DNA of 64,000 nt. It comes from Alphaproteobacteria bacterium. Lineage in GTDB: Bacteria > Pseudomonadota > Alphaproteobacteria > UBA2136 > UBA6156. The first letter of the stretch is position 1. Each line of letters opens with the position of its first letter. Under the pieces are notes generated by a model, which saw nothing but the letters and a program-made list of their open reading frames with translations, ran no database searches and had not been told where the DNA came from. The stretch covers positions 804,983-868,982 of the forward strand of contig JAIXQG010000002.1 of NCBI GenBank assembly GCA_027485835.1. The letters run 5' to 3'. Position numbers and translations under genes: made by a program. Positions 1 to 64,000 of the stretch are shown piece after piece.

Positions 1-19
1 AGGTTCCTTCGCTAAACAA

Positions 20-43
20 AAAAAGCGGCCGGAGCCGCTTTTT
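20..43 (-). terminator. Rho-independent terminator after mscL
   Basis: A 9-bp perfect stem (AAAAGCGGC paired with GCCGCTTTT) with a 4-nt loop lies just beyond the mscL stop codon. In the leftward direction the stem runs into a T-tract. It is A-rich on one side and T-rich on the other, so it could also stop transcription entering from the left. Confidence 0.8.
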
Positions 44-54
44 GAAGAGGACCA

Positions 55-495
55 TTACTTGCCTTTTTTGGCAGATGCTTTGGCGGGGGTTGCTTTGGCT
101 TCGGCTTTGAGAAGGTCGCGGATTTGGACCAGCAGTTCTTCTTGCGTGGGGCCTTTGGGGGCGGCGGGTTTGGGTTCTTCCTTGTGCGACAGTTTGTTGA
201 TGAGGCGTACTAGCATGAAGATGGCGAAGGCGATGATGGTGAAGTCGAGGCACGTTTGGATGAAAGCGCCGTAGCCGAAGGTGACTGCCGGTTTGTCGGC
301 CGTGGCGGGGGCGAGGGTGAGGGCGAGGTCTTTGAAGTCGACATTGCTGATGAGCATGCCGAGGGGCGGCATGATGATGTTGTCGACCAGCGAGCTGACG
401 ATTTTGCCGAAGGCGCTACCGATGACCACACCTACTGCTAGGTCTATCACATTACCGCGCATGGCGAATTGTTTGAATTCCGAGAGAATGGACAT
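55..495 (-). CDS. mscL: Large-conductance mechanosensitive channel MscL
   Basis: MscL is an inner-membrane homopentamer that opens under membrane tension and releases solutes during hypo-osmotic shock. The 146-residue protein has the family's usual length. It begins with the conserved amphipathic N-terminus ([20 protein letters not shown]) and the glycine-rich pore helix TM1 (about residues 15-45, with [17 protein letters not shown]). A periplasmic loop of about 25 residues and TM2 (about 75-100) follow, then a charged C-terminal helix with the typical LLVQIRDLL. The last residues form an Ala/Lys-rich tail that is longer than in E. coli. The start is fixed by family alignment. The gene stands alone, with a terminator behind it and an AT-rich region upstream. 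Confidence 0.96.
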
Positions 496-632
496 GGGGA
501 GTGCCTTTTGTTGTTGATCCGTTAGTTAGTATTTAACGGGAAGAATTTTGTTTTTCCAGTGAAAAAGTGATTATTGTTCTGGTGGGAATCGAATTGAGGG
601 TGGGTGCTGATTTTGCATTTGCCTGTAAGGGT

Positions 633-695
633 GAGTTATGGCACAAAGTGCGCGGTCGCCGGCTTAGCACAGTGATAGTGCAGCGGTTTTGTAAA
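633..695 (+). repeat. Left copy of 63-bp direct repeat (tRNA-Thr 5' half and flank)
   Basis: These 63 bases match 7154-7216 with a single difference (A at 675, G at 7196). The repeat starts 25 bp upstream of the tRNA-Thr gene and ends in its anticodon loop, just after TGTAA. The two copies bracket the whole metal-resistance segment. This looks like an attL/attR-type pair or a duplication made on insertion of that segment. Confidence 0.85.
658..695 (+). pseudogene. 5' fragment of tRNA-Thr(TGT)
   Basis: This stretch reproduces the acceptor 5' strand, the D arm and the anticodon stem-loop up to the anticodon of the intact tRNA-Thr at 7179-7253. The sequence then diverges, so the variable loop, T arm and 3' acceptor strand are missing. 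It cannot form a tRNA. It is probably the displaced half of the original gene after an insertion. Confidence 0.8.
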
Positions 696-843
696 AGCAA
701 TTCAATGCTTTGTTATTATTACCCATTCTTTCCCATAGTAAGGTTTTTCGGAGGGTTTAATAAGGTTTTGCGTCTTATCGTTTTCGAGCGTTTCCTATGG
801 TTTTCTTTTTGGACCTTCTTACGGCCTTCTTAGAGAATTAAGC

Positions 844-873
844 TTGATAAAGAATCGGGTGAGGGGCTATGCT
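844..873 (+). promoter_or_regulatory. Candidate sigma-70 promoter of the metal island
   Basis: TTGATA (844-849) and TATGCT (868-873) are spaced by 18 bp. The -10 box ends 8 nt before the ATG at 882, so a transcript from here would be nearly or fully leaderless. This fits the lack of a well-placed ribosome binding site. The call rests on consensus matching only. Confidence 0.4.
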
Positions 874-881
874 TATGTTTA

Positions 882-1208
882 ATGAAGCGCCTCGGCACCC
901 TTACCGCAGTACTGGTCATCCTGATGGCCGGTTTTATGTCGGTGTGCGCTGCCGATGAGAACTGTAACCTTGAGGCAACCCATACCTCAGCCCATGGTGC
1001 AACCGACCTTCAAGTATCCAAGGTTCCTGCAAACGAAACCACGCAAGACCACTGCGGTATGGTGTGCCATGTGGCATCCCATACGATTCTCCCGAATATG
1101 GCTAAAGCTTTTAGCTCTACCGATCTAGGTCAGGGCCGTATTCTCAGCACCGATGACACTATCCGTTTGGGCCTCTACACGGTTCTTGATCAGCCTCCTC
1201 GCGCCTAA
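882..1208 (+). CDS. Small exported Cys/His-containing protein of the metal island
   Basis: This 108-residue protein has a signal peptide (about residues 1-23, ending VCAAD). The mature region contains ENCNLEATHTSAHG and DHCGMVCHVASH, so several Cys and His residues that could bind metal or form disulfides. I do not recognise the family for certain. It lies upstream of the czcCBA-like genes on the same strand, and small periplasmic proteins often accompany such efflux loci, so a role as a metal chaperone or sensor is an inference. It is the first gene after the left repeat and may be read from the promoter at 844-873. Confidence 0.6.
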   Translation: MKRLGTLTAVLVILMAGFMSVCAADENCNLEATHTSAHGATDLQVSKVPANETTQDHCGMVCHVASHTILPNMAKAFSSTDLGQGRILSTDDTIRLGLYTVLDQPPRA

Positions 1209-1352
1209 CTTCACATTTCCGAAAACGCAACCGTGCCGTAAGGCTGTTGTTTCGACGCAGCCATAGCCCGTCGTTTTCATCCACCTACCCTCTAAAATAG
1301 CCAGTTTCCGCCAAACGTATGCGAGCTGGCGCTCTAACTGAAAGTACACACC

Positions 1353-1634
1353 ATGAAAAACATCATGTTCGCAGCTGCGTTCCTTACCGTTGCAGGTATC
1401 GCCAACGCAGAGACCAACCACGAGAAGGCTGGACATCAGCATCGCTCGGAAGCCTATGAACAAAACTCCGGCAAGGTTACAGCCGATACGACTCCTGCCA
1501 ATGCGGCTAATACGGTGGATGGTAAGCGCCTGCCGGGCCGTGACTGTAAGTTCTATGAGGGTGGCACCCGCCAGCACACCTTCCCGCAGTACGAAATCGG
1601 TAATCCGAATCGTCCTGAATGCCCGTCTGCTTAA
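1353..1634 (+). CDS. Small exported hydrophilic protein of the metal island
   Basis: The 93-residue product has a short signal peptide (MKNIMFAAAFLTVAGIANA), followed by a hydrophilic, probably disordered region with a few His residues (ETNHEKAGHQHRSEAYEQ). The C-terminal part has two Cys (GRDCKFYEGG and RPECPSA). No known domain is recognised. It sits 144 bp after the preceding small gene and 59 bp before the outer-membrane efflux gene, all on the same strand. Periplasmic metal binding is the likeliest guess from context. The ribosome binding site before the ATG is weak. Confidence 0.55.
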   Translation: MKNIMFAAAFLTVAGIANAETNHEKAGHQHRSEAYEQNSGKVTADTTPANAANTVDGKRLPGRDCKFYEGGTRQHTFPQYEIGNPNRPECPSA

Positions 1635-1649
1635 GCTGATTTTGGAAAT

Positions 1650-1674
1650 GGGAGCCATGCCCGATATGGCTCCC
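1650..1674 (+). other. Stem-loop between small exported gene and czcC
   Basis: A perfect 9-bp stem (GGGAGCCAT and ATGGCTCCC) with a 7-nt loop lies 19 bp before the czcC start. It is not followed by a T-run, so it is more likely a partial attenuator or an mRNA processing or stability element than a full terminator. Confidence 0.5.
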
Positions 1675-1693
1675 TCTACATTAAGGATTTGAA

Positions 1694-2949
1694 ATGCACG
1701 TTTTACGTCTCACATCATGGCTAATAGCTCTCTGCGTTTGCCTACCCGTATGGGCGCAAACCAGTCCCACCCTTAGTCTCTCCATGGCCATCAACCAAGC
1801 CTTGCAAGATTCTCCGGCTTTGTCTTCCGCTCGAGCGGCGCTTTCGGCCGCAGAGGGAACAGAGCGCCAAGCCGGTGTCCTCTCTAATCCGGAGCTTGGC
1901 TTTGAAGCCGAGAATCTTGCGGGTAGCGGAGACTATCGCGGTACGGATGCCGCAGAATATACTTACAGTATCTCTCAGAAGGTTGAATTAGGCGGCAAGC
2001 GCACCTCTCGGCGCAGCCTTGCCGGTGCCGAGCGTCAGGTTACACAGAAAGATATGCACGCCACTCAACTGGATATCGTCCGCAGTGTTACCATGGCCTA
2101 TGGGGACGTTCTCGTTACCCAAGAAAAGCTCAAGCTTGCTATCGCCCGTGAAAGTCTCGCCAAGGATGTTTTGGCTAACGTAAGCCAGCGTGTAGGCGTT
2201 GCACGTGATCCGCTCATCTACAAGAACCAAGCTGAGGTGACCTTTGCCACCGCACGCCTCGAACAGCAAAAAGCCCAACGCGACCTCCAGCTTGCTAAGC
2301 GCAAGCTCGCTTCTCATTGGCGCGATGCTACCCTTGGCGAGAGCCTTGATACCAGCGTACTCACCTCGGCCACTGCTCCCCAACCTCTGGATGTGTATCA
2401 GTCGAAACTGTCGGCTACCCCTGATTTGCAACGCTATGAAGATGTGCGCTCTGCCAAGGCCGCAGCCTTCCAGCTTGAGAAAACGCAGCATATTCCGGAC
2501 CCGTCGTTCAGTATCGGCGTGAGAGATTTCAAAGAAACCGGCCACCAAGCTATGGTCGCAGGCGTGTCTCTGCCCATCCCGGTGTTTAACCGTAACAGCG
2601 GCAACATCGCACGTGCTTCATCTGAAATCATTCAGGCTGAACAGGACGCGAAACAGGCCCGTTTGAATGCCGAGCAAGCCCTGCATGAAGCATGGCTGGA
2701 CTGGCAAACCGCCCACGGTGAAGCCACCGAACTGCAAACCCGTATCATTCCGTCGGCCGAAGAAGCTCTCACTCTCTCGCGCCAAGGCTACGAGCGTGGA
2801 CGATTTTCCTTCCTCGAAGTCCTCAATGCCCAGCGCACGCTGGCCGAAGCACAGGAGCAGCGTTTAAACGCCCTGCAGCGTCAACTGAACGCCAAAGCCA
2901 CTGTCGAACGCCTCACGACTCCCATCATCACCCTACAGGAGACCACTCA

Positions 2950-2953
<4 letters not shown>
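1694..2953 (+). CDS. czcC: Outer-membrane factor of heavy-metal efflux (CzcC family)
   Basis: This is the TolC-like outer-membrane channel of a tripartite metal exporter. It has a signal peptide (about residues 1-21, ending VWAQ). Two outer-membrane-efflux repeats follow, with long coiled-coil helices, for example the Ala/Gln/Arg-rich stretches around residues 180-215 and 310-345. The second repeat has the usual GYERGRFSFLEVLNAQRTL. Its 419 residues fit the CzcC family. An AAGGA ribosome binding site stands 6 nt before the ATG. Its stop overlaps the start of the adaptor gene by 4 nt, suggesting coupled translation. It uses many C-ending codons (CTC, GTC, ATC), unlike the TTG/GTG-rich genes outside the island. 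Confidence 0.9.
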
Positions 2954-7073
<4,120 letters not shown>

Positions 7074-7153
7074 TCATAGAGAGATATTAGGAAATTAAAG
7101 AATCTTAAGGTGAGTAATGTGTGCTTTAGCACTTTCAGTTTGCGCCCAAAGCC

Positions 7154-7216
7154 GAGTTATGGCACAAAGTGCGCGGTCGCCGGCTTAGCACAGTGGTAGT
7201 GCAGCGGTTTTGTAAA
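7154..7216 (+). repeat. Right copy of 63-bp direct repeat
   Basis: This is the right partner of 633-695, with one mismatch. It covers 25 bp of upstream flank and the first 38 nt of the intact tRNA-Thr gene. The tRNA's own proximal upstream sequence here is therefore part of the repeated unit. Confidence 0.85.
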
Positions 7217-7253
7217 CCGAAGGTCACGAGTTCGAATCTTGTAGCCGGCACCA
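7179..7253 (+). tRNA. tRNA-Thr (anticodon TGT)
   Basis: The 75-nt cloverleaf includes an encoded CCA. The acceptor stem pairs GCCGGCT with AGCCGGC, with discriminator A. The D stem is GCAC/GTGC and the T stem ACGAG/CTTGT, around TTCGAAT. The anticodon loop TTTGTAA carries TGT, which reads ACA. The outermost pair of the anticodon stem is a G-A mismatch. The 5' half is duplicated at 658-695. Confidence 0.95.
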
Positions 7254-7284
7254 GTTTTATTGATTTTCCAAGACTCTGATGGTT

Positions 7285-7977
7285 TTAGGTACCCGGTGGG
7301 GTGTAGGCTAGTGTGCGCACGTGCACCGAGGCGGCGCCGGCTTTGCGGAGGGCTAGGGCGCAGGCGCGGGCGGTGGCACCGGTGGTGTAGATGTCGTCGA
7401 GGAGCAAGATGTTTTTGCCTTCTATAAGTTTGCGATTGGCACGAAAGGCGGAGGCAGGCAGTTTGAGGCGGGCGGCGCGGGTTTTGGCGGATTGCGGTTC
7501 TTCCTTACGGATGCGTTTGAGCGCTGTTGGGTGGAATGTATGGCCTGAATGCTGGACTAGATAGCGCGCCATGGCGACGACATGGTTGTAATGGCGTTGG
7601 CGGGTGCGGCTGGGGTGGCTGGGGACGGCGATGATGAGCATTGGTGTGGTTGGCAGATGCGGTAGCAGCAGTTTGGCGAGGGGGGCGGCATAGGGGAGGC
7701 CGTGGTGGAACTTCAGGTGCAGGATGGCGCTGCGGAGAGGTTCGGCGTACAGGCACGGTGCGGCGAAGCTGGCGATGGCGGGCGGGAGTGAGGGCGGAAG
7801 GATTTGCGCTGTGTTCCACCACGGCATTTTGGCGTAGCAGGGGGCGCAGAAGGTGAGGGGCTCGGACGGTGGTAAAGGGTTTTGGCAGGCCGGGCAGGTA
7901 GTGGGTAAAAAGAGGTTGAACACATAGCGCAGCGCGTGGGTGATGGCTTGGCGGGCGCGGCGAAATGGCGTAGACAT
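7285..7977 (-). CDS. comF: ComF family phosphoribosyltransferase-like protein
   Basis: The 230-residue protein has an N-terminal zinc-ribbon-like motif (CPACQNPLPP...FCAPC, about residues 34-60). A C-terminal type I phosphoribosyltransferase domain carries the PRPP loop ILLLDDIYTTGATARAC (about 185-201). In naturally competent bacteria ComF helps import and process single-stranded DNA; in other bacteria the role is unclear. It is divergent from the NDUFAF5-like gene with only 9 bp between the two start codons. The pairing of comF with this methyltransferase-like gene is common in alphaproteobacteria and supports the taxonomic guess. Confidence 0.88.
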   Translation of the reverse strand: MSTPFRRARQAITHALRYVFNLFLPTTCPACQNPLPPSEPLTFCAPCYAKMPWWNTAQILPPSLPPAIASFAAPCLYAEPLRSAILHLKFHHGLPYAAPLAKLLLPHLPTTPMLIIAVPSHPSRTRQRHYNHVVAMARYLVQHSGHTFHPTALKRIRKEEPQSAKTRAARLKLPASAFRANRKLIEGKNILLLDDIYTTGATARACALALRKAGAASVHVRTLAYTPPGT

Positions 7978-7986
7978 AGCGTCAAT

Positions 7987-8703
7987 ATGGACCAGAAACT
8001 CTTTGATGCCGAACAGATTGCCCGCAGGTTGGGCAAGATGCGTGATACGCCGGTGCGAGCCGAGTTTACGCGCCGCTTGGAAGAGCGTTTGGGCGAAGTG
8101 AAAGGTGATTACACGAGGGTATTACGTGTAACGCGCGAGGATTTTGTGGCCGAGGCGGAGGCTTATGATGCGGTGGTGGTGGACATGCTGCTGCCGACCA
8201 TGGAAGATGTGCCGGTGTTTTTGTACCGGTGTTTACAGGCCTTACGGCCCGATGGTCTGTTGCTGGCAACCACGCTGGGTGTGGAGAGTTTTAGAGAATT
8301 CCGTGCGGCATGGAATGAGCTGGGGCATGTGGTGCCGTTGACGGATGTGCAGGAAGCAGGAGCGCTTTTGCAAAAACTGAAAGTGGCGTTGCCGGTGGTG
8401 GACCGCGATGTGATGACGCTGACGTTTAGCGGTTTTGATCGGATGTATGAGAGTTTGCGTGACCACGGCGTGGGTAATTTTGCGGTGAAGCGTCGCAAGG
8501 GGTTGACGGGGAAAGAGCGCTTTTTCGCAATGCAGGATATGTATGAGCGGATGTTCCGGCGCCCGGATGGACGTTTGCCCCTGACACTTGAGATTTTGTA
8601 CCTGCATGGCTTTAAACCGGCGCCCAGCCAGCCGACCGCAGCCAAGCGCGGAAGTGGTAAGGTGAGTCTTGTCAGGATAGTTGGTGAAGCGGCAAATAAA
8701 TAA
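7987..8703 (+). CDS. Shortened NDUFAF5/BioC-like methyltransferase-fold protein
   Basis: The 238-residue product matches the C-terminal half of the alphaproteobacterial BioC/NDUFAF5-like family: ALPVVDRDVMTLTF, a MYESLRDHGVGN-like helix, a run of basic residues, and RLPLTLEILYLHGFKP near the end. In the family's usual form the N-terminal third holds the SAM-binding glycine-rich loop (LDLGCxxG). Here the segment goes from DYTRVLRV straight to YDAVVVDMLLPT, so about 40-50 residues with motif I appear to be lost. A normal methyltransferase reaction is therefore doubtful. NDUFAF5 in mitochondria acts as an assembly factor of complex I. The start at 7987 is 9 bp from the comF start. Confidence 0.7.
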   Translation: MDQKLFDAEQIARRLGKMRDTPVRAEFTRRLEERLGEVKGDYTRVLRVTREDFVAEAEAYDAVVVDMLLPTMEDVPVFLYRCLQALRPDGLLLATTLGVESFREFRAAWNELGHVVPLTDVQEAGALLQKLKVALPVVDRDVMTLTFSGFDRMYESLRDHGVGNFAVKRRKGLTGKERFFAMQDMYERMFRRPDGRLPLTLEILYLHGFKPAPSQPTAAKRGSGKVSLVRIVGEAANK

Positions 8704-8732
8704 TTGACGGCTTCGTTTATTAAATATATACA
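8704..8732 (+). promoter_or_regulatory. Candidate sigma-70 promoter of the RND multidrug operon
   Basis: TTGACG (8704-8709) and TATACA (8727-8732) are 17 bp apart, close to consensus. Transcription would start near 8740 and leave a leader of about 140 nt before the adaptor gene at 8883. No operator palindrome is obvious. Confidence 0.5.
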
Positions 8733-8882
8733 GGGCTGTGTAAGTTGCTGGTAGTGGCTGCTGTTTTTGTGGGCGTGAATCGGTTTGATTGCCTCGCTTG
8801 AAGATTGGCGCGCTTTGGTGGCTTGAGGTAGGGTATTGATCATTCATGCCAGACTTTTAGGGATTCAGGGAAGGGTTTTAAA

Positions 8883-10010
8883 ATGGTTGCAAAGACGCGC
8901 ATTGAGCCGCACACCACACGTGTGGTAGTGGGTGTACTGGGGTTGGCAGTGCTTGCCGGTGCCGCCTGGTGGTGGTTTGGTAAAGCCGGTGCTGAGCAGC
9001 CACAACAACAAGGTGGTGGCGGTTTGCCGGTAGAGGTTGTGGCAGCCGTAAGCGAGCCGTTGGCCGAAACCCTGACGGTTGCGGGGCAGGTGGAAGCCCG
9101 CACGGGCGCAGAATTGCGTAGTGAAGTGACGGCGCGCGTGGTGTCGGTTACCTTTGTGGACGGAGAGGCTGTGACGAAGGGCGAGCCCTTGCTGGTACTG
9201 GATGATAGCGTGCAGCGTGCCACCCTTGCCCAAGCCCAAGCCAATTATGCGTTAGCCAAAGCGAATGTGGAGCGCTATTCCCGTTTGGTGGAAATGGGTG
9301 CTTCCAGCCGTTTGCAGGTGGATACCGCCGAAGCGGAAGCCAAGTTGCAGGCTGCGAATATTCAGATGGCGCGGGCCAACCTTGCCAAGTATCAAATTGC
9401 CTCGCCGTTTGACGGGTTAGCCGGTATTGCACAGGTGAATGTAGGTGAGCTGGTTCAGCCGGGTGAGTTGTTGGTGGCTGTGACCGATAATTCCAAACTG
9501 AAAGTGACGTTTAAAGTACCGGAAGCCCAAGCGACCAGCTTGCGCGTAGGTGCGCCGGTGAGCGTGCTGAGTGAAGGCGTGGAAGTGAGCGGTGTGATTG
9601 ATGCGCTAGATGGCCGCGTAGACCCTGCCAGCCGCACGCTAGAAGGTAAAGTGGCGTTGGATAACGCGGATGGTGTGTTGGTGGCCGGCCAGTTTGTGCG
9701 TGTGCGCGTGCCGGTGAAGGAAGTGAGTGACGCGGTGGTGATTCCGGACCAGGCGTTGATTCCGCAGGGTAATGTGACGTTTGTGTATGTGATTAACGCC
9801 GGTGAGAACGGAGCTACCATGGCCAGCCGTACCACTGTGGATGTGGGGTTGCGCAGCGGCGACAAGGCCCAGATTTTGAAGGGTGTGAATGCCGGTCAGC
9901 GCGTTGTGACGGCAGGCCAGCAGAAGTTGCAGGCACCGATGATGCCGGTGACGCCGCTGAGTGCGACGGCCGTGACCGTGGCCCCGCAGGCTGTTGAAGA
10001 ACTCCGTTAG
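8883..10010 (+). CDS. RND multidrug efflux periplasmic adaptor (AcrA/MexA type)
   Basis: This is the membrane-fusion protein of a tripartite drug exporter. It has an N-terminal membrane anchor (about residues 13-32). The biotinyl-lipoyl half-motifs are split by a helical hairpin (FVDGEAVTKGEPLLVLDD ... IASPFDGLAGIAQVNVGELV), and the C-terminal domain is the usual membrane-proximal one ending before a short tail. At 375 residues it has family length. An AGGGAAGGG ribosome binding site lies about 8 nt before the ATG. It heads an operon with the pump (19-nt gap) and the outer-membrane factor. The lack of a His-rich stretch separates it from the metal adaptor at 2950. Confidence 0.92.
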   Translation: MVAKTRIEPHTTRVVVGVLGLAVLAGAAWWWFGKAGAEQPQQQGGGGLPVEVVAAVSEPLAETLTVAGQVEARTGAELRSEVTARVVSVTFVDGEAVTKGEPLLVLDDSVQRATLAQAQANYALAKANVERYSRLVEMGASSRLQVDTAEAEAKLQAANIQMARANLAKYQIASPFDGLAGIAQVNVGELVQPGELLVAVTDNSKLKVTFKVPEAQATSLRVGAPVSVLSEGVEVSGVIDALDGRVDPASRTLEGKVALDNADGVLVAGQFVRVRVPVKEVSDAVVIPDQALIPQGNVTFVYVINAGENGATMASRTTVDVGLRSGDKAQILKGVNAGQRVVTAGQQKLQAPMMPVTPLSATAVTVAPQAVEELR

Positions 10011-10029
10011 AGAAAAGAGATAACGTATT

Positions 10030-13000
10030 ATGTTCCTTTCCGATATTTCGATTAAGCGGCCTGTGCTGGCGACGGTGATGAGCCTCGTCATCGTGCTGCT
10101 GGGCCTTGTGGGTTACACCAGTTTGAGCGTGCGGGAGTACCCGAACGTGGATGAGCCGGTGATTACGGTGACGACCAGTTACTCTGGTGCCAACGCCCAG
10201 ATTATGGAAAGCCAGGTGACCAAGCCGCTGGAAGACAGTTTGGCCGGTATTGAAGGTATTAAATTTATTAACAGCACCAGCCGTGAAGGTGTGAGCCTGA
10301 TTAACGTGGCGTTTGTGCAAAGCCGTGACCCGGACGATGCCGCCGCCGAAGTGCGTGACAAGGTAAGCCGTGCGCGCGGTGCTTTGCCTGACGATGTGGA
10401 TGAGCCGATTATTGCTAAAGTAGAAGCGGATAGCAGCCCGATTATCTGGCTGGTTATGAGTTCGGATAACCTTTCGGCCGCGCAGCTTTCGGATCTTGCC
10501 GACCGTTATGTGCAGGACCGTATCCAGACCGTGGAAGGTGTGGCGGAAGTGACGTTGTTCGGGGTGCGTAAGTACGCAATGCGTGTGTGGCTTGACCCAT
10601 TGAAATTGGCGGCTTACCAGCTGACGCCGGAAGATATTTCCACCGTATTGCAAAGCCAGAACGTGGATATTCCGAGTGGCCGCGTAGAAGGCGCGACACG
10701 TGAATTTACCGTGCAGAGCAATACCGACCTGAACACCGCGGAGGACTTCCGTAACATGGTGGTGGCGACACGTAACGGTGCCCAGATCAAGTTGAGCGAT
10801 GTGGCGACGGTGAATGTAGGTGTGGCCGACGATACCACCAGTTTCCGCTTTAATGGTGTGCAGACCGTCGCTTTGGGCGTGGTGAAGCAGGCTGTGGCCA
10901 ACCCCTTGGAAATCAGTGATGGTATCAAGGCGGTGTTGCCGGGTATCCAGACCAGCTTGCCGCAGGGGGTGAAGCTGGAGATCGGTTACGACAGCTCGGT
11001 GTTTATCGATGTCAGTATTGAGAACGTGTTCCATACCCTGATTGAAGCCGTGGCGCTGGTGGTGCTCGTAATTCTCGTCTTCCTGCGCAGTTTCCGTGCG
11101 ACGCTGATTCCGTTGGTGACCATTCCGGTGAGTTTGATCGGGACGTTCTTCCTGATGCAAATGCTCGGGTTTTCTATCAATACATTGACGCTGCTTTCGC
11201 TGGTATTGGCCATCGGTTTGGTGGTGGACGACGCGATTGTGGTACTGGAAAACATTTTCCGTCACATTGAAAATGGTATGAAGCCGATGGATGCGGCATT
11301 CAAGGGTAGCCGCGAAATCGCCTTCCCCGTGATTGCGATGACGCTGACCTTGGCGGCGGTGTATGTTCCGATTGCGTTTATGGAAGGGCGTACCGGCAAG
11401 CTGTTTACCGAGTTTGCGCTGAGCCTTGCTTCGGCGGTGATTATTTCCGGCTTTGTGGCGCTTACGCTGTCTCCGATGATGTCCGCCCGCTTGCTCAACA
11501 AAGATGTGGGCCATGGAAAATGGGCCAAGAAGATTGAGCATTACATTACCAAAATGGAACGCGGTTATACCAACCTGCTGGACCGTGTGCTGAACGTGCG
11601 TTGGATTGTGGTACCGGTGCTGGCCGTGCTGGGGCTTGGTATCTGGTTGACTTATAGCAACCTGAAGAGCGAGCTGAGCCCGTTGGAAGACCGTGGTGTG
11701 GTATTCACTGTGATTATCGGCCCCGAAGGCGCGACCAATAATTATATGAATGCCTACGGACCGATGCTGGAAAAAGCGATTGAAGGTGTGCCCGGCGTGC
11801 GCAGCTTTGGCTATGTGATTGGTTTGGGGAGCGGGCGTTTGCCGCTTTCGAACCAAGGCTTCGGGTTTGTGCGTTTGCAGGATTGGGCTGAGCGCGACCT
11901 GAAGAGCTCGGACGTGGCAGGCATGTTGTTCCCGAAACTGATGGGTATTCCGGGCTTTCTCGCCATTCCGATTACGCCACAAAGTCTGGGAGCTTCTGGT
12001 AATGCCAAGGCCATTGAAATCGTGCTGAAAGACAGCCGTGAGTATAGTGATATCGCGGTGGATATGGACAAGCTGATGGGCAAAATCGCGGCCAACCCGC
12101 AACTGACGGGTGCTGAGAATGACCTGAAGATCAATACGCCGCAGATCCGTGTGCAGCTTGACCGCGCCAAACTGGCCGACCTCGGGATTTCCGCCCGTGA
12201 AGCCGGACGTGCGATTGAGCTGTTACTGGCAGGCCGTCAGGTAACGCGCTTTAAGTATAACGGTGAGCAGTATGATGTGGTGTTGCAGACCAATGATGAC
12301 CAGCGTGTGGATGCCAGTGACCTTGCCCAGATTCCGCTGCGGACCGCTGCGGGGACGATGATCCCGCTGGCCAACGTGGTGAAGTTGGAAACCACCGTGG
12401 CACCGCGCGACCTGAACCGCTTTGACCGCACCCGTGCCGTGACCGTAAGCAGTAACGTGGCGCAGGGCTACAGTGTGAGTGAAGGACTAGAGTACATTGA
12501 ACAGGCGATTCGGGAGAGCTTCCCCGCCACCACGATGATTGACTACAAGGGCCAGACCCGCGAGTTCAAGGAGAGCAGCTCCAGTATGATGGTGACGTTT
12601 GCGCTGGCGATTCTGTTCATCTTCCTCGTGTTAGCCGCTCAGTTTGAGAGCTTTGTGGACCCGATCATCATTCTGTTCACGGTGCCATTGACCATGCTGG
12701 GGGCCTTGCTGGCGCTGTGGCTGACCGGTAATACGTTGAACATTTATAGCCAGATCGGGTTGATAACCTTAGTGGGGCTTATTACCAAGCACGGTATTTT
12801 GTTGGTGGAGTTTGCCAACGAAGCCGAAATGCAGGGTAAGACCAAGTTCGAGGCGATCCGGGAAGCGGCGGCATTACGTGTGCGTCCAATTCTGATGACC
12901 ACTGGTGCGATGGTGCTGGGCGCCGTGCCGCTGGCGCTGGCCAGTGGCGCCGGTGCCGAAAGCCGCCAGCAGCTGGGTTGGGTTATTACCGGTGGGATGA

Positions 13001-13083
13001 CCTTTGGGACCCTGCTGACGTTGTTTGTGCTCCCGGTAATCTATACGTATCTACACAGGACGCCGAAGAAAGAAGAGGTATAA
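10030..13083 (+). CDS. RND multidrug efflux pump (HAE-1 family)
   Basis: This is a proton/drug antiporter of the inner membrane. Its 1017 residues have the RND topology of 12 membrane helices and two large periplasmic domains. TM4 carries LVVDDAIVVLENIFRHIENG (about residues 396-415), where the paired Asp residues that relay protons in hydrophobe/amphiphile pumps are intact. The N-terminus MFLSDISIKRPVLATVMSL and the C-terminal ESRQQLGWVITGGMTFGTLL are typical of the MexB/VexF-like group. It lies between the adaptor (19 bp) and the outer-membrane lipoprotein (1 bp). Substrate range cannot be read from the sequence. Confidence 0.95.
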   Translation: MFLSDISIKRPVLATVMSLVIVLLGLVGYTSLSVREYPNVDEPVITVTTSYSGANAQIMESQVTKPLEDSLAGIEGIKFINSTSREGVSLINVAFVQSRDPDDAAAEVRDKVSRARGALPDDVDEPIIAKVEADSSPIIWLVMSSDNLSAAQLSDLADRYVQDRIQTVEGVAEVTLFGVRKYAMRVWLDPLKLAAYQLTPEDISTVLQSQNVDIPSGRVEGATREFTVQSNTDLNTAEDFRNMVVATRNGAQIKLSDVATVNVGVADDTTSFRFNGVQTVALGVVKQAVANPLEISDGIKAVLPGIQTSLPQGVKLEIGYDSSVFIDVSIENVFHTLIEAVALVVLVILVFLRSFRATLIPLVTIPVSLIGTFFLMQMLGFSINTLTLLSLVLAIGLVVDDAIVVLENIFRHIENGMKPMDAAFKGSREIAFPVIAMTLTLAAVYVPIAFMEGRTGKLFTEFALSLASAVIISGFVALTLSPMMSARLLNKDVGHGKWAKKIEHYITKMERGYTNLLDRVLNVRWIVVPVLAVLGLGIWLTYSNLKSELSPLEDRGVVFTVIIGPEGATNNYMNAYGPMLEKAIEGVPGVRSFGYVIGLGSGRLPLSNQGFGFVRLQDWAERDLKSSDVAGMLFPKLMGIPGFLAIPITPQSLGASGNAKAIEIVLKDSREYSDIAVDMDKLMGKIAANPQLTGAENDLKINTPQIRVQLDRAKLADLGISAREAGRAIELLLAGRQVTRFKYNGEQYDVVLQTNDDQRVDASDLAQIPLRTAAGTMIPLANVVKLETTVAPRDLNRFDRTRAVTVSSNVAQGYSVSEGLEYIEQAIRESFPATTMIDYKGQTREFKESSSSMMVTFALAILFIFLVLAAQFESFVDPIIILFTVPLTMLGALLALWLTGNTLNIYSQIGLITLVGLITKHGILLVEFANEAEMQGKTKFEAIREAAALRVRPILMTTGAMVLGAVPLALASGAGAESRQQLGWVITGGMTFGTLLTLFVLPVIYTYLHRTPKKEEV

Positions 13084-13084
13084 C

Positions 13085-14476
13085 ATGATGCGCATGCATG
13101 TATTGACCGCGACCGTTGCGACGGCTGCGTTGCTAGCCGGTTGCTCGGTAGGCCCCGCCGTTGGGCCCGAATATGAGCGCCCGAGCTTGAGCCTGCCGCT
13201 GCAATGGATCGGTTTGGGGATGGATAACAGCCTTGTGGCGAATGCCGAGGCAGCCAAAAACGATGCCGACTGGTGGCAAATTTTTGGCGATGACACCCTG
13301 AATGGCCTGATGACGCAGGCCTTGGAGCGGAATGGTGACCTGCGTATGGCCCAAGCCGCTGTTGCCGAAGCCCGTGGTGCCCGTTTGGCGGCCAACGCGG
13401 CGCTGCTGCCGGCGATTGACGGTGTGGCGCAAGGTGCACGCGGCGATAGCAATGCCTCTGGCACCCTTGGTAACAGCAGTTCGGCCGGATTTGATGCCAG
13501 CTGGGAAATTGACCTGTTTGGCGGTAACCGCCGTGCCGCCCAAGCCGCCCGTGCCCGTTTGGGTGGGGCTGTGGCCGAGGCTGAATTTACGCGCATCAGC
13601 CTGCTGGCAGAAGTGGCCAACAGCTACCTGAGCACCCGCATGTTGCAGCAACAGCTTGAGATTGCTCGCCAAAACCTAAGCGACCAGCAGGAAACCCTGC
13701 GTTTGGTGGAAGCCCAGTTCAAGGAAGGTGTGGTGAACGGTTTGGTTGTGGCCCAGAACCGCGCCCAGGCTGCCAGCACGGCGGCGCAGATACCGCAGCT
13801 GGAAGCCAACCTGAAGGCGACCCAGAACGCGTTGGGCGTGTTGGTAGGCTCTCAGCCCGCCGAGATTGAGGCCATACTGGGTGGCACCAAGCCGGTGCCC
13901 ATGGCGACCCCGAAAGTACTGGTGGATGCCCCCGCCAGTGTGATTGCCAAGCGGCCCGATGTAGCCGCGGCCGAGCGCGCCTTGCAGGCGGCTGTGGCCG
14001 ACCAAGGTGTGGCGATGGCCAATTGGTTCCCGAAAGTGAGCCTGACCGGCTTCTTTGGTATCAGTGACTACGGTAATGGTAACGGCAGCGAAGGCTGGAA
14101 CATAGGTGGCGTGGTACGTTTGCCGATGATTGACTTTGGCCGCGTGCGGGCGCTGACCCGTCAGGCCAATGCCCGTCAGCAAAGCGCTTTGGCGAACTAC
14201 GAACAGGTTGTGCTGGGCGCGGTGGCCGATGTGGAAACCCGTTTGAGCGCCTATGTGAAGGCGGTGGAAGCGGCGAATCTGCTTAAGCAATCGGCCGATG
14301 CGAGCCGCGAGGCGTTTAGACTGGCGAAATTGCAGTACACCGAGGGTGTGGCCAGCAACCTCGACGTGCTGACGGCTGAGCAGAGCAAGCTGGCGGCGGA
14401 AAGTGCCGAAGCTGAGGGGAATGCCGCTGTGGGGCAGAATCTGGCTGCTTTGTACAAGGCTCTGGGTGGGTTTTAG
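13085..14476 (+). CDS. NodT-family outer-membrane efflux lipoprotein
   Basis: This is the TolC-like exit duct of the RND operon. A lipoprotein signal with lipobox LLAGCS places the lipidated Cys at residue 20. Two outer-membrane-efflux domains follow; the first starts at DWWQIFGDDTLNGLMTQAL, as in NodT/OprM proteins, and coiled-coil Ala-rich helices run through both. Its 463 residues are standard. ATG at 13085 or 13088 could be used. It starts 2 nt after the pump stop codon, so translation is probably coupled. A strong terminator follows at 14543. Confidence 0.92.
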   Translation: MMRMHVLTATVATAALLAGCSVGPAVGPEYERPSLSLPLQWIGLGMDNSLVANAEAAKNDADWWQIFGDDTLNGLMTQALERNGDLRMAQAAVAEARGARLAANAALLPAIDGVAQGARGDSNASGTLGNSSSAGFDASWEIDLFGGNRRAAQAARARLGGAVAEAEFTRISLLAEVANSYLSTRMLQQQLEIARQNLSDQQETLRLVEAQFKEGVVNGLVVAQNRAQAASTAAQIPQLEANLKATQNALGVLVGSQPAEIEAILGGTKPVPMATPKVLVDAPASVIAKRPDVAAAERALQAAVADQGVAMANWFPKVSLTGFFGISDYGNGNGSEGWNIGGVVRLPMIDFGRVRALTRQANARQQSALANYEQVVLGAVADVETRLSAYVKAVEAANLLKQSADASREAFRLAKLQYTEGVASNLDVLTAEQSKLAAESAEAEGNAAVGQNLAALYKALGGF

Positions 14477-14542
14477 TGAGTGGAATCAAGGTGAGGCGTG
14501 AGACGGGGAAAATCCTTAATAGCGTCTGAGGCGTTTGTGCCA

Positions 14543-14579
14543 GATACAAAAAGGGGCTTTGCGGCCCCTTTTTGTATGT
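14543..14579 (+). terminator. Terminator of the RND efflux operon
   Basis: A long stem, GATACAAAAAGGGGC with GCCCCTTTTTGTATG (one imperfect end pair) and a 6-nt loop, lies 66 bp after the lipoprotein gene. The A and T tracts on either side make it look bidirectional. Confidence 0.8.
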
Positions 14580-14735
14580 CCCCCTGACACGCACCTGTTG
14601 GTGCTACAGGAATAATATCTTAGGGCAGGGGAAGTTCCCGGAAGGTTTAAAAAAGGTGGAAGGGATGGAAAAATGTTCATCTTGCCCCCAGACCTGTTGA
14701 CAGAGCGCGCGTGCGAGGCTAGGTTTCGGCCGGTT

Positions 14736-14820
14736 GGAGGGATACCTAAGCGGCCAACGGGGGCTGACTGTAAATCAGCTGGTTTTACCTTCGTAGGTTC
14801 GAATCCTACTCCCTCCACCA
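14736..14820 (+). tRNA. tRNA-Tyr (anticodon GTA)
   Basis: This is an 85-nt class II tRNA with a long variable arm (about CTGGTTTTACCTTCG). The acceptor stem pairs GGAGGGA with TCCCTCC, with discriminator A and encoded CCA. The anticodon stem is CTGA/TCAG with loop CTGTAAA, carrying GTA. A terminator follows within 15 bp, so it is a single-gene unit. Confidence 0.96.
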
Positions 14821-14830
14821 TAAAGATTTG

Positions 14831-14858
14831 AAAAGACTCCCTTTGGGGAGTCTTTTTT
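14831..14858 (+). terminator. Terminator after tRNA-Tyr
   Basis: The stem AAAGACTCC / GGAGTCTTT with a short loop and a T7 run begins 11 nt after the tRNA CCA. It may also end the leftward glycan operon, whose last stop codon is at 14889. Confidence 0.85.
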
Positions 14859-14888
14859 TATACCGCTCTAGCTTAGTAGCGCATTGTG

Positions 14889-15476
14889 TTAAGCGACGTT
14901 GCGGTTGTTCTCCGATTTGTAGCTGCACAGCTTTTGCATGACGATGTGGCCGAACATGGCGTGGACGTCTTCGGCGATTTGCATATCGTGGACATTCACC
15001 CAAACGGAATGTTGGGCGAGGTCTTTCAGCTTACCGCCTGAAAAGCCGCAAAGGCCTAGAGTTACCGCTTCGTTTTTGTTGGCGTAGTCGACGGCGCGGA
15101 TGACGTTTTCCGAGTTGCCGCTACCGGAGATTGCGATGACCAGATCGCCGGGTTGCAGGATGTTTTTCAGTTGCTCCACGAAGATATCGGCAAAGGAAAT
15201 ATCGTTACCGTAGGCCATGATCAGGCCCATGTTGTCGACTAATGTACGCCCGCGGAAGGGGATGTTGGTGTTGAGGAATACGCTCTTGTTCCAGTCGGTA
15301 ATGAAGTGCAGGGCCGTCATGGAGCTGCCACCGTTGCCGAGAGTGATAACCTGCTTGCCGGAGCGCCATGCCGTTTCGATCATGGAAATGGCTTTGTCCA
15401 TAGCGTCGCAGTCGAGCGCTGAGAGCGTTTCGTTCAGTTTTTGCAGATAGTGTGCGGTTGTGCCTTGGGTGGTCAT
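14889..15476 (-). CDS. gmhA: Sedoheptulose-7-phosphate isomerase (GmhA type)
   Basis: A 195-residue SIS-domain isomerase that converts sedoheptulose 7-phosphate to D-glycero-D-manno-heptose 7-phosphate, the first step of ADP- or GDP-heptose synthesis. SIS motifs are visible at VITLGNGGSSMTALHFITDW (about residues 39-58) and VIAISGSGNSENVIRAV. AGGAGA precedes the ATG at good spacing. It is the last gene of the leftward operon, 22 bp after the heptose kinase. With the next two genes it completes the GDP-D-glycero-alpha-D-manno-heptose route, so it probably serves a capsule, S-layer or O-chain heptose. Confidence 0.88.
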   Translation of the reverse strand: MTTQGTTAHYLQKLNETLSALDCDAMDKAISMIETAWRSGKQVITLGNGGSSMTALHFITDWNKSVFLNTNIPFRGRTLVDNMGLIMAYGNDISFADIFVEQLKNILQPGDLVIAISGSGNSENVIRAVDYANKNEAVTLGLCGFSGGKLKDLAQHSVWVNVHDMQIAEDVHAMFGHIVMQKLCSYKSENNRNVA

Positions 15477-15498
15477 GGGAAATGTCTCCTAATCGGTT

Positions 15499-16479
15499 TT
15501 AATGGTAAAAAATAATGCGGCTGCCTTGCGGCTCGAATTTTACATCGACCGGTTTGAGCTGGGGTAAAGCCTGTTTAATCGCGTCGTGACGGTCGGTCGG
15601 AGCCGTTAGCATTAAAAAGCCACCGGCACCGGCCCCCAGAATTTTACCGCCGGTTGCACCGGCTTGCAGGGCTTTCGTGTACCAGTCGTCAATTTCGGAG
15701 GTGGAAATACCGGTCGTCAGGCTTTTTTTCAGGAGCCAGTTTTCATGGAGAATCTGGCCAAATGCATCGGTATTATTACGTTCCAGCTCGGCTTTAAGGG
15801 TGTGCGTCAGCTCCACCATTTGGGTGAGCGTGGCTTGTTTGTCCTGGCTGCTGGTGATGTCGTTGGATTGTTTTTGCAAGAGTTCTGACGCGCTGCGGGT
15901 GATGCCGGTGTAGAGGAGAAGCGTATTTTCTTCAAGGGTCCGGATGGTTTTGGGGGCGCAGATGACGGGGGTTACCTGTACGCTGTCATCCGGCATAAAT
16001 TCCATCAGGTTAAAGCCACCGTAAGCTGCGGCGTATTGGTCTTGCCGGCCGATCGGTTCCTTGCAGACGTCTATTTCGATATGGCAGCTGCCTTTGCCCA
16101 GAGATTCGCTGGAGCTGAAGACACCCTTGTAGGCATTGAGGGCGTGGAGCAGACCCACGGTAAACGAGCTGGAAGAGCCTAAGCCCGAGCCTTTCGAGGG
16201 GATATCGGCAATCGTGGTGATTTCGATACCACCTTCAATTTCAAGTTCTTTGAGGACCGCTTTGACGAGTTTGTGCTCGATATCCTCGACAGAAGCCACT
16301 TCTTCGTTTTTGGAATAGGCAATGCGGATGCCGCTGTCGAACTTCTTGTTGATGGTGACGTAGACGTATTTGTCGATGGCGGTGCTGATGACTGCGCCGG
16401 GCTTGTGCTTGTAGTAGGCCGGTAAGTCGCTGCCGCCGCCAACGAAGCTCATACGGAAGGGGGTTCTGCTAATAATCAC
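15499..16479 (-). CDS. hddA: D-glycero-alpha-D-manno-heptose 7-phosphate kinase (HddA type)
   Basis: A 326-residue GHMP-family kinase. The ATP-binding glycine/serine loop PSKGSGLGSSSSFTVGLLHA lies at about residues 94-113. The N-terminal motif RTPFRMSFVGGGSDLPAYY and the C-terminal GAGAGGFLML are typical of the heptose and fucose kinase branch. In the GDP-heptose route it makes the 1,7-bisphosphate, which the phosphatase part of the neighbouring fusion would dephosphorylate. Its place between gmhA and the fusion gene supports this over a mevalonate or galactose kinase role. Confidence 0.87.
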   Translation of the reverse strand: MIISRTPFRMSFVGGGSDLPAYYKHKPGAVISTAIDKYVYVTINKKFDSGIRIAYSKNEEVASVEDIEHKLVKAVLKELEIEGGIEITTIADIPSKGSGLGSSSSFTVGLLHALNAYKGVFSSSESLGKGSCHIEIDVCKEPIGRQDQYAAAYGGFNLMEFMPDDSVQVTPVICAPKTIRTLEENTLLLYTGITRSASELLQKQSNDITSSQDKQATLTQMVELTHTLKAELERNNTDAFGQILHENWLLKKSLTTGISTSEIDDWYTKALQAGATGGKILGAGAGGFLMLTAPTDRHDAIKQALPQLKPVDVKFEPQGSRIIFYH

Positions 16480-16539
16480 CCTTACCTTTTAGCGAGTACG
16501 TGGCTTAAACGCAAGGAAATGATACGATTTGCCTTGTTT

Positions 16540-17862
16540 TTAAACAGCTTGTTCGAGAATCAGCTCGACCGCTTTAGCAAAGTTTTCCACTGTGAAATCA
16601 GGAGTTGCTTGGTATTTGCCATCGCGTCCGGCATAGCCTGTTTGGACTAAAATGGAACGGATACCTGCGCGGCGGGCGGTTTCTATATCCGAGGTCGTAT
16701 CTCCGATAAACCATGATTTGGCCAGATCCGCGTTGAGGTCTTGCTCGGCTTGCTGAATAAGGCCGATGTTCGGTTTACGGCAGTTGCAGTCGATTTTCAG
16801 CTCGGGGACTTCGCCATTGAAGCCTTTATCCGGATGGTGCGGGCAGACGTAGATACGGTCGATAAAGGCGCCTTTGTGGCCGAGGAGGGTTTCGAGTTTG
16901 TTATGGATGTTGCGAAGTTCTGCGGGGCTGCATTCGCCGCGGGCGATAACCGGCTGATTGGTGATGATGCAGGCGCGGTATTCTGATTGATTGAGCTTGC
17001 GCAGGGCCTCTTCCACGCCTTCGAACAGCTCTAGCTGACTGGCTGTTTTCAGGTGGTCGACCTCTTTGTTCAGCGTGCCGTCGCGGTCTATGAACACGGT
17101 TGGTTGCTTGCAGGCTAGGCTGGAGCGCTGGATTTTACCGCTGGTGAGGTCGCGGGTTATTTTGTCTAGACGGGTTGGTGTACCGCAATCCTTGATATAT
17201 TCAAAGCTATTGTAACCATACAGTTTTTGGCCTTCTTCTAGCAGCGATGGAAACAAGTTTTTGCCAAAGTCGAAAATGCCTTCCGGGGCTTTGGCGACCC
17301 AAGCTTTAAGGGCTTCGCGCCGCAGAATATACAGCGCGGCGTTGACCAGATTCGGCAGGTAGGTCTCGGCGGGGTGGGGGTAGGGGTAAAAGGAGGTGAT
17401 GCGGCCGTTTTCATCCATATCGACCAGATCGGAATCGTGCGGATGGTCGTTCGGGTGGAGAAATAGCGTACCTGCACCGTCGGTGTGCGCAGCGTGCGCG
17501 GCCACAAAGCGGTTCAGATCCACTTCCAGCATGGTATCGCCATAGACAACCAGAAACTCGTCCTCGAGCTCGGGCAGGATGTTGAGAACTGCGCCGGCAG
17601 TGCCCCGCGGTTCGCCGTCGTCGATGCACGTTATGGTGAGACCCCAGTTGGCGTTTTGCTGGCAGAATTGCTCGATTTTCTCAGCTTTGTGGTTTACCAA
17701 AATAAGAATGTTTTGGTAGCCATAGCGTTTGAGCAAATGGATTTGGCGCTCGAGTAAGGGGGTTCCGGCCACATCGATCAGCGGTTTGGGAAGGTCTCCC
17801 AGCCGTTCTTTGAGGCGGGTTCCCTTACCGCCCGCGAGGATCACCGCCTGGCGCAAGCTCAT
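16540..17862 (-). CDS. Fusion: heptose-1-phosphate nucleotidyltransferase (HddC-like) + GmhB-like phosphatase
   Basis: The 440-residue protein joins two enzymes that are usually separate. Residues 1-240 are a sugar-nucleotidyltransferase with LAGGKGTRLKERLGDLPKPL and the metal-binding VVYGDTMLEVD (about 106-115). Residues 255-440 are a HisB/GmhB-type HAD phosphatase: the nucleophile region FIDRDGTLN has Asp259 and Asp261, and the zinc-binding Cys/His cluster CPHHPDKG...DCNCRKP is complete. The protein would thus remove the 7-phosphate of heptose bisphosphate and activate heptose 1-phosphate with GTP. The nucleotide (GTP rather than ADP or CTP) is inferred from hddA next door. It overlaps the epimerase gene by 4 nt. 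Confidence 0.88.
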   Translation of the reverse strand: MSLRQAVILAGGKGTRLKERLGDLPKPLIDVAGTPLLERQIHLLKRYGYQNILILVNHKAEKIEQFCQQNANWGLTITCIDDGEPRGTAGAVLNILPELEDEFLVVYGDTMLEVDLNRFVAAHAAHTDGAGTLFLHPNDHPHDSDLVDMDENGRITSFYPYPHPAETYLPNLVNAALYILRREALKAWVAKAPEGIFDFGKNLFPSLLEEGQKLYGYNSFEYIKDCGTPTRLDKITRDLTSGKIQRSSLACKQPTVFIDRDGTLNKEVDHLKTASQLELFEGVEEALRKLNQSEYRACIITNQPVIARGECSPAELRNIHNKLETLLGHKGAFIDRIYVCPHHPDKGFNGEVPELKIDCNCRKPNIGLIQQAEQDLNADLAKSWFIGDTTSDIETARRAGIRSILVQTGYAGRDGKYQATPDFTVENFAKAVELILEQAV

Positions 17863-18824
17863 CCGTTCTGTTCCTGTTCGACAATCTGACGGACGGCTTT
17901 TTGGACGGCTTGGGTGGAATTTAGTTTAGGGTTCCAGCCAAGTTTTTTGAGCTTGTCGATGGAATAGACAAAGCGGGGAACGTCTCCCACCCAGCCGCGG
18001 TTGCCCTGGCCATATTCAATACGGGCGCCGGATTGGGCGACGCGAACGGTTTCTTCCGCAATAAAGGCGACAGTGACACCGTCGTCTTCGGCGCCGATGT
18101 TATACAGCGCGCGTTTTTCCGGGGCGTGGGCACGGATCCAGAGCATGGCGTCGACCAGTTCTTCCACGTGTAAATAACCCTTTTGCTGGGTACCGTTCCC
18201 GAGCACCTGCAGGCAATCCGGTGTGTGTTTGAGCTTACGCACGAAGTCGAGCATCACTCCGTGGGTGGCCGGAATGCCAATCACGTTGGGAAAGCGGAAA
18301 ATCCATGCTTGTTCCAAAAAGCTCTCCGTGGCGGCGCTAATGGCGGCTTCGGATGCCAATTTCATGGCGCCGTAATTGGAAATCGGGAGTAACGGCCCAA
18401 TATCCTCTACCAGTGTGGTGGTACCGTGGTCCCCGTAAATGGCCGAGCTTGACGCAAACGCGAGCTTGGTGATGCCGAGCTTCTTCATCATGTCCAGCGT
18501 AACGTGCGTCGTCATGAAGGTGTCCTTCAGGTCTACGGCCGCATTGCTGACCCCTGCCGGAATATCGGAATTGGCGGCCAAGTGCCAGCACTCGGTTATG
18601 GGTTCTTGTTGAGCAAATTCTTCACAAACCTTAATGAAGGCTTCCGAGTCGGTGATATCGACCTGTGTGAAGCTAAACAAGGGGTTTTCACGTAAGGTTG
18701 CCATGTTTTGCAAAGTGCCGCGGCTCAAATTATCGACACCGCACACACGGATGCCCTTGTTGAGCAAAGCTTGGGCCAGATTAACCCCTACAAAGCCAGC
18801 AATGCCGGTAATTAAGATGCTCAA
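17859..18824 (-). CDS. NAD-dependent sugar-nucleotide epimerase/dehydratase (SDR)
   Basis: A 321-residue extended short-chain dehydrogenase acting on a nucleotide sugar. The Rossmann motif is GIAGFVG (residues 7-13). The active site is Y151-x3-K155 in ISNYGAMKLASE, with upstream serines in ASSSAIYG. A C-terminal substrate domain includes QKGYLHVEELVDAML. It lies directly upstream of the fusion gene with a 4-nt overlap, so it may modify GDP-heptose (for example to a C4 epimer or deoxy form) or provide a different sugar for the same glycan. The exact reaction cannot be told from the sequence. Confidence 0.82.
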   Translation of the reverse strand: MSILITGIAGFVGVNLAQALLNKGIRVCGVDNLSRGTLQNMATLRENPLFSFTQVDITDSEAFIKVCEEFAQQEPITECWHLAANSDIPAGVSNAAVDLKDTFMTTHVTLDMMKKLGITKLAFASSSAIYGDHGTTTLVEDIGPLLPISNYGAMKLASEAAISAATESFLEQAWIFRFPNVIGIPATHGVMLDFVRKLKHTPDCLQVLGNGTQQKGYLHVEELVDAMLWIRAHAPEKRALYNIGAEDDGVTVAFIAEETVRVAQSGARIEYGQGNRGWVGDVPRFVYSIDKLKKLGWNPKLNSTQAVQKAVRQIVEQEQNG

Positions 18825-18839
18825 AGTTTGTCTCCGGAT

Positions 18840-19568
18840 TTAAGATGATTTGGTTGCCAAAACGTAGTAGCCACTGCACTGATAGTTAACAGAACCTTCG
18901 GTTTTTTTCTTGTTAAATAAATATAAAATGCCGGGTGCTAACAAAATCTTTGCCAACCAATTTGAATTGATTGCAATGTTGTACATATTGTTAGTTACAT
19001 ATCTGTAATAATCGCTAGCTGGTATGATTTTAAATTCCTTAAAATTATACTTGGGCAAGAAGTATTCTACCCAGCGGTCGCTGAATCCAGCATAGAAATA
19101 ATAGGGATCGAAGTGGCGATTGCTTGACGCTGGCATAGTGAGAATTAGTTTACCACCTGGTTTTAAGAGGCGTGAAAATTCCTTTATGGATTCAACGGGG
19201 TAGGGGATGTGTTCAAATACCTCGGTACAAAGAATTACATCGAATGTTGCGTCCTTTTCATCAATATCCCATACATCGCCTTTGTAATCGAGTTTGCCGA
19301 TAACGTAATCTTTTGCCTCGGTTTTGGTGATGCTCTCCTTTTCATCGCGTGTGTATTCGCCAAGGTCTTGGGCTTTATAGGTTAAATGTTTGCAGTACGG
19401 GCGGTATTTTTGGTTGCCGCAGCCCGCATCCAAAAGAGTAAGGTTGGCAGGGAGTTTGGCAAGCTCGGAAATAATAAACTCATCGCGTTTGATTTCGGTA
19501 TTGAGTGACGATTCCATCTTAGAAATACCGCCATATTTTTTGATGAGTTTTTTAATGAGTTTTTCCAT
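18840..19568 (-). CDS. Class I SAM-dependent methyltransferase
   Basis: A 242-residue methyltransferase of the type found in glycan clusters. Motif I is LTLLDAGCGNQKYRPY (about residues 39-54). Later motifs are FDVILCTEVFEHIPYP and LLKPGGKLILTMPAS. The substrate is unknown; the operon suggests a sugar or lipid-linked glycan. The gene and the 145 bp upstream are clearly richer in A and T than the rest of the operon, hinting at separate acquisition. It is followed after 15 bp by the epimerase. Confidence 0.85.
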   Translation of the reverse strand: MEKLIKKLIKKYGGISKMESSLNTEIKRDEFIISELAKLPANLTLLDAGCGNQKYRPYCKHLTYKAQDLGEYTRDEKESITKTEAKDYVIGKLDYKGDVWDIDEKDATFDVILCTEVFEHIPYPVESIKEFSRLLKPGGKLILTMPASSNRHFDPYYFYAGFSDRWVEYFLPKYNFKEFKIIPASDYYRYVTNNMYNIAINSNWLAKILLAPGILYLFNKKKTEGSVNYQCSGYYVLATKSS

Positions 19569-19713
19569 TCGTATGCCTTTATAATTAATGGTGTATTATG
19601 TGTTTATTTTTTTAATAAATACAATAAAGCCGTGGTTGGTTGCGTAATGGGCCAAACGATAATAGTCGACTGACGAAATGGCAATACCAATGATTAGCCA
19701 TAGTTTCGCAGAA

Positions 19714-20874
19714 TCATGTGTTTTTATTGCAGAGAAACTTCATCAGTTTTTCCAGTTCGGCAACCGTTGCCGGGAGGGAAAACCGCTCCACACGCTTTTG
19801 AGCATTCTGGCTGATTTTGGCACGCAATTTTTTATCTTCGAGCAATTTGATGATGGCCTCGCCAATGATCTCAGGGTCGCGGCTATTTACCAAGATACCG
19901 GAGACGCCGTTTTCGATCAGCTCTGCGGGGCCTGATTCGCAATTAACACTTACAACTGGTGTGCCGAGGACCATGGCTTCTACCAGCGTGGCGGGGAAGC
20001 CCTCCCAAACGCTGGTCATGACAAACATATCTGATGAAGCCATGGTTTCTTCGGCGTATTCTACAAAGCCCAATAAGGAGACTTTATCCTCCAGGTTCAA
20101 CTCGCGAATCAGCTCTTCCAGAACATCCTTTTGGCCGCCTGTCCCTGCGATTTTTAGCCTTGCATCGCAGTGTTTAACGACGTGCGCGAAGGCGCGGATA
20201 AGGAGGGGGAAATCTTTTTGGGTCGCAAGGCGGCCTACCGAACATATAACGGGTATGGTGTTATTTTTAATGGCATTATGACTGCGGCTTTTGACGCGTT
20301 CCAGATCGAACGCCGGATAGATGGTGCGCACGATGTGTTGGGGAACGCCCCAGTTTTTCACAAAGTCGGCAGCGGCGGCGTGGGAGACACAGCGTAACGC
20401 ATCGAGCCGGTGGTAGTTTTTAAGCGAGAAGTGATAGAGGTATTTCCATGGTTTTTTGAAGTCGTTGGGGTCGTTTTGAATGGCATTTGAGAGGTGCTGG
20501 TGTTCTTCGCCAATAAATACAACGTCTTTTCCAAAAAATATACGGTACAGGACCATGGTGAAGTTGGTTTGAGGGCAGATCGATACCAGTACATCGGGTT
20601 TGTCGGCTTTGAGGATGCGCCGGAGCTCGAATGGCCAGCTGAAGATTCGGAAAAAGGGGGTTGTGGAAGCTAGGCTTTTGCTTTGGAACGGAATGATGGG
20701 AATGTCGTCATGGAATTCGTTTTGCATCGTACCTTGGGGGTCGATGACATAGACGCTGACGTTGTGGCCGTTGAGGCGGAGTTGGCGGGCGGTTGCCGCC
20801 GCAGCCCGTTGTGCGCCTATAAAAAAGAAGTTAGGGAAGAGGTAGGCGACTTTTAGCATGTTGTAATTTCTCAT
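19714..20874 (-). CDS. Glycosyltransferase family 4 (GT-B fold)
   Basis: A 386-residue retaining glycosyltransferase of the GT4 type. The N-terminal domain begins LKVAYLFPNFFFIGAQRAA. The C-terminal domain contains ICSVGRLATQKDFPLLIRAF and the donor-binding SDMFVMTSVWEGFPATLVEAM, with the conserved E-x7-E of this family. It probably transfers a nucleotide-activated sugar, perhaps the heptose made by the same operon, to a surface glycan at the cytoplasmic face. It is the first gene of the leftward cluster. A second ATG at 20859 fits the family start better; the ribosome binding site is weak at both. Confidence 0.88.
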   Translation of the reverse strand: MRNYNMLKVAYLFPNFFFIGAQRAAAATARQLRLNGHNVSVYVIDPQGTMQNEFHDDIPIIPFQSKSLASTTPFFRIFSWPFELRRILKADKPDVLVSICPQTNFTMVLYRIFFGKDVVFIGEEHQHLSNAIQNDPNDFKKPWKYLYHFSLKNYHRLDALRCVSHAAAADFVKNWGVPQHIVRTIYPAFDLERVKSRSHNAIKNNTIPVICSVGRLATQKDFPLLIRAFAHVVKHCDARLKIAGTGGQKDVLEELIRELNLEDKVSLLGFVEYAEETMASSDMFVMTSVWEGFPATLVEAMVLGTPVVSVNCESGPAELIENGVSGILVNSRDPEIIGEAIIKLLEDKKLRAKISQNAQKRVERFSLPATVAELEKLMKFLCNKNT

Positions 20875-21055
20875 ATTCTTTTGCGCTGTGAATCATCTGG
20901 CTGGTATTGTGCGCGGTGCAGATGTCTTAACGTACAACCTTACCTATAGCAATTGTAATGGGGATTTAAACGCTTAAGATGATTGCGGCTAAATGAACGC
21001 GCCAACGTACTTTTGCCGTTAGCCTAATGGCTTAAGTTGCGTTACAAGCTTTCTT

Positions 21056-22243
21056 ATGAGTTCTGCGATTTATGACGTGATTGTGATTGGGGCCGGTGGG
21101 GCCGGTTTGATGTGTGCCATGCAGGCGGGGGCGCGGGGTCGGCGTGTGCGTGTGCTGGACCACTCGGACAAGGTGGGGCACAAGATTTTGATTTCTGGTG
21201 GTGGGCGCTGCAATTTTACGAATGTGGGGGCTAAGGCTGAGCGGTATATCTCGAATAACCCGCACTTTTGTAAGTCGGCTTTGGCGCGCTATACGCCGCA
21301 GGATTTTATTGCTCTGGTGGAAAAGCATGGCATTGCCTACCACGAGAAAAAGTTGGGGCAGCAGTTTTGCGATGGATCGGCGCAACAGATTGTGGACATG
21401 CTGTTGGATGAATGTCGTGACGCCGGTGTTGAGTTGACGCTGGGGTGCACGGTGGAGAACATCGCGCAGGATGACACTGGCTTTGTGCTGGCCACCAGCT
21501 ATGGGCGGATGGAGTGCGCCAAGCTTGTGATTGCGACGGGGGGGCTTTCGATTCCGAAAATGGGCGCGACCAATTTTGGGTACAAGGTGGCGTATCAGTT
21601 TGGTTTGAAAGTGATAACGACCGAGCCCGCGTTGGTGCCGTTTACCTTTATTGAGAAGGATATTGAGTTTTATAGTGATCTCTCCGGTATTTCGTTTGAT
21701 GCCGAGGTGCGGTGCGGCAAGGTGAAGTTCCGGGAGAACGTGCTGCTGACCCACCGTGGCGTGAGCGGGCCGGCGATTTTGCAAATTTCCAGCTACTGGA
21801 CGCCGGGGGAGGAGATTCATATCCGCATTCTGCCCGACGTGGACTGGGCGGGGTACCTGAAGGGGATGCGCGATAGCGCGCCGAAGAAGGAGATGGCGGC
21901 GGCATTGGGCGAGCTGTTGGCCAAGCGGTTTGTAGATGTGATGGCGACACGCTACGGTTTTGCCGGTAAGCCGTGCGGTATGTTGAGCGATAAGGATATT
22001 GCCCGCATTGACCAGACATTGCGTGATTTTACTATCAAGCCCAACGGTACCGAGGGCTACCGCAAGGCAGAAGTGACGCGGGGTGGTGTGGATACCGATG
22101 AACTGAATGCGAACACGCTCGAAGCCAAGAAGGTGCCGGGTTTGCACTTTATTGGCGAAGTGGTGGATGTGACCGGCTGGCTGGGGGGATATAACTTCCA
22201 GTGGGCGTGGGCCAGTGGCGTGGCGGCGGGGCGCGCGGTTTAG
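21056..22243 (+). CDS. HI0933-family flavoprotein (NAD(P)/FAD-dependent oxidoreductase)
   Basis: A 395-residue flavoprotein of the HI0933/YhiN group. The FAD-binding motif VIGAGGAGLMCAMQAGARGR is at the N-terminus (about residues 9-28). The family marker ILISGGGRCNFTN follows, and the C-terminal GEVVDVTGWLGGYNFQWAWA completes the FAD site. Members are widespread but the physiological reaction is poorly defined. It is a lone gene with a terminator 10 bp downstream and divergent from the glycan cluster. Confidence 0.9.
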   Translation: MSSAIYDVIVIGAGGAGLMCAMQAGARGRRVRVLDHSDKVGHKILISGGGRCNFTNVGAKAERYISNNPHFCKSALARYTPQDFIALVEKHGIAYHEKKLGQQFCDGSAQQIVDMLLDECRDAGVELTLGCTVENIAQDDTGFVLATSYGRMECAKLVIATGGLSIPKMGATNFGYKVAYQFGLKVITTEPALVPFTFIEKDIEFYSDLSGISFDAEVRCGKVKFRENVLLTHRGVSGPAILQISSYWTPGEEIHIRILPDVDWAGYLKGMRDSAPKKEMAAALGELLAKRFVDVMATRYGFAGKPCGMLSDKDIARIDQTLRDFTIKPNGTEGYRKAEVTRGGVDTDELNANTLEAKKVPGLHFIGEVVDVTGWLGGYNFQWAWASGVAAGRAV

Positions 22244-22252
22244 TGTGAAAGC

Positions 22253-22282
22253 AAAGAACCCGGCGGATACCGGGTTCTTTGT
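22253..22282. terminator. Bidirectional terminator
   Basis: An 11-bp perfect stem (AAAGAACCCGG and CCGGGTTCTTT) with a 6-nt loop lies between the convergent flavoprotein gene and the orphan gene at 22302. A and T tracts on the two sides suit both directions. Confidence 0.85.
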
Positions 22283-22301
22283 TATGTTCGTTTTACGTGG
22301 C

Positions 22302-22910
22302 TTACTCTCGGTGAGCCTCCGGATGATTGTAGACACCATAGAGACGGGGTATGGGAACGTCCTCGTGACTGAAGCTTGTTTCCGTCACGGTTACTTCTGG
22401 AAAAAGTTCAGCGACACTTTCCAGTGTGTAGGATTGCACCTTGTAGTGGAAAGCGCCTCTGGGAGGAGTGGCGAAGTAGGGTAGCTTGTAAAAGCACTCC
22501 CGGACGCATGCATTCGCTTCTTCCTGATTCTCCATAAGGCCGAGGAGGGATGGGCTTATGCCTTCGTTCACCAGAAAGCTCCCCATCAGAGCCATATAGG
22601 TACCGCAGAGGCCTGTTTCGACACGACGTACATCGTTGAATCTCGCATTGGTAAAGCGTGTACCGCTCGTCATAATGTGAACCGTTCCGGCGTCGTTGAT
22701 GGAATGCGAGAACGTGTTGACGTCGTAGACCTCGGGGTAGTGGCTGACGGCTACAGCTTCCGTGATGTTGTGGTCGGCTGTCACATACATCCGTATCTCC
22801 GGCGAGTAGCGTTGGTAGCGGATGGACAGACGCGTGATGAAGGTAATCTGCGTCATGGTCTTCGGCGTCGGCTTTACCTCCGGCTTAAAGAGTCTTGAGA
22901 GAAACGGCAT
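22302..22910 (-). CDS. Hypothetical cytoplasmic protein
   Basis: A 202-residue protein with no recognised domain. It has no signal peptide or membrane helix. It begins with a short basic, proline-containing segment (MPFLSRLFKPEVKPTPK), then a mixed alpha/beta-looking region with scattered aromatic residues and three Cys (two close together in NACVRECFYKLP). Base composition is like the neighbours, and a purine-rich AAGGAGAT stands just before the ATG, so it is likely expressed. It is flanked by a terminator downstream and 132 bp of non-coding sequence upstream; context gives no function. Confidence 0.6.
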   Translation of the reverse strand: MPFLSRLFKPEVKPTPKTMTQITFITRLSIRYQRYSPEIRMYVTADHNITEAVAVSHYPEVYDVNTFSHSINDAGTVHIMTSGTRFTNARFNDVRRVETGLCGTYMALMGSFLVNEGISPSLLGLMENQEEANACVRECFYKLPYFATPPRGAFHYKVQSYTLESVAELFPEVTVTETSFSHEDVPIPRLYGVYNHPEAHRE

Positions 22911-23042
22911 GTGAATATCTCCTTAGCTGGCCTTTCGTCTGTGCCGAAAGGCAAAAGACGTGGCTGCTTCCGGATGGAAACGTGGGTATTACGTTTTAGT
23001 AGTATACAATTTAGATGTGGTCAACTGTTCGTACCAAATGGC

Positions 23043-23864
23043 CTAGTAGGGCATGGGGGCGAGCGTTGTGGTGAGGGTATGGATTTGGCCCGGTTGGAGA
23101 GTGGGGGCGTTGTCGATGTTGGCGGCCTCGAGGCAGAGCATGAATTTGTAGTCTTGCGGCGGCATGTCGAGCTTGGCGGCTTTTTCGGCCCATGGGTTCC
23201 AGACCACGAACTCGGTACTACCGGTGTTGGCGACGTAAACGCGGCGGTTGGGTTCCTTCAGCGTAATACGGTGGGCGGGCGTGAGCAGGTGCTCGACTTC
23301 TTCAGTGACTGTAAAGTAGCCCTCATGCGGCGGCAGGGGCGTGCCGGTACTGACGTGGCGGCGTTTCATGCCATCGATATTGGTGAGGGCGGCTTGGGAG
23401 ATATCGACCACGCCCAAGTAGGTGTGGAGGGCTTGAGTGAGTGTGAAGGGTTCTTCCGACAAGTTGGTAGTAGTAAGTTCAACAATCAGGTTGGTGTTGA
23501 GCGTGATGATGAGGCGGCCATGGGTGCGGTAGGGCCATGCGGGGTGGGAGCCGTCCAGTTCGAGGTCGAAGGTGGCGGTGGTTTCGTCGGGAGATTCGAT
23601 ATGGCTGGAAAGTTGCCACTCGGAAATGCGGCCAAGACCGTGGCTGGGTGCCTCTGGGTGGTTATTCAGGTTTAAAAACCATGGCCAGCAGACCGGAATA
23701 CCGCCACGCAGGGCTTTGCCAGCTTTGTAAGCGGCTTGCAGGTGGTCGGGTGTGGTGCTCCAAAGAACATCCCGCTGGCCGTGGGGGATGAAGGAGAGAA
23801 CTTGGGCGCCGTAGGGGCTAACGGTGGCGGTGGCGTGGGCGGTGCGTAGGGTGAGGAGATTCAT
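23043..23864 (-). CDS. D-hexose-6-phosphate mutarotase-like protein (YeaD family)
   Basis: A 273-residue galactose-mutarotase-fold protein of the YeaD branch, which interconverts anomers of hexose 6-phosphates. Typical motifs are LRGGIPVCWPWF (about residues 52-63), SHGLGRISEW and, in the C-terminal half, FVVWNPWAEKAAKL. Length is normal for the family. It lies 6 bp after the alpha/beta hydrolase gene on the same strand, so the two may be co-transcribed, though no shared pathway is evident. Confidence 0.87.
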   Translation of the reverse strand: MNLLTLRTAHATATVSPYGAQVLSFIPHGQRDVLWSTTPDHLQAAYKAGKALRGGIPVCWPWFLNLNNHPEAPSHGLGRISEWQLSSHIESPDETTATFDLELDGSHPAWPYRTHGRLIITLNTNLIVELTTTNLSEEPFTLTQALHTYLGVVDISQAALTNIDGMKRRHVSTGTPLPPHEGYFTVTEEVEHLLTPAHRITLKEPNRRVYVANTGSTEFVVWNPWAEKAAKLDMPPQDYKFMLCLEAANIDNAPTLQPGQIHTLTTTLAPMPY

Positions 23865-23870
23865 GAATAA

Positions 23871-24902
23871 CTAGAACTTAAGTGCGTTTTCGAGGGATTT
23901 ACTGAACAGCGCAAAGTCTTCCACCTGCGGCAGATGGCCAAGGCCCTTGAGGCTGGTGACCTGAATGTTACGGCTGCGGGCTTTGGTGGTGGCGCCCAAA
24001 CGGTCGTAACGGCCGAGCTCGTAATTCATTACCCGTTGGTTGGCTTTGCCGGGGGCCGTGCGGTCGCGCGTGCCGATAATCAGCGAGGTTGGTACGGAGA
24101 GGTAGCCCAGTTCATCCACCACCGGTTGGGTGAGAATCATGTTGGTGGTGAGGGCACTGATGTAGGCCAGTTCTTGCCAATCCGGCCCATTGACCCAGCC
24201 GATGAGCGGGGCGGCGAGATCTTGGTAGGCGGGCTTCCATTGGCCGTTGTAGTAATGCTTTTTCTGATAGTCGATGACACTTTGCGGTGTTTGGGCCTGT
24301 TCGGTAGCGTAGGTTACATCGATGTTGGGGTAGGATTGGTACAGCAGGTAGTTTTCCAGACCGATGGGGTTTACGAGGATGAGTTTGGAAGTTTCCCGTG
24401 GGAAGAGCAGGGCATAGCGTACCCCGAGCATACCGCCCATGGAGTGGCCGACCACAATAGTATTGCGGATGCCGAGAGAGTTGAGCAGTGTGTTGGTGTT
24501 GGTGGCCATTTCGGCAAAGCTGTACTGGTAATTACGCGGTTTGGAGGATTTGCCGAAACCAATTTGGTCCGGGATGAAGACTCCGTAGCCTTGGGCGTGG
24601 AGGAAGTCGGCGGTTTTTTTCCAATACGCGCCGTTAAAGTTTTTACCATGCAGCAGGGTAATGGTGGGTTTGCCCAGACGGGCTTGCAGGTGCATGTAGG
24701 CCATAGTCACGTTTTGGCCTTGTGACCCGAACAGGAAGGTTTGGACGGGATAGGGGTACTCGAAGTCCTTCAGGTCGGCCGTGTAGCTGGGGTAGGTGGA
24801 GGATGGCGTGGCTACCAATGGGTCGGTGGTTTGAGCGAAACCGTTCAGGCTTGCACATGCCAGTACCAGAGCCGTGGCGAGGAAGGATAGAGTGGGGCGC
24901 AT
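23871..24902 (-). CDS. Exported alpha/beta hydrolase
   Basis: A 343-residue serine hydrolase with a signal peptide (about residues 1-23, ending NGFAQ). The nucleophile elbow is VVGHSMGGMLG, with Ser in GHSMG. The oxyanion HG motif is in ITLLHGKNFNGAYW, and the last catalytic His is probably in LGHLPQVEDF near the C-terminus. Asp of the triad is likely in GTRDRTAPG. It probably acts on esters or amides in the periplasm; the substrate is unknown. It shares a transcription unit with the mutarotase downstream. Confidence 0.85.
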   Translation of the reverse strand: MRPTLSFLATALVLACASLNGFAQTTDPLVATPSSTYPSYTADLKDFEYPYPVQTFLFGSQGQNVTMAYMHLQARLGKPTITLLHGKNFNGAYWKKTADFLHAQGYGVFIPDQIGFGKSSKPRNYQYSFAEMATNTNTLLNSLGIRNTIVVGHSMGGMLGVRYALLFPRETSKLILVNPIGLENYLLYQSYPNIDVTYATEQAQTPQSVIDYQKKHYYNGQWKPAYQDLAAPLIGWVNGPDWQELAYISALTTNMILTQPVVDELGYLSVPTSLIIGTRDRTAPGKANQRVMNYELGRYDRLGATTKARSRNIQVTSLKGLGHLPQVEDFALFSKSLENALKF

Positions 24903-24962
24903 GGGAGGTCCTCTTCTTGCGTTTCGGACGCCATGGTTAAGGCAGCTGTCCGATGTGTCAAA

Positions 24963-26162
24963 CTATTTCAGCGCGTCTTCCAAGTGTTGGCGGGTGATGC
25001 CGAACTGGGACTTGAGGTGGGTGATGTGCTGGGAGGCTTTGGTTTTCAAGGCCTCTGGCAGCGGTTGGCGGAGCGCGGTGATCATCACGTTTTTGGGGGT
25101 GTGCTCGCCGGAAATGAACTCGAACACGTTGATTTCGTAGCCGCTTTGTTCCAGTAGCAGGGCGCGGAGGGTGTCGGTGACCATTTCCGCGGTGCGCTCG
25201 GCATACGTACCGAAGCGCAGCGCACTGCCGAGCGAATGGGACTCGAGCGTTTTGCCGGTGAGGGAGGCATTCATTTGCTTGCGGATTTGCTTGTGGCAGC
25301 ACGGAGCGACCACAATAAGCTGGCTGCCCGCTTTAATGCCTTTGGCCAAGGCGTCGTCGGTGGCGGTATCGCACGCGTGGAGCGCGATGATGACGTCGGT
25401 GCCGGTGCAGTTGTAGCTTGCAATGTCGCCTTGGACGAAACTTAGGTTGGCGAAGTTATTTTGCTGGGCGATGCCGTTGCAGAGTTTGACCATATCCGGG
25501 CGGTATTCGACACCAATAACGGTGGCGTTACGCTTTAAATTGGTGGTGAGGTGGTCGTAGAGGGCGAAGGTGAGGTAGCCTTTGCCACTGCCCATGTCGG
25601 CGATTTTAAGCGGTTGGTTGGCGGGGAGTTGTTTGACCAGACCGTCGAGAATTTCGACATACTTGTTGATCTGGCGGAATTTGTCTTGGGCGTCTTTGCG
25701 GACGTGGCCTTGCGCGTCGGTCACACCCAGTGCGTGGAGGTAGGCTTTGGAGCCATCTTGCGTGGCGATAAGGCGTTGCTTCGGTTTGTCGTGGGTGGTG
25801 TCGAGGACTTGTTTCTCGGTCGCGCCGTGGCGGGTGAGGGTGAAGTCTTTTCCGGCTTTGACCAGCAGATTGTCGGAGGGGAGGGTGAACATGCGCGCTT
25901 GGGTGAAGGATTTTTCCATCAATTTGGCGAGGATGTCTTTGCTTTCGTCCGGCGTGTAATTCTTCACGATATCGCGCGTTTGGTGGTGATAGGTGAAGCT
26001 GAGTTTTAATTCCCGTTTGACCGTGATGAGGCGGGCGTCGACGGATTTGAGGTCTCCGGCAGCCGCGGTAGGTTTGCTGAGGTTGATACGCACAAACTGG
26101 TTGGCTTCGATGGACGCGGTGAGGTCGGTCAGCCAGATGGCCAGTGTGCGGTTGTATTTCAT
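24963..26162 (-). CDS. Class I SAM-dependent methyltransferase (Methyltransf_32-like)
   Basis: A 399-residue protein. The N-terminal 150 residues are of unknown fold. The C-terminal half is a Rossmann methyltransferase with IADMGSGKGYLTFALYDHL (about residues 197-215), the acidic DIASYNCTG and DVIIALHACDTATDDAL. The VAPCCHKQIRKQM stretch, with paired Cys and His, is typical of the METTL25-like Methyltransf_32 group. The target is not known in bacteria; RNA or protein is possible. It ends 60 bp before the hydrolase gene on the same strand and is divergent from ssrA. Confidence 0.82.
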   Translation of the reverse strand: MKYNRTLAIWLTDLTASIEANQFVRINLSKPTAAAGDLKSVDARLITVKRELKLSFTYHHQTRDIVKNYTPDESKDILAKLMEKSFTQARMFTLPSDNLLVKAGKDFTLTRHGATEKQVLDTTHDKPKQRLIATQDGSKAYLHALGVTDAQGHVRKDAQDKFRQINKYVEILDGLVKQLPANQPLKIADMGSGKGYLTFALYDHLTTNLKRNATVIGVEYRPDMVKLCNGIAQQNNFANLSFVQGDIASYNCTGTDVIIALHACDTATDDALAKGIKAGSQLIVVAPCCHKQIRKQMNASLTGKTLESHSLGSALRFGTYAERTAEMVTDTLRALLLEQSGYEINVFEFISGEHTPKNVMITALRQPLPEALKTKASQHITHLKSQFGITRQHLEDALK

Positions 26163-26223
26163 ACGCCCTAGATAGGCTTATGGGGCCGGATTGGCAAGGG
26201 TTAGGGGCGTGTGCAGGTGGTAT

Positions 26224-26252
26224 TTGCAGTTTGGCAAAGGGTGCGCTATATA
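26224..26252 (+). promoter_or_regulatory. Candidate promoter of ssrA
   Basis: TTGCAG (26224-26229) and TATATA (26247-26252) are 17 bp apart and end 9 bp before the first base of the mature tmRNA. Position and spacing fit a strong sigma-70 promoter for a stable RNA. Confidence 0.6.
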
Positions 26253-26261
26253 AGACCCCAT

Positions 26262-26686
26262 GGGGGCGCCTTGGTTTTGACGGGGCGCTGACCTGAACAG
26301 GAGCATGCGGCAGGGGTTACGGGCTGCCTTAATAACCGTGACAGGTACATAAATGCCAAAGCGAAAAGCAACGTGATCGCTTTCCGTCCGCGCACCAGCG
26401 CTGGCGCCTACGCGATGGCTGCCTAACTAGAACCTTCCCCTTGGTTGGGGAACTTTAGTTAACAGCTCCGGCACCTTCTCTCTACCGTGTGGCGTGGTAG
26501 GGGGTTGCCGGCCAAATCTCTGCCACTCTAGGGCCTAGCGCGCCAAGCGTGTAACCCGAAATTTAACTTGGCAACTTTGAGTAAGGGGGCAACCGGCCTA
26601 GCTTAAAGTATCCTCTGGTTGCTGAGCATGGAGACCCTTACGGGAACGCGTTTCGGACGTGGGTTCGAGTCCCACCGCCTCCACCA
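26262..26686 (+). ncRNA. ssrA: tmRNA, one-piece form
   Basis: This 425-nt gene encodes transfer-messenger RNA, which rescues stalled ribosomes and tags the unfinished protein for proteolysis. The 5' end GGGGGCG pairs with the 3' CGCCTCC before ACCA, including a G3-U wobble that is the alanine identity element. GGTTCGAGTCC is the T loop. Both tRNA-like ends lie at the gene ends, so the gene is not circularly permuted. The tag frame runs from GCC at 26355 (or GCG at 26361) to TAA at 26424. It encodes 21-23 residues beginning AKSNVIAF and ending AYAMAA. The small-Ala C-terminus fits ClpXP recognition; the length and basic middle are unusual. Confidence 0.93.
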
Positions 26687-26733
26687 ACTTTCTGTGCCTC
26701 TACGGAGGCGCGGACTTAAACGGCCCCCCAGCC

Positions 26734-26785
26734 CTTTTTGGCGGGTCTTATGTACTTATCTTGTACACGGCGCCCCGCCAAAAAG
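26734..26785. repeat. Inverted repeat downstream of ssrA
   Basis: A perfect 12-bp inverted repeat (CTTTTTGGCGGG and CCCGCCAAAAAG) encloses a 28-nt loop that itself holds a nested TGTAC/GTACA pair. It lies between the tmRNA and its terminator. It may be a folded tail of the ssrA precursor, a small RNA or a REP-like element. Confidence 0.6.
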
Positions 26786-26830
26786 CACTGGGATGACCGT
26801 TTGTAGCCTCGCGTTGGGCTCCTAAACAGC

Positions 26831-26850
26831 GGCGCTTTGCGCCCTTTTTT
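26831..26850 (+). terminator. Terminator downstream of ssrA
   Basis: A GC-rich stem (GGCGC and GCGCC with a TTT loop) is followed by CTTTTTT. It ends just before the stop codon of the convergent OsmC gene and is the first T-run hairpin after the tmRNA. Confidence 0.7.
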
Positions 26851-26854
26851 ATTT

Positions 26855-27271
26855 TCAGCTGAGTTTATCGTGGATGTCGGCGGTGGACTGGAGGGTGCGG
26901 CCGACGGGGCATTTGGCTGCGATTTCGAGGAGGCGCTGGCGTTGCTCTTCGGTGAGATCCGGCGCGTCGAGTGTGATGGTGCGGCTGAAGGTATCGCGTT
27001 TGTCTCCGGTATGGGTGGGGACCTTGGTATAGTGGACGACCGTGCTGACGTGGGTGAGTGGCCAGCCCTTTTGGGTGGCGTACATGCGCAGGGTTTGGTT
27101 GGTGCAGGCGCCTAATGCGGCGCAGAGGAAGTCGTACGGGGCGGGGCCGGTGTTGAAGCCGTCGTGGTCTTCCGGTTGGTCGGCAGACAGTGTGTGGAAG
27201 CGGGTTTGAACTGTTTGCGCGTAGGGGGCGGGGTGAACCTCGCTGACCGTGACCGTGGTAGTGCCGTACAT
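26855..27271 (-). CDS. OsmC/Ohr-like peroxide-reducing protein
   Basis: A 138-residue OsmC-superfamily protein that reduces organic or fatty peroxides through two redox-active Cys. The first lies in YDFLCAALGACTNQTLRMYA (about residues 48-67) and the second in AAKCPVGRTLQ near the C-terminus. The family is cytoplasmic and dimeric. The subgroup resembles the YhfA/OsmC-like branch that is often fused to hydrolases, here as a stand-alone domain. It is a single gene between ssrA (convergent) and the small exported protein at 27399 (divergent). Confidence 0.87.
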   Translation of the reverse strand: MYGTTTVTVSEVHPAPYAQTVQTRFHTLSADQPEDHDGFNTGPAPYDFLCAALGACTNQTLRMYATQKGWPLTHVSTVVHYTKVPTHTGDKRDTFSRTITLDAPDLTEEQRQRLLEIAAKCPVGRTLQSTADIHDKLS

Positions 27272-27398
27272 GGGATGACTTTCTTGTTAACCCTAGCAGT
27301 TTAGCATGGAGATTGAGATGTTTTAAGGGGTTGGGGCTTGTTTTTATGGGAATTTGGGTTATGTATGTAGTTGTAAATTCCTCCCTGGAGCTAAAAAC

Positions 27399-27794
27399 AT
27401 GAATCGCGTTTTATCTCTTGCCGCTGTTGTTGCGGCCCCTCTGATGATGTCGTCGGCTGCTTTTGCAGCCGGTGCGTGTGACAGCCTTTCGTCTGCTCAA
27501 GCCGTTCCGGTCAAGGCGTTTCAGGACGGCCGAGTCGTCCGTTTTGAGCCGACAGAACAGGTCCCCGATTATGGGGTTCTCTTCTATGAAAAGCGAGAAT
27601 GGCCGATCTTTCAGGCTACCAAGCGTGAAATGAAGCAGGTCGTCGCATCTGACTCGTTGCGGGCGGTTTTTTCGCCTGAAGTCGGTGGCATCACGATGCA
27701 GATCGTTGATCTGGAAGCTGGCTGCATCACTCTGGTGCAGATGACGGTGGTTCCTGCAACCGCGGCGCCGAAATCGGTTTTGGCCAGCAACTAA
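27399..27794 (+). CDS. Small exported protein with N-terminal GACD motif (paralogue 1)
   Basis: A 131-residue protein starting at MNRVLS, with CTGGAG 9 nt upstream; an earlier in-frame start at 27354 would put non-signal sequence ahead of the signal peptide. The signal peptide (about 1-23) is followed immediately by AGACDSLSS. The mature part has only two Cys, one in GACD and one in EAGCITLV near the C-terminus, so a single disulfide is likely. It shares this layout with the next two genes, though the middle is more divergent. No known domain is seen. A terminator follows, so it is separately transcribed. Confidence 0.65.
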   Translation: MNRVLSLAAVVAAPLMMSSAAFAAGACDSLSSAQAVPVKAFQDGRVVRFEPTEQVPDYGVLFYEKREWPIFQATKREMKQVVASDSLRAVFSPEVGGITMQIVDLEAGCITLVQMTVVPATAAPKSVLASN

Positions 27795-27816
27795 GTCTGG
27801 CCTTTCTTACGTAAAT

Positions 27817-27847
27817 AAAAATCCCGTCAGCGATGGCGGGGTTTTTT
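27817..27847 (+). terminator. Terminator after exported paralogue 1
   Basis: The stem ATCCCGTC/GGCGGGGT with a 6-nt loop is preceded by A5 and followed by T6. It separates the first of the three exported-protein genes from the second. Confidence 0.8.
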
Positions 27848-27936
27848 GCGTTTTAGGAAGGCCCTTGGCGGGGAGTGGTAAGTTTGCTAAATGTATACGT
27901 GAAAGTCTCTGGTTTTACCCGTGGAGGAGAACGGTG

Positions 27937-28452
27937 ATGACATGCAGAACGTTTAGGCCCGCCGTGGCGGGAATGCTGATGGTGATGCTGGCGCTGCCGG
28001 TGCTTGCCAAGGATATCGACCCGCCGCCGGAAGGGGGTGCGTGTGACATTTTGTCGGAGTATTTCATTCGGGAAAATGGTGGTACCGGTGTGCGGGCGCG
28101 GGTGGAGGCGTGGATAGAGTCTGACGGGCTTTACTTTAACCTCCGTGCCAGCGATAGGCGCAAGCTGGTACCGCAGAACCTTGCGTTTGGAGGGCTGCCG
28201 GCGGTGATACCGGAGAATATCCAGATGACTAAGGAGCTTGAGGTTGGCTTTGGCCCTGATATTGCCATCGGGCATCTGGCCGATATGGCCAACCGTTATG
28301 GCGGCTGGGCGGTGGTAGTGCCTTACCAAGGCATGTATGCCGCCCAAGTGGTGGTACAGGTGGGCGATGCGGGCGAGGAAACTTGCACGTTTGCCTACAT
28401 TAAGCCGGAGTATCTGGGCGCTATGGATGTTTCGGCGCGTTTGATGGAGTGA
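27937..28452 (+). CDS. Small exported protein with GACDI motif (paralogue 2)
   Basis: A 171-residue protein starting at the ATG at 27937, which has GGAGGA 8 nt upstream; longer upstream frames lack a signal-like N-terminus. The signal peptide (about 1-24) is followed by DIDPPPEGGACDILSEYF and a GGTGVRARVEAW segment. In the C-terminal half it has YGGWAVVVPYQGMY and one Cys (EETCTFAYI). The mature protein has two Cys, as in its neighbours. It is the closest relative of the gene at 28581 and is transcribed on its own, with a terminator behind. The function is unknown; periplasmic or secreted location is inferred. Confidence 0.65.
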   Translation: MTCRTFRPAVAGMLMVMLALPVLAKDIDPPPEGGACDILSEYFIRENGGTGVRARVEAWIESDGLYFNLRASDRRKLVPQNLAFGGLPAVIPENIQMTKELEVGFGPDIAIGHLADMANRYGGWAVVVPYQGMYAAQVVVQVGDAGEETCTFAYIKPEYLGAMDVSARLME

Positions 28453-28470
28453 CCTGTGACTACCTTTGCG

Positions 28471-28502
28471 AAAAGCCCTGCCGGTGACGGTGGGGTTTTT
28501 TG
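28471..28502 (+). terminator. Terminator after exported paralogue 2
   Basis: AAAAGCCCTGCC can pair with GGTGGGGTTTT, with a few G-U pairs and a 6-nt loop, followed by a T-run. It separates the second and third exported-protein genes. Confidence 0.7.
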
Positions 28503-28580
28503 TTAGGGGGAGGGGGTTTTATTTTAATGGGTTAGTTCTATAATAAGCCTACACGATACCTCATATGAAAGGATATGCAG

Positions 28581-28964
28581 ATGAGGACTTTGCGTTTCAT
28601 GGCCGCCTTTCTGGCGGTATCGACTTTCTCTTCCTTCGCTGTTGCTGCTGATTTTCAACCTCCTGCAAAGGGTTCGGCATGCGACATTGCTACCAAGGCT
28701 TTTCTCAAGGGTGCTGGTGGCAAGGGCGATCGGGTTCTTGTTCGAATCGAACAGGAAGATGACGGTGGTGTGTCCTTCGTTAAGGACTACAGCATCGACT
28801 TCCCGCTTGGCGAGCTCAACGGCCTTCTCCCGCATCTGGAAAACCAGGAAGAAGCCATTGCCTATGGCAATGCTAACGGCGCGTGGGCGGTTGCACGGCC
28901 GGATGGGCAGATGAAGGTATTCTACCAGTCGCCCCGTGGCTGCGTGGAAGCTTTCCGCAACTAA
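28581..28964 (+). CDS. Small exported protein with SACDI motif (paralogue 3)
   Basis: A 127-residue protein. The ATG at 28581 is preferred to that at 28575 because GAAAGGA ends 7 nt before it. The signal peptide (about 1-22) leads to DFQPPAKGSACDIATKAF and then GGKGDRVLVRIEQEDDGG. This aligns well with the gene at 27937: PP-x2-G-x-ACDI, GG-x-G-x-R and a later AWAVARPDGQMKVFYQ resembling GWAVVVPYQGMY. Two Cys remain in the mature protein, one near the C-terminus (PRGCVEAF). The role is unknown. Confidence 0.65.
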   Translation: MRTLRFMAAFLAVSTFSSFAVAADFQPPAKGSACDIATKAFLKGAGGKGDRVLVRIEQEDDGGVSFVKDYSIDFPLGELNGLLPHLENQEEAIAYGNANGAWAVARPDGQMKVFYQSPRGCVEAFRN

Positions 28965-28991
28965 TTGGCTTTCGTGCCTTTAAACGACAAG

Positions 28992-29016
28992 AGACCCGCC
29001 TTTCGGCGGGTCTTCT
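28992..29016. terminator. Bidirectional terminator between exported paralogue 3 and rpsA
   Basis: A 9-bp perfect stem (AGACCCGCC and GGCGGGTCT) with loop TTTC is placed between two convergent genes. The flanking T-rich and A-rich bases are modest but present. Confidence 0.75.
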
Positions 29017-29040
29017 TGCGTTAGCGGAGGCTACTCCCGA

Positions 29041-30876
29041 TTACTCGGCAGCGGCTTCGGCCTTCTTCTTGGCAGGGGCCTTTTTGGCCTTCGGAGCGGC
29101 TTCTTCAGCAGCTTCGGTGGCTTCAGCCTTGGCAGCAGCAGCCTTTTTGCCCTTTACGCCTGCTTGCTTGAGGGCGGCAGCCAGAGCGCTGTCACCTTCT
29201 TCGCTTTGGTTGGCGTATTCGGCTACGGCAGCGCGCTCTTCATCCTGTTGCAGGGCGCGAACGCTCAGGGACAGCTTGCGGTCCTTCTTCGACAAGACGG
29301 TGATCTTGGCGTCGATGGTTTGGCCTTCCTTGTAGCGGTTGGTGTCCTGCTCGGCCTTTTCGATACCGAGGTCGCGGGCACGGATGCTCACTTCCACGCC
29401 ATCGAGGCTGACAGTGATGCTGTCGGCGTCGGTGTCGACCACGGTTACCTTCACCACGTCGCCCTTGGCGCGGGTGTCGGCGATGTGGGCGAACGGATCG
29501 CCAGCCAGTTGCTTGATGCCGAGGGCCACGCGTTCCTTAGCCGGATCGATGGCCAGGATAACGGCTTCGACCTTGTCGCCCTTCTTGTAGGACTGCAGGG
29601 CTTCTTCGCCGGAGACATCCCAGCTCAGGTCGGAGACGTGAACCAGACCGTCGATTTCTTCGGTCAGGGCTACGAACAGACCAAAGTCGGTCAGGCTGCG
29701 TACGGTACCTTCGACCTTGTCGCCAACGTTCTGGCTCTTGGTGAAGGCTTCCCACGGGTTGTCTTGGCACTGCTTGAGGCCGAGACTGATACGACGCTTG
29801 TCGCGGTCGATTTCCAGAACCTGAACGGTCACCACTTGACCGGTGCTGACCACCTTGGAGGGGTGCACGTTCTTGCGGGTCCAGCTCATTTCGGTCACGT
29901 GGATGAGACCTTCGACGCCCGGAGCGAGTTCTACAAACGCACCGTAGTCGGTGAGGTTGGTGATCTTGCCGGAAACGCGTGCGCCGATCGGGTAGGTGTT
30001 GTCCACCTTGGTCCACGGATCGTCGTGCAGTTGCTTGAGGCCGAGGCTGACGCGCTGGGTCTTTTCGTCGAAGCGGGTCACGATCACGTCGATGCTTTGG
30101 CCAACAGTGAGCACCTCAGACGGGTGACCAATGCGGTGCCAGGCGATGTCGGTGATGTGCAGCAGGCCGTCGATACCGCCGAGGTCGAGGAACGCACCGT
30201 AGTCGGTGATGTTCTTGACGGTACCCTTGAGAACCTTGCCTTCCTTCATGTCGGCCATGATTTCATCACGGTTGCCCATGCTGCCTTCGTCGGTCACGGC
30301 GCGGCGGCTGACGATCAGGTTGTTACGCTTGCGGTCCAGTTTTACAACTTGGAATTCCAGCGGAATGTACATGAACGGGTTGGCGTCGGTGATCGGTTTG
30401 GCGTCGAGCTGGCTGCCGGGCAGGAAGCCCAGAACGCCGGTGACGTCTACCATGAAACCACCCTTAACCTTACCGAAGATGACACCCTTCACGGTCTCGC
30501 CAGCCTTGTGGGCGTTTTCGAGCGTGGTGAGAACTTCTTCGCGGCGGGCCTTTTCGCGGCTGAGGCGGGCTTCGTTGCGGCGGTCATCGAGGGACTCGAC
30601 GAACACGTCGACCATGTCGCCGACCTTGACCTTGACTTCGGAGGTTTCGAAATCTTCGAATTCCTTCAGCGGAATACGGCCTTCGGACTTCAGACCGATG
30701 TCGAGGGTGACGCATTCGCTATCCATTTTGATAACGATACCCTTAACGACGCTGCCGACTACCGGGTGGGCGTCGGTGAAGGTGTCTTCCAGACGTTTGG
30801 CGAAATCGATGTCGAAGGCTTTTTGGAGAGTCTCGGGAGAGACGGAAAACTCGTTAGAGTTATTGAAATTAGACAT
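29041..30876 (-). CDS. rpsA: 30S ribosomal protein S1
   Basis: S1 binds mRNA on the small subunit and helps translation initiation. The 611-residue protein has the six S1 (OB-fold) repeats of the proteobacterial form. Repeats 3-6 show the repeated G-x-V-x3-TDYGAFV-x-L and the DKRRISLGLKQC-like ends. The extreme C-terminus is a Lys/Ala-rich tail (about residues 570-611), longer than in E. coli (557 aa in all). It is a single-gene unit: the divergent sdhA lies upstream and a terminator downstream. The usual cmk neighbour is absent. Confidence 0.97.
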   Translation of the reverse strand: MSNFNNSNEFSVSPETLQKAFDIDFAKRLEDTFTDAHPVVGSVVKGIVIKMDSECVTLDIGLKSEGRIPLKEFEDFETSEVKVKVGDMVDVFVESLDDRRNEARLSREKARREEVLTTLENAHKAGETVKGVIFGKVKGGFMVDVTGVLGFLPGSQLDAKPITDANPFMYIPLEFQVVKLDRKRNNLIVSRRAVTDEGSMGNRDEIMADMKEGKVLKGTVKNITDYGAFLDLGGIDGLLHITDIAWHRIGHPSEVLTVGQSIDVIVTRFDEKTQRVSLGLKQLHDDPWTKVDNTYPIGARVSGKITNLTDYGAFVELAPGVEGLIHVTEMSWTRKNVHPSKVVSTGQVVTVQVLEIDRDKRRISLGLKQCQDNPWEAFTKSQNVGDKVEGTVRSLTDFGLFVALTEEIDGLVHVSDLSWDVSGEEALQSYKKGDKVEAVILAIDPAKERVALGIKQLAGDPFAHIADTRAKGDVVKVTVVDTDADSITVSLDGVEVSIRARDLGIEKAEQDTNRYKEGQTIDAKITVLSKKDRKLSLSVRALQQDEERAAVAEYANQSEEGDSALAAALKQAGVKGKKAAAAKAEATEAAEEAAPKAKKAPAKKKAEAAAE

Positions 30877-31119
30877 TTATCTATCTAACTGCCGAGGTTG
30901 TGCTGTATGCGGCCCGGGCATCGGCTTTTGCACGGGTTAGGGGGCTTATAGGGGGGAAATGATTGGATTGCAAGTAAAAGACATGGAAAAAGCCTTCTTT
31001 TTCAGTAAGGCGGCAGTGTGGCGGGGGAAACGCGGGGGCCACGTTGAAATGGCGTGGGTTTGGGCGATTGTGTGGGGTAGGGGATTGAAACCCTAGTTTG
31101 ATTGTGGTCTCGTGCTGGC

Positions 31120-32820
31120 ATGATTCAGCATGACATCTTGATTATTGGGGCCGGCCTTGCCGGTATGCGCGCAGCCTTTGAGGGGATTTCCGCCGGTTTG
31201 GATACCGCTGTGGTGAGTAAAATCCACCCGCTGCGCAGCCACAGCTGTGCCGCCCAAGGAGGCGTAAACGCCGCGATTAACCCGAAAGACGACTGGCGCC
31301 ACCACGCTTACGACACCGTGAAGGGTGCCGACTACGTGGGTGACCAGGACAGTATTGACCTGATGTGCAGTGAGGCGCCGCAGGCGGTGCTAGACATGGA
31401 TGCGATGGGGTGCCCGTTTAGCCGTGAGGAAGATGGAACCATTGCCCAGCGCGCGTTTGGGGGTCAGAACTTCCCGCGTACGGCCTATGCTGCCGACCGC
31501 ACCGGCCACGCCATGCTGCACACCCTTTGGGAGCAGGCGATCAAGCTGGGGACCAAGGTGTATGATGAATATTATCTGTTAAAGATTACGACCGACAACG
31601 GCCGTGCCAGCGGTGCGATTGTGATGGACATTAAGACCGGCAAATTGCACCAGATTAAGGCCAAGGCCGTGTGTGTGGCGACCGGTGGTTATGGCCGCCT
31701 GTTTGCGAGTAACACCAACGCCATGACCAATACCGGTGATGGTTTGGCCCACGCCATGCGTGCCGGTGCGGCGGCGGCCGACCTTGAGTTTGTGCAGTTC
31801 CACCCGACCGGTTTGCGCAACTCGGGTATTTTGATTTCTGAAGGTGTGCGCGGTGAAGGGGCTTATCTGATTGGTAAGGATGGCCAGCGCTTTATGCACA
31901 AGTATGCCCCGAACAAACTGGAGCTTGCCAGCCGCGACGTGGTGAGCCGCAGCATGACTACCGAAATTATGAATGGCAATGGCGTGAATGGTGGGGTGTT
32001 CCTCGACGTGCGTCACCTTGGCCGTGATTTGATTTTGGAGCGTTTGCCGCAAATTCGGCAATTGAGCATTGACTTTGAAGGGGTTGACCCGATTGATGCG
32101 CCGATTCCGGTACGTCCGACCTGTCACTACACCATGGGCGGGATCCGGACCGACAAAGTAGGCCATAGCGAGCAGTTGCCGGGCCTGTTTGCCGCCGGGG
32201 AAGCCGCCTGTGTGAGCGTGCACGGTGCTAACCGTTTGGGTGCCAACAGCTTGCTGGAAACCATCGTGTTTGGGAAAATCACCGGTAAGGAAATTGTGAA
32301 ATTTGTGACCGAAGGTGCCGGTAAAGACTGGCCGAACGTGGACAGTGCCGATATGCAGGAGGTTTCCGCCAGCATTGCCCAGCTCAAGGCGCGTCCGGCT
32401 GAGGGTGGGACGCGTCAGTCGGATATCCGTAAGGAACTGACCGAGGCGATGCAGGAGTATTGTGGTGTCTTCCGCAGTGCCGAAGGGTTGGCCAAGGCCA
32501 AGGCCGCGGTGGAAAAAGCCAAGGCCGACATGAAGAAACTGTGTGTGGATGATAAGACCGACGCGTTTAATACCGATGTGATTACCGCGCTGGAGTTGGA
32601 TAACTTAGTATTGCTGGCAGAAGCTACCGTATTGGCCGCGATTGAGCGGACGGAGAGCCGTGGGGCGCAATCCCGCGTGGATTACCCCGCCCGTGACGAT
32701 GCGAACTGGATTGTGCACATCACCAGCACGGTAGATAAGAATGGTAACGTGACGCTGGGCCGTGACCCCGTACGCACCGTGAATAACCCGGATTATGCGC
32801 CGGCCGAACGGAAATACTAA
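31120..32820 (+). CDS. sdhA: Succinate dehydrogenase/fumarate reductase flavoprotein subunit
   Basis: This 566-residue flavoprotein interconverts succinate and fumarate. It has the N-terminal FAD motif IIGAGLAGMRAA and the covalent-FAD histidine region RSHSCAAQGGVNAA (about residues 43-56). Also present are the catalytic FHPTGLRNSG, the substrate-binding ASRDVVSRSM and HYTMGGI, and the C-terminal GEAACVSVHGANRLGANSLL. The ATG at 31120 fits the family; an earlier TTG would add six residues. It is followed 20 bp later by the iron-sulfur subunit, but no membrane-anchor genes are in the window, so quinone coupling cannot be judged from this locus. Confidence 0.93.
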   Translation: MIQHDILIIGAGLAGMRAAFEGISAGLDTAVVSKIHPLRSHSCAAQGGVNAAINPKDDWRHHAYDTVKGADYVGDQDSIDLMCSEAPQAVLDMDAMGCPFSREEDGTIAQRAFGGQNFPRTAYAADRTGHAMLHTLWEQAIKLGTKVYDEYYLLKITTDNGRASGAIVMDIKTGKLHQIKAKAVCVATGGYGRLFASNTNAMTNTGDGLAHAMRAGAAAADLEFVQFHPTGLRNSGILISEGVRGEGAYLIGKDGQRFMHKYAPNKLELASRDVVSRSMTTEIMNGNGVNGGVFLDVRHLGRDLILERLPQIRQLSIDFEGVDPIDAPIPVRPTCHYTMGGIRTDKVGHSEQLPGLFAAGEAACVSVHGANRLGANSLLETIVFGKITGKEIVKFVTEGAGKDWPNVDSADMQEVSASIAQLKARPAEGGTRQSDIRKELTEAMQEYCGVFRSAEGLAKAKAAVEKAKADMKKLCVDDKTDAFNTDVITALELDNLVLLAEATVLAAIERTESRGAQSRVDYPARDDANWIVHITSTVDKNGNVTLGRDPVRTVNNPDYAPAERKY

Positions 32821-32840
32821 AGGTAATAGGAACTGAGAAT

Positions 32841-33878
32841 ATGAGTGACATGGCCTCCACAACCGTTACCTTTCGCGTTTTGCGCGGGACGATTATCAAC
32901 GACAAGCTGGTGCAGAAGACGCAGGACTTTGAAGTGCCGGTGGATGCGCGGACGACCGTGCTTTCGGCGTTGGAGTGGATTAAGGGTGAGATTGACGGGA
33001 CGCTGACGTTCCGCCGGAGCTGCCGCGCCAGTATTTGCGGAAGCTGCGGGATGTATATTAACGGCCGCACCCGTTTGGCCTGCAAAACCAAAGTGACCGA
33101 CTTGCTGGATGGTAATGCCTTTAAGAATATTGCCCCCGCCAAGAGTGCTGGTGTGATTGAGGTTGGCCCGCAGCGTAACCAGCCGGTGCTGAAGGATTTG
33201 GTGGTCGATATCACGCCCTTCTATGACAAGGTGAAGAAGCTTGATCCGTTTGTGCAGGATGGGCCGGAAAAGCAAATTCATGTGTCGAAGGATGCCTTTA
33301 GCCAAGTGAACATGGTGAGTAACTGCATTATGTGCGGCAACTGCTACAGCGACTGCACGGCGATGGTGGAAAACCCCAACTTTTTTGGCCCCGCCGCATT
33401 GGCCAAGGCTTACCGCTTTGTAGCTGACCCGCGTGAAGGCCATAAGACCGAGCGTTTGCAGGAGCTCTCTGAAAAGAACGGTATTTGGGACTGCACCCGC
33501 TGCAACATGTGCATTGATGCCTGCCCCAAGGGTGTGGCACCGATGGAAGCTATTGTGAAGCTGCGCAGCCTGGCGATGGAAGCCGGTATTACCGACAACA
33601 AGGGTGCCAAGCACGCGATGGTGTTTAAGGATGACATCGCGACATGGGGCGTGTTGAACGAGCCGTTCATGTTGCTCAAAACCGCCGGTGTGGTGGGGGC
33701 GTTGGGCCAGCTTGGTAATGCGCTTAACCTTGCCAAAAAGGGTAAGATTCCGAACCCGTTCCCGTTTGACCATAAGGTTGAGGGCTTGGATGAGGTGAAG
33801 GCGATTTATCAAGAGCTGAAGGCGCATCCGATTGATGTGAAGACGCGGAGTAATGATGATGGGCCGGGTGCGGGCTAA
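32841..33878 (+). CDS. sdhB: Succinate dehydrogenase/fumarate reductase iron-sulfur subunit, long form
   Basis: This electron-transfer subunit has 345 residues, about 100 more than the common SdhB. The plant-ferredoxin domain has C61, C66, C69 and C81 for the 2Fe-2S cluster. The second domain has CIMCGNCYSDC (about 162-172) and CTRCNMCIDACPKG (about 218-231). The latter has a full CxxCxxCxxxCP set instead of the three-Cys set for a 3Fe-4S centre, so two 4Fe-4S clusters are likely, as known for the non-classical (class E) enzymes. A C-terminal extension without Cys follows. Neither sdhC/D nor sdhE/F-like genes are adjacent; a terminator follows directly. Confidence 0.9.
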   Translation: MSDMASTTVTFRVLRGTIINDKLVQKTQDFEVPVDARTTVLSALEWIKGEIDGTLTFRRSCRASICGSCGMYINGRTRLACKTKVTDLLDGNAFKNIAPAKSAGVIEVGPQRNQPVLKDLVVDITPFYDKVKKLDPFVQDGPEKQIHVSKDAFSQVNMVSNCIMCGNCYSDCTAMVENPNFFGPAALAKAYRFVADPREGHKTERLQELSEKNGIWDCTRCNMCIDACPKGVAPMEAIVKLRSLAMEAGITDNKGAKHAMVFKDDIATWGVLNEPFMLLKTAGVVGALGQLGNALNLAKKGKIPNPFPFDHKVEGLDEVKAIYQELKAHPIDVKTRSNDDGPGAG

Positions 33879-33883
33879 AAATA

Positions 33884-33908
33884 ACAAGGGCCATGAGGCC
33901 CTTTTTTG
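33884..33908 (+). terminator. Terminator after sdhAB
   Basis: A 7-bp stem (AAGGGCC and GGCCCTT) with loop ATGA and a T-run lies 8 bp beyond the sdhB stop codon. It closes the two-gene operon and shows that no anchor gene follows. Confidence 0.85.
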
Positions 33909-33966
33909 TGCCGGATGTGGAGCGTTTTGGGTGGTGGCGCTTTTGGCTGCGTGGTAGGGTTTTGGC

Positions 33967-35454
33967 ATGAAAACGGGTGTAGGGCTCCAGCTCAAGCAAA
34001 AACAAGATGTGAGTATGACTGCCGAATTGCGGCAGGCGATTGAGATGCTCCAGCTTTCGGCACCGGAAATTGCCGACATGGTGGCGCGAGAAGTAAGTGA
34101 GAACCCGTGCCTTGATTATGAAGCTGAAGAAGATAGCAGCGACCGCGATTACAAAGCCGAGCGCGCGGGCGAAGACGTGAACGGCAAGACCGGTGATGGT
34201 CAACTGGTAGAATGGGACATGGCGTGGGACCAGTGGGCGATACGTGATGAGGGCGCTGGTGGCCCTGCAGGTGAGATGTATGGCGGCCTAGGTGGTGTCG
34301 GTGGTGGTGAGGACGAGGACGGGTTTGGCTGGGAGGCGCGTGCAACCAAGGAAGAAAGCCTTCAGGACTATTTGCTCAAGCAGTTTGAAGAAGTGGTGGA
34401 TGAGCCGAAGCTGCGGTTTGTCGGGCGGTTTTTGATTGATGCGGTGGATGATGCCGGTTACCTGCGTGCCGACATGGCCGAAGTGGCCGCGCGCTTAAAG
34501 GTAAGCGAAGATGTGGTGGACGATGCCCGCGCCATTTTGCAAACGCTGGACCCCGCCGGTGTAGGTGCGCGGGATTTACAGGAGTGTTTGCGGTTGCAGC
34601 TTCATGCCATGGGTAAGCTGGATGACGTGATGGACGCGTGTTTGAACCACCTCGATTGGGTGGGGCTGAAGGCGTGGGGCAAAATTGCGGCCGAGGTGAA
34701 TAGTATCCGTAAAAAAGACAAGAGCCAGAATGCCGATTGCGATGAGGAAGAAGTGCGGTTGGCGGTGGCAGATATTCAGCTGTGCAACCCCAAGCCAGCG
34801 GCGGGGTTTGGCAGTGCGAAAATTGATAGCGTGACGCCGGATGTAGTGGTGCTGAATACGCCCGATGGCTGGGTGGTGGAGTTGAATGGTGCGGCATTTC
34901 CAAGGTTGTTAGCCTACCCGCCTGCCAAGGATGGCGGGGCGAAAAGCCGTGGGGCCGATGAAGCCAAGAAGTTTATGACCGAGCGGTATGGCCGCGCCAA
35001 ATGGCTGGTCAATGCCCTAGAGCAGCGCGCCAAAACCACGCTGGCGGTCGCGCGTGCCGTGGTAGCCGCTCAGCAACAGTTTTTTGATGCCGGTGTGGAA
35101 TTTATGGTGCCGCTGACGTTGCGTACCGTGGCGGAAGGGATTGGCGTGCACGAGAGCACCGTGAGCCGTGTGGTGAATGGGAAGTTTATGCAGACGCCGT
35201 GGGGTGTGCTTGGGTTTAAGTACTTTTTTGCGAGTGGTGTAGGGAGCACTGGCGGTACCGTGGCGGTGGCGGCCACCAGTGTGCAGGCGCTTATCGCTAA
35301 GATGGTGAAGAGTGAAAACCCTGCCAAGCCGTTAAGTGATGAACAGATTGTATCCCTTTTAAAGACCGAGGGTGTGGAGGTTGCGCGGCGGACGGTTGCG
35401 AAGTACCGCGGAATTTTAGGCATACCGGGGACCAGTGAACGGCGGATGAGATAG
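33967..35454 (+). CDS. rpoN: RNA polymerase sigma-54 factor
   Basis: Sigma-54 directs RNA polymerase to -24/-12 promoters that need an AAA+ activator. The 495-residue protein has the three expected regions. The Gln-rich N-terminal activator-contact region is LKQKQDVSMTAELRQAIEML (about residues 9-28). An acidic linker follows (about 45-110, rich in Asp, Glu and Gly). The core-binding and DNA-binding domains end in the RpoN box ARRTVAKYRGILGIP (about 474-488), where the seventh position of the E. coli box is changed. An HTH-like GVHESTVSRVVNGK stands upstream. It is a single gene, without the usual hpf/ptsN neighbours. Confidence 0.95.
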   Translation: MKTGVGLQLKQKQDVSMTAELRQAIEMLQLSAPEIADMVAREVSENPCLDYEAEEDSSDRDYKAERAGEDVNGKTGDGQLVEWDMAWDQWAIRDEGAGGPAGEMYGGLGGVGGGEDEDGFGWEARATKEESLQDYLLKQFEEVVDEPKLRFVGRFLIDAVDDAGYLRADMAEVAARLKVSEDVVDDARAILQTLDPAGVGARDLQECLRLQLHAMGKLDDVMDACLNHLDWVGLKAWGKIAAEVNSIRKKDKSQNADCDEEEVRLAVADIQLCNPKPAAGFGSAKIDSVTPDVVVLNTPDGWVVELNGAAFPRLLAYPPAKDGGAKSRGADEAKKFMTERYGRAKWLVNALEQRAKTTLAVARAVVAAQQQFFDAGVEFMVPLTLRTVAEGIGVHESTVSRVVNGKFMQTPWGVLGFKYFFASGVGSTGGTVAVAATSVQALIAKMVKSENPAKPLSDEQIVSLLKTEGVEVARRTVAKYRGILGIPGTSERRMR

Positions 35455-35474
35455 CGCCAGTTTTTGTGGGTTAT

Positions 35475-35488
35475 TTGACCAAAATCAA
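35475..35488 (+). promoter_or_regulatory. Fnr-type operator upstream of the Crp/Fnr gene
   Basis: TTGAC-CAAA-ATCAA differs from the Fnr consensus TTGAT-N4-ATCAA at one base. It lies 24-37 bp before the ATG of the regulator gene, so it probably overlaps the promoter, which would suit autoregulation. Confidence 0.7.
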
Positions 35489-35511
35489 ATGTGTGGTGTA
35501 CGTTTTAGGTC

Positions 35512-36234
35512 ATGAAACGACTGATGATTGTTGATGGCCTGCTGACCTCTCCGTTAATGGCGGAACTGAAGACTCCTTTAGTGGAACAGATTGCCGCAGG
35601 CTGCCATACCAAGGAGTTTGCCGAAGGCGATGTGCTGTGCCACCAGAGCGATGCCGCGCATAGCGTATGGCTGATTCTGGACGGTTGGGTAAAACTGACG
35701 CGCGAAACGCTGGATGGCGGCGATGCCGTGTGGGACGTGTTGGGTGAAACCCATTTGGTGGGGCTTGAAACCCTGACGCCGCCGTTTACCTACACCACAC
35801 GTGCGGTGGCGGTGAGCGGGGTGACTGCGTTGGTGATTCCGCATACGGCCTTGCGCCATTTAATTGATAGTAATGGAGAATTTGCGCGGTTGGTGCTGAA
35901 GTTCGTTTTGCGTCAGCAGCAGGACGAACGGTTGGAGATTGAACACCGCACGCACCAGACCGCGCCGCAGCGGATTGGGTGCTTTTTGCTGAAGTTGGCG
36001 GGCACACCGCTGGATGGCCGGATTGATCTTCATCTGCCCTTTGACAAGGGCCTGCTGGCGGCGCGTTTGGGCATGCAGCCGGAGACGTTTAGCCGTGCGT
36101 TGGCCAAGCTAAAACAGGAAACGGGTTTGCGCATGACCGGTGCCCACGTACAGATGGACGATGCGGATGCGTTGCGGGCTTATACGTGCGGCGCGTGCTC
36201 GGGGAGTTACCCGTGCCATGGGCATGCTACTTAA
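35512..36234 (+). CDS. Crp/Fnr-family transcription regulator
   Basis: A 240-residue regulator with an N-terminal cyclic-nucleotide-binding-like barrel (about residues 30-120), a dimer helix (about 125-150) and a C-terminal HTH. The recognition helix is in GMQPETFSRALAKLKQ (about 183-198), whose E-x2-SR pattern is that of Fnr-type proteins reading TTGA half-sites. The N-terminal Cys cluster of E. coli Fnr is missing. Instead the C-terminus ends in CGACSGSYPCHGH, with three Cys and two His. Such a tail could bind iron or another metal, but this is inference. It lies 15 bp before hemN and has an Fnr box in its own promoter. It is the obvious candidate to control ccoN and ompW. Confidence 0.88.
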   Translation: MKRLMIVDGLLTSPLMAELKTPLVEQIAAGCHTKEFAEGDVLCHQSDAAHSVWLILDGWVKLTRETLDGGDAVWDVLGETHLVGLETLTPPFTYTTRAVAVSGVTALVIPHTALRHLIDSNGEFARLVLKFVLRQQQDERLEIEHRTHQTAPQRIGCFLLKLAGTPLDGRIDLHLPFDKGLLAARLGMQPETFSRALAKLKQETGLRMTGAHVQMDDADALRAYTCGACSGSYPCHGHAT

Positions 36235-36248
36235 GAGATAGGTGATGT

Positions 36249-37628
36249 GTGCAGGTTGCGATTCAGGACTCTGAGACCCCGTTGGCTGCAAAGCCGGAGA
36301 TGGAGCTGATTGCCAAATACGGTGGGCCGGTGCCGCGTTATACCAGTTACCCCACGGCGTTGCAGTTTCATGCCGGCGTGGGTGCGGCGACTGTTGAGGG
36401 TTGGCTTGGGAGTTTGCGCGATGCGGGCGAGGCCTCGGTTTACCTGCACATGGCCTATTGCAAGAGCCTGTGCCTGTATTGCGGGTGCAATATGAAGGTG
36501 ACCAACAAGCCCGAGACCATTACCGCGTATGTGGACGTGCTGATTGACGAGATGCGGCGCACGGCAGCGCTGTTGCCGGAACGGTTGAAGGTGGGGGCGA
36601 TTCACTTAGGAGGTGGCACGCCTAGCTATGTGCCGATGAAGGATTTGCGGCGCGTGTTTGCCGTGTTGAATGAGCTGTTTGATGTGACGGATAGTGCGGA
36701 GATTTCGATGGAGATTGACCCGCGCCAATTAGCCGAGGGGATGCCGGCGTTGTTGGGTGAGTTGGGATTCAACCGCGCGAGTTTGGGGATACAGGACACC
36801 AACGATGTGGTGCAGCAGGTGATACGCCGCGTGCAGCCGCAAGAGATGAACGTGCGTGCGGTAAGCCAGCTGCGGACGGCCGGTGTGCAGGATATTAACG
36901 TGGACCTGCTGTATGGCTTGCCGATGCAGACGCGTGCGACAATGCGCCAGACCGTGGCCGATATGATGGAGCTTAAGCCCAGCCGGATTGCGCTGTTTGG
37001 CTATGCGCATGTGCCGTGGATGAAGAAGCATCAGGCCGTGTTGGAGAACCATGAGTTGCCGGATGCCGAGGCGCGGCTGGCGATTTTTAACACGGCGGTG
37101 GAAGAGCTAACCAAGGCCGGTTATGTGGCGGTGGGGATTGACCACTTTTGCCTGCCGACCGACCCGATGGCGATTGCGGCCAAGGACGGTGAGTTGAAGC
37201 GTAACTTCATGGGTTACACCACCGATGCGGCGCCGGTATTGCTGGGGTTTGGGGCGAGTGCGATCTCGCAATACCGCCAAGGGTATGCCCAAAATATTAC
37301 GGCGCCGGCGGAGTATTTGGATGCCATGACGCGTAAGGGGTTGCCGATTGCGCGCGGTGTGGCGGTGAGTGAGGGAGACGTGGCGCGGCGCGGCGTGATT
37401 GAGCAGTTGCTGTGCGGGATGCGGGCCGAAGGGCGGGATTTGGATGACCTGTTGGTGCAGCGTGAGCGGTTGGAGGCGATGATTGGCGATGGTTTGGCCG
37501 AATGGCAGGGCGAACGTTTATGCGTGACCGAAAAAGGGCGGCCGTTTGCGCGGGCGGTGGCGGCGTGTTTTGATGCTTACCTTGGTAAGGGCGCGAGCAC
37601 CATGGGGCGGCATAGCAAGGGGGTTTAA
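36249..37628 (+). CDS. hemN: Oxygen-independent coproporphyrinogen III dehydrogenase
   Basis: HemN is a radical-SAM enzyme that converts coproporphyrinogen III to protoporphyrinogen IX without oxygen. The 459-residue protein has family length. It starts with the conserved VPRYTSYPTALQFH and has the radical-SAM motif CKSLCLYCGC (Cys71, 75, 78 and the extra Cys80). Next come GGGTPSY and the YGLPMQT region. The start is GTG at 36249, with an AGGTG site just before. It is co-transcribed with the Fnr-type regulator (15-bp gap), which fits its use at low oxygen to supply haem for the cbb3 oxidase. Confidence 0.95.
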   Translation: MQVAIQDSETPLAAKPEMELIAKYGGPVPRYTSYPTALQFHAGVGAATVEGWLGSLRDAGEASVYLHMAYCKSLCLYCGCNMKVTNKPETITAYVDVLIDEMRRTAALLPERLKVGAIHLGGGTPSYVPMKDLRRVFAVLNELFDVTDSAEISMEIDPRQLAEGMPALLGELGFNRASLGIQDTNDVVQQVIRRVQPQEMNVRAVSQLRTAGVQDINVDLLYGLPMQTRATMRQTVADMMELKPSRIALFGYAHVPWMKKHQAVLENHELPDAEARLAIFNTAVEELTKAGYVAVGIDHFCLPTDPMAIAAKDGELKRNFMGYTTDAAPVLLGFGASAISQYRQGYAQNITAPAEYLDAMTRKGLPIARGVAVSEGDVARRGVIEQLLCGMRAEGRDLDDLLVQRERLEAMIGDGLAEWQGERLCVTEKGRPFARAVAACFDAYLGKGASTMGRHSKGV

Positions 37629-37678
37629 TTGTTGTTTTTATTTTGATATAGTCTTTCAGTAATAAGGATATGTATCTG

Positions 37679-39031
37679 ATGCTTTGTTTTGATGAAACTA
37701 CAACTTACGAGGTAAATGGCTTCAGATCTTTGAGAGATTTTAAATTAGTTATTCAACCTGGGCTAAATGTTTTAGTGGGGCCAAATGGTTCTGGAAAAAC
37801 TAATTTTTTAGAATTTTTAGATTTTTTAAGTATACTTTTAAATAAAGGTGCATCAGTTGCCGTGTCTAACGCTGGTGGTTTGGCTAAAGTATTCAGTATG
37901 GAGGTAATATCGTCAGCTATTCCGACAATGACAGTTAAAGTTAGTAGTTTATCACGTCTTGAGTCGCTAGAAAAAAATGAATATTTCTATTTCAGATTTG
38001 AATATGATCTGGAACTTAAATTTAACAAAAACTCTTCAGCGTTATTTATATCTAAAGAATTGCTTAGAATTAGAAAACTAAGCCAATTTCATGAACCTGA
38101 TTTGGCTAGCTTAGGTCATATTCTTGTAACTCGAAAATCGCATTTAGATGAACAGCCTGAAGTTGAAATATCTAAAAGACTACTAGTTGACCATGAAAAA
38201 AATCCATTTAGCCTAAAGACAAGGTATTCTTCTACAAAATCTACTAAAGAAATTCTTGAACGTCTTGAAACGAAGTATTTAGAACCTGATGAAAGTCTGT
38301 TTTCAAACAGTATATATGTGAATGCTATTGAGGCTATATTTGATTCAATCAACAGAGGTCGTTCTATCAACATTATTCCAGCAAAAGCAAGAGAAGCTGA
38401 TGATTTAACCAAGAGAGGCTTGATTTCAAATAATGGTTCAGGCCTATCTGCCGCGCTGCATCAGATGCAATTGGCAAAGAAGCAAAACGCTTCCTCAAGG
38501 AGACGGCGTTTAAGGCAAGCTTCACCCGAAGATCTTGATAATGTGATTGAGTGGACTAAATTAATCTTTCCTAATTTAACAGATATTTATGTTAAGCCTG
38601 ATCACCATATTGGTAAATATATAGGTTATTTAAAAATTGATTCTGGTAAGAAAAGTAATCCTATACAAATTCCATTTTTTTCAGTAAGTGATGGCACTAT
38701 AAAGTGGTTAGCCCTTGTATGTTTGATTTTGTCGAAATCTCATAACCATTCATTAGAAGAGCCAGAAAATTTTTTGCACCCAAAAATGCAACAGTTTTTA
38801 GTTCAATTAATTAAAGATTCATTAGAAAGTGATGACGGTTCTTCGAGTTTTATTGTGTCAACGCACAGTGAGACTTTCCTTAATTATTGTCATCCCAGTG
38901 AATTAATAATTTTTGACTTTGGAAAGGGCAAGACTGAGTGTCGTAGGATTGATAATCCAGATACAGTATTAGAAGAAATTAACTCTACTGGTTTTGGTTT
39001 AGGATATTATTATGCCAGCAATTCACTCTAA
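37679..39031 (+). CDS. AAA ATPase of OLD/AAA_21 type (putative defence protein)
   Basis: A 450-residue ABC/SMC-like ATPase. It has Walker A GPNGSGKT (residues 34-41 from the start at 37679), a signature-like VSDGTIKWLALV (about 335-346), Walker B SLEEPENFLHP (about 357-367) and a switch His in STHSETF (about 394-400). ATG at 37679 lies 10 nt after AAGGA and is preferred to the ATG at 37670. The insert between the motifs is helical and rich in Lys and Glu. The gene is strikingly AT-rich, unlike both flanks. It overlaps the next gene by 20 nt. Pairs of such an ATPase with a TOPRIM-type protein form anti-phage systems (OLD/Gabija, PARIS); this pairing suggests the same kind of role. Confidence 0.8.
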   Translation: MLCFDETTTYEVNGFRSLRDFKLVIQPGLNVLVGPNGSGKTNFLEFLDFLSILLNKGASVAVSNAGGLAKVFSMEVISSAIPTMTVKVSSLSRLESLEKNEYFYFRFEYDLELKFNKNSSALFISKELLRIRKLSQFHEPDLASLGHILVTRKSHLDEQPEVEISKRLLVDHEKNPFSLKTRYSSTKSTKEILERLETKYLEPDESLFSNSIYVNAIEAIFDSINRGRSINIIPAKAREADDLTKRGLISNNGSGLSAALHQMQLAKKQNASSRRRRLRQASPEDLDNVIEWTKLIFPNLTDIYVKPDHHIGKYIGYLKIDSGKKSNPIQIPFFSVSDGTIKWLALVCLILSKSHNHSLEEPENFLHPKMQQFLVQLIKDSLESDDGSSSFIVSTHSETFLNYCHPSELIIFDFGKGKTECRRIDNPDTVLEEINSTGFGLGYYYASNSL

Positions 39032-39593
39032 TCGCATTCTTGCTTTTGTTGAAGGCACGATGGAAAAAATGTTTATCAATAATAATTTTTCTTATGTGCA
39101 TGTTACTCCAGTTTCAAATGGAAGTGGTTGGAGTCCAAATAGAATTGCTGAGTTTATTGGTTCATCCTACCGAATTAAAAATTTAAATCCTGATTTAATT
39201 ATTGTTTGGATAGATAAAGAGAATCACGATTGTAACTCGGATGAATTTTGTAATAAAATATTTGATGCATTGGTTTCAAAAGGGGCAGATTCTGAAAAAA
39301 TTCGAATTTGTTTAGCTGATATGATGACAGAGAATATTATACTTGCAGATGAAAAGTTGATTCGTGAAGAGTTTTTAGATTCAACATATATATATGATAG
39401 TGAAGGCAAAAATGGTAAAAGAATTCTTTCTTCATTATATGCCACTAAGGGGATAAATTATAAGGAAACTCGTGAGGGTACTGCTTTAATGAAGAAAGTA
39501 AACCTGCATCGTGCGGCAATAAAGAGTCCAGCTGCAGCTAGATTTATTAATGATTTCCCAATTGCTAATTGTTGGTGGATCAATACTAAATAA
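39012..39593 (+). CDS. TOPRIM-like effector partner of the ATPase
   Basis: A 193-residue protein in an AT-rich two-gene cassette. The N-terminus RILAFVEGTMEKMFI has the Glu14-Gly15 of a TOPRIM strand, and PDLIIVWIDKEN carries Asp68 and Glu70 where TOPRIM folds have an acidic pair. The remainder is helical with many Lys residues. It resembles small TOPRIM-like proteins such as DUF4276 members, but the family assignment is not certain. Its start codon lies 20 nt inside the ATPase gene, so translation is coupled and a complex is likely. In known systems the ATPase senses infection and the TOPRIM protein cuts nucleic acid. That is inference here. Confidence 0.7.
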   Translation: MPAIHSNRILAFVEGTMEKMFINNNFSYVHVTPVSNGSGWSPNRIAEFIGSSYRIKNLNPDLIIVWIDKENHDCNSDEFCNKIFDALVSKGADSEKIRICLADMMTENIILADEKLIREEFLDSTYIYDSEGKNGKRILSSLYATKGINYKETREGTALMKKVNLHRAAIKSPAAARFINDFPIANCWWINTK

Positions 39594-39600
39594 CTAAGAA

Positions 39601-39623
39601 AAGAGGCCCGAGGGCCTCTTTTT
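39601..39623. terminator. Bidirectional terminator between defence cassette and ompW
   Basis: A 9-bp perfect stem (AAGAGGCCC and GGGCCTCTT) with a 2-nt spacer and a T-run starts 8 bp after the TOPRIM-like gene. It is shared with the convergent ompW gene. Confidence 0.85.
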
Positions 39624-39640
39624 GATCGCTTCGGGTGGGG

Positions 39641-40261
39641 TTAGAAGCGGTAGCCGATACCGACACCGGCGACGATGGGGTTGAGGTTGGCGGTGGCGGT
39701 GATGGAGTCGTTCACCGTGACGTCGGTGCTGACGAAGATCTGCTTCACGTCGGCGTTGAGGTAGATTTTATCGGTCAGTTTGTAGTCGACACCCGCTTGG
39801 ACGGCGACACCGACGGAGTCGTCGTACTTCACGCTGCGCAGGCCGGGGTGGTCGGCATCGTAGAAGTGCGCGTAGGTGAGGCCAGCGCCCACATAGGGTT
39901 TGAACTTACCGAGGCAGGGCTGGGTGAAGTGGTATTGCGCGGTGAGGGTGGGGGGTAGCAGGCGGACCGACCCGAGGTCGACGTTGGTGCCCTTGGTGAC
40001 TTTGGTGTTGTGCTCGGTGGTGGCGGCAATCAGCTCGAAGCCCACGTTTGGTGTGGCGAAGTAGGTGACGTCGATTTCCGGAGTGGTGTCGGAACCGGCG
40101 TTCGGTTTGCCGCCGATGGAGGTTTCTCCGCCATTGTTGGTAGGGTTGACGTTGATGATACGGCCACGGACCAGCCAGCTGCCGTTTTCGGCAGCGTGGG
40201 CGGCGGAGGCCACACCGGTGAGAGCCACAGCAGCTGCGAGAGCGAGGGTGGAGGTCTTCAT
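39641..40261 (-). CDS. ompW: OmpW-family outer-membrane protein
   Basis: An 8-stranded outer-membrane beta barrel of the OmpW family, thought to pass small hydrophobic molecules. The start at 40261 (AAAGGAAC before it) gives 206 residues with signal peptide MKTSTLALAAAVALTGVASA. The mature part opens SWLVRGRIINVNP, as in OmpW, has LPPTLTAQYHF and KPYVGAGLTYAHFYD in the middle, and ends with the C-terminal Phe of barrel proteins (GIGYRF). A perfect Fnr box lies 62-75 bp upstream, and E. coli ompW is known to respond to Fnr. A longer N-terminus is not supported. Confidence 0.93.
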   Translation of the reverse strand: MKTSTLALAAAVALTGVASAAHAAENGSWLVRGRIINVNPTNNGGETSIGGKPNAGSDTTPEIDVTYFATPNVGFELIAATTEHNTKVTKGTNVDLGSVRLLPPTLTAQYHFTQPCLGKFKPYVGAGLTYAHFYDADHPGLRSVKYDDSVGVAVQAGVDYKLTDKIYLNADVKQIFVSTDVTVNDSITATANLNPIVAGVGIGYRF

Positions 40262-40322
40262 GAGGGGGGTTCCTTTCTGTTTACGATACGCCTCACGGTG
40301 GCGCGAGTGAGAAACGGGGTCG

Positions 40323-40336
40323 TTGATGAATATCAA
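40323..40336. promoter_or_regulatory. Perfect Fnr consensus site between ompW and oxyR
   Basis: TTGAT-GAAT-ATCAA matches the Fnr/Anr consensus exactly. It is about 68 bp upstream of the ompW start codon and about 108 bp upstream of oxyR. By distance and known biology ompW is the likelier target. Confidence 0.75.
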
Positions 40337-40400
40337 AAACAGCCGATTTATATGACCAATGTGTGGCTGGGTGGTGCCGATATGTTTTTGCGCGAAACTA

Positions 40401-40429
40401 TTGTTACGCAAAAATTCATAGGTTATATA
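40401..40429 (+). promoter_or_regulatory. Candidate promoter of oxyR
   Basis: TTGTTA (40401-40406) and TATATA (40424-40429) are 17 bp apart. The -10 box ends 8 nt before the oxyR ATG, and there is no ribosome binding site, so the mRNA may be leaderless. Confidence 0.45.
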
Positions 40430-40437
40430 AATGAATT

Positions 40438-41328
40438 ATGAATTTGCGTGATTTACACTATGTGTTGCTGGTGGCCGAACATAAGCATTTTGGCCGTGCG
40501 GCCGAAGCGGCGCATGTAAGCCAGCCGACCTTAAGCAGCCAGATTAAAAAGCTGGAAGACGAGCTGGGTGTGGTGTTGTTTGAGCGGGATAGCCGCAACG
40601 TGGCGCTGACTGCGGCGGGTGTTGCAATTGTGGCCGAAGCCAAAATGGCTTTGGCGCATATCAATGCGCTACGCGATGTGGCGCAGACCTATAATGACCC
40701 GTTGGGGGGACAAATCCGGTTAGGGGTGATTGCGAGTTTGTCTCCGTTTTTAATGCCCGAGCTTTTAGAGCGGGTGAGCCTTGATGCGCCGCGTTTGGAC
40801 GTGATGGTGCATGAAGGTTTGACCGATGAATTGTTGGCGCGGCTTATGAACCGGGAGCTGGATGCTGTGCTGATGGCGAGCGATGTAGAGCTTGAAGGTT
40901 TGCAGGAGAAAGCCTTGTTTGACGAGCCTTTTTGGGTGGCGTGTGCAGCTGAACACCCGTTTGCCGACATGCAAAGTGTTGCCGTGGGTGCAATTGGTGA
41001 GGACTCGCTTTTGTTGCTGGATGAGGGCCATTGCCTGAGAGCGCAAGCGCTGGACGTGTGCATGGTGGACAGCGTGGACAACCGTGTGAAGGCGAGCAGT
41101 TTGCAGACGTTGATACGGATGGTGGCGCGTAACCGCGGCGTGACGTTGCTACCGCATTTGGCGACCCGGCAAGACCATGGCGTGGTGTTGCGGCCGCTGG
41201 CGGGTGAGCGTGTGTTCCGCACGGTGCGTTTGGTGACGCGGAAGAACTACCTGCGCACGGGTGCCTTGGACATGATAGCAAGCGCGGCCTGTGCAGAGGC
41301 ACAGGCCGCGGGTTTGCAGGCTTTGTAA
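40438..41328 (+). CDS. oxyR: LysR-type peroxide sensor OxyR
   Basis: OxyR activates antioxidant genes when peroxide forms a disulfide in its sensor domain. The 296-residue protein has the LysR N-terminal HTH (about residues 1-60, with FGRAAEAAHVSQPTLSSQIKKL). The sensor has DEGHCLRAQALDVC, in which the cysteines are residues 199 and 208, the same numbers as in E. coli OxyR, so redox sensing is very likely. No katG or ahpC lies nearby. A 12-bp perfect inverted repeat lies inside the last 50 nt of the gene. It is divergent from ompW and convergent with the small membrane protein gene. Confidence 0.94.
   Translation: MNLRDLHYVLLVAEHKHFGRAAEAAHVSQPTLSSQIKKLEDELGVVLFERDSRNVALTAAGVAIVAEAKMALAHINALRDVAQTYNDPLGGQIRLGVIASLSPFLMPELLERVSLDAPRLDVMVHEGLTDELLARLMNRELDAVLMASDVELEGLQEKALFDEPFWVACAAEHPFADMQSVAVGAIGEDSLLLLDEGHCLRAQALDVCMVDSVDNRVKASSLQTLIRMVARNRGVTLLPHLATRQDHGVVLRPLAGERVFRTVRLVTRKNYLRTGALDMIASAACAEAQAAGLQAL
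41283..41310. repeat. Perfect hairpin inside the 3' end of oxyR
   Basis: CGCGGCCTGTGC and GCACAGGCCGCG form a 12-bp perfect inverted repeat with loop AGAG, all within coding sequence. No T-run follows. It may slow or end transcription between the convergent genes, or protect the mRNA end. Confidence 0.6.
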
Positions 41329-41335
41329 CGAAACG

Positions 41336-41581
41336 TTACTGAGCGGTAGCTGGTGCCGGAGCAACAGCGTCGGCGGCGTCGTTGAGGTCTTCGGTCACTT
41401 TATCGCCACGGGTTTCGTTGCCGGCTTCGTCGAGAGCTTCGCCGATGTTGCCGTTACCGAGTTCGGTGGTGGCGTTGTCGATACGCTCGGACATCGGTTG
41501 CGGTTGGTTCATGTAATTATAACCGATAAAGGCGATGAGGACGGCTACGACGACGGCGATGATAATACCGATGGGTTTCAT
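41336..41581 (-). CDS. Small single-pass membrane protein
   Basis: An 81-residue protein with one N-terminal membrane helix (about residues 4-23, IGIIIAVVVAVLIAFIGYNYM). The hydrophilic, acidic, Ala/Glu/Asp-rich C-terminal part ends PAPATAQ. A strong ribosome binding site (AAGGAGA) precedes the ATG at 41581. No domain is recognised. It faces the end of oxyR at a distance of 7 bp and lies 77 bp from the NDUFA9-like gene on the same strand, so it may be the last gene of a leftward unit. Topology suggests a periplasmic tail. Confidence 0.65.
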   Translation of the reverse strand: MKPIGIIIAVVVAVLIAFIGYNYMNQPQPMSERIDNATTELGNGNIGEALDEAGNETRGDKVTEDLNDAADAVAPAPATAQ

Positions 41582-41658
41582 GGATGTGTCTCCTTGTTCA
41601 TTGGGATTCGGGAGACTAACGGAGCGGGCCGGAGAAAGTTCCGGTCTTTGGGTTTCTG

Positions 41659-42504
41659 TTATTTTACAATGTTTTCCAGTTTGAGGAGGCGGACTTGGTC
41701 TGGCGTGACCAGCAGCCATTGGGGGATGACGCGGTGGAAGGTGAGACTATCGAGCAGTTGAAAGCTGTGTGCGACGGCCCATGTGGCGAACCAGGGGAGC
41801 GGCAGGAAGAGACGTGTGCGGTTGAGGTGTGCGAGCTCGGTTTGGGCGAGCTGGCGGAAGGTGTGGATGTGCGGGCCGGCGAGGGGGAGTGTTGCGGCGT
41901 GTTGCGGGGGGGTGAGGGCGTGGGTGGCGATGCTTTCGGCCACCGTAGTAACCTCGACCGGTTGAAAGCGGCTTTGGCCCATACCGGGGAGCACCATGAC
42001 CGGCATGGCGCGGGTGAGGAGGTCGATTTGCTGGCGGAAGCCGCCGCCTTGGCCCATCACCAGTGAGGGTTGGAGGATGGTGCTGAGGGGGTAGAGCTTG
42101 CGCACAGCGGCCTCGGCCATGCCTTTGGCGCGGGCGTAACGGCTGGGGCTGGTGGGGTTGGCACCGAGGGCGGAGACGTAGACGAAATGGGGTACGCCTG
42201 CTTGTGTGGCGGCCTGAGCGGTGTTGAGGGCGCTTTGCAGAATGGTTGTGGTAAACGGTTGGCCGCGCTCGGCCAGCACTGCCACCAGATGTACGACGCT
42301 GGTGCAGCCTTGCAGTACGGGGACGAGGGACTCGGGTACGGCGGTATCGGCCTGATGCCACGTGACCGAGGCGGGAAGCGGGAAGGTGGGTTTATGGCGG
42401 GAGATAAGCCGGACGTTGCCGCCTTTTGCGACAAGGGCGTGCATGGCGGCGCGGCCGATAAAGCCGGTGCCGCCGACAAGGGCGACGATGGGGGAATTTT
42501 TCAT
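41659..42504 (-). CDS. NDUFA9-like NAD(P)-binding epimerase-fold protein
   Basis: A 281-residue atypical short-chain dehydrogenase related to the complex I accessory subunit NDUFA9. The Rossmann motif is VALVGGTGFIGRAAMHAL (about residues 7-24). YVSALGANPTSPSRYARAKG supplies Ser and Y-x3-K. The C-terminal half includes FQPVEVTTVAESIA, typical of the group. In alphaproteobacteria such proteins are common and may bind NADPH as structural or quinone-biosynthesis partners; the reaction is not known. It lies 9 bp after the ABC ATPase gene, so it could be co-transcribed with the exporter. Confidence 0.84.
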   Translation of the reverse strand: MKNSPIVALVGGTGFIGRAAMHALVAKGGNVRLISRHKPTFPLPASVTWHQADTAVPESLVPVLQGCTSVVHLVAVLAERGQPFTTTILQSALNTAQAATQAGVPHFVYVSALGANPTSPSRYARAKGMAEAAVRKLYPLSTILQPSLVMGQGGGFRQQIDLLTRAMPVMVLPGMGQSRFQPVEVTTVAESIATHALTPPQHAATLPLAGPHIHTFRQLAQTELAHLNRTRLFLPLPWFATWAVAHSFQLLDSLTFHRVIPQWLLVTPDQVRLLKLENIVK

Positions 42505-42513
42505 AACGTTATG

Positions 42514-43197
42514 TTACGGCTGGATGACGCCGTCGACAATGTGAATTGTGCGGTCGGCTTGCGCGGAGAAGGAATCGTCGTGTGTGACGATGGCGAGGGC
42601 GCAGTTTTCGGTGCGGGCAAGCTCGCGGAACATCTGTTTGACGGTGTTGCCGGACGTGGAGTCGAGGTTGCCGGTTGGTTCGTCGGCCAGCAGCATTTGC
42701 GGCTTGTTGATAAGCGCGCGGGCGATGGCGACGCGCTGGCTTTGGCCGCCGGAGAGCTGGTGGGGGCGTTTGTGCATTTGCTCCTTCAGGCCCAAGCGGG
42801 TGAGGAGCTCGATCGCGCGGGCTTTACCTTGCTCGAACGGGACTTCGCCCAGTTGTTGCATGGGCAGTAGGACGTTTTCTAGCGCCGAGAACTCCGGCAG
42901 CAGGAAGTGAAACTGGAAGACGAAGCCCATTTTGGCGAGGCGGGTGCGGGCGCGTTCGTGCTCGGTCGCGGTGCTCATGTTCATGCCATCGAAGAAGAGG
43001 TCTCCGGAGGTCGGTTTGTCGAGCAGGCCGAGCAAGTATAACAGTGAGGACTTGCCCGAGCCGGAGGGGCCGACGATGGCAACGAACTCGCCCGCGTGAA
43101 TGGCCACATCGGCTTGTTTAACGAGGGTGATGGGGATTTCTCCGGTGAGGGTACGGGTGAGTTTTTCGGTGCGGAGAAGGGGCGGTTGCTTGACCAT
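42514..43197 (-). CDS. ABC exporter ATPase subunit (LolD/MacB/DevA-like)
   Basis: A 227-residue ATPase. Walker A GPSGSGKSSLL lies at about residues 39-49, the signature LSGGQSQRVAIARAL at about 143-157, and Walker B MLLADEPTGNLDS follows. The N-terminal region and length match the family that works with FtsX-type permeases. Its ATG shares one base with the stop codon of the permease gene, so translation is coupled. With the permease and the membrane-fusion protein it makes a tripartite exporter with separate ATPase and permease chains, as in DevBCA, not a fused MacB. Confidence 0.92.
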   Translation of the reverse strand: MVKQPPLLRTEKLTRTLTGEIPITLVKQADVAIHAGEFVAIVGPSGSGKSSLLYLLGLLDKPTSGDLFFDGMNMSTATEHERARTRLAKMGFVFQFHFLLPEFSALENVLLPMQQLGEVPFEQGKARAIELLTRLGLKEQMHKRPHQLSGGQSQRVAIARALINKPQMLLADEPTGNLDSTSGNTVKQMFRELARTENCALAIVTHDDSFSAQADRTIHIVDGVIQP

Positions 43198-44441
43198 TAG
43201 AAGCCTCCGCGCAGGATTTCGACGGGTTCGATTTTAGAGGCCTTACGGGCGGGTAGGAGTGCCGCCAGAATGGAGGCCGTGACCGCAAACGCGATGGCGA
43301 TGGCGAAGATGTTCCATTCCCAACTAAGGGGCATGGTGATGGGCTCGCGCGTGCCGGGGACTTTCATTTTGACCTGCATCAGGCCAGTCATTAACGCAAC
43401 ACCCAAGGGCACCCCTGCCGCGGCGCCGGCGAAGCCGAGCATCACGCCTTGCGAGACGAAAATGGTTTGGATTTCGTGTGCTTCGAAGCCCATCGATTTA
43501 AGGATGGCGATGTCGCGCTGTTTCTCGAGCACCACTGTTGAAATCACGTTATAGATACCGAACGCGGCGACGAGCAACACCGCGCTGACCACCGTGTACA
43601 TGATGATGTTGCGGATGACCAAGGTGCTAAGCATGTCCTCCGATTGCTCCTGCCATGATTCTGCCTTGTAGCCGATGGCGGTTTCGATCTGGCTGGCGAG
43701 GGTGCGGGCTTGGTAGGCGTCGTCGAGCTTTATAATAATACTGTTAATACGGTTGGGCTGGCCGAGCAGGGCTTGGGCGCGGGGGAGGGTGACGAACGCA
43801 TTGCGTTCATCGTATCCGCCACGGCCGGTGCGGAAGATGCCGACCACCTTGAAGCTCCGGGTGGTGCCGGTACCGGAGGTGATGGGGAGGCTGTCGCCCA
43901 TATCCACACCGTATTTACGCGAGAGAGTTTCGCCGATGAGGATGCCGTTGGAGTCGGTTTCGAGGTCGAGCACCTTACCCTTCTGCATGTATTTGCCGAT
44001 GGTGGTGACGCCTTGGATATCGGCGGGGATCATGCCCGTCACGGTGAGGCCGATATTGCGGCCTGCGAAGGTGAGAATGCCCTGACCGGACAGCGAAGGC
44101 GAGGCGCGGACGCCGGGGTAGGTTTTGAGCAGTTGCAGGGTTTGGATATAGCCGCGGATGCCGCGGTTCTCTGGCATCGGGCTGATATTGCGGAGTTGGA
44201 TGGCGGCGTTGGGGTAGGCCTCGAACACCGGTTGGCGTTTGTTGGTGCGGTATTCGTCGGTGATGGTGATGTGGGGGGAGTTGTCTATGAGGCGGCGGAT
44301 GAAGTCGGCCTCTGACCCCTGCATCAGCGACGAGATGGCCATGAAGAACGCCACACCCAGTACGATACCTGCCAGCGACACCACGCTTTGGCGCTTGCGG
44401 GCCATAAGGTGGCGAAAGGCGATGGCGAGGAGAAGGCGCAT
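43197..44441 (-). CDS. ABC exporter permease (FtsX/MacB-like)
   Basis: A 414-residue permease with one N-terminal membrane helix (about residues 20-40), a large periplasmic MacB-type domain (about 45-270) and three C-terminal helices. The FtsX core shows ILKSMGFEAHEIQTIFVSQG, the coupling-helix region, and ends LLPARKASKIEPVEILRGGF, a hallmark of the family. It probably extrudes a lipid, peptide or glycolipid from the periplasmic side by a mechanotransmission mechanism; the substrate is not identifiable. It is the middle gene of an MFP-permease-ATPase operon. Confidence 0.9.
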   Translation of the reverse strand: MRLLLAIAFRHLMARKRQSVVSLAGIVLGVAFFMAISSLMQGSEADFIRRLIDNSPHITITDEYRTNKRQPVFEAYPNAAIQLRNISPMPENRGIRGYIQTLQLLKTYPGVRASPSLSGQGILTFAGRNIGLTVTGMIPADIQGVTTIGKYMQKGKVLDLETDSNGILIGETLSRKYGVDMGDSLPITSGTGTTRSFKVVGIFRTGRGGYDERNAFVTLPRAQALLGQPNRINSIIIKLDDAYQARTLASQIETAIGYKAESWQEQSEDMLSTLVIRNIIMYTVVSAVLLVAAFGIYNVISTVVLEKQRDIAILKSMGFEAHEIQTIFVSQGVMLGFAGAAAGVPLGVALMTGLMQVKMKVPGTREPITMPLSWEWNIFAIAIAFAVTASILAALLPARKASKIEPVEILRGGF

Positions 44442-44445
44442 GGAA

Positions 44446-45447
44446 TTAGCGGGTTACGGCGTGAATCTTGTCGCCCGCTTTAAGGTTTTCCGGCGGGGTT
44501 ACTATGACCGTCTCGGACGGGGTGAGGCCGCTTAACACTTCGGTTTGGCTGGTGGTGATGACGCCGGTGGTGATGGTGTGCGGTTGGGCTTTGCCGTCGA
44601 CGACCTTCCAGACCTTGCCGCTACTGGCGGCGGAGGTGGGGATGAGGAGGGCGTTGGTTTCGGTCCGCAAGATAATATTGGTTTCGACGGTCATGCCGAT
44701 GCGGAAGGGGATGTCGGACGGTAAACCTACCCGCACGCGGAAGCTGCGGGCTTCCGCGTCGCCTTTTGGCGTGATGCTGCTGACGCGGCCTTCGAACGAT
44801 TTGCCGGGGAAGGCGTCGGAACGCATGAGGACACGCTGGTTGAGCTGGACTTGGGGAATGTCTTCTTCATCGACTTGGACTGATACGCGGAGGTTACCTG
44901 GTTCGGCGAGCCAGAAGACCGTTTGGTTGGCGGGGATGAGCTGGCCGACTTCGCCTTCCCGGTAGACCACCGTGGAGGTAACCAGTGCGGTGAGTTGGGA
45001 GTAGCCGACTTGTGCTTCTGATGCTTTGCGGGCTTGCAGGGCGGCGCGGTAGTCGGCTTGGGCGGTATCGAACGCCGCTTGCGAGGTGCCACCTTGGGGG
45101 AGGAGGCGTTGCTCACGCTCGAATTGCGCTTTGGCGTTGGCTTCCCGCGCCTTGAGTTCCAGCAGGTTGGCGTTGAGGTCGGAGGCTTCCAACTGGGCCA
45201 GGATTTGGCCGGGGGCGACCGTATCGCCTTCATCCGCGAGCAGTTGGGTGAGGCGCGCGGTGACGCGAGGGGCGACGGGGTACATAACCTCTGGCTCGAC
45301 GGTACCGGAGGCGTAGACGGCGTCTACCACCGGGCCGCGTGTGGGAGTGGTGACCTCGACCGTGGTGGGTTTGAGCCACGACCAGAGGCCGAACAAGATG
45401 CCAGCGACGGTAAGAGCGAGAAAGGCGTAGAGGATGTATTTTTTCAT
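44446..45447 (-). CDS. ABC exporter membrane-fusion protein (HlyD/MacA/DevB-like)
   Basis: A 333-residue periplasmic adaptor. ATG at 45447 is chosen because the N-terminal helix MKKYILYAFLALTVAGILFG starts there; longer frames add unlikely sequence. The lipoyl half-motifs lie at about residues 55-85 and 145-160 around an alpha-hairpin (about 85-140), followed by beta-barrel and membrane-proximal domains ending ENLKAGDKIHAVTR. It is the first gene of the leftward operon and connects the permease to an outer-membrane channel. No TolC-type gene is adjacent; the NodT protein at 13085 belongs to another operon. Confidence 0.9.
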   Translation of the reverse strand: MKKYILYAFLALTVAGILFGLWSWLKPTTVEVTTPTRGPVVDAVYASGTVEPEVMYPVAPRVTARLTQLLADEGDTVAPGQILAQLEASDLNANLLELKAREANAKAQFEREQRLLPQGGTSQAAFDTAQADYRAALQARKASEAQVGYSQLTALVTSTVVYREGEVGQLIPANQTVFWLAEPGNLRVSVQVDEEDIPQVQLNQRVLMRSDAFPGKSFEGRVSSITPKGDAEARSFRVRVGLPSDIPFRIGMTVETNIILRTETNALLIPTSAASSGKVWKVVDGKAQPHTITTGVITTSQTEVLSGLTPSETVIVTPPENLKAGDKIHAVTR

Positions 45448-45640
45448 AGGGCTTTGTAAGAACAGACGTTTGAGTCGGTTTGATTTGCTTGAGACTACCA
45501 TAGAACGCATGAGGTGCGGTTTTTCCTGTGCGGATTGGTAAAAACCTTTGCCTAGACGATGGGCAGGGTTCAACAGCTTTAACAGCGGTGCTGTGGCCGC
45601 CACACCGAGATGCGTATGATTTGCACGAAATCGGTTCTAT

Positions 45641-45654
45641 TTGACGTAAATCAA
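45641..45654 (+). promoter_or_regulatory. Fnr-type operator of the cbb3 oxidase operon
   Basis: TTGAC-GTAA-ATCAA has the same half-sites as the box upstream of the Crp/Fnr gene. Its centre is 64 bp before the ccoN ATG. If transcription begins about 41.5 bp downstream of the centre, the -10 would be TAGGGA at 45677-45682, a sensible place for class II activation. Confidence 0.8.
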
Positions 45655-45711
45655 GCTTGTTAGGGAAGGGCTGGAGTAGGGAAAAGCGGAAACCAAGCAA
45701 AGGACGACCCC

Positions 45712-47199
45712 ATGCCCCCCGCCCAGACCCCTGCTTATAATGAATCGGTTGTGCGTTTTGGCACGATTATGGCGATGTTCTGGAGCATCGTCGGGATGTC
45801 GGTCGGCGTACTGATTGCGCTGCAGTTGGCGTTTCCGGATTTAAACTTCCAAGGCGCCTTGGGCGAATACTTTACCTTTGGCCGTTTGCGCCCGCTGCAT
45901 ACCAGCGGCGTGATTTTTGCCTTTGGCGGTACGGTGCTTTTGGCCAGCAGCTTTTATGTTGTGCAGCGGACGTGCCGTGCACGGTTGTTTGGTGACCCGT
46001 GGCTCCCGTGGTTTGTGATGATTGGGTATCAATTATTCATTGTGATGGCTGCGGTTGGCTACCTGCTAGGTGTGACCCAAGGCCGTGAATATGCCGAACC
46101 CGAATGGTTTGTGGACCTGTGGCTGACGGTTGTGTGGGTGGCGTATCTGATTGTGTTTTTAGGCACCCTGATTAAGCGCAGTGAGCCGCATATTTACGTG
46201 GCGAACTGGTTTTATCTGGCCTTTATTGTGACGGTTGCGATGTTGCACCTTGTGAACAACGCGGCAGTGCCGGTGAGTTTGCTGGGTATCAAGAGCTACA
46301 GCGCGGCGGCCGGTGTGCAGGATGCTCTTATTCAATGGTGGTATGGCCACAATGCGGTGGGCTTCTTCCTCACCGCCGGTTTTCTGGCGATTATGTATTA
46401 CTTTGTGCCGAAGCATATCAACCGGCCGATTTACTCGTACCGGTTGAGCATCGTGCACTTCTGGGGTTTGATTTTCCTGTACATCTGGGCCGGGCCGCAC
46501 CACCTGCACTACACCGCGCTGCCGGACTGGGCGCAGACCATGGGTATGGTGTTCAGCATCATGCTGTGGATGCCGAGCTGGGGCGGGATGATTAACGGCA
46601 TTATGACCCTGAGCGGTAGCTGGGAGCGCTTGCGCTATGACCCCGTGCTGCGGTTGATGGTATCCGCGCTGTCGTTCTACGGTATGAGCACGTTTGAGGG
46701 GCCGCTGATGTCGATTAAGAGCGTGAACAGTTTGAGCCACTACACCGACTGGACCATTGGCCACGTGCACAGCGGGGCGTTGGGGTGGGTCGCGCTGATT
46801 AGCTTCTCGTGCATCTATTACCTTGTTCCAGCGCTGTGGAAGCGTGAACGGTTGTATTCCTACCAGATGGTGAACTGGCACTTCTGGGTCAGCACCATCG
46901 GCATCATTCTGTACATCTGCGCGATGTGGGTGAGTGGGATTATGCAGGCGCTGATGTGGCGGGCGTATAATGAGTATGGCTTCCTCACCTACTCCTTCGC
47001 TGAGAGCGTGGCGGAGATGCACCCGTATTATCTGATCCGGGCGCTGGGGGGCATCGTCTTCCTGCTCGGGGCCTTGATTATGGCCTACAACATGTACCGC
47101 ACCATTCAGGGTGATGTGCGGGACGAAGTGCCGGTGGGCGCCCGCAAGGGCACCAAGCCGAGCCGTGCCGTACCCGATTTTATGAAGCAAGCTGCGTAG
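45712..47199 (+). CDS. ccoN: cbb3-type cytochrome c oxidase subunit I
   Basis: CcoN is the catalytic subunit of the high-affinity oxidase, with haem b, haem b3 and CuB. The 495-residue protein has twelve membrane helices. Ligand histidines are seen in RPLHTSG (His63, low-spin haem), [11 protein letters not shown] (CuB), [15 protein letters not shown] (paired CuB histidines) and [12 protein letters not shown] (haem b3 and low-spin haem). The length and motifs are typical. It starts the operon ccoNOQP-GHIS, under an Fnr-type box. The tail after the last helix is short. Confidence 0.97.
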
Positions 47200-47211
47200 G
47201 GAGATTTTATC

Positions 47212-47931
47212 ATGTGGAATCTGCATAAGGTTTTTGAAAAGAATGCCATTTACCTGCTGGTGGGGAGCCTTGTGGTAGTGAGCATTGGTGGCTTGGTGGA
47301 AATTGTGCCGCTGTTTTTTGTGAAGAGCACGATTGAAAAGGTGGATGGCATGCGCCCCTACAGCCCGTTGGAATTGGCGGGGCGGAATATTTACATCCGT
47401 GAAGGCTGTTACGTGTGCCATAGCCAGATGATCCGACCGTTTAAGGACGAAGTGGAGCGTTATGGGCATTACAGCCTTGCGGCCGAGAGCATGTACGACC
47501 ACCCGTTCCAGTGGGGTAGCAAACGCACGGGGCCCGACTTAGCGCGTGTTGGTGGCCGTTACAGTAACGAATGGCATGTGGAGCACCTGATGAATCCGCG
47601 CAGTGTGGTGCCGGAGAGCGTGATGCCGCGTTACGCCTTTTTGCAGGACAACGAGCTGAAGTTTGATAACGCCGCCGAGCATTTGAAGACCCTGCGTATG
47701 GTAGGTGTACCCTACACCGATGAGCAGGTGGAAAAGGCTGCGGATGACCTGAAGGCGCAAGTGAACCCCGATGCGGATAGCAGTGAACTGCTGCGCCGGT
47801 ACCCGAAGGCGGTAGTGGGCAATTTTGACGGTAACCCCGACAAGCTGACCGAGATGGATGCGCTGGTAGCATACCTGCAAATGCTGGGTACGTTGGTGGA
47901 CTTCTCTACCTACAAACCGGAAGCCCGTTAA
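47212..47931 (+). CDS. ccoO: cbb3-type oxidase monohaem cytochrome subunit II
   Basis: CcoO carries one haem c and passes electrons to CcoN. The 239-residue protein has an N-terminal membrane anchor (about residues 14-36) and the haem motif [14 protein letters not shown], with CYVCH at about residue 66. A probable axial Met lies in [12 protein letters not shown]. It starts 12 bp after ccoN. The C-terminal [16 protein letters not shown] is conserved in the family. Confidence 0.96.
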
Positions 47932-47940
47932 GGAGCGCGT

Positions 47941-48108
47941 ATGGAGCCCGTTTTGTCCCTCACCGATTTTGCGACGATCAAGGCGATATGCGCCGGTATC
48001 GGGTTGGTGATTTTCGGGACCGTGTTTTTAGTAGCCGTGCTGTGGGTGTACCGCCCCGGTGCGCGCGAGCACTACCAGAACATCGGCAAACACATGCTGG
48101 ATGACTAA
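47941..48108 (+). CDS. ccoQ: cbb3-type oxidase small subunit CcoQ/FixQ
   Basis: A 55-residue single-pass membrane protein starting MEPVLSLTDFATIK. One hydrophobic helix (about residues 15-36) is followed by the basic and aromatic YRPGAREHYQNI and the acidic end MLDD. CcoQ stabilises the oxidase complex. It sits exactly where CcoQ is expected, 9 bp after ccoO and 32 bp before ccoP, and a purine-rich AAGGAGCG site precedes its start. Sequence conservation in this family is weak, so position and topology carry most of the weight. Confidence 0.85.
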   Translation: MEPVLSLTDFATIKAICAGIGLVIFGTVFLVAVLWVYRPGAREHYQNIGKHMLDD

Positions 48109-48140
48109 AGTTTTAAGAGACCAACAAAGGACCACTCCCC

Positions 48141-49106
48141 ATGGCCAAGAATGATACCCCACCGCGCAAAGACAATTTTGAAGCGCCGAATAAACTCAAC
48201 CGGAACGTGGAAACGACCGGCCATGAATGGGATGGTATTGAAGAGCTGAACAACCCGCTGCCACGCTGGTGGGTGTGGGTGTTTTTGGGCACCATTGTGT
48301 TTGCGATTGGCTATATGGCGTATTACCCCGCGTTGCCGCTGGTGCATTATACGGTATCCGGCTGGACATCTCGCGGGCAGTTGATGGCTGAGATGCAGAA
48401 TGCCGATGCGGAGAAGCACGTATTTGAAGATAAGATTGTCCGCATGGACGTGCAGGCGATTGCCGATGATGCCGAGGTGCGCACCTATGCGACGGCGGCG
48501 GGGCGGATGCTGTTTTCTGTGAATTGCTCGCAGTGCCATGGCAGTGGTGCGGCGGGTGCCAAGGGCTACCCGAACCTGTTGGATGATGAGTGGATTCATG
48601 GTGGTACGCTTGCGGATATTGCCTATACGATTACCCATGGCATCCGCAACGGCACCGACGAAAAGGCGCGCAACCCTGGCCCGATGGCGGCGTTTGGCAA
48701 GGACGAATTGCTGACCAAGGAACAGATTGATGACGTGGTGAACTACCTGAGCGTGCTGGCGCATGGCTTTAAGGGCAATGAATCGACGGAACGCGGCAAG
48801 ACCGTGTTTGCGGAAAACTGTGCGCTGTGCCACGGCGACCAAGGCCAAGGTAACCGCGAGCTGGGTGCGCCGCCGTTGAATAATGCCATCTGGTTGTATG
48901 GTGGTAGCAACAAGGACCGCTTTGAGACGATCTGGAATGGTCGGGCTGGTGTGATGCCGGCGTGGGGCCAGAAGTTGAGTGAGAGTGATATTAAGAAACT
49001 GGCCGTGTATGTGCATGGTTTGGGGGGTGGGGAAGCTGTTGCGACTGCACCTGCTGTTAGCGCGACAGAGGTGGTTCCGGCCGCCCCTGCCGCCGCCCGT
49101 GAGTAG
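48141..49106 (+). CDS. ccoP: cbb3-type oxidase dihaem cytochrome subunit III
   Basis: CcoP brings electrons to the oxidase through two haem c groups. The 321-residue protein opens with the typical HEWDGIEELNNPLPRWWVW and one membrane helix (about residues 50-70). CSQCH (about 129) and CALCH (about 230) are the two haem sites. The C-terminal tail is Ala/Pro/Val-rich. It starts 32 bp after ccoQ. A good ribosome binding site (AAAGGA) precedes the ATG. Confidence 0.96.
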   Translation: MAKNDTPPRKDNFEAPNKLNRNVETTGHEWDGIEELNNPLPRWWVWVFLGTIVFAIGYMAYYPALPLVHYTVSGWTSRGQLMAEMQNADAEKHVFEDKIVRMDVQAIADDAEVRTYATAAGRMLFSVNCSQCHGSGAAGAKGYPNLLDDEWIHGGTLADIAYTITHGIRNGTDEKARNPGPMAAFGKDELLTKEQIDDVVNYLSVLAHGFKGNESTERGKTVFAENCALCHGDQGQGNRELGAPPLNNAIWLYGGSNKDRFETIWNGRAGVMPAWGQKLSESDIKKLAVYVHGLGGGEAVATAPAVSATEVVPAAPAAARE

Positions 49107-49114
49107 GCTGTGTG

Positions 49115-50602
49115 ATGCCGAAAATCGATATACGCGAGGAGCATGACGGGGGTGTGGACTTCACCCCCGTCGATAGTGAAAGCATCAGCCTATGGCACCT
49201 GTTTGAGGCGCGTAAGCCGGTGTATCAGGCCAAGGTGAAGGGAACCTTCCGTAACCTGAAATGGATGGTGATGGGCCTGCTGCTGGGGATTTATTACCTA
49301 CTGCCGTGGGTACGTTGGGAGCGCGGGGTTGGCGCGCCGGATCAGGCGATTTTGGTCGATACGATTAACCGCAAGTTTTATTTCTTCTTTATTGAGCTAT
49401 GGCCGCAGGAGGTGTTTTACTTCACCGGACTGTTGTTGCTGGCGGCGTTGGGGCTGTTTTTTGCAACGAGCCTGTTTGGCCGTGTGTGGTGCGGCTATGC
49501 CTGCCCGCAGACGGTGTGGACGGATTTGTTTTTGACGGTGGAGCGCTTTTTTGAAGGCGACCGGATGGCGCAGATGAAATTGGCGAAGGCGCCGTGGAGC
49601 TTTGATAAAGTGCGGCGCAAGGCTGCCAAGCACGCGGTGTGGTTGTTGATTGGTTTGGCGACCGGTGGGGCGTGGGTGTTTTACTTTCAGGATGCGCCGA
49701 CACTATGGCGCGACATGCTGAACGGTGACTTTTATTTTATACCAACGTTTTGGATGGTGTTTTTAACGTTTAGCACCTATTTGATGGCGGGTTTTGCGCG
49801 GGAGCAGGTGTGCACGTACATGTGCCCATATGCGCGGTTTCAGGGGGCGATGTTTGATGAAGAGAGTTTGATTGTCACCTACGACAAAGCCCGTGGTGAG
49901 CCGCGTGGCAAGCAGGAGGGCGTGGGCGATTGCGTGGATTGTCGACGCTGCGTGGTGGTGTGTCCGGTGGGGATTGATATACGGGATGGCCAGCAATACC
50001 GCTGCATTAACTGCGCGTTATGCGTGGATGCGTGCAATGCGGTGATGGATAAGCTGGAGCGGTCGCGCGGGCTGATACGGTATAACAACCTTGCGGGAAC
50101 CATTCCCTGCGGTAAGGCCACGTTTAAAGATGTATGGCAACATGCGCGGTTTGTGCGGCCGCGAACGGTGATTTACGGGCTGATTATGGCGGTGGTCGCG
50201 GGTGTGATGCTGTGGGCGCTGCTGACGAAGTCGCTCATTGATATGAACTTGGTGCATTCCCGTAACCCGTTGTTTGTGAGTTTGAGTGATGGTTCGGTGC
50301 GAAATACCTATACGGTGCGCCTGATAAACAAAACGTGGGACGCGAAAACCTATTACCTTCGAATGGACCGCCCTGATGTGACGCTGCGCACCGCCCAGCA
50401 GACGGCGGTTGCCGGAGACGCCTTGCCGTTAACGGTAAAAGCGGGCAAAGTGGCGGAGTACACCCTCTTTGCCGAACGGCCGCGTTATACGCACGCGGGA
50501 GAATTGTATCCGAACCATATGGCGGTGACCTTGAAGGTGACCGATGAGGACGGAGATACGGACAGCTATGAGACGGTGTTTATCGGCCCCAATGAGGAGT
50601 AA
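49115..50602 (+). CDS. ccoG: cbb3 oxidase assembly protein CcoG (FixG/RdxA)
   Basis: CcoG is a membrane-bound iron-sulfur protein that reduces Cu(II) for oxidase assembly. The 495-residue protein (ATG at 49115; GTG at 49112 is in frame) has five or so membrane helices. The motifs are RVWCGYACPQTVWTDLF and CTYMCPYARFQ, and the two-cluster 4Fe-4S domain has CVDCRRCVVVCPVG and CINCALCVDACNAV (about residues 273-310). The C-terminal 110 residues form the IgE-like FixG domain. It begins the assembly group ccoGHIS directly after ccoP. Confidence 0.95.
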   Translation: MPKIDIREEHDGGVDFTPVDSESISLWHLFEARKPVYQAKVKGTFRNLKWMVMGLLLGIYYLLPWVRWERGVGAPDQAILVDTINRKFYFFFIELWPQEVFYFTGLLLLAALGLFFATSLFGRVWCGYACPQTVWTDLFLTVERFFEGDRMAQMKLAKAPWSFDKVRRKAAKHAVWLLIGLATGGAWVFYFQDAPTLWRDMLNGDFYFIPTFWMVFLTFSTYLMAGFAREQVCTYMCPYARFQGAMFDEESLIVTYDKARGEPRGKQEGVGDCVDCRRCVVVCPVGIDIRDGQQYRCINCALCVDACNAVMDKLERSRGLIRYNNLAGTIPCGKATFKDVWQHARFVRPRTVIYGLIMAVVAGVMLWALLTKSLIDMNLVHSRNPLFVSLSDGSVRNTYTVRLINKTWDAKTYYLRMDRPDVTLRTAQQTAVAGDALPLTVKAGKVAEYTLFAERPRYTHAGELYPNHMAVTLKVTDEDGDTDSYETVFIGPNEE

Positions 50603-50608
50603 GACACG

Positions 50609-51196
50609 GTGACCAAGGTTACGAAATACAAAAAGGCAGCGGTTAAGCCTGCCAAAGCCAAGCAAGTTGCGACATCGCGCAGTTCTGGCGATGATGATGA
50701 GCCAACGTATAGCGTGAAGGGTAACCGCAAGTGGAGCCGCAAACTGTTGGTGATTTTGCTGACGGTGTTTGCAGTGGTGATGGCGGTGAACGTGGTGATG
50801 GTGTGGTTTGCGGTGGAGAGTAACACCGGTATTGTGAGTGAAAATGCCTACGAAGAAGGTTTGGCGTACAACAAGACCTTGGCCGAACAGGCACGGGAAG
50901 CCGGTTTGGGCTGGAGTGTTGTGCGGAATGTGGCGGATTTTCCGGTACGGTTGGTGTACGCGCTCTCGGATGACCGTGGGGCGCCGCTGGGCGGGGCTTG
51001 GGTGCGCGTGAAAGCGACGCGTCCGGTTGGAGAGGATGATGGATCGGATTTTGAGCTGGAACTCAAGGAATTTACTGATGGGACCTATGCGGCTGAGAAC
51101 ATTGCGTGGCCGCAGAAAGGCCAGTGGGAACTGCAAACCACCTTTGTGTATGAGGGCAAGAGCCTGACCGCCCACGAGCGCGTAAACGTGCAATAA
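50609..51196 (+). CDS. ccoH: cbb3 oxidase assembly protein CcoH (FixH)
   Basis: CcoH stays with the assembled oxidase and helps its stability. The 195-residue protein begins with GTG and has GAGGAG 11 nt before it. Its N-terminal 45 residues are Lys/Ala-rich and hydrophilic, longer than usual. A membrane helix (about 46-70) and a periplasmic beta-rich FixH domain follow, with the typical GIVSENAYEEGLAYNKTLAE and GQWELQTTFVYEG. It lies between ccoG and the copper ATPase, the standard order. Confidence 0.92.
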   Translation: MTKVTKYKKAAVKPAKAKQVATSRSSGDDDEPTYSVKGNRKWSRKLLVILLTVFAVVMAVNVVMVWFAVESNTGIVSENAYEEGLAYNKTLAEQAREAGLGWSVVRNVADFPVRLVYALSDDRGAPLGGAWVRVKATRPVGEDDGSDFELELKEFTDGTYAAENIAWPQKGQWELQTTFVYEGKSLTAHERVNVQ

Positions 51197-51215
51197 GGCA
51201 AGAGTAGGGGGCATT

Positions 51216-53393
51216 ATGACGACGGCGACCGCGCTTCCGCAGGATGTATTGAAGACGTATGTGCACACCGATAAGGAGGGGGTGCAGCGTTTGCAGTTTA
51301 TGGTGGAAGGTGTGCACTGCGCCGCCTGCATGGCCCGTATTGAGGCCGCGATGAACCCGGTGGAGGGGGTGGAACAGGCACGGTTGAACCTTTCTAGTAA
51401 GCGCCTGACGCTGGCGTGGAAAGGGCCGGTGGCGGTGGCGGAGAAGGCTATCGCGGCGGCGAATAAGGCCGGTTACGGCCTGACGCCTTATGACCCTGCG
51501 ACGCTTGAGCGCAAGGCGGATGCCGAAGAGCGCTTTTTGCTGAAGTGCCTTGCCGTGGCTGGCTTTGCCAGCATGAACGTGATGTTACTGTCGGTCAGTT
51601 TGTGGTCCGGCGCCGAGGGTGAGACGAAGGTGTTGTTCCAGTGGATTTCGGCGCTGATTGTGTTGCCTGCGCTGGCATACGCGGGGCGGCCGTATTTTAG
51701 GGCGGCGTATAACGGCATTAAGCACAAGCGTTTGGGCATGGAAGTGCCGATTAGCGTGGCGTTGGTGCTGACCTCGGCGATTAGTTTGTACGACACCATT
51801 GTTGGCTACGGTGAGACGTATTTTGAGAGCGCGATTATGCTGCTGTTTTTCCTGCTCATCGGGCGCTATTTGGAAGCGCGGGTGAAGGGTAAGAGCCGCA
51901 ATGCCGCCGAGCATTTGCTGGGCCTGCAGCACACCTTTGTGGCGGTGCAGGGCAAGGATGGCAACGTAACCTTGATGCCGAGTGCCGAGGTGCCGTTGGG
52001 GAGCCTCGTGTTGTGGCGTCAGGGTGAGCGGCTGGGCGTGGACGGAACTTTAGAGAGTGAGGAGGCGAGTGCCGATACCTCGGTTTTGACGGGTGAAACC
52101 CTGCCACGCAACGTGTGGCGGCATGAGGCGGTGCAGGCCGGATTGGTGAACCGCGGCGCGAGTGTAACCGTGAAAACAACCGCCGTGGGGCAAGGCACGG
52201 TGTTGGCCGAACTGGCGCGGCTGGTGGACAATGCCACTACCGTGAAAAATGCTTATACACGGTTGGCGGACCGGATTTCCCGCTCTTACGCGCCGCTGGT
52301 GCATACTCTGGCGCTGGGGACGTTTACGGTGTGTATGTTACTGGGGATTGACGGGCATGAGAGCGTGCTGCGGGCTGCGGCGGTATTAATTGTGACCTGC
52401 CCGTGCGCGTTGGCACTGGCGGTACCGACCGTGCAGGTGGCGCTGATGGGGCGGACGTTGCGGAATGGGATTATTTTAAAATCCGGTGAGGCATTGGAAA
52501 AGCTGGCGACGATTACGGATGTGATTCTGGACAAAACCGGTACGCTGACCTTGGGCAAGCCGCGTTTGGTAGTTGGTGGTACCGAGGCGCAGCGCAAGCT
52601 GGCGGCGCGGATGGCGATTCATAGTCAGCATCCGCTTTCTGTCGCTATTGCCCACCATGGTGACGTTGTGACGCCGTTGGAGGGTGTGGAAGAAGTGGCC
52701 GGTAAGGGGCTTAAGGCCGTGTATAAGGGCGAAACGCTGCTGTTGGGCAGTGCCAAACTCTGCGGCGTGAAAGAGCCGAAGGATATGCCCGATGTGCCCC
52801 GCGTGTGGTTTGCGCAGGGCGAGAAGGCGCCGGTGATGTTTACGTTTGATGACCCGTTGCGGGCGGATGCGGTGGCGGCGGTGCGTGCGTTGCAAACGAT
52901 GGGACTGCGTGTGCAGGTGCTTTCGGGTGACCGCACTGAGACTGTGCAAAAGGTGGCGGCGGACGTGGGGATTACCGAGGCGGAAGGGGAGGCGACACCG
53001 CAGCGCAAGCAGGCGGTTTTGGCAGACCTAGCAAAGGACCAGCGGCAGGTGATGATGGTGGGCGATGGCTTGAACGATGCCCCGAGCCTTGCTTTGGCGC
53101 CGGTGGGTGTGAGCTTTGGGCAGGCGAGTGATTTGGCGAAACTTTCAGCCGACGCGATTTTGCAGCGGGAAAACCTGATGGCCCTGCCGCTGCTGATTAG
53201 GCTGGCGCAGAAGGCGCGGCGCGCGGTGTGGCAGAATGTGTGGATTTCTCTGGCCTACAATGTGGTGACCATACCCATGGCAATGATGGGTTATATTACG
53301 CCGATGTATGCCGCGTTGGCGATGAGTGCCAGCAGCCTGATGGTGGTAGGTAATGCGGCGCTGGTGGGGCGTGGCAAGGATATGGGAGTGTAG
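51216..53393 (+). CDS. ccoI: Copper-transporting P-type ATPase CcoI (FixI)
   Basis: CcoI is a P1B ATPase needed to deliver copper for the CuB centre. The 725-residue protein has an N-terminal HMA domain with GVHCAACMA (Cys35, Cys38), the membrane CPC motif in VTCPCALALAVP (about 395-397), the phosphorylation site DKTGTLT (Asp about 439) and the hinge GDGLNDAPSLALA. Membrane helices lie at about 95-215, 350-410 and 665-715. CcoI types move copper slowly for assembly instead of resistance. It is in the expected place after ccoH and 4 bp before ccoS. Confidence 0.96.
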   Translation: MTTATALPQDVLKTYVHTDKEGVQRLQFMVEGVHCAACMARIEAAMNPVEGVEQARLNLSSKRLTLAWKGPVAVAEKAIAAANKAGYGLTPYDPATLERKADAEERFLLKCLAVAGFASMNVMLLSVSLWSGAEGETKVLFQWISALIVLPALAYAGRPYFRAAYNGIKHKRLGMEVPISVALVLTSAISLYDTIVGYGETYFESAIMLLFFLLIGRYLEARVKGKSRNAAEHLLGLQHTFVAVQGKDGNVTLMPSAEVPLGSLVLWRQGERLGVDGTLESEEASADTSVLTGETLPRNVWRHEAVQAGLVNRGASVTVKTTAVGQGTVLAELARLVDNATTVKNAYTRLADRISRSYAPLVHTLALGTFTVCMLLGIDGHESVLRAAAVLIVTCPCALALAVPTVQVALMGRTLRNGIILKSGEALEKLATITDVILDKTGTLTLGKPRLVVGGTEAQRKLAARMAIHSQHPLSVAIAHHGDVVTPLEGVEEVAGKGLKAVYKGETLLLGSAKLCGVKEPKDMPDVPRVWFAQGEKAPVMFTFDDPLRADAVAAVRALQTMGLRVQVLSGDRTETVQKVAADVGITEAEGEATPQRKQAVLADLAKDQRQVMMVGDGLNDAPSLALAPVGVSFGQASDLAKLSADAILQRENLMALPLLIRLAQKARRAVWQNVWISLAYNVVTIPMAMMGYITPMYAALAMSASSLMVVGNAALVGRGKDMGV

Positions 53394-53397
53394 GGCG

Positions 53398-53577
53398 ATG
53401 AGCGTGCTGGTGTTTTTGATACCTATCGCGTTGTTTTTGGGGGTATTGGCATTGGCGGCGTTTTTGTGGGCGCTGAAGGATGGCCAATTTGATGACCCCG
53501 ATGGCGCGGCGGCACGGATTTTGAATGACGATGACCTTACGCCTGCACCGAAAACACCCGCTAAAAAAGACTCTTAA
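53398..53577 (+). CDS. ccoS: cbb3 oxidase assembly protein CcoS (FixS)
   Basis: A 59-residue membrane protein that helps insert cofactors into CcoN. One N-terminal helix (VLVFLIPIALFLGVLALAAF, about residues 3-22) is followed by the family motif FLWALKDGQFDDPDGAAARIL, then a short hydrophilic tail. It starts 4 bp after ccoI, the usual end of the ccoGHIS group. Confidence 0.94.
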   Translation: MSVLVFLIPIALFLGVLALAAFLWALKDGQFDDPDGAAARILNDDDLTPAPKTPAKKDS

Positions 53578-53625
53578 GAACGCTTCGGTTTGCGGTGTGA
53601 ACCGCTTTTTGGTAGTGTGCCGCTG

Positions 53626-56187
53626 ATGACACCCCCCCGTTACCGTAACGTATTGATGACCTTGTGGCGCCATGCCACCGGTGTGCCGATGGTGATTGCG
53701 GTGTTGCTGGCGCTGATGGTGATGATCAGTTTAGGGACGATTGCGCAGGCGCATATGCCGCTGGTGGTGGCGCAGCAGTTGTATTTCAATTCGTTGGTGT
53801 TCTGGGCGGGAGGGTGGTTGCCGCTGCCGGGTGGCGGGTTGCTGCTGATGTATCTGGCCTTCAGTTTGACGGTGCAGATGGTGCGGCAGCCGTTTTCGTC
53901 TTCCAGTGCCGGAAGCTGGCTGACCCATGCGGGGGTGCTGCTGCTGATTGTGAGCGGCTTGGTGGCCAATTACGCGATGCAATCCGGCTACGTGGTGGGT
54001 ACCACCGGTGTGGCGACGCGGTTGTGGCAGGAGGAGGGGTTGACCGAGACGGCGCCGCCCTCGGCGTGGCCGGTGCTGGGCTTTTTGCCGTTCACGATTA
54101 CCGTGGATGAGTTTATTCACCGTGACCACCCGGGCACGAACATTCCGGCCTATTTTGCCAGCCGTTTGACGATTGTGCCGGATGGCGGCCAGCCGTGGCA
54201 TACCGCGGTGCGCATGAATGAGCCGGTGCGGTTGATGGGCTACACGATTTATCAGGCCAGTTACATTAAGCCGGAGCAAGGGGCGCCGATTAGTATTTTA
54301 GCAGTGGTGAAGGATGATAGCCGGTTGTTGCCGTACCTTGCGACGGGAGTAATTGGGTTGGGATTATTGATGCATATTCTGTTAAGGCAGCGGCGGTTTT
54401 GGAAGCGGACGCTGGCGGCGGTGCTGCTGGTGGGGGCGATGGCGGCGCCTGTGGCTCAGGCACAAGACAACGGTTGGACGGCGGCGCGGTTGGATGTGTT
54501 GGCGCATTTGCCGGTGCAGCATCAGGGCCGTGTTAAACCGTTGTTGACTGTGGCGAGCACGGTGGTGCCGTTTGTGACGGGTGAGCAGGCGCCGCTGGAT
54601 GAGGAAATGGCGCTTTTGGCGCAGTGGTTGTTTAACCCCGGGATGCTGACCAGTACGCCGCTGTTAACGCTGGACGGCGCGTTGATTCAGGAGCTTGGGG
54701 TAGCGCCGAAAGCTGCCTACACCGTGACGGAATTGGTAGAGGCGCTGATGCCGCGTCAGGCTGAATTGCAGGCGTTGGAGCAGGTACCGGCGGCGAAGCT
54801 TTCTGGTCCGCAGGCCAAGCTGATGCAGGTGCAGGAGCGGGTGGAGGTGGTGCTTTCTGTGGCCCGCACGTTTGCGTTGTTGCAGCCGCTGATGGAGGTG
54901 AAGGAACCGTTGGCAGCCAAACTGGGTGTAGCTGAAGGATTTGTGAATGCGGCGCAGGTGCTGGAGCACCGCGAGATGCTGGTGGAGTTGGCCAAGCAAA
55001 AGGATGCGCAGGCATTGGAGCTGGTGATGCAGTTGCGGATGCGCCAACCCGAGCAGCCGAACGGCTTGTTGCGTTTGGTGGTGCCACCGCCGCAGGATAC
55101 AAACGCGTGGGCCTCGCCGTGGTTGGCGGCGCGGAGCACATTGGCGGGGGATCAGGCCAAGGCGTTTGGGCTGTGGCAGACGTTGGTGATGGCACAGCCG
55201 GTGGTGGCGGATGAGGTTTTGGCCGGTTTGCGCGATGTGGGGGCGTTGCATACCAACCGGTATGCACTGGCGATTGAGGTGTTTACGTTGCGCTACCCGT
55301 TGGTGAGCCTTTCGGTGTTGCCCATGCTGGTGGGGTTGTTAGCGTTGGCGGCGCCCAAGCGCTGGAGGATGCGCCGTGTGGTGACGTTGGGGGCGCTGGG
55401 GGGCTTGGCGTTGCTGAGTTTAGGGATTGCGGCGCGGATGTATATTTTGAGTCGTCCGCCAGTGGCGACGCTTTATGAATCGGTGATTTTTGTGGCGTGG
55501 GGGAGTGTGCTGCTGGGGCTTCTCTTCCGTAAGAGTAGCAGTGCATTGTTGCCGGCGGCGTTGGCGAGTGGGGTGGGGCTGGTGATGGTGTCGCATGGTC
55601 TGACCCAAGGTACCGACACGATGGGCATGCTGATGGCGGTGTTGAACACCAACTTTTGGCTGGCGACCCACGTGCTGACGATTACTGGCGGCTATGCGGC
55701 GAGTATTCTGGTAGGTGGGGTGGCGTTGTGGGCGCAGGTGCAGCGGACGATTATACGGAGTGGTACAACGGCGCAAGCCAAGACGCACACCGTATTGCGG
55801 CATTTGAGTGTGGTGGCCTTGTTATTGGTAGCGGTGGGGACACTGCTGGGTGGGATTTGGGCGAGCCAGAGTTGGGGCCGTTTTTGGGGCTGGGACCCCA
55901 AGGAGAATGGTGCATTGGTGCTGACGTTGTGGCTGGCGGTGTGTGCGCATATCCGTTTGCTCAAACCGTTCCCTGTCGCCGAGTGGTTGGCGGTGAGTGC
56001 GCTGACACCGGTGGTGGTGGCGCTTTCTTGGTTTGGCGTGAACCTGCTGAGTGTGGGGCTGCACAGCTATGGCTTTACCGACCAGATGGCGGGTGGGCTG
56101 ACGGTGTTTTGCAGTGCTGCCGTGATGGTGGTGGGCAGTTTGTGGGTGTTGGATAAAGTGTTTCAGACGAAAGAACCTCAGGCATGA
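53626..56187 (+). CDS. Fused System II cytochrome c synthetase (CcsBA/ResBC-like)
   Basis: The 853-residue protein joins ResB/CcsB and CcsA, which move haem across the membrane and attach it to apocytochromes c. The N-terminal third has about four helices and a periplasmic loop (ResB type). A helical, Gln/Leu/Ala-rich segment (about residues 280-540) links it to the CcsA part, which has six to eight helices. The haem-handling motif is WGRFWGWDPKENGAL (about 748-762), and external His-rich sites include TNFWLATHVLTITGGY. ATG at 53626 is the likely start. It overlaps the TlpA-like gene by 4 nt and follows ccoS by 48 bp, so it probably matures CcoO, CcoP and the cytochrome at 56759. Confidence 0.88.
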   Translation: MTPPRYRNVLMTLWRHATGVPMVIAVLLALMVMISLGTIAQAHMPLVVAQQLYFNSLVFWAGGWLPLPGGGLLLMYLAFSLTVQMVRQPFSSSSAGSWLTHAGVLLLIVSGLVANYAMQSGYVVGTTGVATRLWQEEGLTETAPPSAWPVLGFLPFTITVDEFIHRDHPGTNIPAYFASRLTIVPDGGQPWHTAVRMNEPVRLMGYTIYQASYIKPEQGAPISILAVVKDDSRLLPYLATGVIGLGLLMHILLRQRRFWKRTLAAVLLVGAMAAPVAQAQDNGWTAARLDVLAHLPVQHQGRVKPLLTVASTVVPFVTGEQAPLDEEMALLAQWLFNPGMLTSTPLLTLDGALIQELGVAPKAAYTVTELVEALMPRQAELQALEQVPAAKLSGPQAKLMQVQERVEVVLSVARTFALLQPLMEVKEPLAAKLGVAEGFVNAAQVLEHREMLVELAKQKDAQALELVMQLRMRQPEQPNGLLRLVVPPPQDTNAWASPWLAARSTLAGDQAKAFGLWQTLVMAQPVVADEVLAGLRDVGALHTNRYALAIEVFTLRYPLVSLSVLPMLVGLLALAAPKRWRMRRVVTLGALGGLALLSLGIAARMYILSRPPVATLYESVIFVAWGSVLLGLLFRKSSSALLPAALASGVGLVMVSHGLTQGTDTMGMLMAVLNTNFWLATHVLTITGGYAASILVGGVALWAQVQRTIIRSGTTAQAKTHTVLRHLSVVALLLVAVGTLLGGIWASQSWGRFWGWDPKENGALVLTLWLAVCAHIRLLKPFPVAEWLAVSALTPVVVALSWFGVNLLSVGLHSYGFTDQMAGGLTVFCSAAVMVVGSLWVLDKVFQTKEPQA

Positions 56188-56714
56188 AGCGGCGGGGGAA
56201 ATTAGCCGCGGTTGGAGTGATTGTGGCGCTGTGCGGGCTGGCGGTGGCGTGGGATTGGTGGACGCACCGGCAAGCACCCGGTGACGCGGCGTTGGCGGGC
56301 GCGTTGCCGACGGCGGTTCAGGCTGAGGCGTTGGTGCCGTATGTGAACCCCGCGGCGCGTTATACCGTGGTGCATTTCTGGGCGACGTGGTGCCCGCCGT
56401 GCATGGTGGAAATGCCGAATGTGTTGGCGGCGTTGAAGGTGTTGCCGCCGGAGGTGGCGGTGACGATGGTGAGTTTGGACAACCCATCGCCTTCCGCCTT
56501 TTATACCAAAGAGCAGATTCGGCTGACAGAGCGCGCCGAGAGCTTGGTGAGCTGGGTGGATGACCCTGAGCAGGTGCGTGCCAAAGCCATTTTAGGCAAG
56601 GTGATGCTACCGACCACGCTGATTGTGGATGGTGTGACCGGACGCATTGTGCAGCAGGTGGACGGGCCGCTGAGTTGGGAACCGTTGCTCGGGGCGTTGG
56701 CGAAGCTGGATTGA
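56184..56714 (+). CDS. TlpA/ResA-like thiol-disulfide oxidoreductase
   Basis: A 176-residue thioredoxin-fold protein anchored by an N-terminal helix (about residues 8-26). The active site is FWATWCPPCMVEMP (Cys about 70 and 73), the CPPC type used to reduce the CxxCH cysteines of apocytochromes. The cis-Pro is in KVMLPTTLIVDG. It overlaps the CcsBA gene by 4 nt, as expected for the CcsX/ResA partner of System II. A small cytochrome c gene follows 44 bp later. A role in copper delivery, as for TlpA, is the main alternative. Confidence 0.88.
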   Translation: MKRRGKLAAVGVIVALCGLAVAWDWWTHRQAPGDAALAGALPTAVQAEALVPYVNPAARYTVVHFWATWCPPCMVEMPNVLAALKVLPPEVAVTMVSLDNPSPSAFYTKEQIRLTERAESLVSWVDDPEQVRAKAILGKVMLPTTLIVDGVTGRIVQQVDGPLSWEPLLGALAKLD

Positions 56715-56758
56715 TAGGTGTCAAAGCGCTATGCCGAGCGTTATGTTGGGATGGTGGC

Positions 56759-57136
56759 ATGACACGTTCTTTATATCTCTTTCTTACTTTGGTTTTGGCC
56801 GTGATGATGACGGCGACGGCGTGGGCGGATGCGGTAGTTGGCGAAAAGGTGTTTGCCAAGTGCAAGGTGTGCCACACCACGGCGAAGGGGGCGCCGAACA
56901 GGGTGGGGCCGAATTTGTTCGGGATTGTGGGCAAGGGGGTTGCCGAGAACACGACGTTTAAGTATTCGCCCGCGATGAGCGCGTTGAAGGGCAAGAAGAG
57001 CTGGACCGAGGCGGAGCTGGATGTGTATTTAAGCAACCCCAAAGCCAAGGTGGCGGGCACCAAAATGATTTTTGCGGGGCTGCCGAACAAGGCCGACCGC
57101 GACAACCTGATTGAGTGGTTGAAAACCCAGAAGTAG
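56759..57136 (+). CDS. Small soluble cytochrome c (class I)
   Basis: A 125-residue periplasmic cytochrome. Signal peptide is residues 1-23 (ending TATAWADA). The haem motif is KCKVCH (Cys35, Cys38, His39), followed by GPNLFGIVGKG and the axial Met in GTKMIFAGL (about residue 103), then a C-terminal DNLIEWLKTQ helix. It resembles the c2/c552 group. Placement right after the maturation genes and the oxidase suggests it feeds electrons to the cbb3 oxidase. Confidence 0.93.
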   Translation: MTRSLYLFLTLVLAVMMTATAWADAVVGEKVFAKCKVCHTTAKGAPNRVGPNLFGIVGKGVAENTTFKYSPAMSALKGKKSWTEAELDVYLSNPKAKVAGTKMIFAGLPNKADRDNLIEWLKTQK

Positions 57137-57226
57137 GCTTTTCTTACTGGACTGCATTTTTTGGATTCCTGACGTGACGGGACGCCCCTGTGCGCGCTAC
57201 ACTCGTCTATTAGGAAAGGGATTTCA

Positions 57227-58858
57227 TTGAGTGCTGTAGCTGTGGTGATGGTGTTGTTGGTGGCTGTGCTGGCCGCGAGCATTCTGACCCGTGCGCTGCG
57301 CCAGAAGATACCTTTGCCGCTTGTGCAGATTGCGATTGGCGTGTTGGTGGGTATGGTGCCCAGCCTGCGCGTGGATTTTGACCCGCAGTTGTTCTTTTTA
57401 TTGTTTTTACCGCCGCTGCTGTTCTTGGATGGTTGGCGGATACCCAAGGCGGATTTGTTTCGGGACTCACGTCCGATTCTGGCGCTTTCCTTCGGGCTGG
57501 TGATTTTTACCATCGGGGGGATTGCGCTGCTACTGACGTGGATGGTGCCGAACATGCCGCTGGTGATTGCGATTGCGATTGCGGCGGTGTTGTCTCCGAC
57601 CGACCCCGTGGCGTTTTCGGCGATGGCCAGCCGCACACCGCTGCCGAAGCGGTTGCTGCATATTCTGGAAGGTGAGTCGCTTCTGAATGACGCCACCGGT
57701 TTGGTGTTCTTCCGGTTTGCGGTGGCGGCCGCGATGACGGGGAGTTTCTCGGTGCTGGAGGGGGCGGGTACGTTTGTGTATCTGGCCGTTGGCGGGGTGG
57801 CGATTGGCTTTGGGGTGACGCGCGGGATTATTAGTGCCAAGGCGTGGGCCAGCCGCCGGTTTGGCGAAGAACCCGGGGTGCAGACCCTGATTAGCTTGCT
57901 GATGCCGTTTGTGGCGTATATGGCGGCGGAGAGCGTGCATTGCTCGGGTATCTTGGCGGCTGTGGCGGCGGGTGTGACGATGGGGATGATGGAGTTCCGT
58001 GGTACGACCGTGTTGGCCATTACGCGCCTGCGCCGCAATGCGGTGTGGGATACGGTGCAGTATGCGCTGAACGGGTTTATTTTCGTGCTGTTGGGTGGGC
58101 AATTTCCGGCCATTCTGGGAAAGGCGATTGATGGCTTGGGCGAGTTTGGGGACACGACGTTACTGCTGTTAGCGGCGTATGTGCTGGCGGTGACCGCTGG
58201 CATGCTGGTGCTGCGCTTTGTGTGGGTGTGGATGATGTTCCAGATTGCGTACTTCCGCCGCGGGTTGGCGCGCCGTGCCAGTGATAAGACGGATTTCCGG
58301 CTGATGGCGGTGTTGTCTCTGGCCGGTGTGCGTGGGGCCATTACGTTGGCCGGTGTGATGACGTTGCCGTGGTTTTTGAGCGATGGGTCGTTGTTCCCTC
58401 ACCGCGACTTGGCCGTATTGCTGGCGTGTGGAGTGATTGTGCTTTCGATGATAGTGGCCACCTTTGTGCTGCCGTATGCGTTGAAGGGTTTGACGGCGCT
58501 GCCGGACGGCAGTGCGCGCGTGCGGGCTGAGCGGGTGCGTAAGGTAACGGCGATGGCGGCGATTAAGGCGATTGAGAAGGCGCAGCATAAAATGGCTGAC
58601 GGGCGGACCGATGCCGACCTGTACAACGAGGCCGCGGCGCATGTGATGGAATATTACCGGTTGCGGATTTTCAAGAACATCCGTGAAGATTCCCACGCCA
58701 TTGCCATGAAAATGGAACGGGTTGAGCGCGAGTTGGCACTTGTTGGGTTGAAGGCGGAACGGGCCGAAATTTACCGTATGACGAATGACAAAAAAATTGA
58801 TGAGCTGACGGCGCGCCGCCTTGTGGCGGAAGTGGATTTGATGGAAGCCCGCCTGTAG
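57227..58858 (+). CDS. CPA1-family Na+(K+)/H+ antiporter
   Basis: A 543-residue inner-membrane antiporter of the NhaP/CPA1 family. About twelve helices lie in residues 1-425. The family motifs are VLSPTDPVAFSAMASRTPLP (about residues 121-140), the ion-binding LEGESLLNDATGLVFF, then HCSGILAAVAAGV and LAGVRGAITLAGVMTLPW. A C-terminal cytoplasmic helical region of about 115 residues is rich in Arg, Lys and Glu. The start is TTG at 57227, with AGGAAAGGG 6 nt upstream. It exchanges monovalent cations for protons; the preferred ion cannot be told. It stands alone between the cytochrome c and the BON-OmpA gene. Confidence 0.92.
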   Translation: MSAVAVVMVLLVAVLAASILTRALRQKIPLPLVQIAIGVLVGMVPSLRVDFDPQLFFLLFLPPLLFLDGWRIPKADLFRDSRPILALSFGLVIFTIGGIALLLTWMVPNMPLVIAIAIAAVLSPTDPVAFSAMASRTPLPKRLLHILEGESLLNDATGLVFFRFAVAAAMTGSFSVLEGAGTFVYLAVGGVAIGFGVTRGIISAKAWASRRFGEEPGVQTLISLLMPFVAYMAAESVHCSGILAAVAAGVTMGMMEFRGTTVLAITRLRRNAVWDTVQYALNGFIFVLLGGQFPAILGKAIDGLGEFGDTTLLLLAAYVLAVTAGMLVLRFVWVWMMFQIAYFRRGLARRASDKTDFRLMAVLSLAGVRGAITLAGVMTLPWFLSDGSLFPHRDLAVLLACGVIVLSMIVATFVLPYALKGLTALPDGSARVRAERVRKVTAMAAIKAIEKAQHKMADGRTDADLYNEAAAHVMEYYRLRIFKNIREDSHAIAMKMERVERELALVGLKAERAEIYRMTNDKKIDELTARRLVAEVDLMEARL

Positions 58859-58980
58859 CCACGCTTACCCGAAGAGCGGTGCCGCTTGCTTGGGCAGGGG
58901 TGTTGCTCTTTTATCGTAACTTTGCATACTGCACGCATACAGATTGTTGTATCTGAGATGATATTTGGGGAGAGAATGAC

Positions 58981-60447
58981 ATGAGTCGACTTTTGCTGAC
59001 CGCCGCCGTATTGGCTGTGCTGGTTTATACTATGGTGTTAGGCGTGCAGTGGCTCAGCCCACGCATTGAACAGGACATTGCAGGCCGCGTGACCACGGGC
59101 TTAGCGGAACAAGGCCTGCTGTGGGCTGATGTGGACGTGAAGGGCCGCGACGTTGTGCTGCGCGGTGAAGCTCCGACGGCTGAAGACAAGGCCAAGGCTG
59201 TGAATGTAGCGACCCGCGTATTTGGGGTTTCTAATGTACAAGACCAGTTGACCGTTGCCGGTGAAGTGAGTGGCAGTGCGGTTGTTTCCGGTACGGCGGT
59301 GGCTCCGGTTAAGCAAGAAGCGACGAAGGTGGCTGCACCTGCCGTGGATTACACGCTGACCATTCTGAAGGCGGGTGAGTCTGTCGCGTTTGAAGGGAAT
59401 GTTCCGGATGAGGCTTCGAAGAAGGTTCTGATTGAGCTGGCGGCCAACCGTTACGGTATTGAGAATGTCGATGGTACCAAGCTGGTGGTTGTGGAGGGGG
59501 CTCCGGCCGGCTGGCGCAGCGCCGTGGGTGCCGTGCTGATGCATATCTCTAACTTGGAACAAGCCAATGTGGTTGTGAATGGCACCGAAGTGATGATTTC
59601 CGGCACTGTGATCGACAAGGAATACTCGGACAAGATGGAAGCTGATGTGAACCAGGTTCTGCCCAAGGAATATAAAGTAGCCTTTGCCGTGGATGTAGTG
59701 ACCCCGACTGTTGCGGTGGACGTGGAGCCTGCTGCGGGTGAAGAAACTGCTGCTGCCAGCAGCTGCGATATGGCCGAAGCTGAGAAGCAGGTGCTATTGT
59801 TCGGGTTTGATAAGGCTGACCTGACGGCTGAGCACGCCACCCAATTGAAGGTTGTGGAAAAGGCCTTGGAAGCCTGTGCTAGCGAAAAAATGGTGATTGC
59901 CGGTTTTACCGACGTGACCGGTAGCAAGCTGTACAACAAGTGGCTTAGCCAACAGCGTGCCGAAGCTACTCAGCGCAAGCTGATGCGTGACGGTGTGGCC
60001 AAGGACCGCCTGCGTGCCGTGGGTTATGGCGACCTGCACCCGGTGGCTGAGAACAAGACCCGTGAGGGCCGTGCCAAGAACCGCCGTGTGGAATTCCATG
60101 CCGGTGCTGAGCTGCCCTACGCCGAAGGCGCGATGGAGAGCAAGAAGGCTGCTGCCAAAGCGGAACCCAAGGCTGCTGAGGTAAAGGTTGAGGCTGCCAA
60201 GAGTGTATCTACCACTTCTACCACCGAGCAAAAGGTTGAGGCTTTGAAGGTAGAGGCGAAAAAGGTAGTTGAAACCGTTAAGGTGAAGACCGTCAGCGCC
60301 ACCCAAACCGTGGTGGAAAAGGTGGATGCTGCGGTAGTGGAACCGGCTGCTGGTGCGGTAGATGCCGCGACTGAAAAGGCCTCGGTCATCGCCAAGCCCT
60401 GGTGGGCCAGCAAGAGTGTAAGTGAAACGGCTGTTGAAGTTAAGTAG
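58981..60447 (+). CDS. Envelope protein with BON-like and OmpA domains and a long Lys/Ala tail
   Basis: A 488-residue protein anchored by an N-terminal helix (about residues 5-23). Two to three BON-like domains (about 35-90, 120-170 and 180-240) come first. Then an OmpA peptidoglycan-binding domain (about 262-380) has LLFGFDKADLTAEH, NKWLSQQRAEATQRKLM and GYGDLHPVAENKT...NRRVEF. Mycobacterial ArfA has the same BON-OmpA order. The last 100 residues are a low-complexity Lys/Ala/Val/Glu repeat (AAAKAEPKAAEVKVEAAK), not usual for the family. It probably links the inner membrane to the cell wall. A terminator follows at 60462. Confidence 0.85.
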   Translation: MSRLLLTAAVLAVLVYTMVLGVQWLSPRIEQDIAGRVTTGLAEQGLLWADVDVKGRDVVLRGEAPTAEDKAKAVNVATRVFGVSNVQDQLTVAGEVSGSAVVSGTAVAPVKQEATKVAAPAVDYTLTILKAGESVAFEGNVPDEASKKVLIELAANRYGIENVDGTKLVVVEGAPAGWRSAVGAVLMHISNLEQANVVVNGTEVMISGTVIDKEYSDKMEADVNQVLPKEYKVAFAVDVVTPTVAVDVEPAAGEETAAASSCDMAEAEKQVLLFGFDKADLTAEHATQLKVVEKALEACASEKMVIAGFTDVTGSKLYNKWLSQQRAEATQRKLMRDGVAKDRLRAVGYGDLHPVAENKTREGRAKNRRVEFHAGAELPYAEGAMESKKAAAKAEPKAAEVKVEAAKSVSTTSTTEQKVEALKVEAKKVVETVKVKTVSATQTVVEKVDAAVVEPAAGAVDAATEKASVIAKPWWASKSVSETAVEVK

Positions 60448-60461
60448 CTTAAAAGAATATC

Positions 60462-60487
60462 AAAATGGGCTTTAGCCCATTTTTTTT
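60462..60487 (+). terminator. Terminator after the BON-OmpA gene
   Basis: A 9-bp stem (AAAATGGGC and GCCCATTTT) with loop TTTA and a T8 run lies 14 bp after the stop codon. It separates this gene from the UmuD-like gene. Confidence 0.88.
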
Positions 60488-60508
60488 GATATTTGTGCAT
60501 AATTAATG

Positions 60509-60537
60509 TTGACGAGTTTGATATGTGTGCGAATATA
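60509..60537 (+). promoter_or_regulatory. Candidate promoter of the UmuD-like gene
   Basis: TTGACG (60509-60514) and AATATA (60532-60537) are 17 bp apart, and the -10 ends 5 nt before the ATG, predicting a leaderless transcript. No LexA box is obvious here. Confidence 0.35.
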
Positions 60538-60542
60538 CCTGC

Positions 60543-61058
60543 ATGACACGAGGCGGAAAACGAATTGGAGCTGGTCGTCCTAAAGGGACGGGCAAGTTTG
60601 GTGAACCTACTGTACCGGTACGCGTACCTGTAAGTTTGGTGGGGGATGTGGCTGAATTTGTCGACCTGAAAGGGCGCGGACTGCCGTTGTATTCCTCTAT
60701 GGTGCGGGCAGGGATGCCGACCATGGCGGATGACCACAGCGATGAGCGTTTGGACCTACACAAATACGTTGTGCATCATCCGGACAGTACGTTTTTTGTG
60801 CGGGTTCAAGGCGATAGCATGATCAATGCATCGATTCATGAAGGTGACATTCTGGTCGTAGACCGCAGTGTAGAGCCGCGTGAAAACAGCATTGTGATTG
60901 CCGTACTGGATGGTGACCTGACCGTGAAGCGCCTGCGTCGTAAAAACGGCCAGGTAGAGCTGGTGCCGGAGAATGATCGGTATCCGGTGATCAAGGTGGG
61001 ACCGGAGCAGAGTTTCAGGATTTGGGGCACCGTAACGACTGTGGTGCACCGGGTTTAA
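60543..61058 (+). CDS. umuD: UmuD-like autoproteolytic protein with basic N-terminal extension
   Basis: A 171-residue S24-family protein. The cleavage site is A56-G57 in VRAGMPT. The catalytic dyad is Ser92 (GDSM) and Lys129 (TVKRL), both with the family spacing. The PADDxxDxRLDL-like stretch before the peptidase is UmuD-type. Unlike E. coli UmuD it has an N-terminal segment with RGGKRIGAGRPKG, a basic motif that could bind DNA; a LexA-like repressor role is an alternative. No umuC gene is adjacent, so the polymerase partner, if any, is elsewhere. Start at 60543 lacks a ribosome binding site. Confidence 0.8.
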   Translation: MTRGGKRIGAGRPKGTGKFGEPTVPVRVPVSLVGDVAEFVDLKGRGLPLYSSMVRAGMPTMADDHSDERLDLHKYVVHHPDSTFFVRVQGDSMINASIHEGDILVVDRSVEPRENSIVIAVLDGDLTVKRLRRKNGQVELVPENDRYPVIKVGPEQSFRIWGTVTTVVHRV

Positions 61059-61174
61059 CTGACCTTTTTGCATACTAGATATAGGACGTTTACTGCGCGG
61101 CAGAGCTGTGCTTTTGCCGACAGGGAACCAAGATTAATTTCACGATTTACTTAAACTTAATAAGAAGGAAACAG

Positions 61175-61339
61175 ATGATGACTCAGGTATTCGTTGCGGC
61201 GTGGATTGGTGTGACCGTGGGATGGATTGGCTTTGGTTGGGCGTTGGAAGAGGCTCCGGGTGAGATGCGCATGGCAGCTGTGAGCCAGCAGCAGGAACTT
61301 AACTTGGCAAGCGACGTTGCAAAAAGTAAGGATGCCTAA
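61175..61339 (+). CDS. Small single-pass membrane protein (54 aa)
   Basis: A 54-residue frame begins with two consecutive ATG codons (61175 and 61178) after a good AGAAGGAA site. It has one hydrophobic helix (about residues 4-24, with two Trp and several Gly) and a hydrophilic C-terminal half rich in Ala, Gln and Glu. No family is recognised. The strong ribosome binding site and the neat gap to the next frames support translation. Confidence 0.55.
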   Translation: MMTQVFVAAWIGVTVGWIGFGWALEEAPGEMRMAAVSQQQELNLASDVAKSKDA

Positions 61340-61389
61340 CAAACGCTGTTAGGACTGACTCATAACACTACAAGGGGAGGGCACGGAGG

Positions 61390-61476
61390 ATGTTATTCAC
61401 AGTAGCAATTGAAGCTGGCGCGTGGTTGCGCGATGTTATGACACACTGGCAGGAGCATGAGGATTACCATGGTTGA
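61390..61476 (+). CDS. Putative 28-aa peptide
   Basis: ATG at 61390 opens a 28-codon frame that ends in TGA at 61474-61476, overlapping the start of the next gene by 8 nt. AAGGGGAGGG lies about 8 nt upstream and GGAGG directly before the ATG. The peptide has a short amphipathic front (MLFTVAIEAGAWLRDV) and an acidic, His-containing end. It may be a real small protein or a leader that couples translation to the gene at 61469. Confidence 0.4.
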   Translation: MLFTVAIEAGAWLRDVMTHWQEHEDYHG

Positions 61477-61933
61477 GACACACGAACACAATGGCTTTAC
61501 GCAGGGGCGTGATGTGCCTTTGGCGGTAAGGGATTTGCTGGATGAACTAATTCATGTGCAGGTGCTTGTGGAGGCATTGCCGGGACCGCGGCTGCATCAG
61601 GACCATGATTTTACGGGTGAGACCGAGGATTTGTCGGTACTGAAAAGCTGGTTGAGTGAACTGATTTGGGTGCCTTACTGGGGGCAGCCTGCGGGCGCGG
61701 ACAAGCCGATGCTGTTTTTAGGTGGCCGTGACCCTTGGATTGAGACGCTGGACTTGCGTGTGTGGGAGATTTTAAGTGCGTTGGCGCGGGAAGCGGGTTG
61801 CCAGCTGGTGGGCCGTGGTTCGGTGAGCCCGGAAGCGCATGAGTTAGACGAAATTCGCGACGTATTACCGCCGATTGCGGCGGCCCATGGATGGGTGTTC
61901 GCTAATGGATTGGATAAGGCAGGAGTCCAATAG
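61469..61933 (+). CDS. Hypothetical cytoplasmic protein
   Basis: A 154-residue acidic protein, start chosen at 61469 because GAGGA stands 5 nt before it; a start at 61457 is less well spaced. No domain is recognised. The sequence looks globular, with three segments rich in Leu/Trp (LLDELIHVQVLVEAL, LKSWLSELIWVPYWG, VWEILSALAREAGCQL) and one Cys. It has no signal peptide. It overlaps the 28-codon frame upstream and ends at a terminator shared with glmS. Neighbours give no clear clue to function. Confidence 0.6.
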   Translation: MVETHEHNGFTQGRDVPLAVRDLLDELIHVQVLVEALPGPRLHQDHDFTGETEDLSVLKSWLSELIWVPYWGQPAGADKPMLFLGGRDPWIETLDLRVWEILSALAREAGCQLVGRGSVSPEAHELDEIRDVLPPIAAAHGWVFANGLDKAGVQ

Positions 61934-61934
61934 A

Positions 61935-61961
61935 AAGAGGCCCGTGATGGGCCTCTTTTTT
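61935..61961. terminator. Bidirectional terminator between 61469 gene and glmS
   Basis: GAGGCCC and GGGCCTC pair in a 7-bp GC-rich stem, extended by A/T pairs into a T6 run. It lies between convergent genes, 1 bp after one stop codon and 2 bp before the other. Confidence 0.8.
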
Positions 61962-61963
61962 GA

Positions 61964-63817
61964 TTATTCCACGGTGACGGACTTGGCGAGGTTGCGGGGT
62001 TGGTCGACGTCTGTCCCTTTTGCTGTGGCCGTGAGGTAGGCGAGGAGTTGGAGGGGCACGGTGAAGACCATTGGCGCGATGAAGGCGGGGACGGTGGGGA
62101 CCGTGATGAGATGCATTTTGTCGCGGCTGGCGGAATCCAGCTTCGCAATCCCTTCGGCGTCGGTCACCAGAATGATCTGGCCGTGGCGGGCTTCGACTTC
62201 TTTTAGGTTGCTGACTGTTTTTTCAAACAGGCCGTCGGTGGAGGTGGCGAGGTTGACGACGGGGAGAGATTTGTCGACCAGCGCAATGGGGCCGTGTTTC
62301 ATTTCTCCGCTGGCGTAGGCTTCGGCGTGGATGTAGGCGATTTCCTTGATTTTAAGGGCACCTTCGAACGCGATGGGGGCCAAGCTGCCGCGGCCGAGGT
62401 AGAGCATGCTGCCGGTTTCCAGCAACTTTTCGGTCAGCTCTTCCAGCGGTTTGGTGGTGGCGATTTGCGAGCTGAGGAAGGCGGGGAGGGTACGCAGCGC
62501 GCGGGAGGCTTCGAGGATCTCGGCAGCTGCTTGGCCTTTGGCGCCTGCCAGTTGCAGAGCGAAGAGGCCGAGGGCGACGGACATCGCCATAAAGGCCTTG
62601 GTGCTGGCAACGGCAATTTCGCGGCCCGCCATCAGATCGACCACCGCATCCGCCGCCCGGGCCATGCTGCTGGTGGTGACGTTGGTGAAGACGAGGATGT
62701 TTTGACCTGCGGCTTTGGCGTGCTCTAATGCCGCCAGAGTGTCGGCGGTTTCTCCCGATTGGGACACGGCGATGAAGAGGCCGCCTTTTTGGTAGGGCGG
62801 GTTGCGGTAGCGGAATTCCGACGCCACCTCGACATTGACCGGAATGCGGGCGAATTGTTCGATATAGTGCTTACCGATGAGCGAGGCGTAGTAGGCGGTG
62901 CCGCAGGCGATGATGTTGATATGGGTGATGCCCGCGAGGTTGAGACCTTGTAATGGCAGTACGGGGGAGAGGTCGACCGGGTTGGTGTAGCTTTGCAGCA
63001 GGCGCGAGACGACGGCGGGTTGCTCGTGGATTTCCTTCAGCATGAAGTGTTTGAAGCCGTTTTTACCGGCGAGGTCGGTGGTGAGGTCGAGCACTTTGAC
63101 CGGACGGTCTACCGGCTTGCCTTTGCCGTCGAGAATGCTGACGCCTTTGGGGGTGATGGTGGCGATGTCGTCGTCTTCTAGGAAGATAAACTTGCTTGTG
63201 AGTCCTGCGAGGGCGAGGGGGTCGGACGCCAGATAATTAGCTCCTTCGCCGACGCCGACACATAGCGGGGCGCCGCGGCGGGTGCCGGTGAGGACGTCCG
63301 GCTGGTCTTCCTGCATCACTACAAACGCGAAGCTGCCGCGGAACTTTTGGGTGGCGGCGTGGACGGCTTGGGGCAGGGTTTCCGCGCTGCGCTCGAGCGC
63401 TGTGGCGATGACGTAGGGGATGGTTTCGGTATCGGTTTGCGAGTGGAAGGTGGCGCCGAGTTGGCCGAGTTCGGCGCGGAGTTCCTGATAGTTCTCGATA
63501 ATGCCGTTATGCACCACGGCGAGCTTGTGCTTGCCCATGTGGCCGATGTGCGGGTGGGCGTTGGCGGTGGTGGGGGCGCCGTGGGTGGCCCAGCGCGTGT
63601 GGCCGATACCGGTGGTGGCGGATTGGAGGGGGTTGGTCTCGGTTTCGGTCACCAAAGCTTGCAGTTTGCCGACGGCGCGGCGGAGCTCGATACTGCCGGA
63701 GGAGTTGAGGGTGGCGATACCGGCGCTGTCGTAGCCGCGGTATTCCAGCCGTTGCAAGCCGGTGAGGACGATGTCCTTCGCGCTTGGGTTACTGACGACG
63801 CCGACGATGCCACACAT
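61964..63817 (-). CDS. glmS: Glutamine-fructose-6-phosphate aminotransferase
   Basis: GlmS makes glucosamine 6-phosphate from fructose 6-phosphate and glutamine, the first step of UDP-GlcNAc synthesis for peptidoglycan and LPS. The 617-residue protein has the N-terminal glutaminase with catalytic Cys2 (MCGIVGVVSN), RWATHGAPT and GIIENYQ, and two SIS isomerase domains (ACGTAYYASLIGK and YLGRGSLAPIAFEGALKIKE). It ends in the standard KSVTVE. Full length, no insert. It lies 102 bp after a partial gene that could be glmU, a frequent partner; no glmS riboswitch is seen. Confidence 0.97.
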   Translation of the reverse strand: MCGIVGVVSNPSAKDIVLTGLQRLEYRGYDSAGIATLNSSGSIELRRAVGKLQALVTETETNPLQSATTGIGHTRWATHGAPTTANAHPHIGHMGKHKLAVVHNGIIENYQELRAELGQLGATFHSQTDTETIPYVIATALERSAETLPQAVHAATQKFRGSFAFVVMQEDQPDVLTGTRRGAPLCVGVGEGANYLASDPLALAGLTSKFIFLEDDDIATITPKGVSILDGKGKPVDRPVKVLDLTTDLAGKNGFKHFMLKEIHEQPAVVSRLLQSYTNPVDLSPVLPLQGLNLAGITHINIIACGTAYYASLIGKHYIEQFARIPVNVEVASEFRYRNPPYQKGGLFIAVSQSGETADTLAALEHAKAAGQNILVFTNVTTSSMARAADAVVDLMAGREIAVASTKAFMAMSVALGLFALQLAGAKGQAAAEILEASRALRTLPAFLSSQIATTKPLEELTEKLLETGSMLYLGRGSLAPIAFEGALKIKEIAYIHAEAYASGEMKHGPIALVDKSLPVVNLATSTDGLFEKTVSNLKEVEARHGQIILVTDAEGIAKLDSASRDKMHLITVPTVPAFIAPMVFTVPLQLLAYLTATAKGTDVDQPRNLAKSVTVE

Positions 63818-63919
63818 ATGTAATTCTCCCCTTTTGATGGGTTATTCTAACAGATGGTGGGGGGTGGAAAAGGGCTAGCTGGTACGGGGGCGGGGTTTGT
63901 GCCTGTTAGGTGGGCAGGG

Positions 63920-64000
63920 CTAGAGGTATTTGGCCGGGCGGTTTTGCCGGGCGTATTCGGCTAACAGTGCAAAGCGCGGTTGGAGGAATGTTTCGACTTC
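63920..64000 (-). CDS. C-terminal end of an unidentified gene (partial)
   Basis: Only the last 26 codons and the stop codon are inside the window; the start lies beyond the right edge. The visible part reads as a plausible charged C-terminus (EVETFLQPRFALLAEYARQN and then RPAKYL). By position upstream of glmS it might be glmU or another cell-wall gene, but the tail alone does not identify it. Confidence 0.4.
   Translation of the reverse strand, partial: EVETFLQPRFALLAEYARQNRPAKYL

Follow-up and report, generated by a model that had tools for sequence, protein, structure and literature searches.

What are the three small genes that lie between an OsmC-family gene and rpsA in this bacterial genome, are they relatives of one another, and what might their products do? 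The stretch of DNA that was analysed (the window, 64,000 nucleotides) had been given a preliminary description in which these genes were seen as a local family of small exported proteins with two cysteines. The gap between the OsmC-family gene and rpsA holds three open reading frames (ORFs) on the plus strand, in the order P3, P1, P2, within the following arrangement:

26855-27271, minus strand: OsmC-family gene (Pfam, 62.4 bits)
27338..27367, plus strand: promoter-like element before P3, TTGTNT-N16-TATGTATG, also present in three spacers of a congener
27399-27794, plus strand: P3, 131 aa, probable signal peptide, mature start (A)GACD, second Cys at 109
27817..27846, plus strand: P3 hairpin terminator, -17.2 kcal/mol
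27937-28452, plus strand: P1, 171 aa, probable signal peptide, mature PPPEGGACDI, mature-part Cys at 36 and 150
28471..28502, plus strand: P1 hairpin terminator, -24.5 kcal/mol
28575-28964, plus strand: P2, 129 aa, probable signal peptide, mature PPAKGSACDI, Cys at 36 and 123
28992..29013, no strand assigned: hairpin between the convergent P2 and rpsA, -23.2 kcal/mol
29041-30876, minus strand: rpsA, with S1 domains

Reading frames, export signals and terminators

The preliminary description spoke of three consecutive signal-peptide proteins whose mature form starts near G/S-ACD and has a second cysteine late in the chain. The ORFs and the cysteines were confirmed, while the signal-like N-terminal segments of P1, P2 and P3 were called by eye and with a crude home-made rule in place of a dedicated predictor. 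The mature part of each protein contains two cysteines, the first within G/S-ACD and the second 22, 21 and 6 residues from the C-terminus in P3, P1 and P2, respectively; the signal peptide of P1 contains one additional cysteine. A strict lipobox ahead of the first cysteine is absent from all three. By the crude rule, two more small ORFs of the window have signal-like starts (882-1208, 108 aa, four cysteines; 1353-1634, 93 aa, two cysteines) and are candidate genes.

Codon statistics derived from 15 ORFs of the window place the annotated frame first of six in each gene, with a score of 0.209 against -0.215 for the next best frame in P1, 0.087 against -0.111 in P2, and -0.014 against -0.381 in P3. 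The frame preference by codon use is clear for P1 and P2 and weak for P3. P2 may also start at a second ATG at 28581 (127 aa), since by eye AAGGA stands 7 bases ahead of it.

That each gene has a terminator of its own was borne out by folding: a stable hairpin lies 3' of P3, P1 and P2, and in each case none of 200 shuffled sequences was as stable. A simple terminator scanner detected the P3 hairpin on the plus strand, missed the P1 hairpin, and saw the third on the minus strand only; because P2 and rpsA are convergent, this third hairpin is probably a terminator shared by the two. The hairpins make separate transcription of P1, P2 and P3 plausible, and the genes may also be regulated separately, as had been proposed. 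A common leader upstream of the three genes was looked for and not found. The promoter-like pattern before P3 occurs once in the window with no mismatch, against none in 100 shuffled windows, for a pattern chosen after both of its places (before P3 and in the congener spacers described below) had been seen; with up to two mismatches, chance alone would give 1.08 per window.

Kinship of the three proteins

Without their signal peptides, P1 and P2 align with a local score of 85 against 27.4 +/- 4.7 in shuffles, and none of 5000 shuffles was as good. It had been held that these two, the second and third of the row, align along their length. The significant match proves to be limited to about 39 residues (mature residues 2-40): with the comparison confined to the part from mature residue 57 onwards, the score was equalled by 368 of 5000 shuffles in local and by 322 of 5000 in global alignment, and it is inside this chance-level tail that the WAV-x2-P motif and the late cysteine, both collinear in P1 and P2, are found. 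Within their own genome the two proteins match one another reciprocally (E 6.8e-6 and 1.6e-5). A check for further copies in this genome, which the preliminary description had proposed, returned P1 and P2 alone with a P1/P2 profile at E 10, and P3 alone with P3 at E 1. In each of the four stretches compared, the DNA of P1 and P2 is no more alike than chance would give (271 to 498 of 1000 shuffles as good), so it is the protein sequence that preserves the resemblance. Protein paralogy without DNA similarity suggests that selection acts on the protein. As judged from their sequences, P1 and P2 are true tandem paralogues, with the kinship carried by the mature N-terminal segment.

The place of P3 is less clear. 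Similarity beyond chance, and with it the proposed family of three, was upheld for the mature N-terminus of P1 and P2 and not for their tail alone, nor for P3 by protein, where DNA gives hints only. P3 could be an unrelated exported or lipid-anchored protein that stands beside the pair and shares ACD by chance, a reading to which we give an even chance. Its protein similarity to P1 and P2 is not above chance (808 and 976 of 5000 local shuffles and 1233 and 266 of 5000 global shuffles were as good), hhalign gives a probability of 1.4%, and a permissive lipoprotein pattern fits P3 at Cys27 and neither P1 nor P2. However, the missing strict lipobox speaks against a lipid anchor, and two observations at the DNA level speak against an unrelated origin. 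An identical 13-mer over GACD is found in P3 (27471) and P1 (28036), in frame in both and with no further occurrence on either strand of the window; the DNA stretch around it scores 26, which was matched by 1 of 1000 shuffles and was the best of 12 comparisons. Moreover, the P3 and P1 terminators are identical at 24 of 32 bases, whereas 33 other terminator-like sites of the window share at most 20 of 32 with either one; the reverse-strand reading of the P3 hairpin shares 24 with the P3 terminator and 20 with that of P1. The sites compared (36) came from a simple home-made finder, and some are possibly not terminators. From these sequences, P3 is perhaps a more diverged copy of the P1/P2 kind.

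Distribution and the array of a congener

The earlier statement that no known family is recognised was confirmed in Pfam, NCBIfam, PHROGs, PADLOC and PDB sequences. P1, P2 and P3 gave only weak matches in the first four, none at the curated cut-off where one exists, and the PADLOC models of anti-phage defence gave 0 families for the three proteins at E up to 10; P2, P3 and the P1/P2 profile likewise found only weak matches among PDB sequences. The Asr acid-shock protein model NF033636 matched residues 1-33 of P3, that is, its signal peptide (E 0.0012), and was rejected at 19.7 bits against a cut-off of 50, with nothing matched past the signal peptide.

Searches of genomes were similarly restricted in outcome. 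P2 found its own genome alone among 61, with no accepted homologue in the 60 relatives. P1 matched 2 of 11 genomes of the family at E 1, its own and G006 (locus L005, 41 residues, E 0.0455). The P1/P2 profile found only its own genome among 18 of the order, in a class sample of 385 (none in 384 others) and in a phylum sample of 398 (none in 397 others), these three samples being overlapping. P3 matched 2 of the 385 genomes of the class sample, its own and one other (L027, E 3.6e-4, 26% identity); the latter was rejected, as it contains two internal TAG and lies on the strand opposite a 365-aa ORF, which on inspection by eye has the appearance of a TRAP-type binding protein. No relative was found for P2 in GTDB genome contigs (51 pattern stretches, in a scan that detects close relatives only) or plasmids, for the P1/P2 profile in viral contigs (77 stretches), or for P1 in phages. 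The 3' flank of rpsA in seven family members (L016-L022, 1.7 to 12 kb) holds nothing like P1-P3 apart from a 40-residue match to P3 in L019 (E 0.11), which was taken as chance.

Two congeners were available for comparison, 78% and 86% complete. The contig of one (G002) ends inside rpsA and the other (G001) has no rpsA match, so the rpsA-adjacent site cannot be read in a congener. With two incomplete congeners, recent gain, loss and fast change are all compatible with the pattern. The best reading of these sequence searches is that P1 and P2, and P3 if it belongs with them, are private to the species or genus.

As to the organism itself, the window contains a one-piece tmRNA at 26262-26686 (Rfam RF00023, 106.1 bits) with the long tag AKAKSNVIAFRPRTSAGAYAMAA, in a host genome that seems alphaproteobacterial. 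Alphaproteobacterial tmRNA is usually a two-piece permuted molecule. G002, which belongs to the window's genus, is the metagenome-assembled genome (MAG) UBA6156, its contig C17 being the exact reverse complement of DIUO01000019.1, and NCBI taxonomy places this MAG in unclassified Pseudomonadota. In Table 4 of one study, a freshwater-sponge MAG of g__UBA6156 is entered under Alphaproteobacteria (PMC12616128), and a passage of another names UBA6156 among rhizosphere taxa (PMC10745315).

A relative of the OsmC-family protein in G001 (64% identical, Pfam 60.0 bits) led to contig C125 (L030), where four small, probably exported proteins, c1-c4, are encoded in a row (L030:9869-12098). The row lies on the 5' side of the OsmC gene and on the opposite strand, about 2.5 kb off, with a SpoU-type methylase gene and two small ORFs in between. 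No match at cut-off was found for c1-c4 in the libraries. The 12 pairings of c1-c4 with P1-P3 gave none above chance (lowest 58 and 69 of 1000 shuffles), nor did the 6 pairings of c1-c4 among themselves (lowest 125 of 1000). The spacers before c2, c3 and c4 are near-identical in parts over about 100 bases, with a mean column identity of 88%, and similar terminators recur in the c2-c4 array, including one after c4. The signal-peptide DNA of c2-c4 is shared (0, 6 and 22 of 1000 shuffles as good) and that of the mature parts is at chance (900, 567 and 366 of 1000), while the stretch before c1 has only faint similarity to the other spacers (10 to 28 of 1000). A hairpin in the c2-c4 spacers was unsupported (z -1.13, 0.17 and -1.23). 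These sequences of the congener hint at control regions that persist longer than the proteins expressed from them.

A model of the congener spacer (R1), built from its own three copies, returned those copies and 14 weak matches (E 0.015 to 0.44) among 31 genomes, and none in the window's genome. Inspection of 13 of the 14 weak matches (two on the plus and 11 on the reverse strand) showed no second array. One of these 13, in another genus of the family, has a spacer-like promoter stretch ahead of unrelated sequence (L033, G007:C101:2006-2046, reverse strand), and for this reason the promoter-like element may represent a promoter type in general use in the family.

Likely role and comparison with known systems

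Structure prediction, which had been suggested as a check, was run, and its models were too poor for claims about a fold: the P2 model, built on two sequences, has a mean pLDDT of 51.3, and that of P3, at 36.9, is useless. In the low-confidence P2 model a helix (11-22) has the first cysteine (mature residue 12) at its start, and the last strand (98-103) contains the second (mature residue 99); these positions are compatible with a disulphide in a possible alpha+beta fold. A fold search of the PDB gave at best a Foldseek E of 1.5 and a VIA Z of 4.0, against thresholds of E 0.001 and Z 5, for a model so poor that a match could be missed.

Our preferred reading, held tentatively and with slightly less than even confidence, is that these are lineage-restricted, fast-diverging and separately transcribed proteins, exported by Sec, with a probable disulphide and a binding or inhibitor-type role. 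P1 and P2 would be tandem paralogues and P3 perhaps a more diverged copy, each gene forming its own transcription unit. The product would be exported by Sec, lose its signal peptide and probably adopt a small alpha+beta fold in the periplasm, with one predicted disulphide from the N-terminal CD motif to the late cysteine. Most likely it would act in soluble form, either at the envelope or extracellularly, as a binding or inhibitor-type protein, and the proteins may be under selection for change. We infer this role from the small size of the proteins, their probable export and their narrow distribution. Toxins, inhibitors or envelope stress factors had been named at the outset; neither a family nor a confident fold indicates any of these, and the neighbouring genes support neither them nor any other specific role for P1-P3.

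It is improbable, in our estimate, that P1-P3 belong instead to an established type of small enzyme inhibitor of the periplasm (lysozyme inhibitors are one example) and have diverged too far for the profiles. Size, probable export, two cysteines and the possible alpha+beta fold would all suit such a protein, but Pfam and NCBIfam hold no match at cut-off and the PDB none at the fold thresholds, the latter with a model too poor to exclude one. Least probable of all is that the ORFs are remnants in decay or arose by chance and have no function, for although they lack accepted relatives and the codon score of P3 is near zero, the annotated frame scores highest of the six in every gene, the starts are signal-like, the hairpins are stable, and P1 and P2 remain paralogous at the protein level though their DNA similarity is gone.

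A wider idea, which we consider unlikely, would extend the preferred reading to the genus. A unit consisting of promoter, signal peptide and terminator would be copied in tandem to form arrays, and the mature parts would diverge or be replaced fast, so that kinship would be left only in control regions and signal peptide (c2-c4) or in the ACD segment and terminator (P1/P2, perhaps P3). Such arrays would serve to diversify binding proteins that are secreted or lie at the surface. The basis of the idea is a single contig from one congener, together with the hints from P3. Arrays, if they do diversify in this way, would mark a strongly selected contact surface in an uncultured alphaproteobacterium whose genome measures 1.5 Mb, and would offer a case of control regions that outlast the proteins they express. 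As it stands, P1 and P2 are an orphan family, a real but small finding of one confirmed paralogue pair.

Among the systems that invite comparison, the c1-c4 array is the nearest in layout, being a row of small, probably exported cysteine proteins near an OsmC gene with a hairpin-like terminator after each; it differs in that its proteins have no similarity to P1-P3 and its conserved spacer is missing from the window's genome. With the Asr acid-shock protein, the weak likeness of P3 ends with the signal peptide. Periplasmic lysozyme inhibitors are small exported proteins in which disulphides are frequent. P1-P3 resemble them in size and probable export, but not by any profile or convincing fold match. 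Small exported orphan proteins restricted to one lineage are a general class in bacteria. P1-P3 are like these in being short, probably exported, without a family and confined to one lineage in the searches made, and differ from them in that two proven paralogues stand here side by side, each with its own hairpin.
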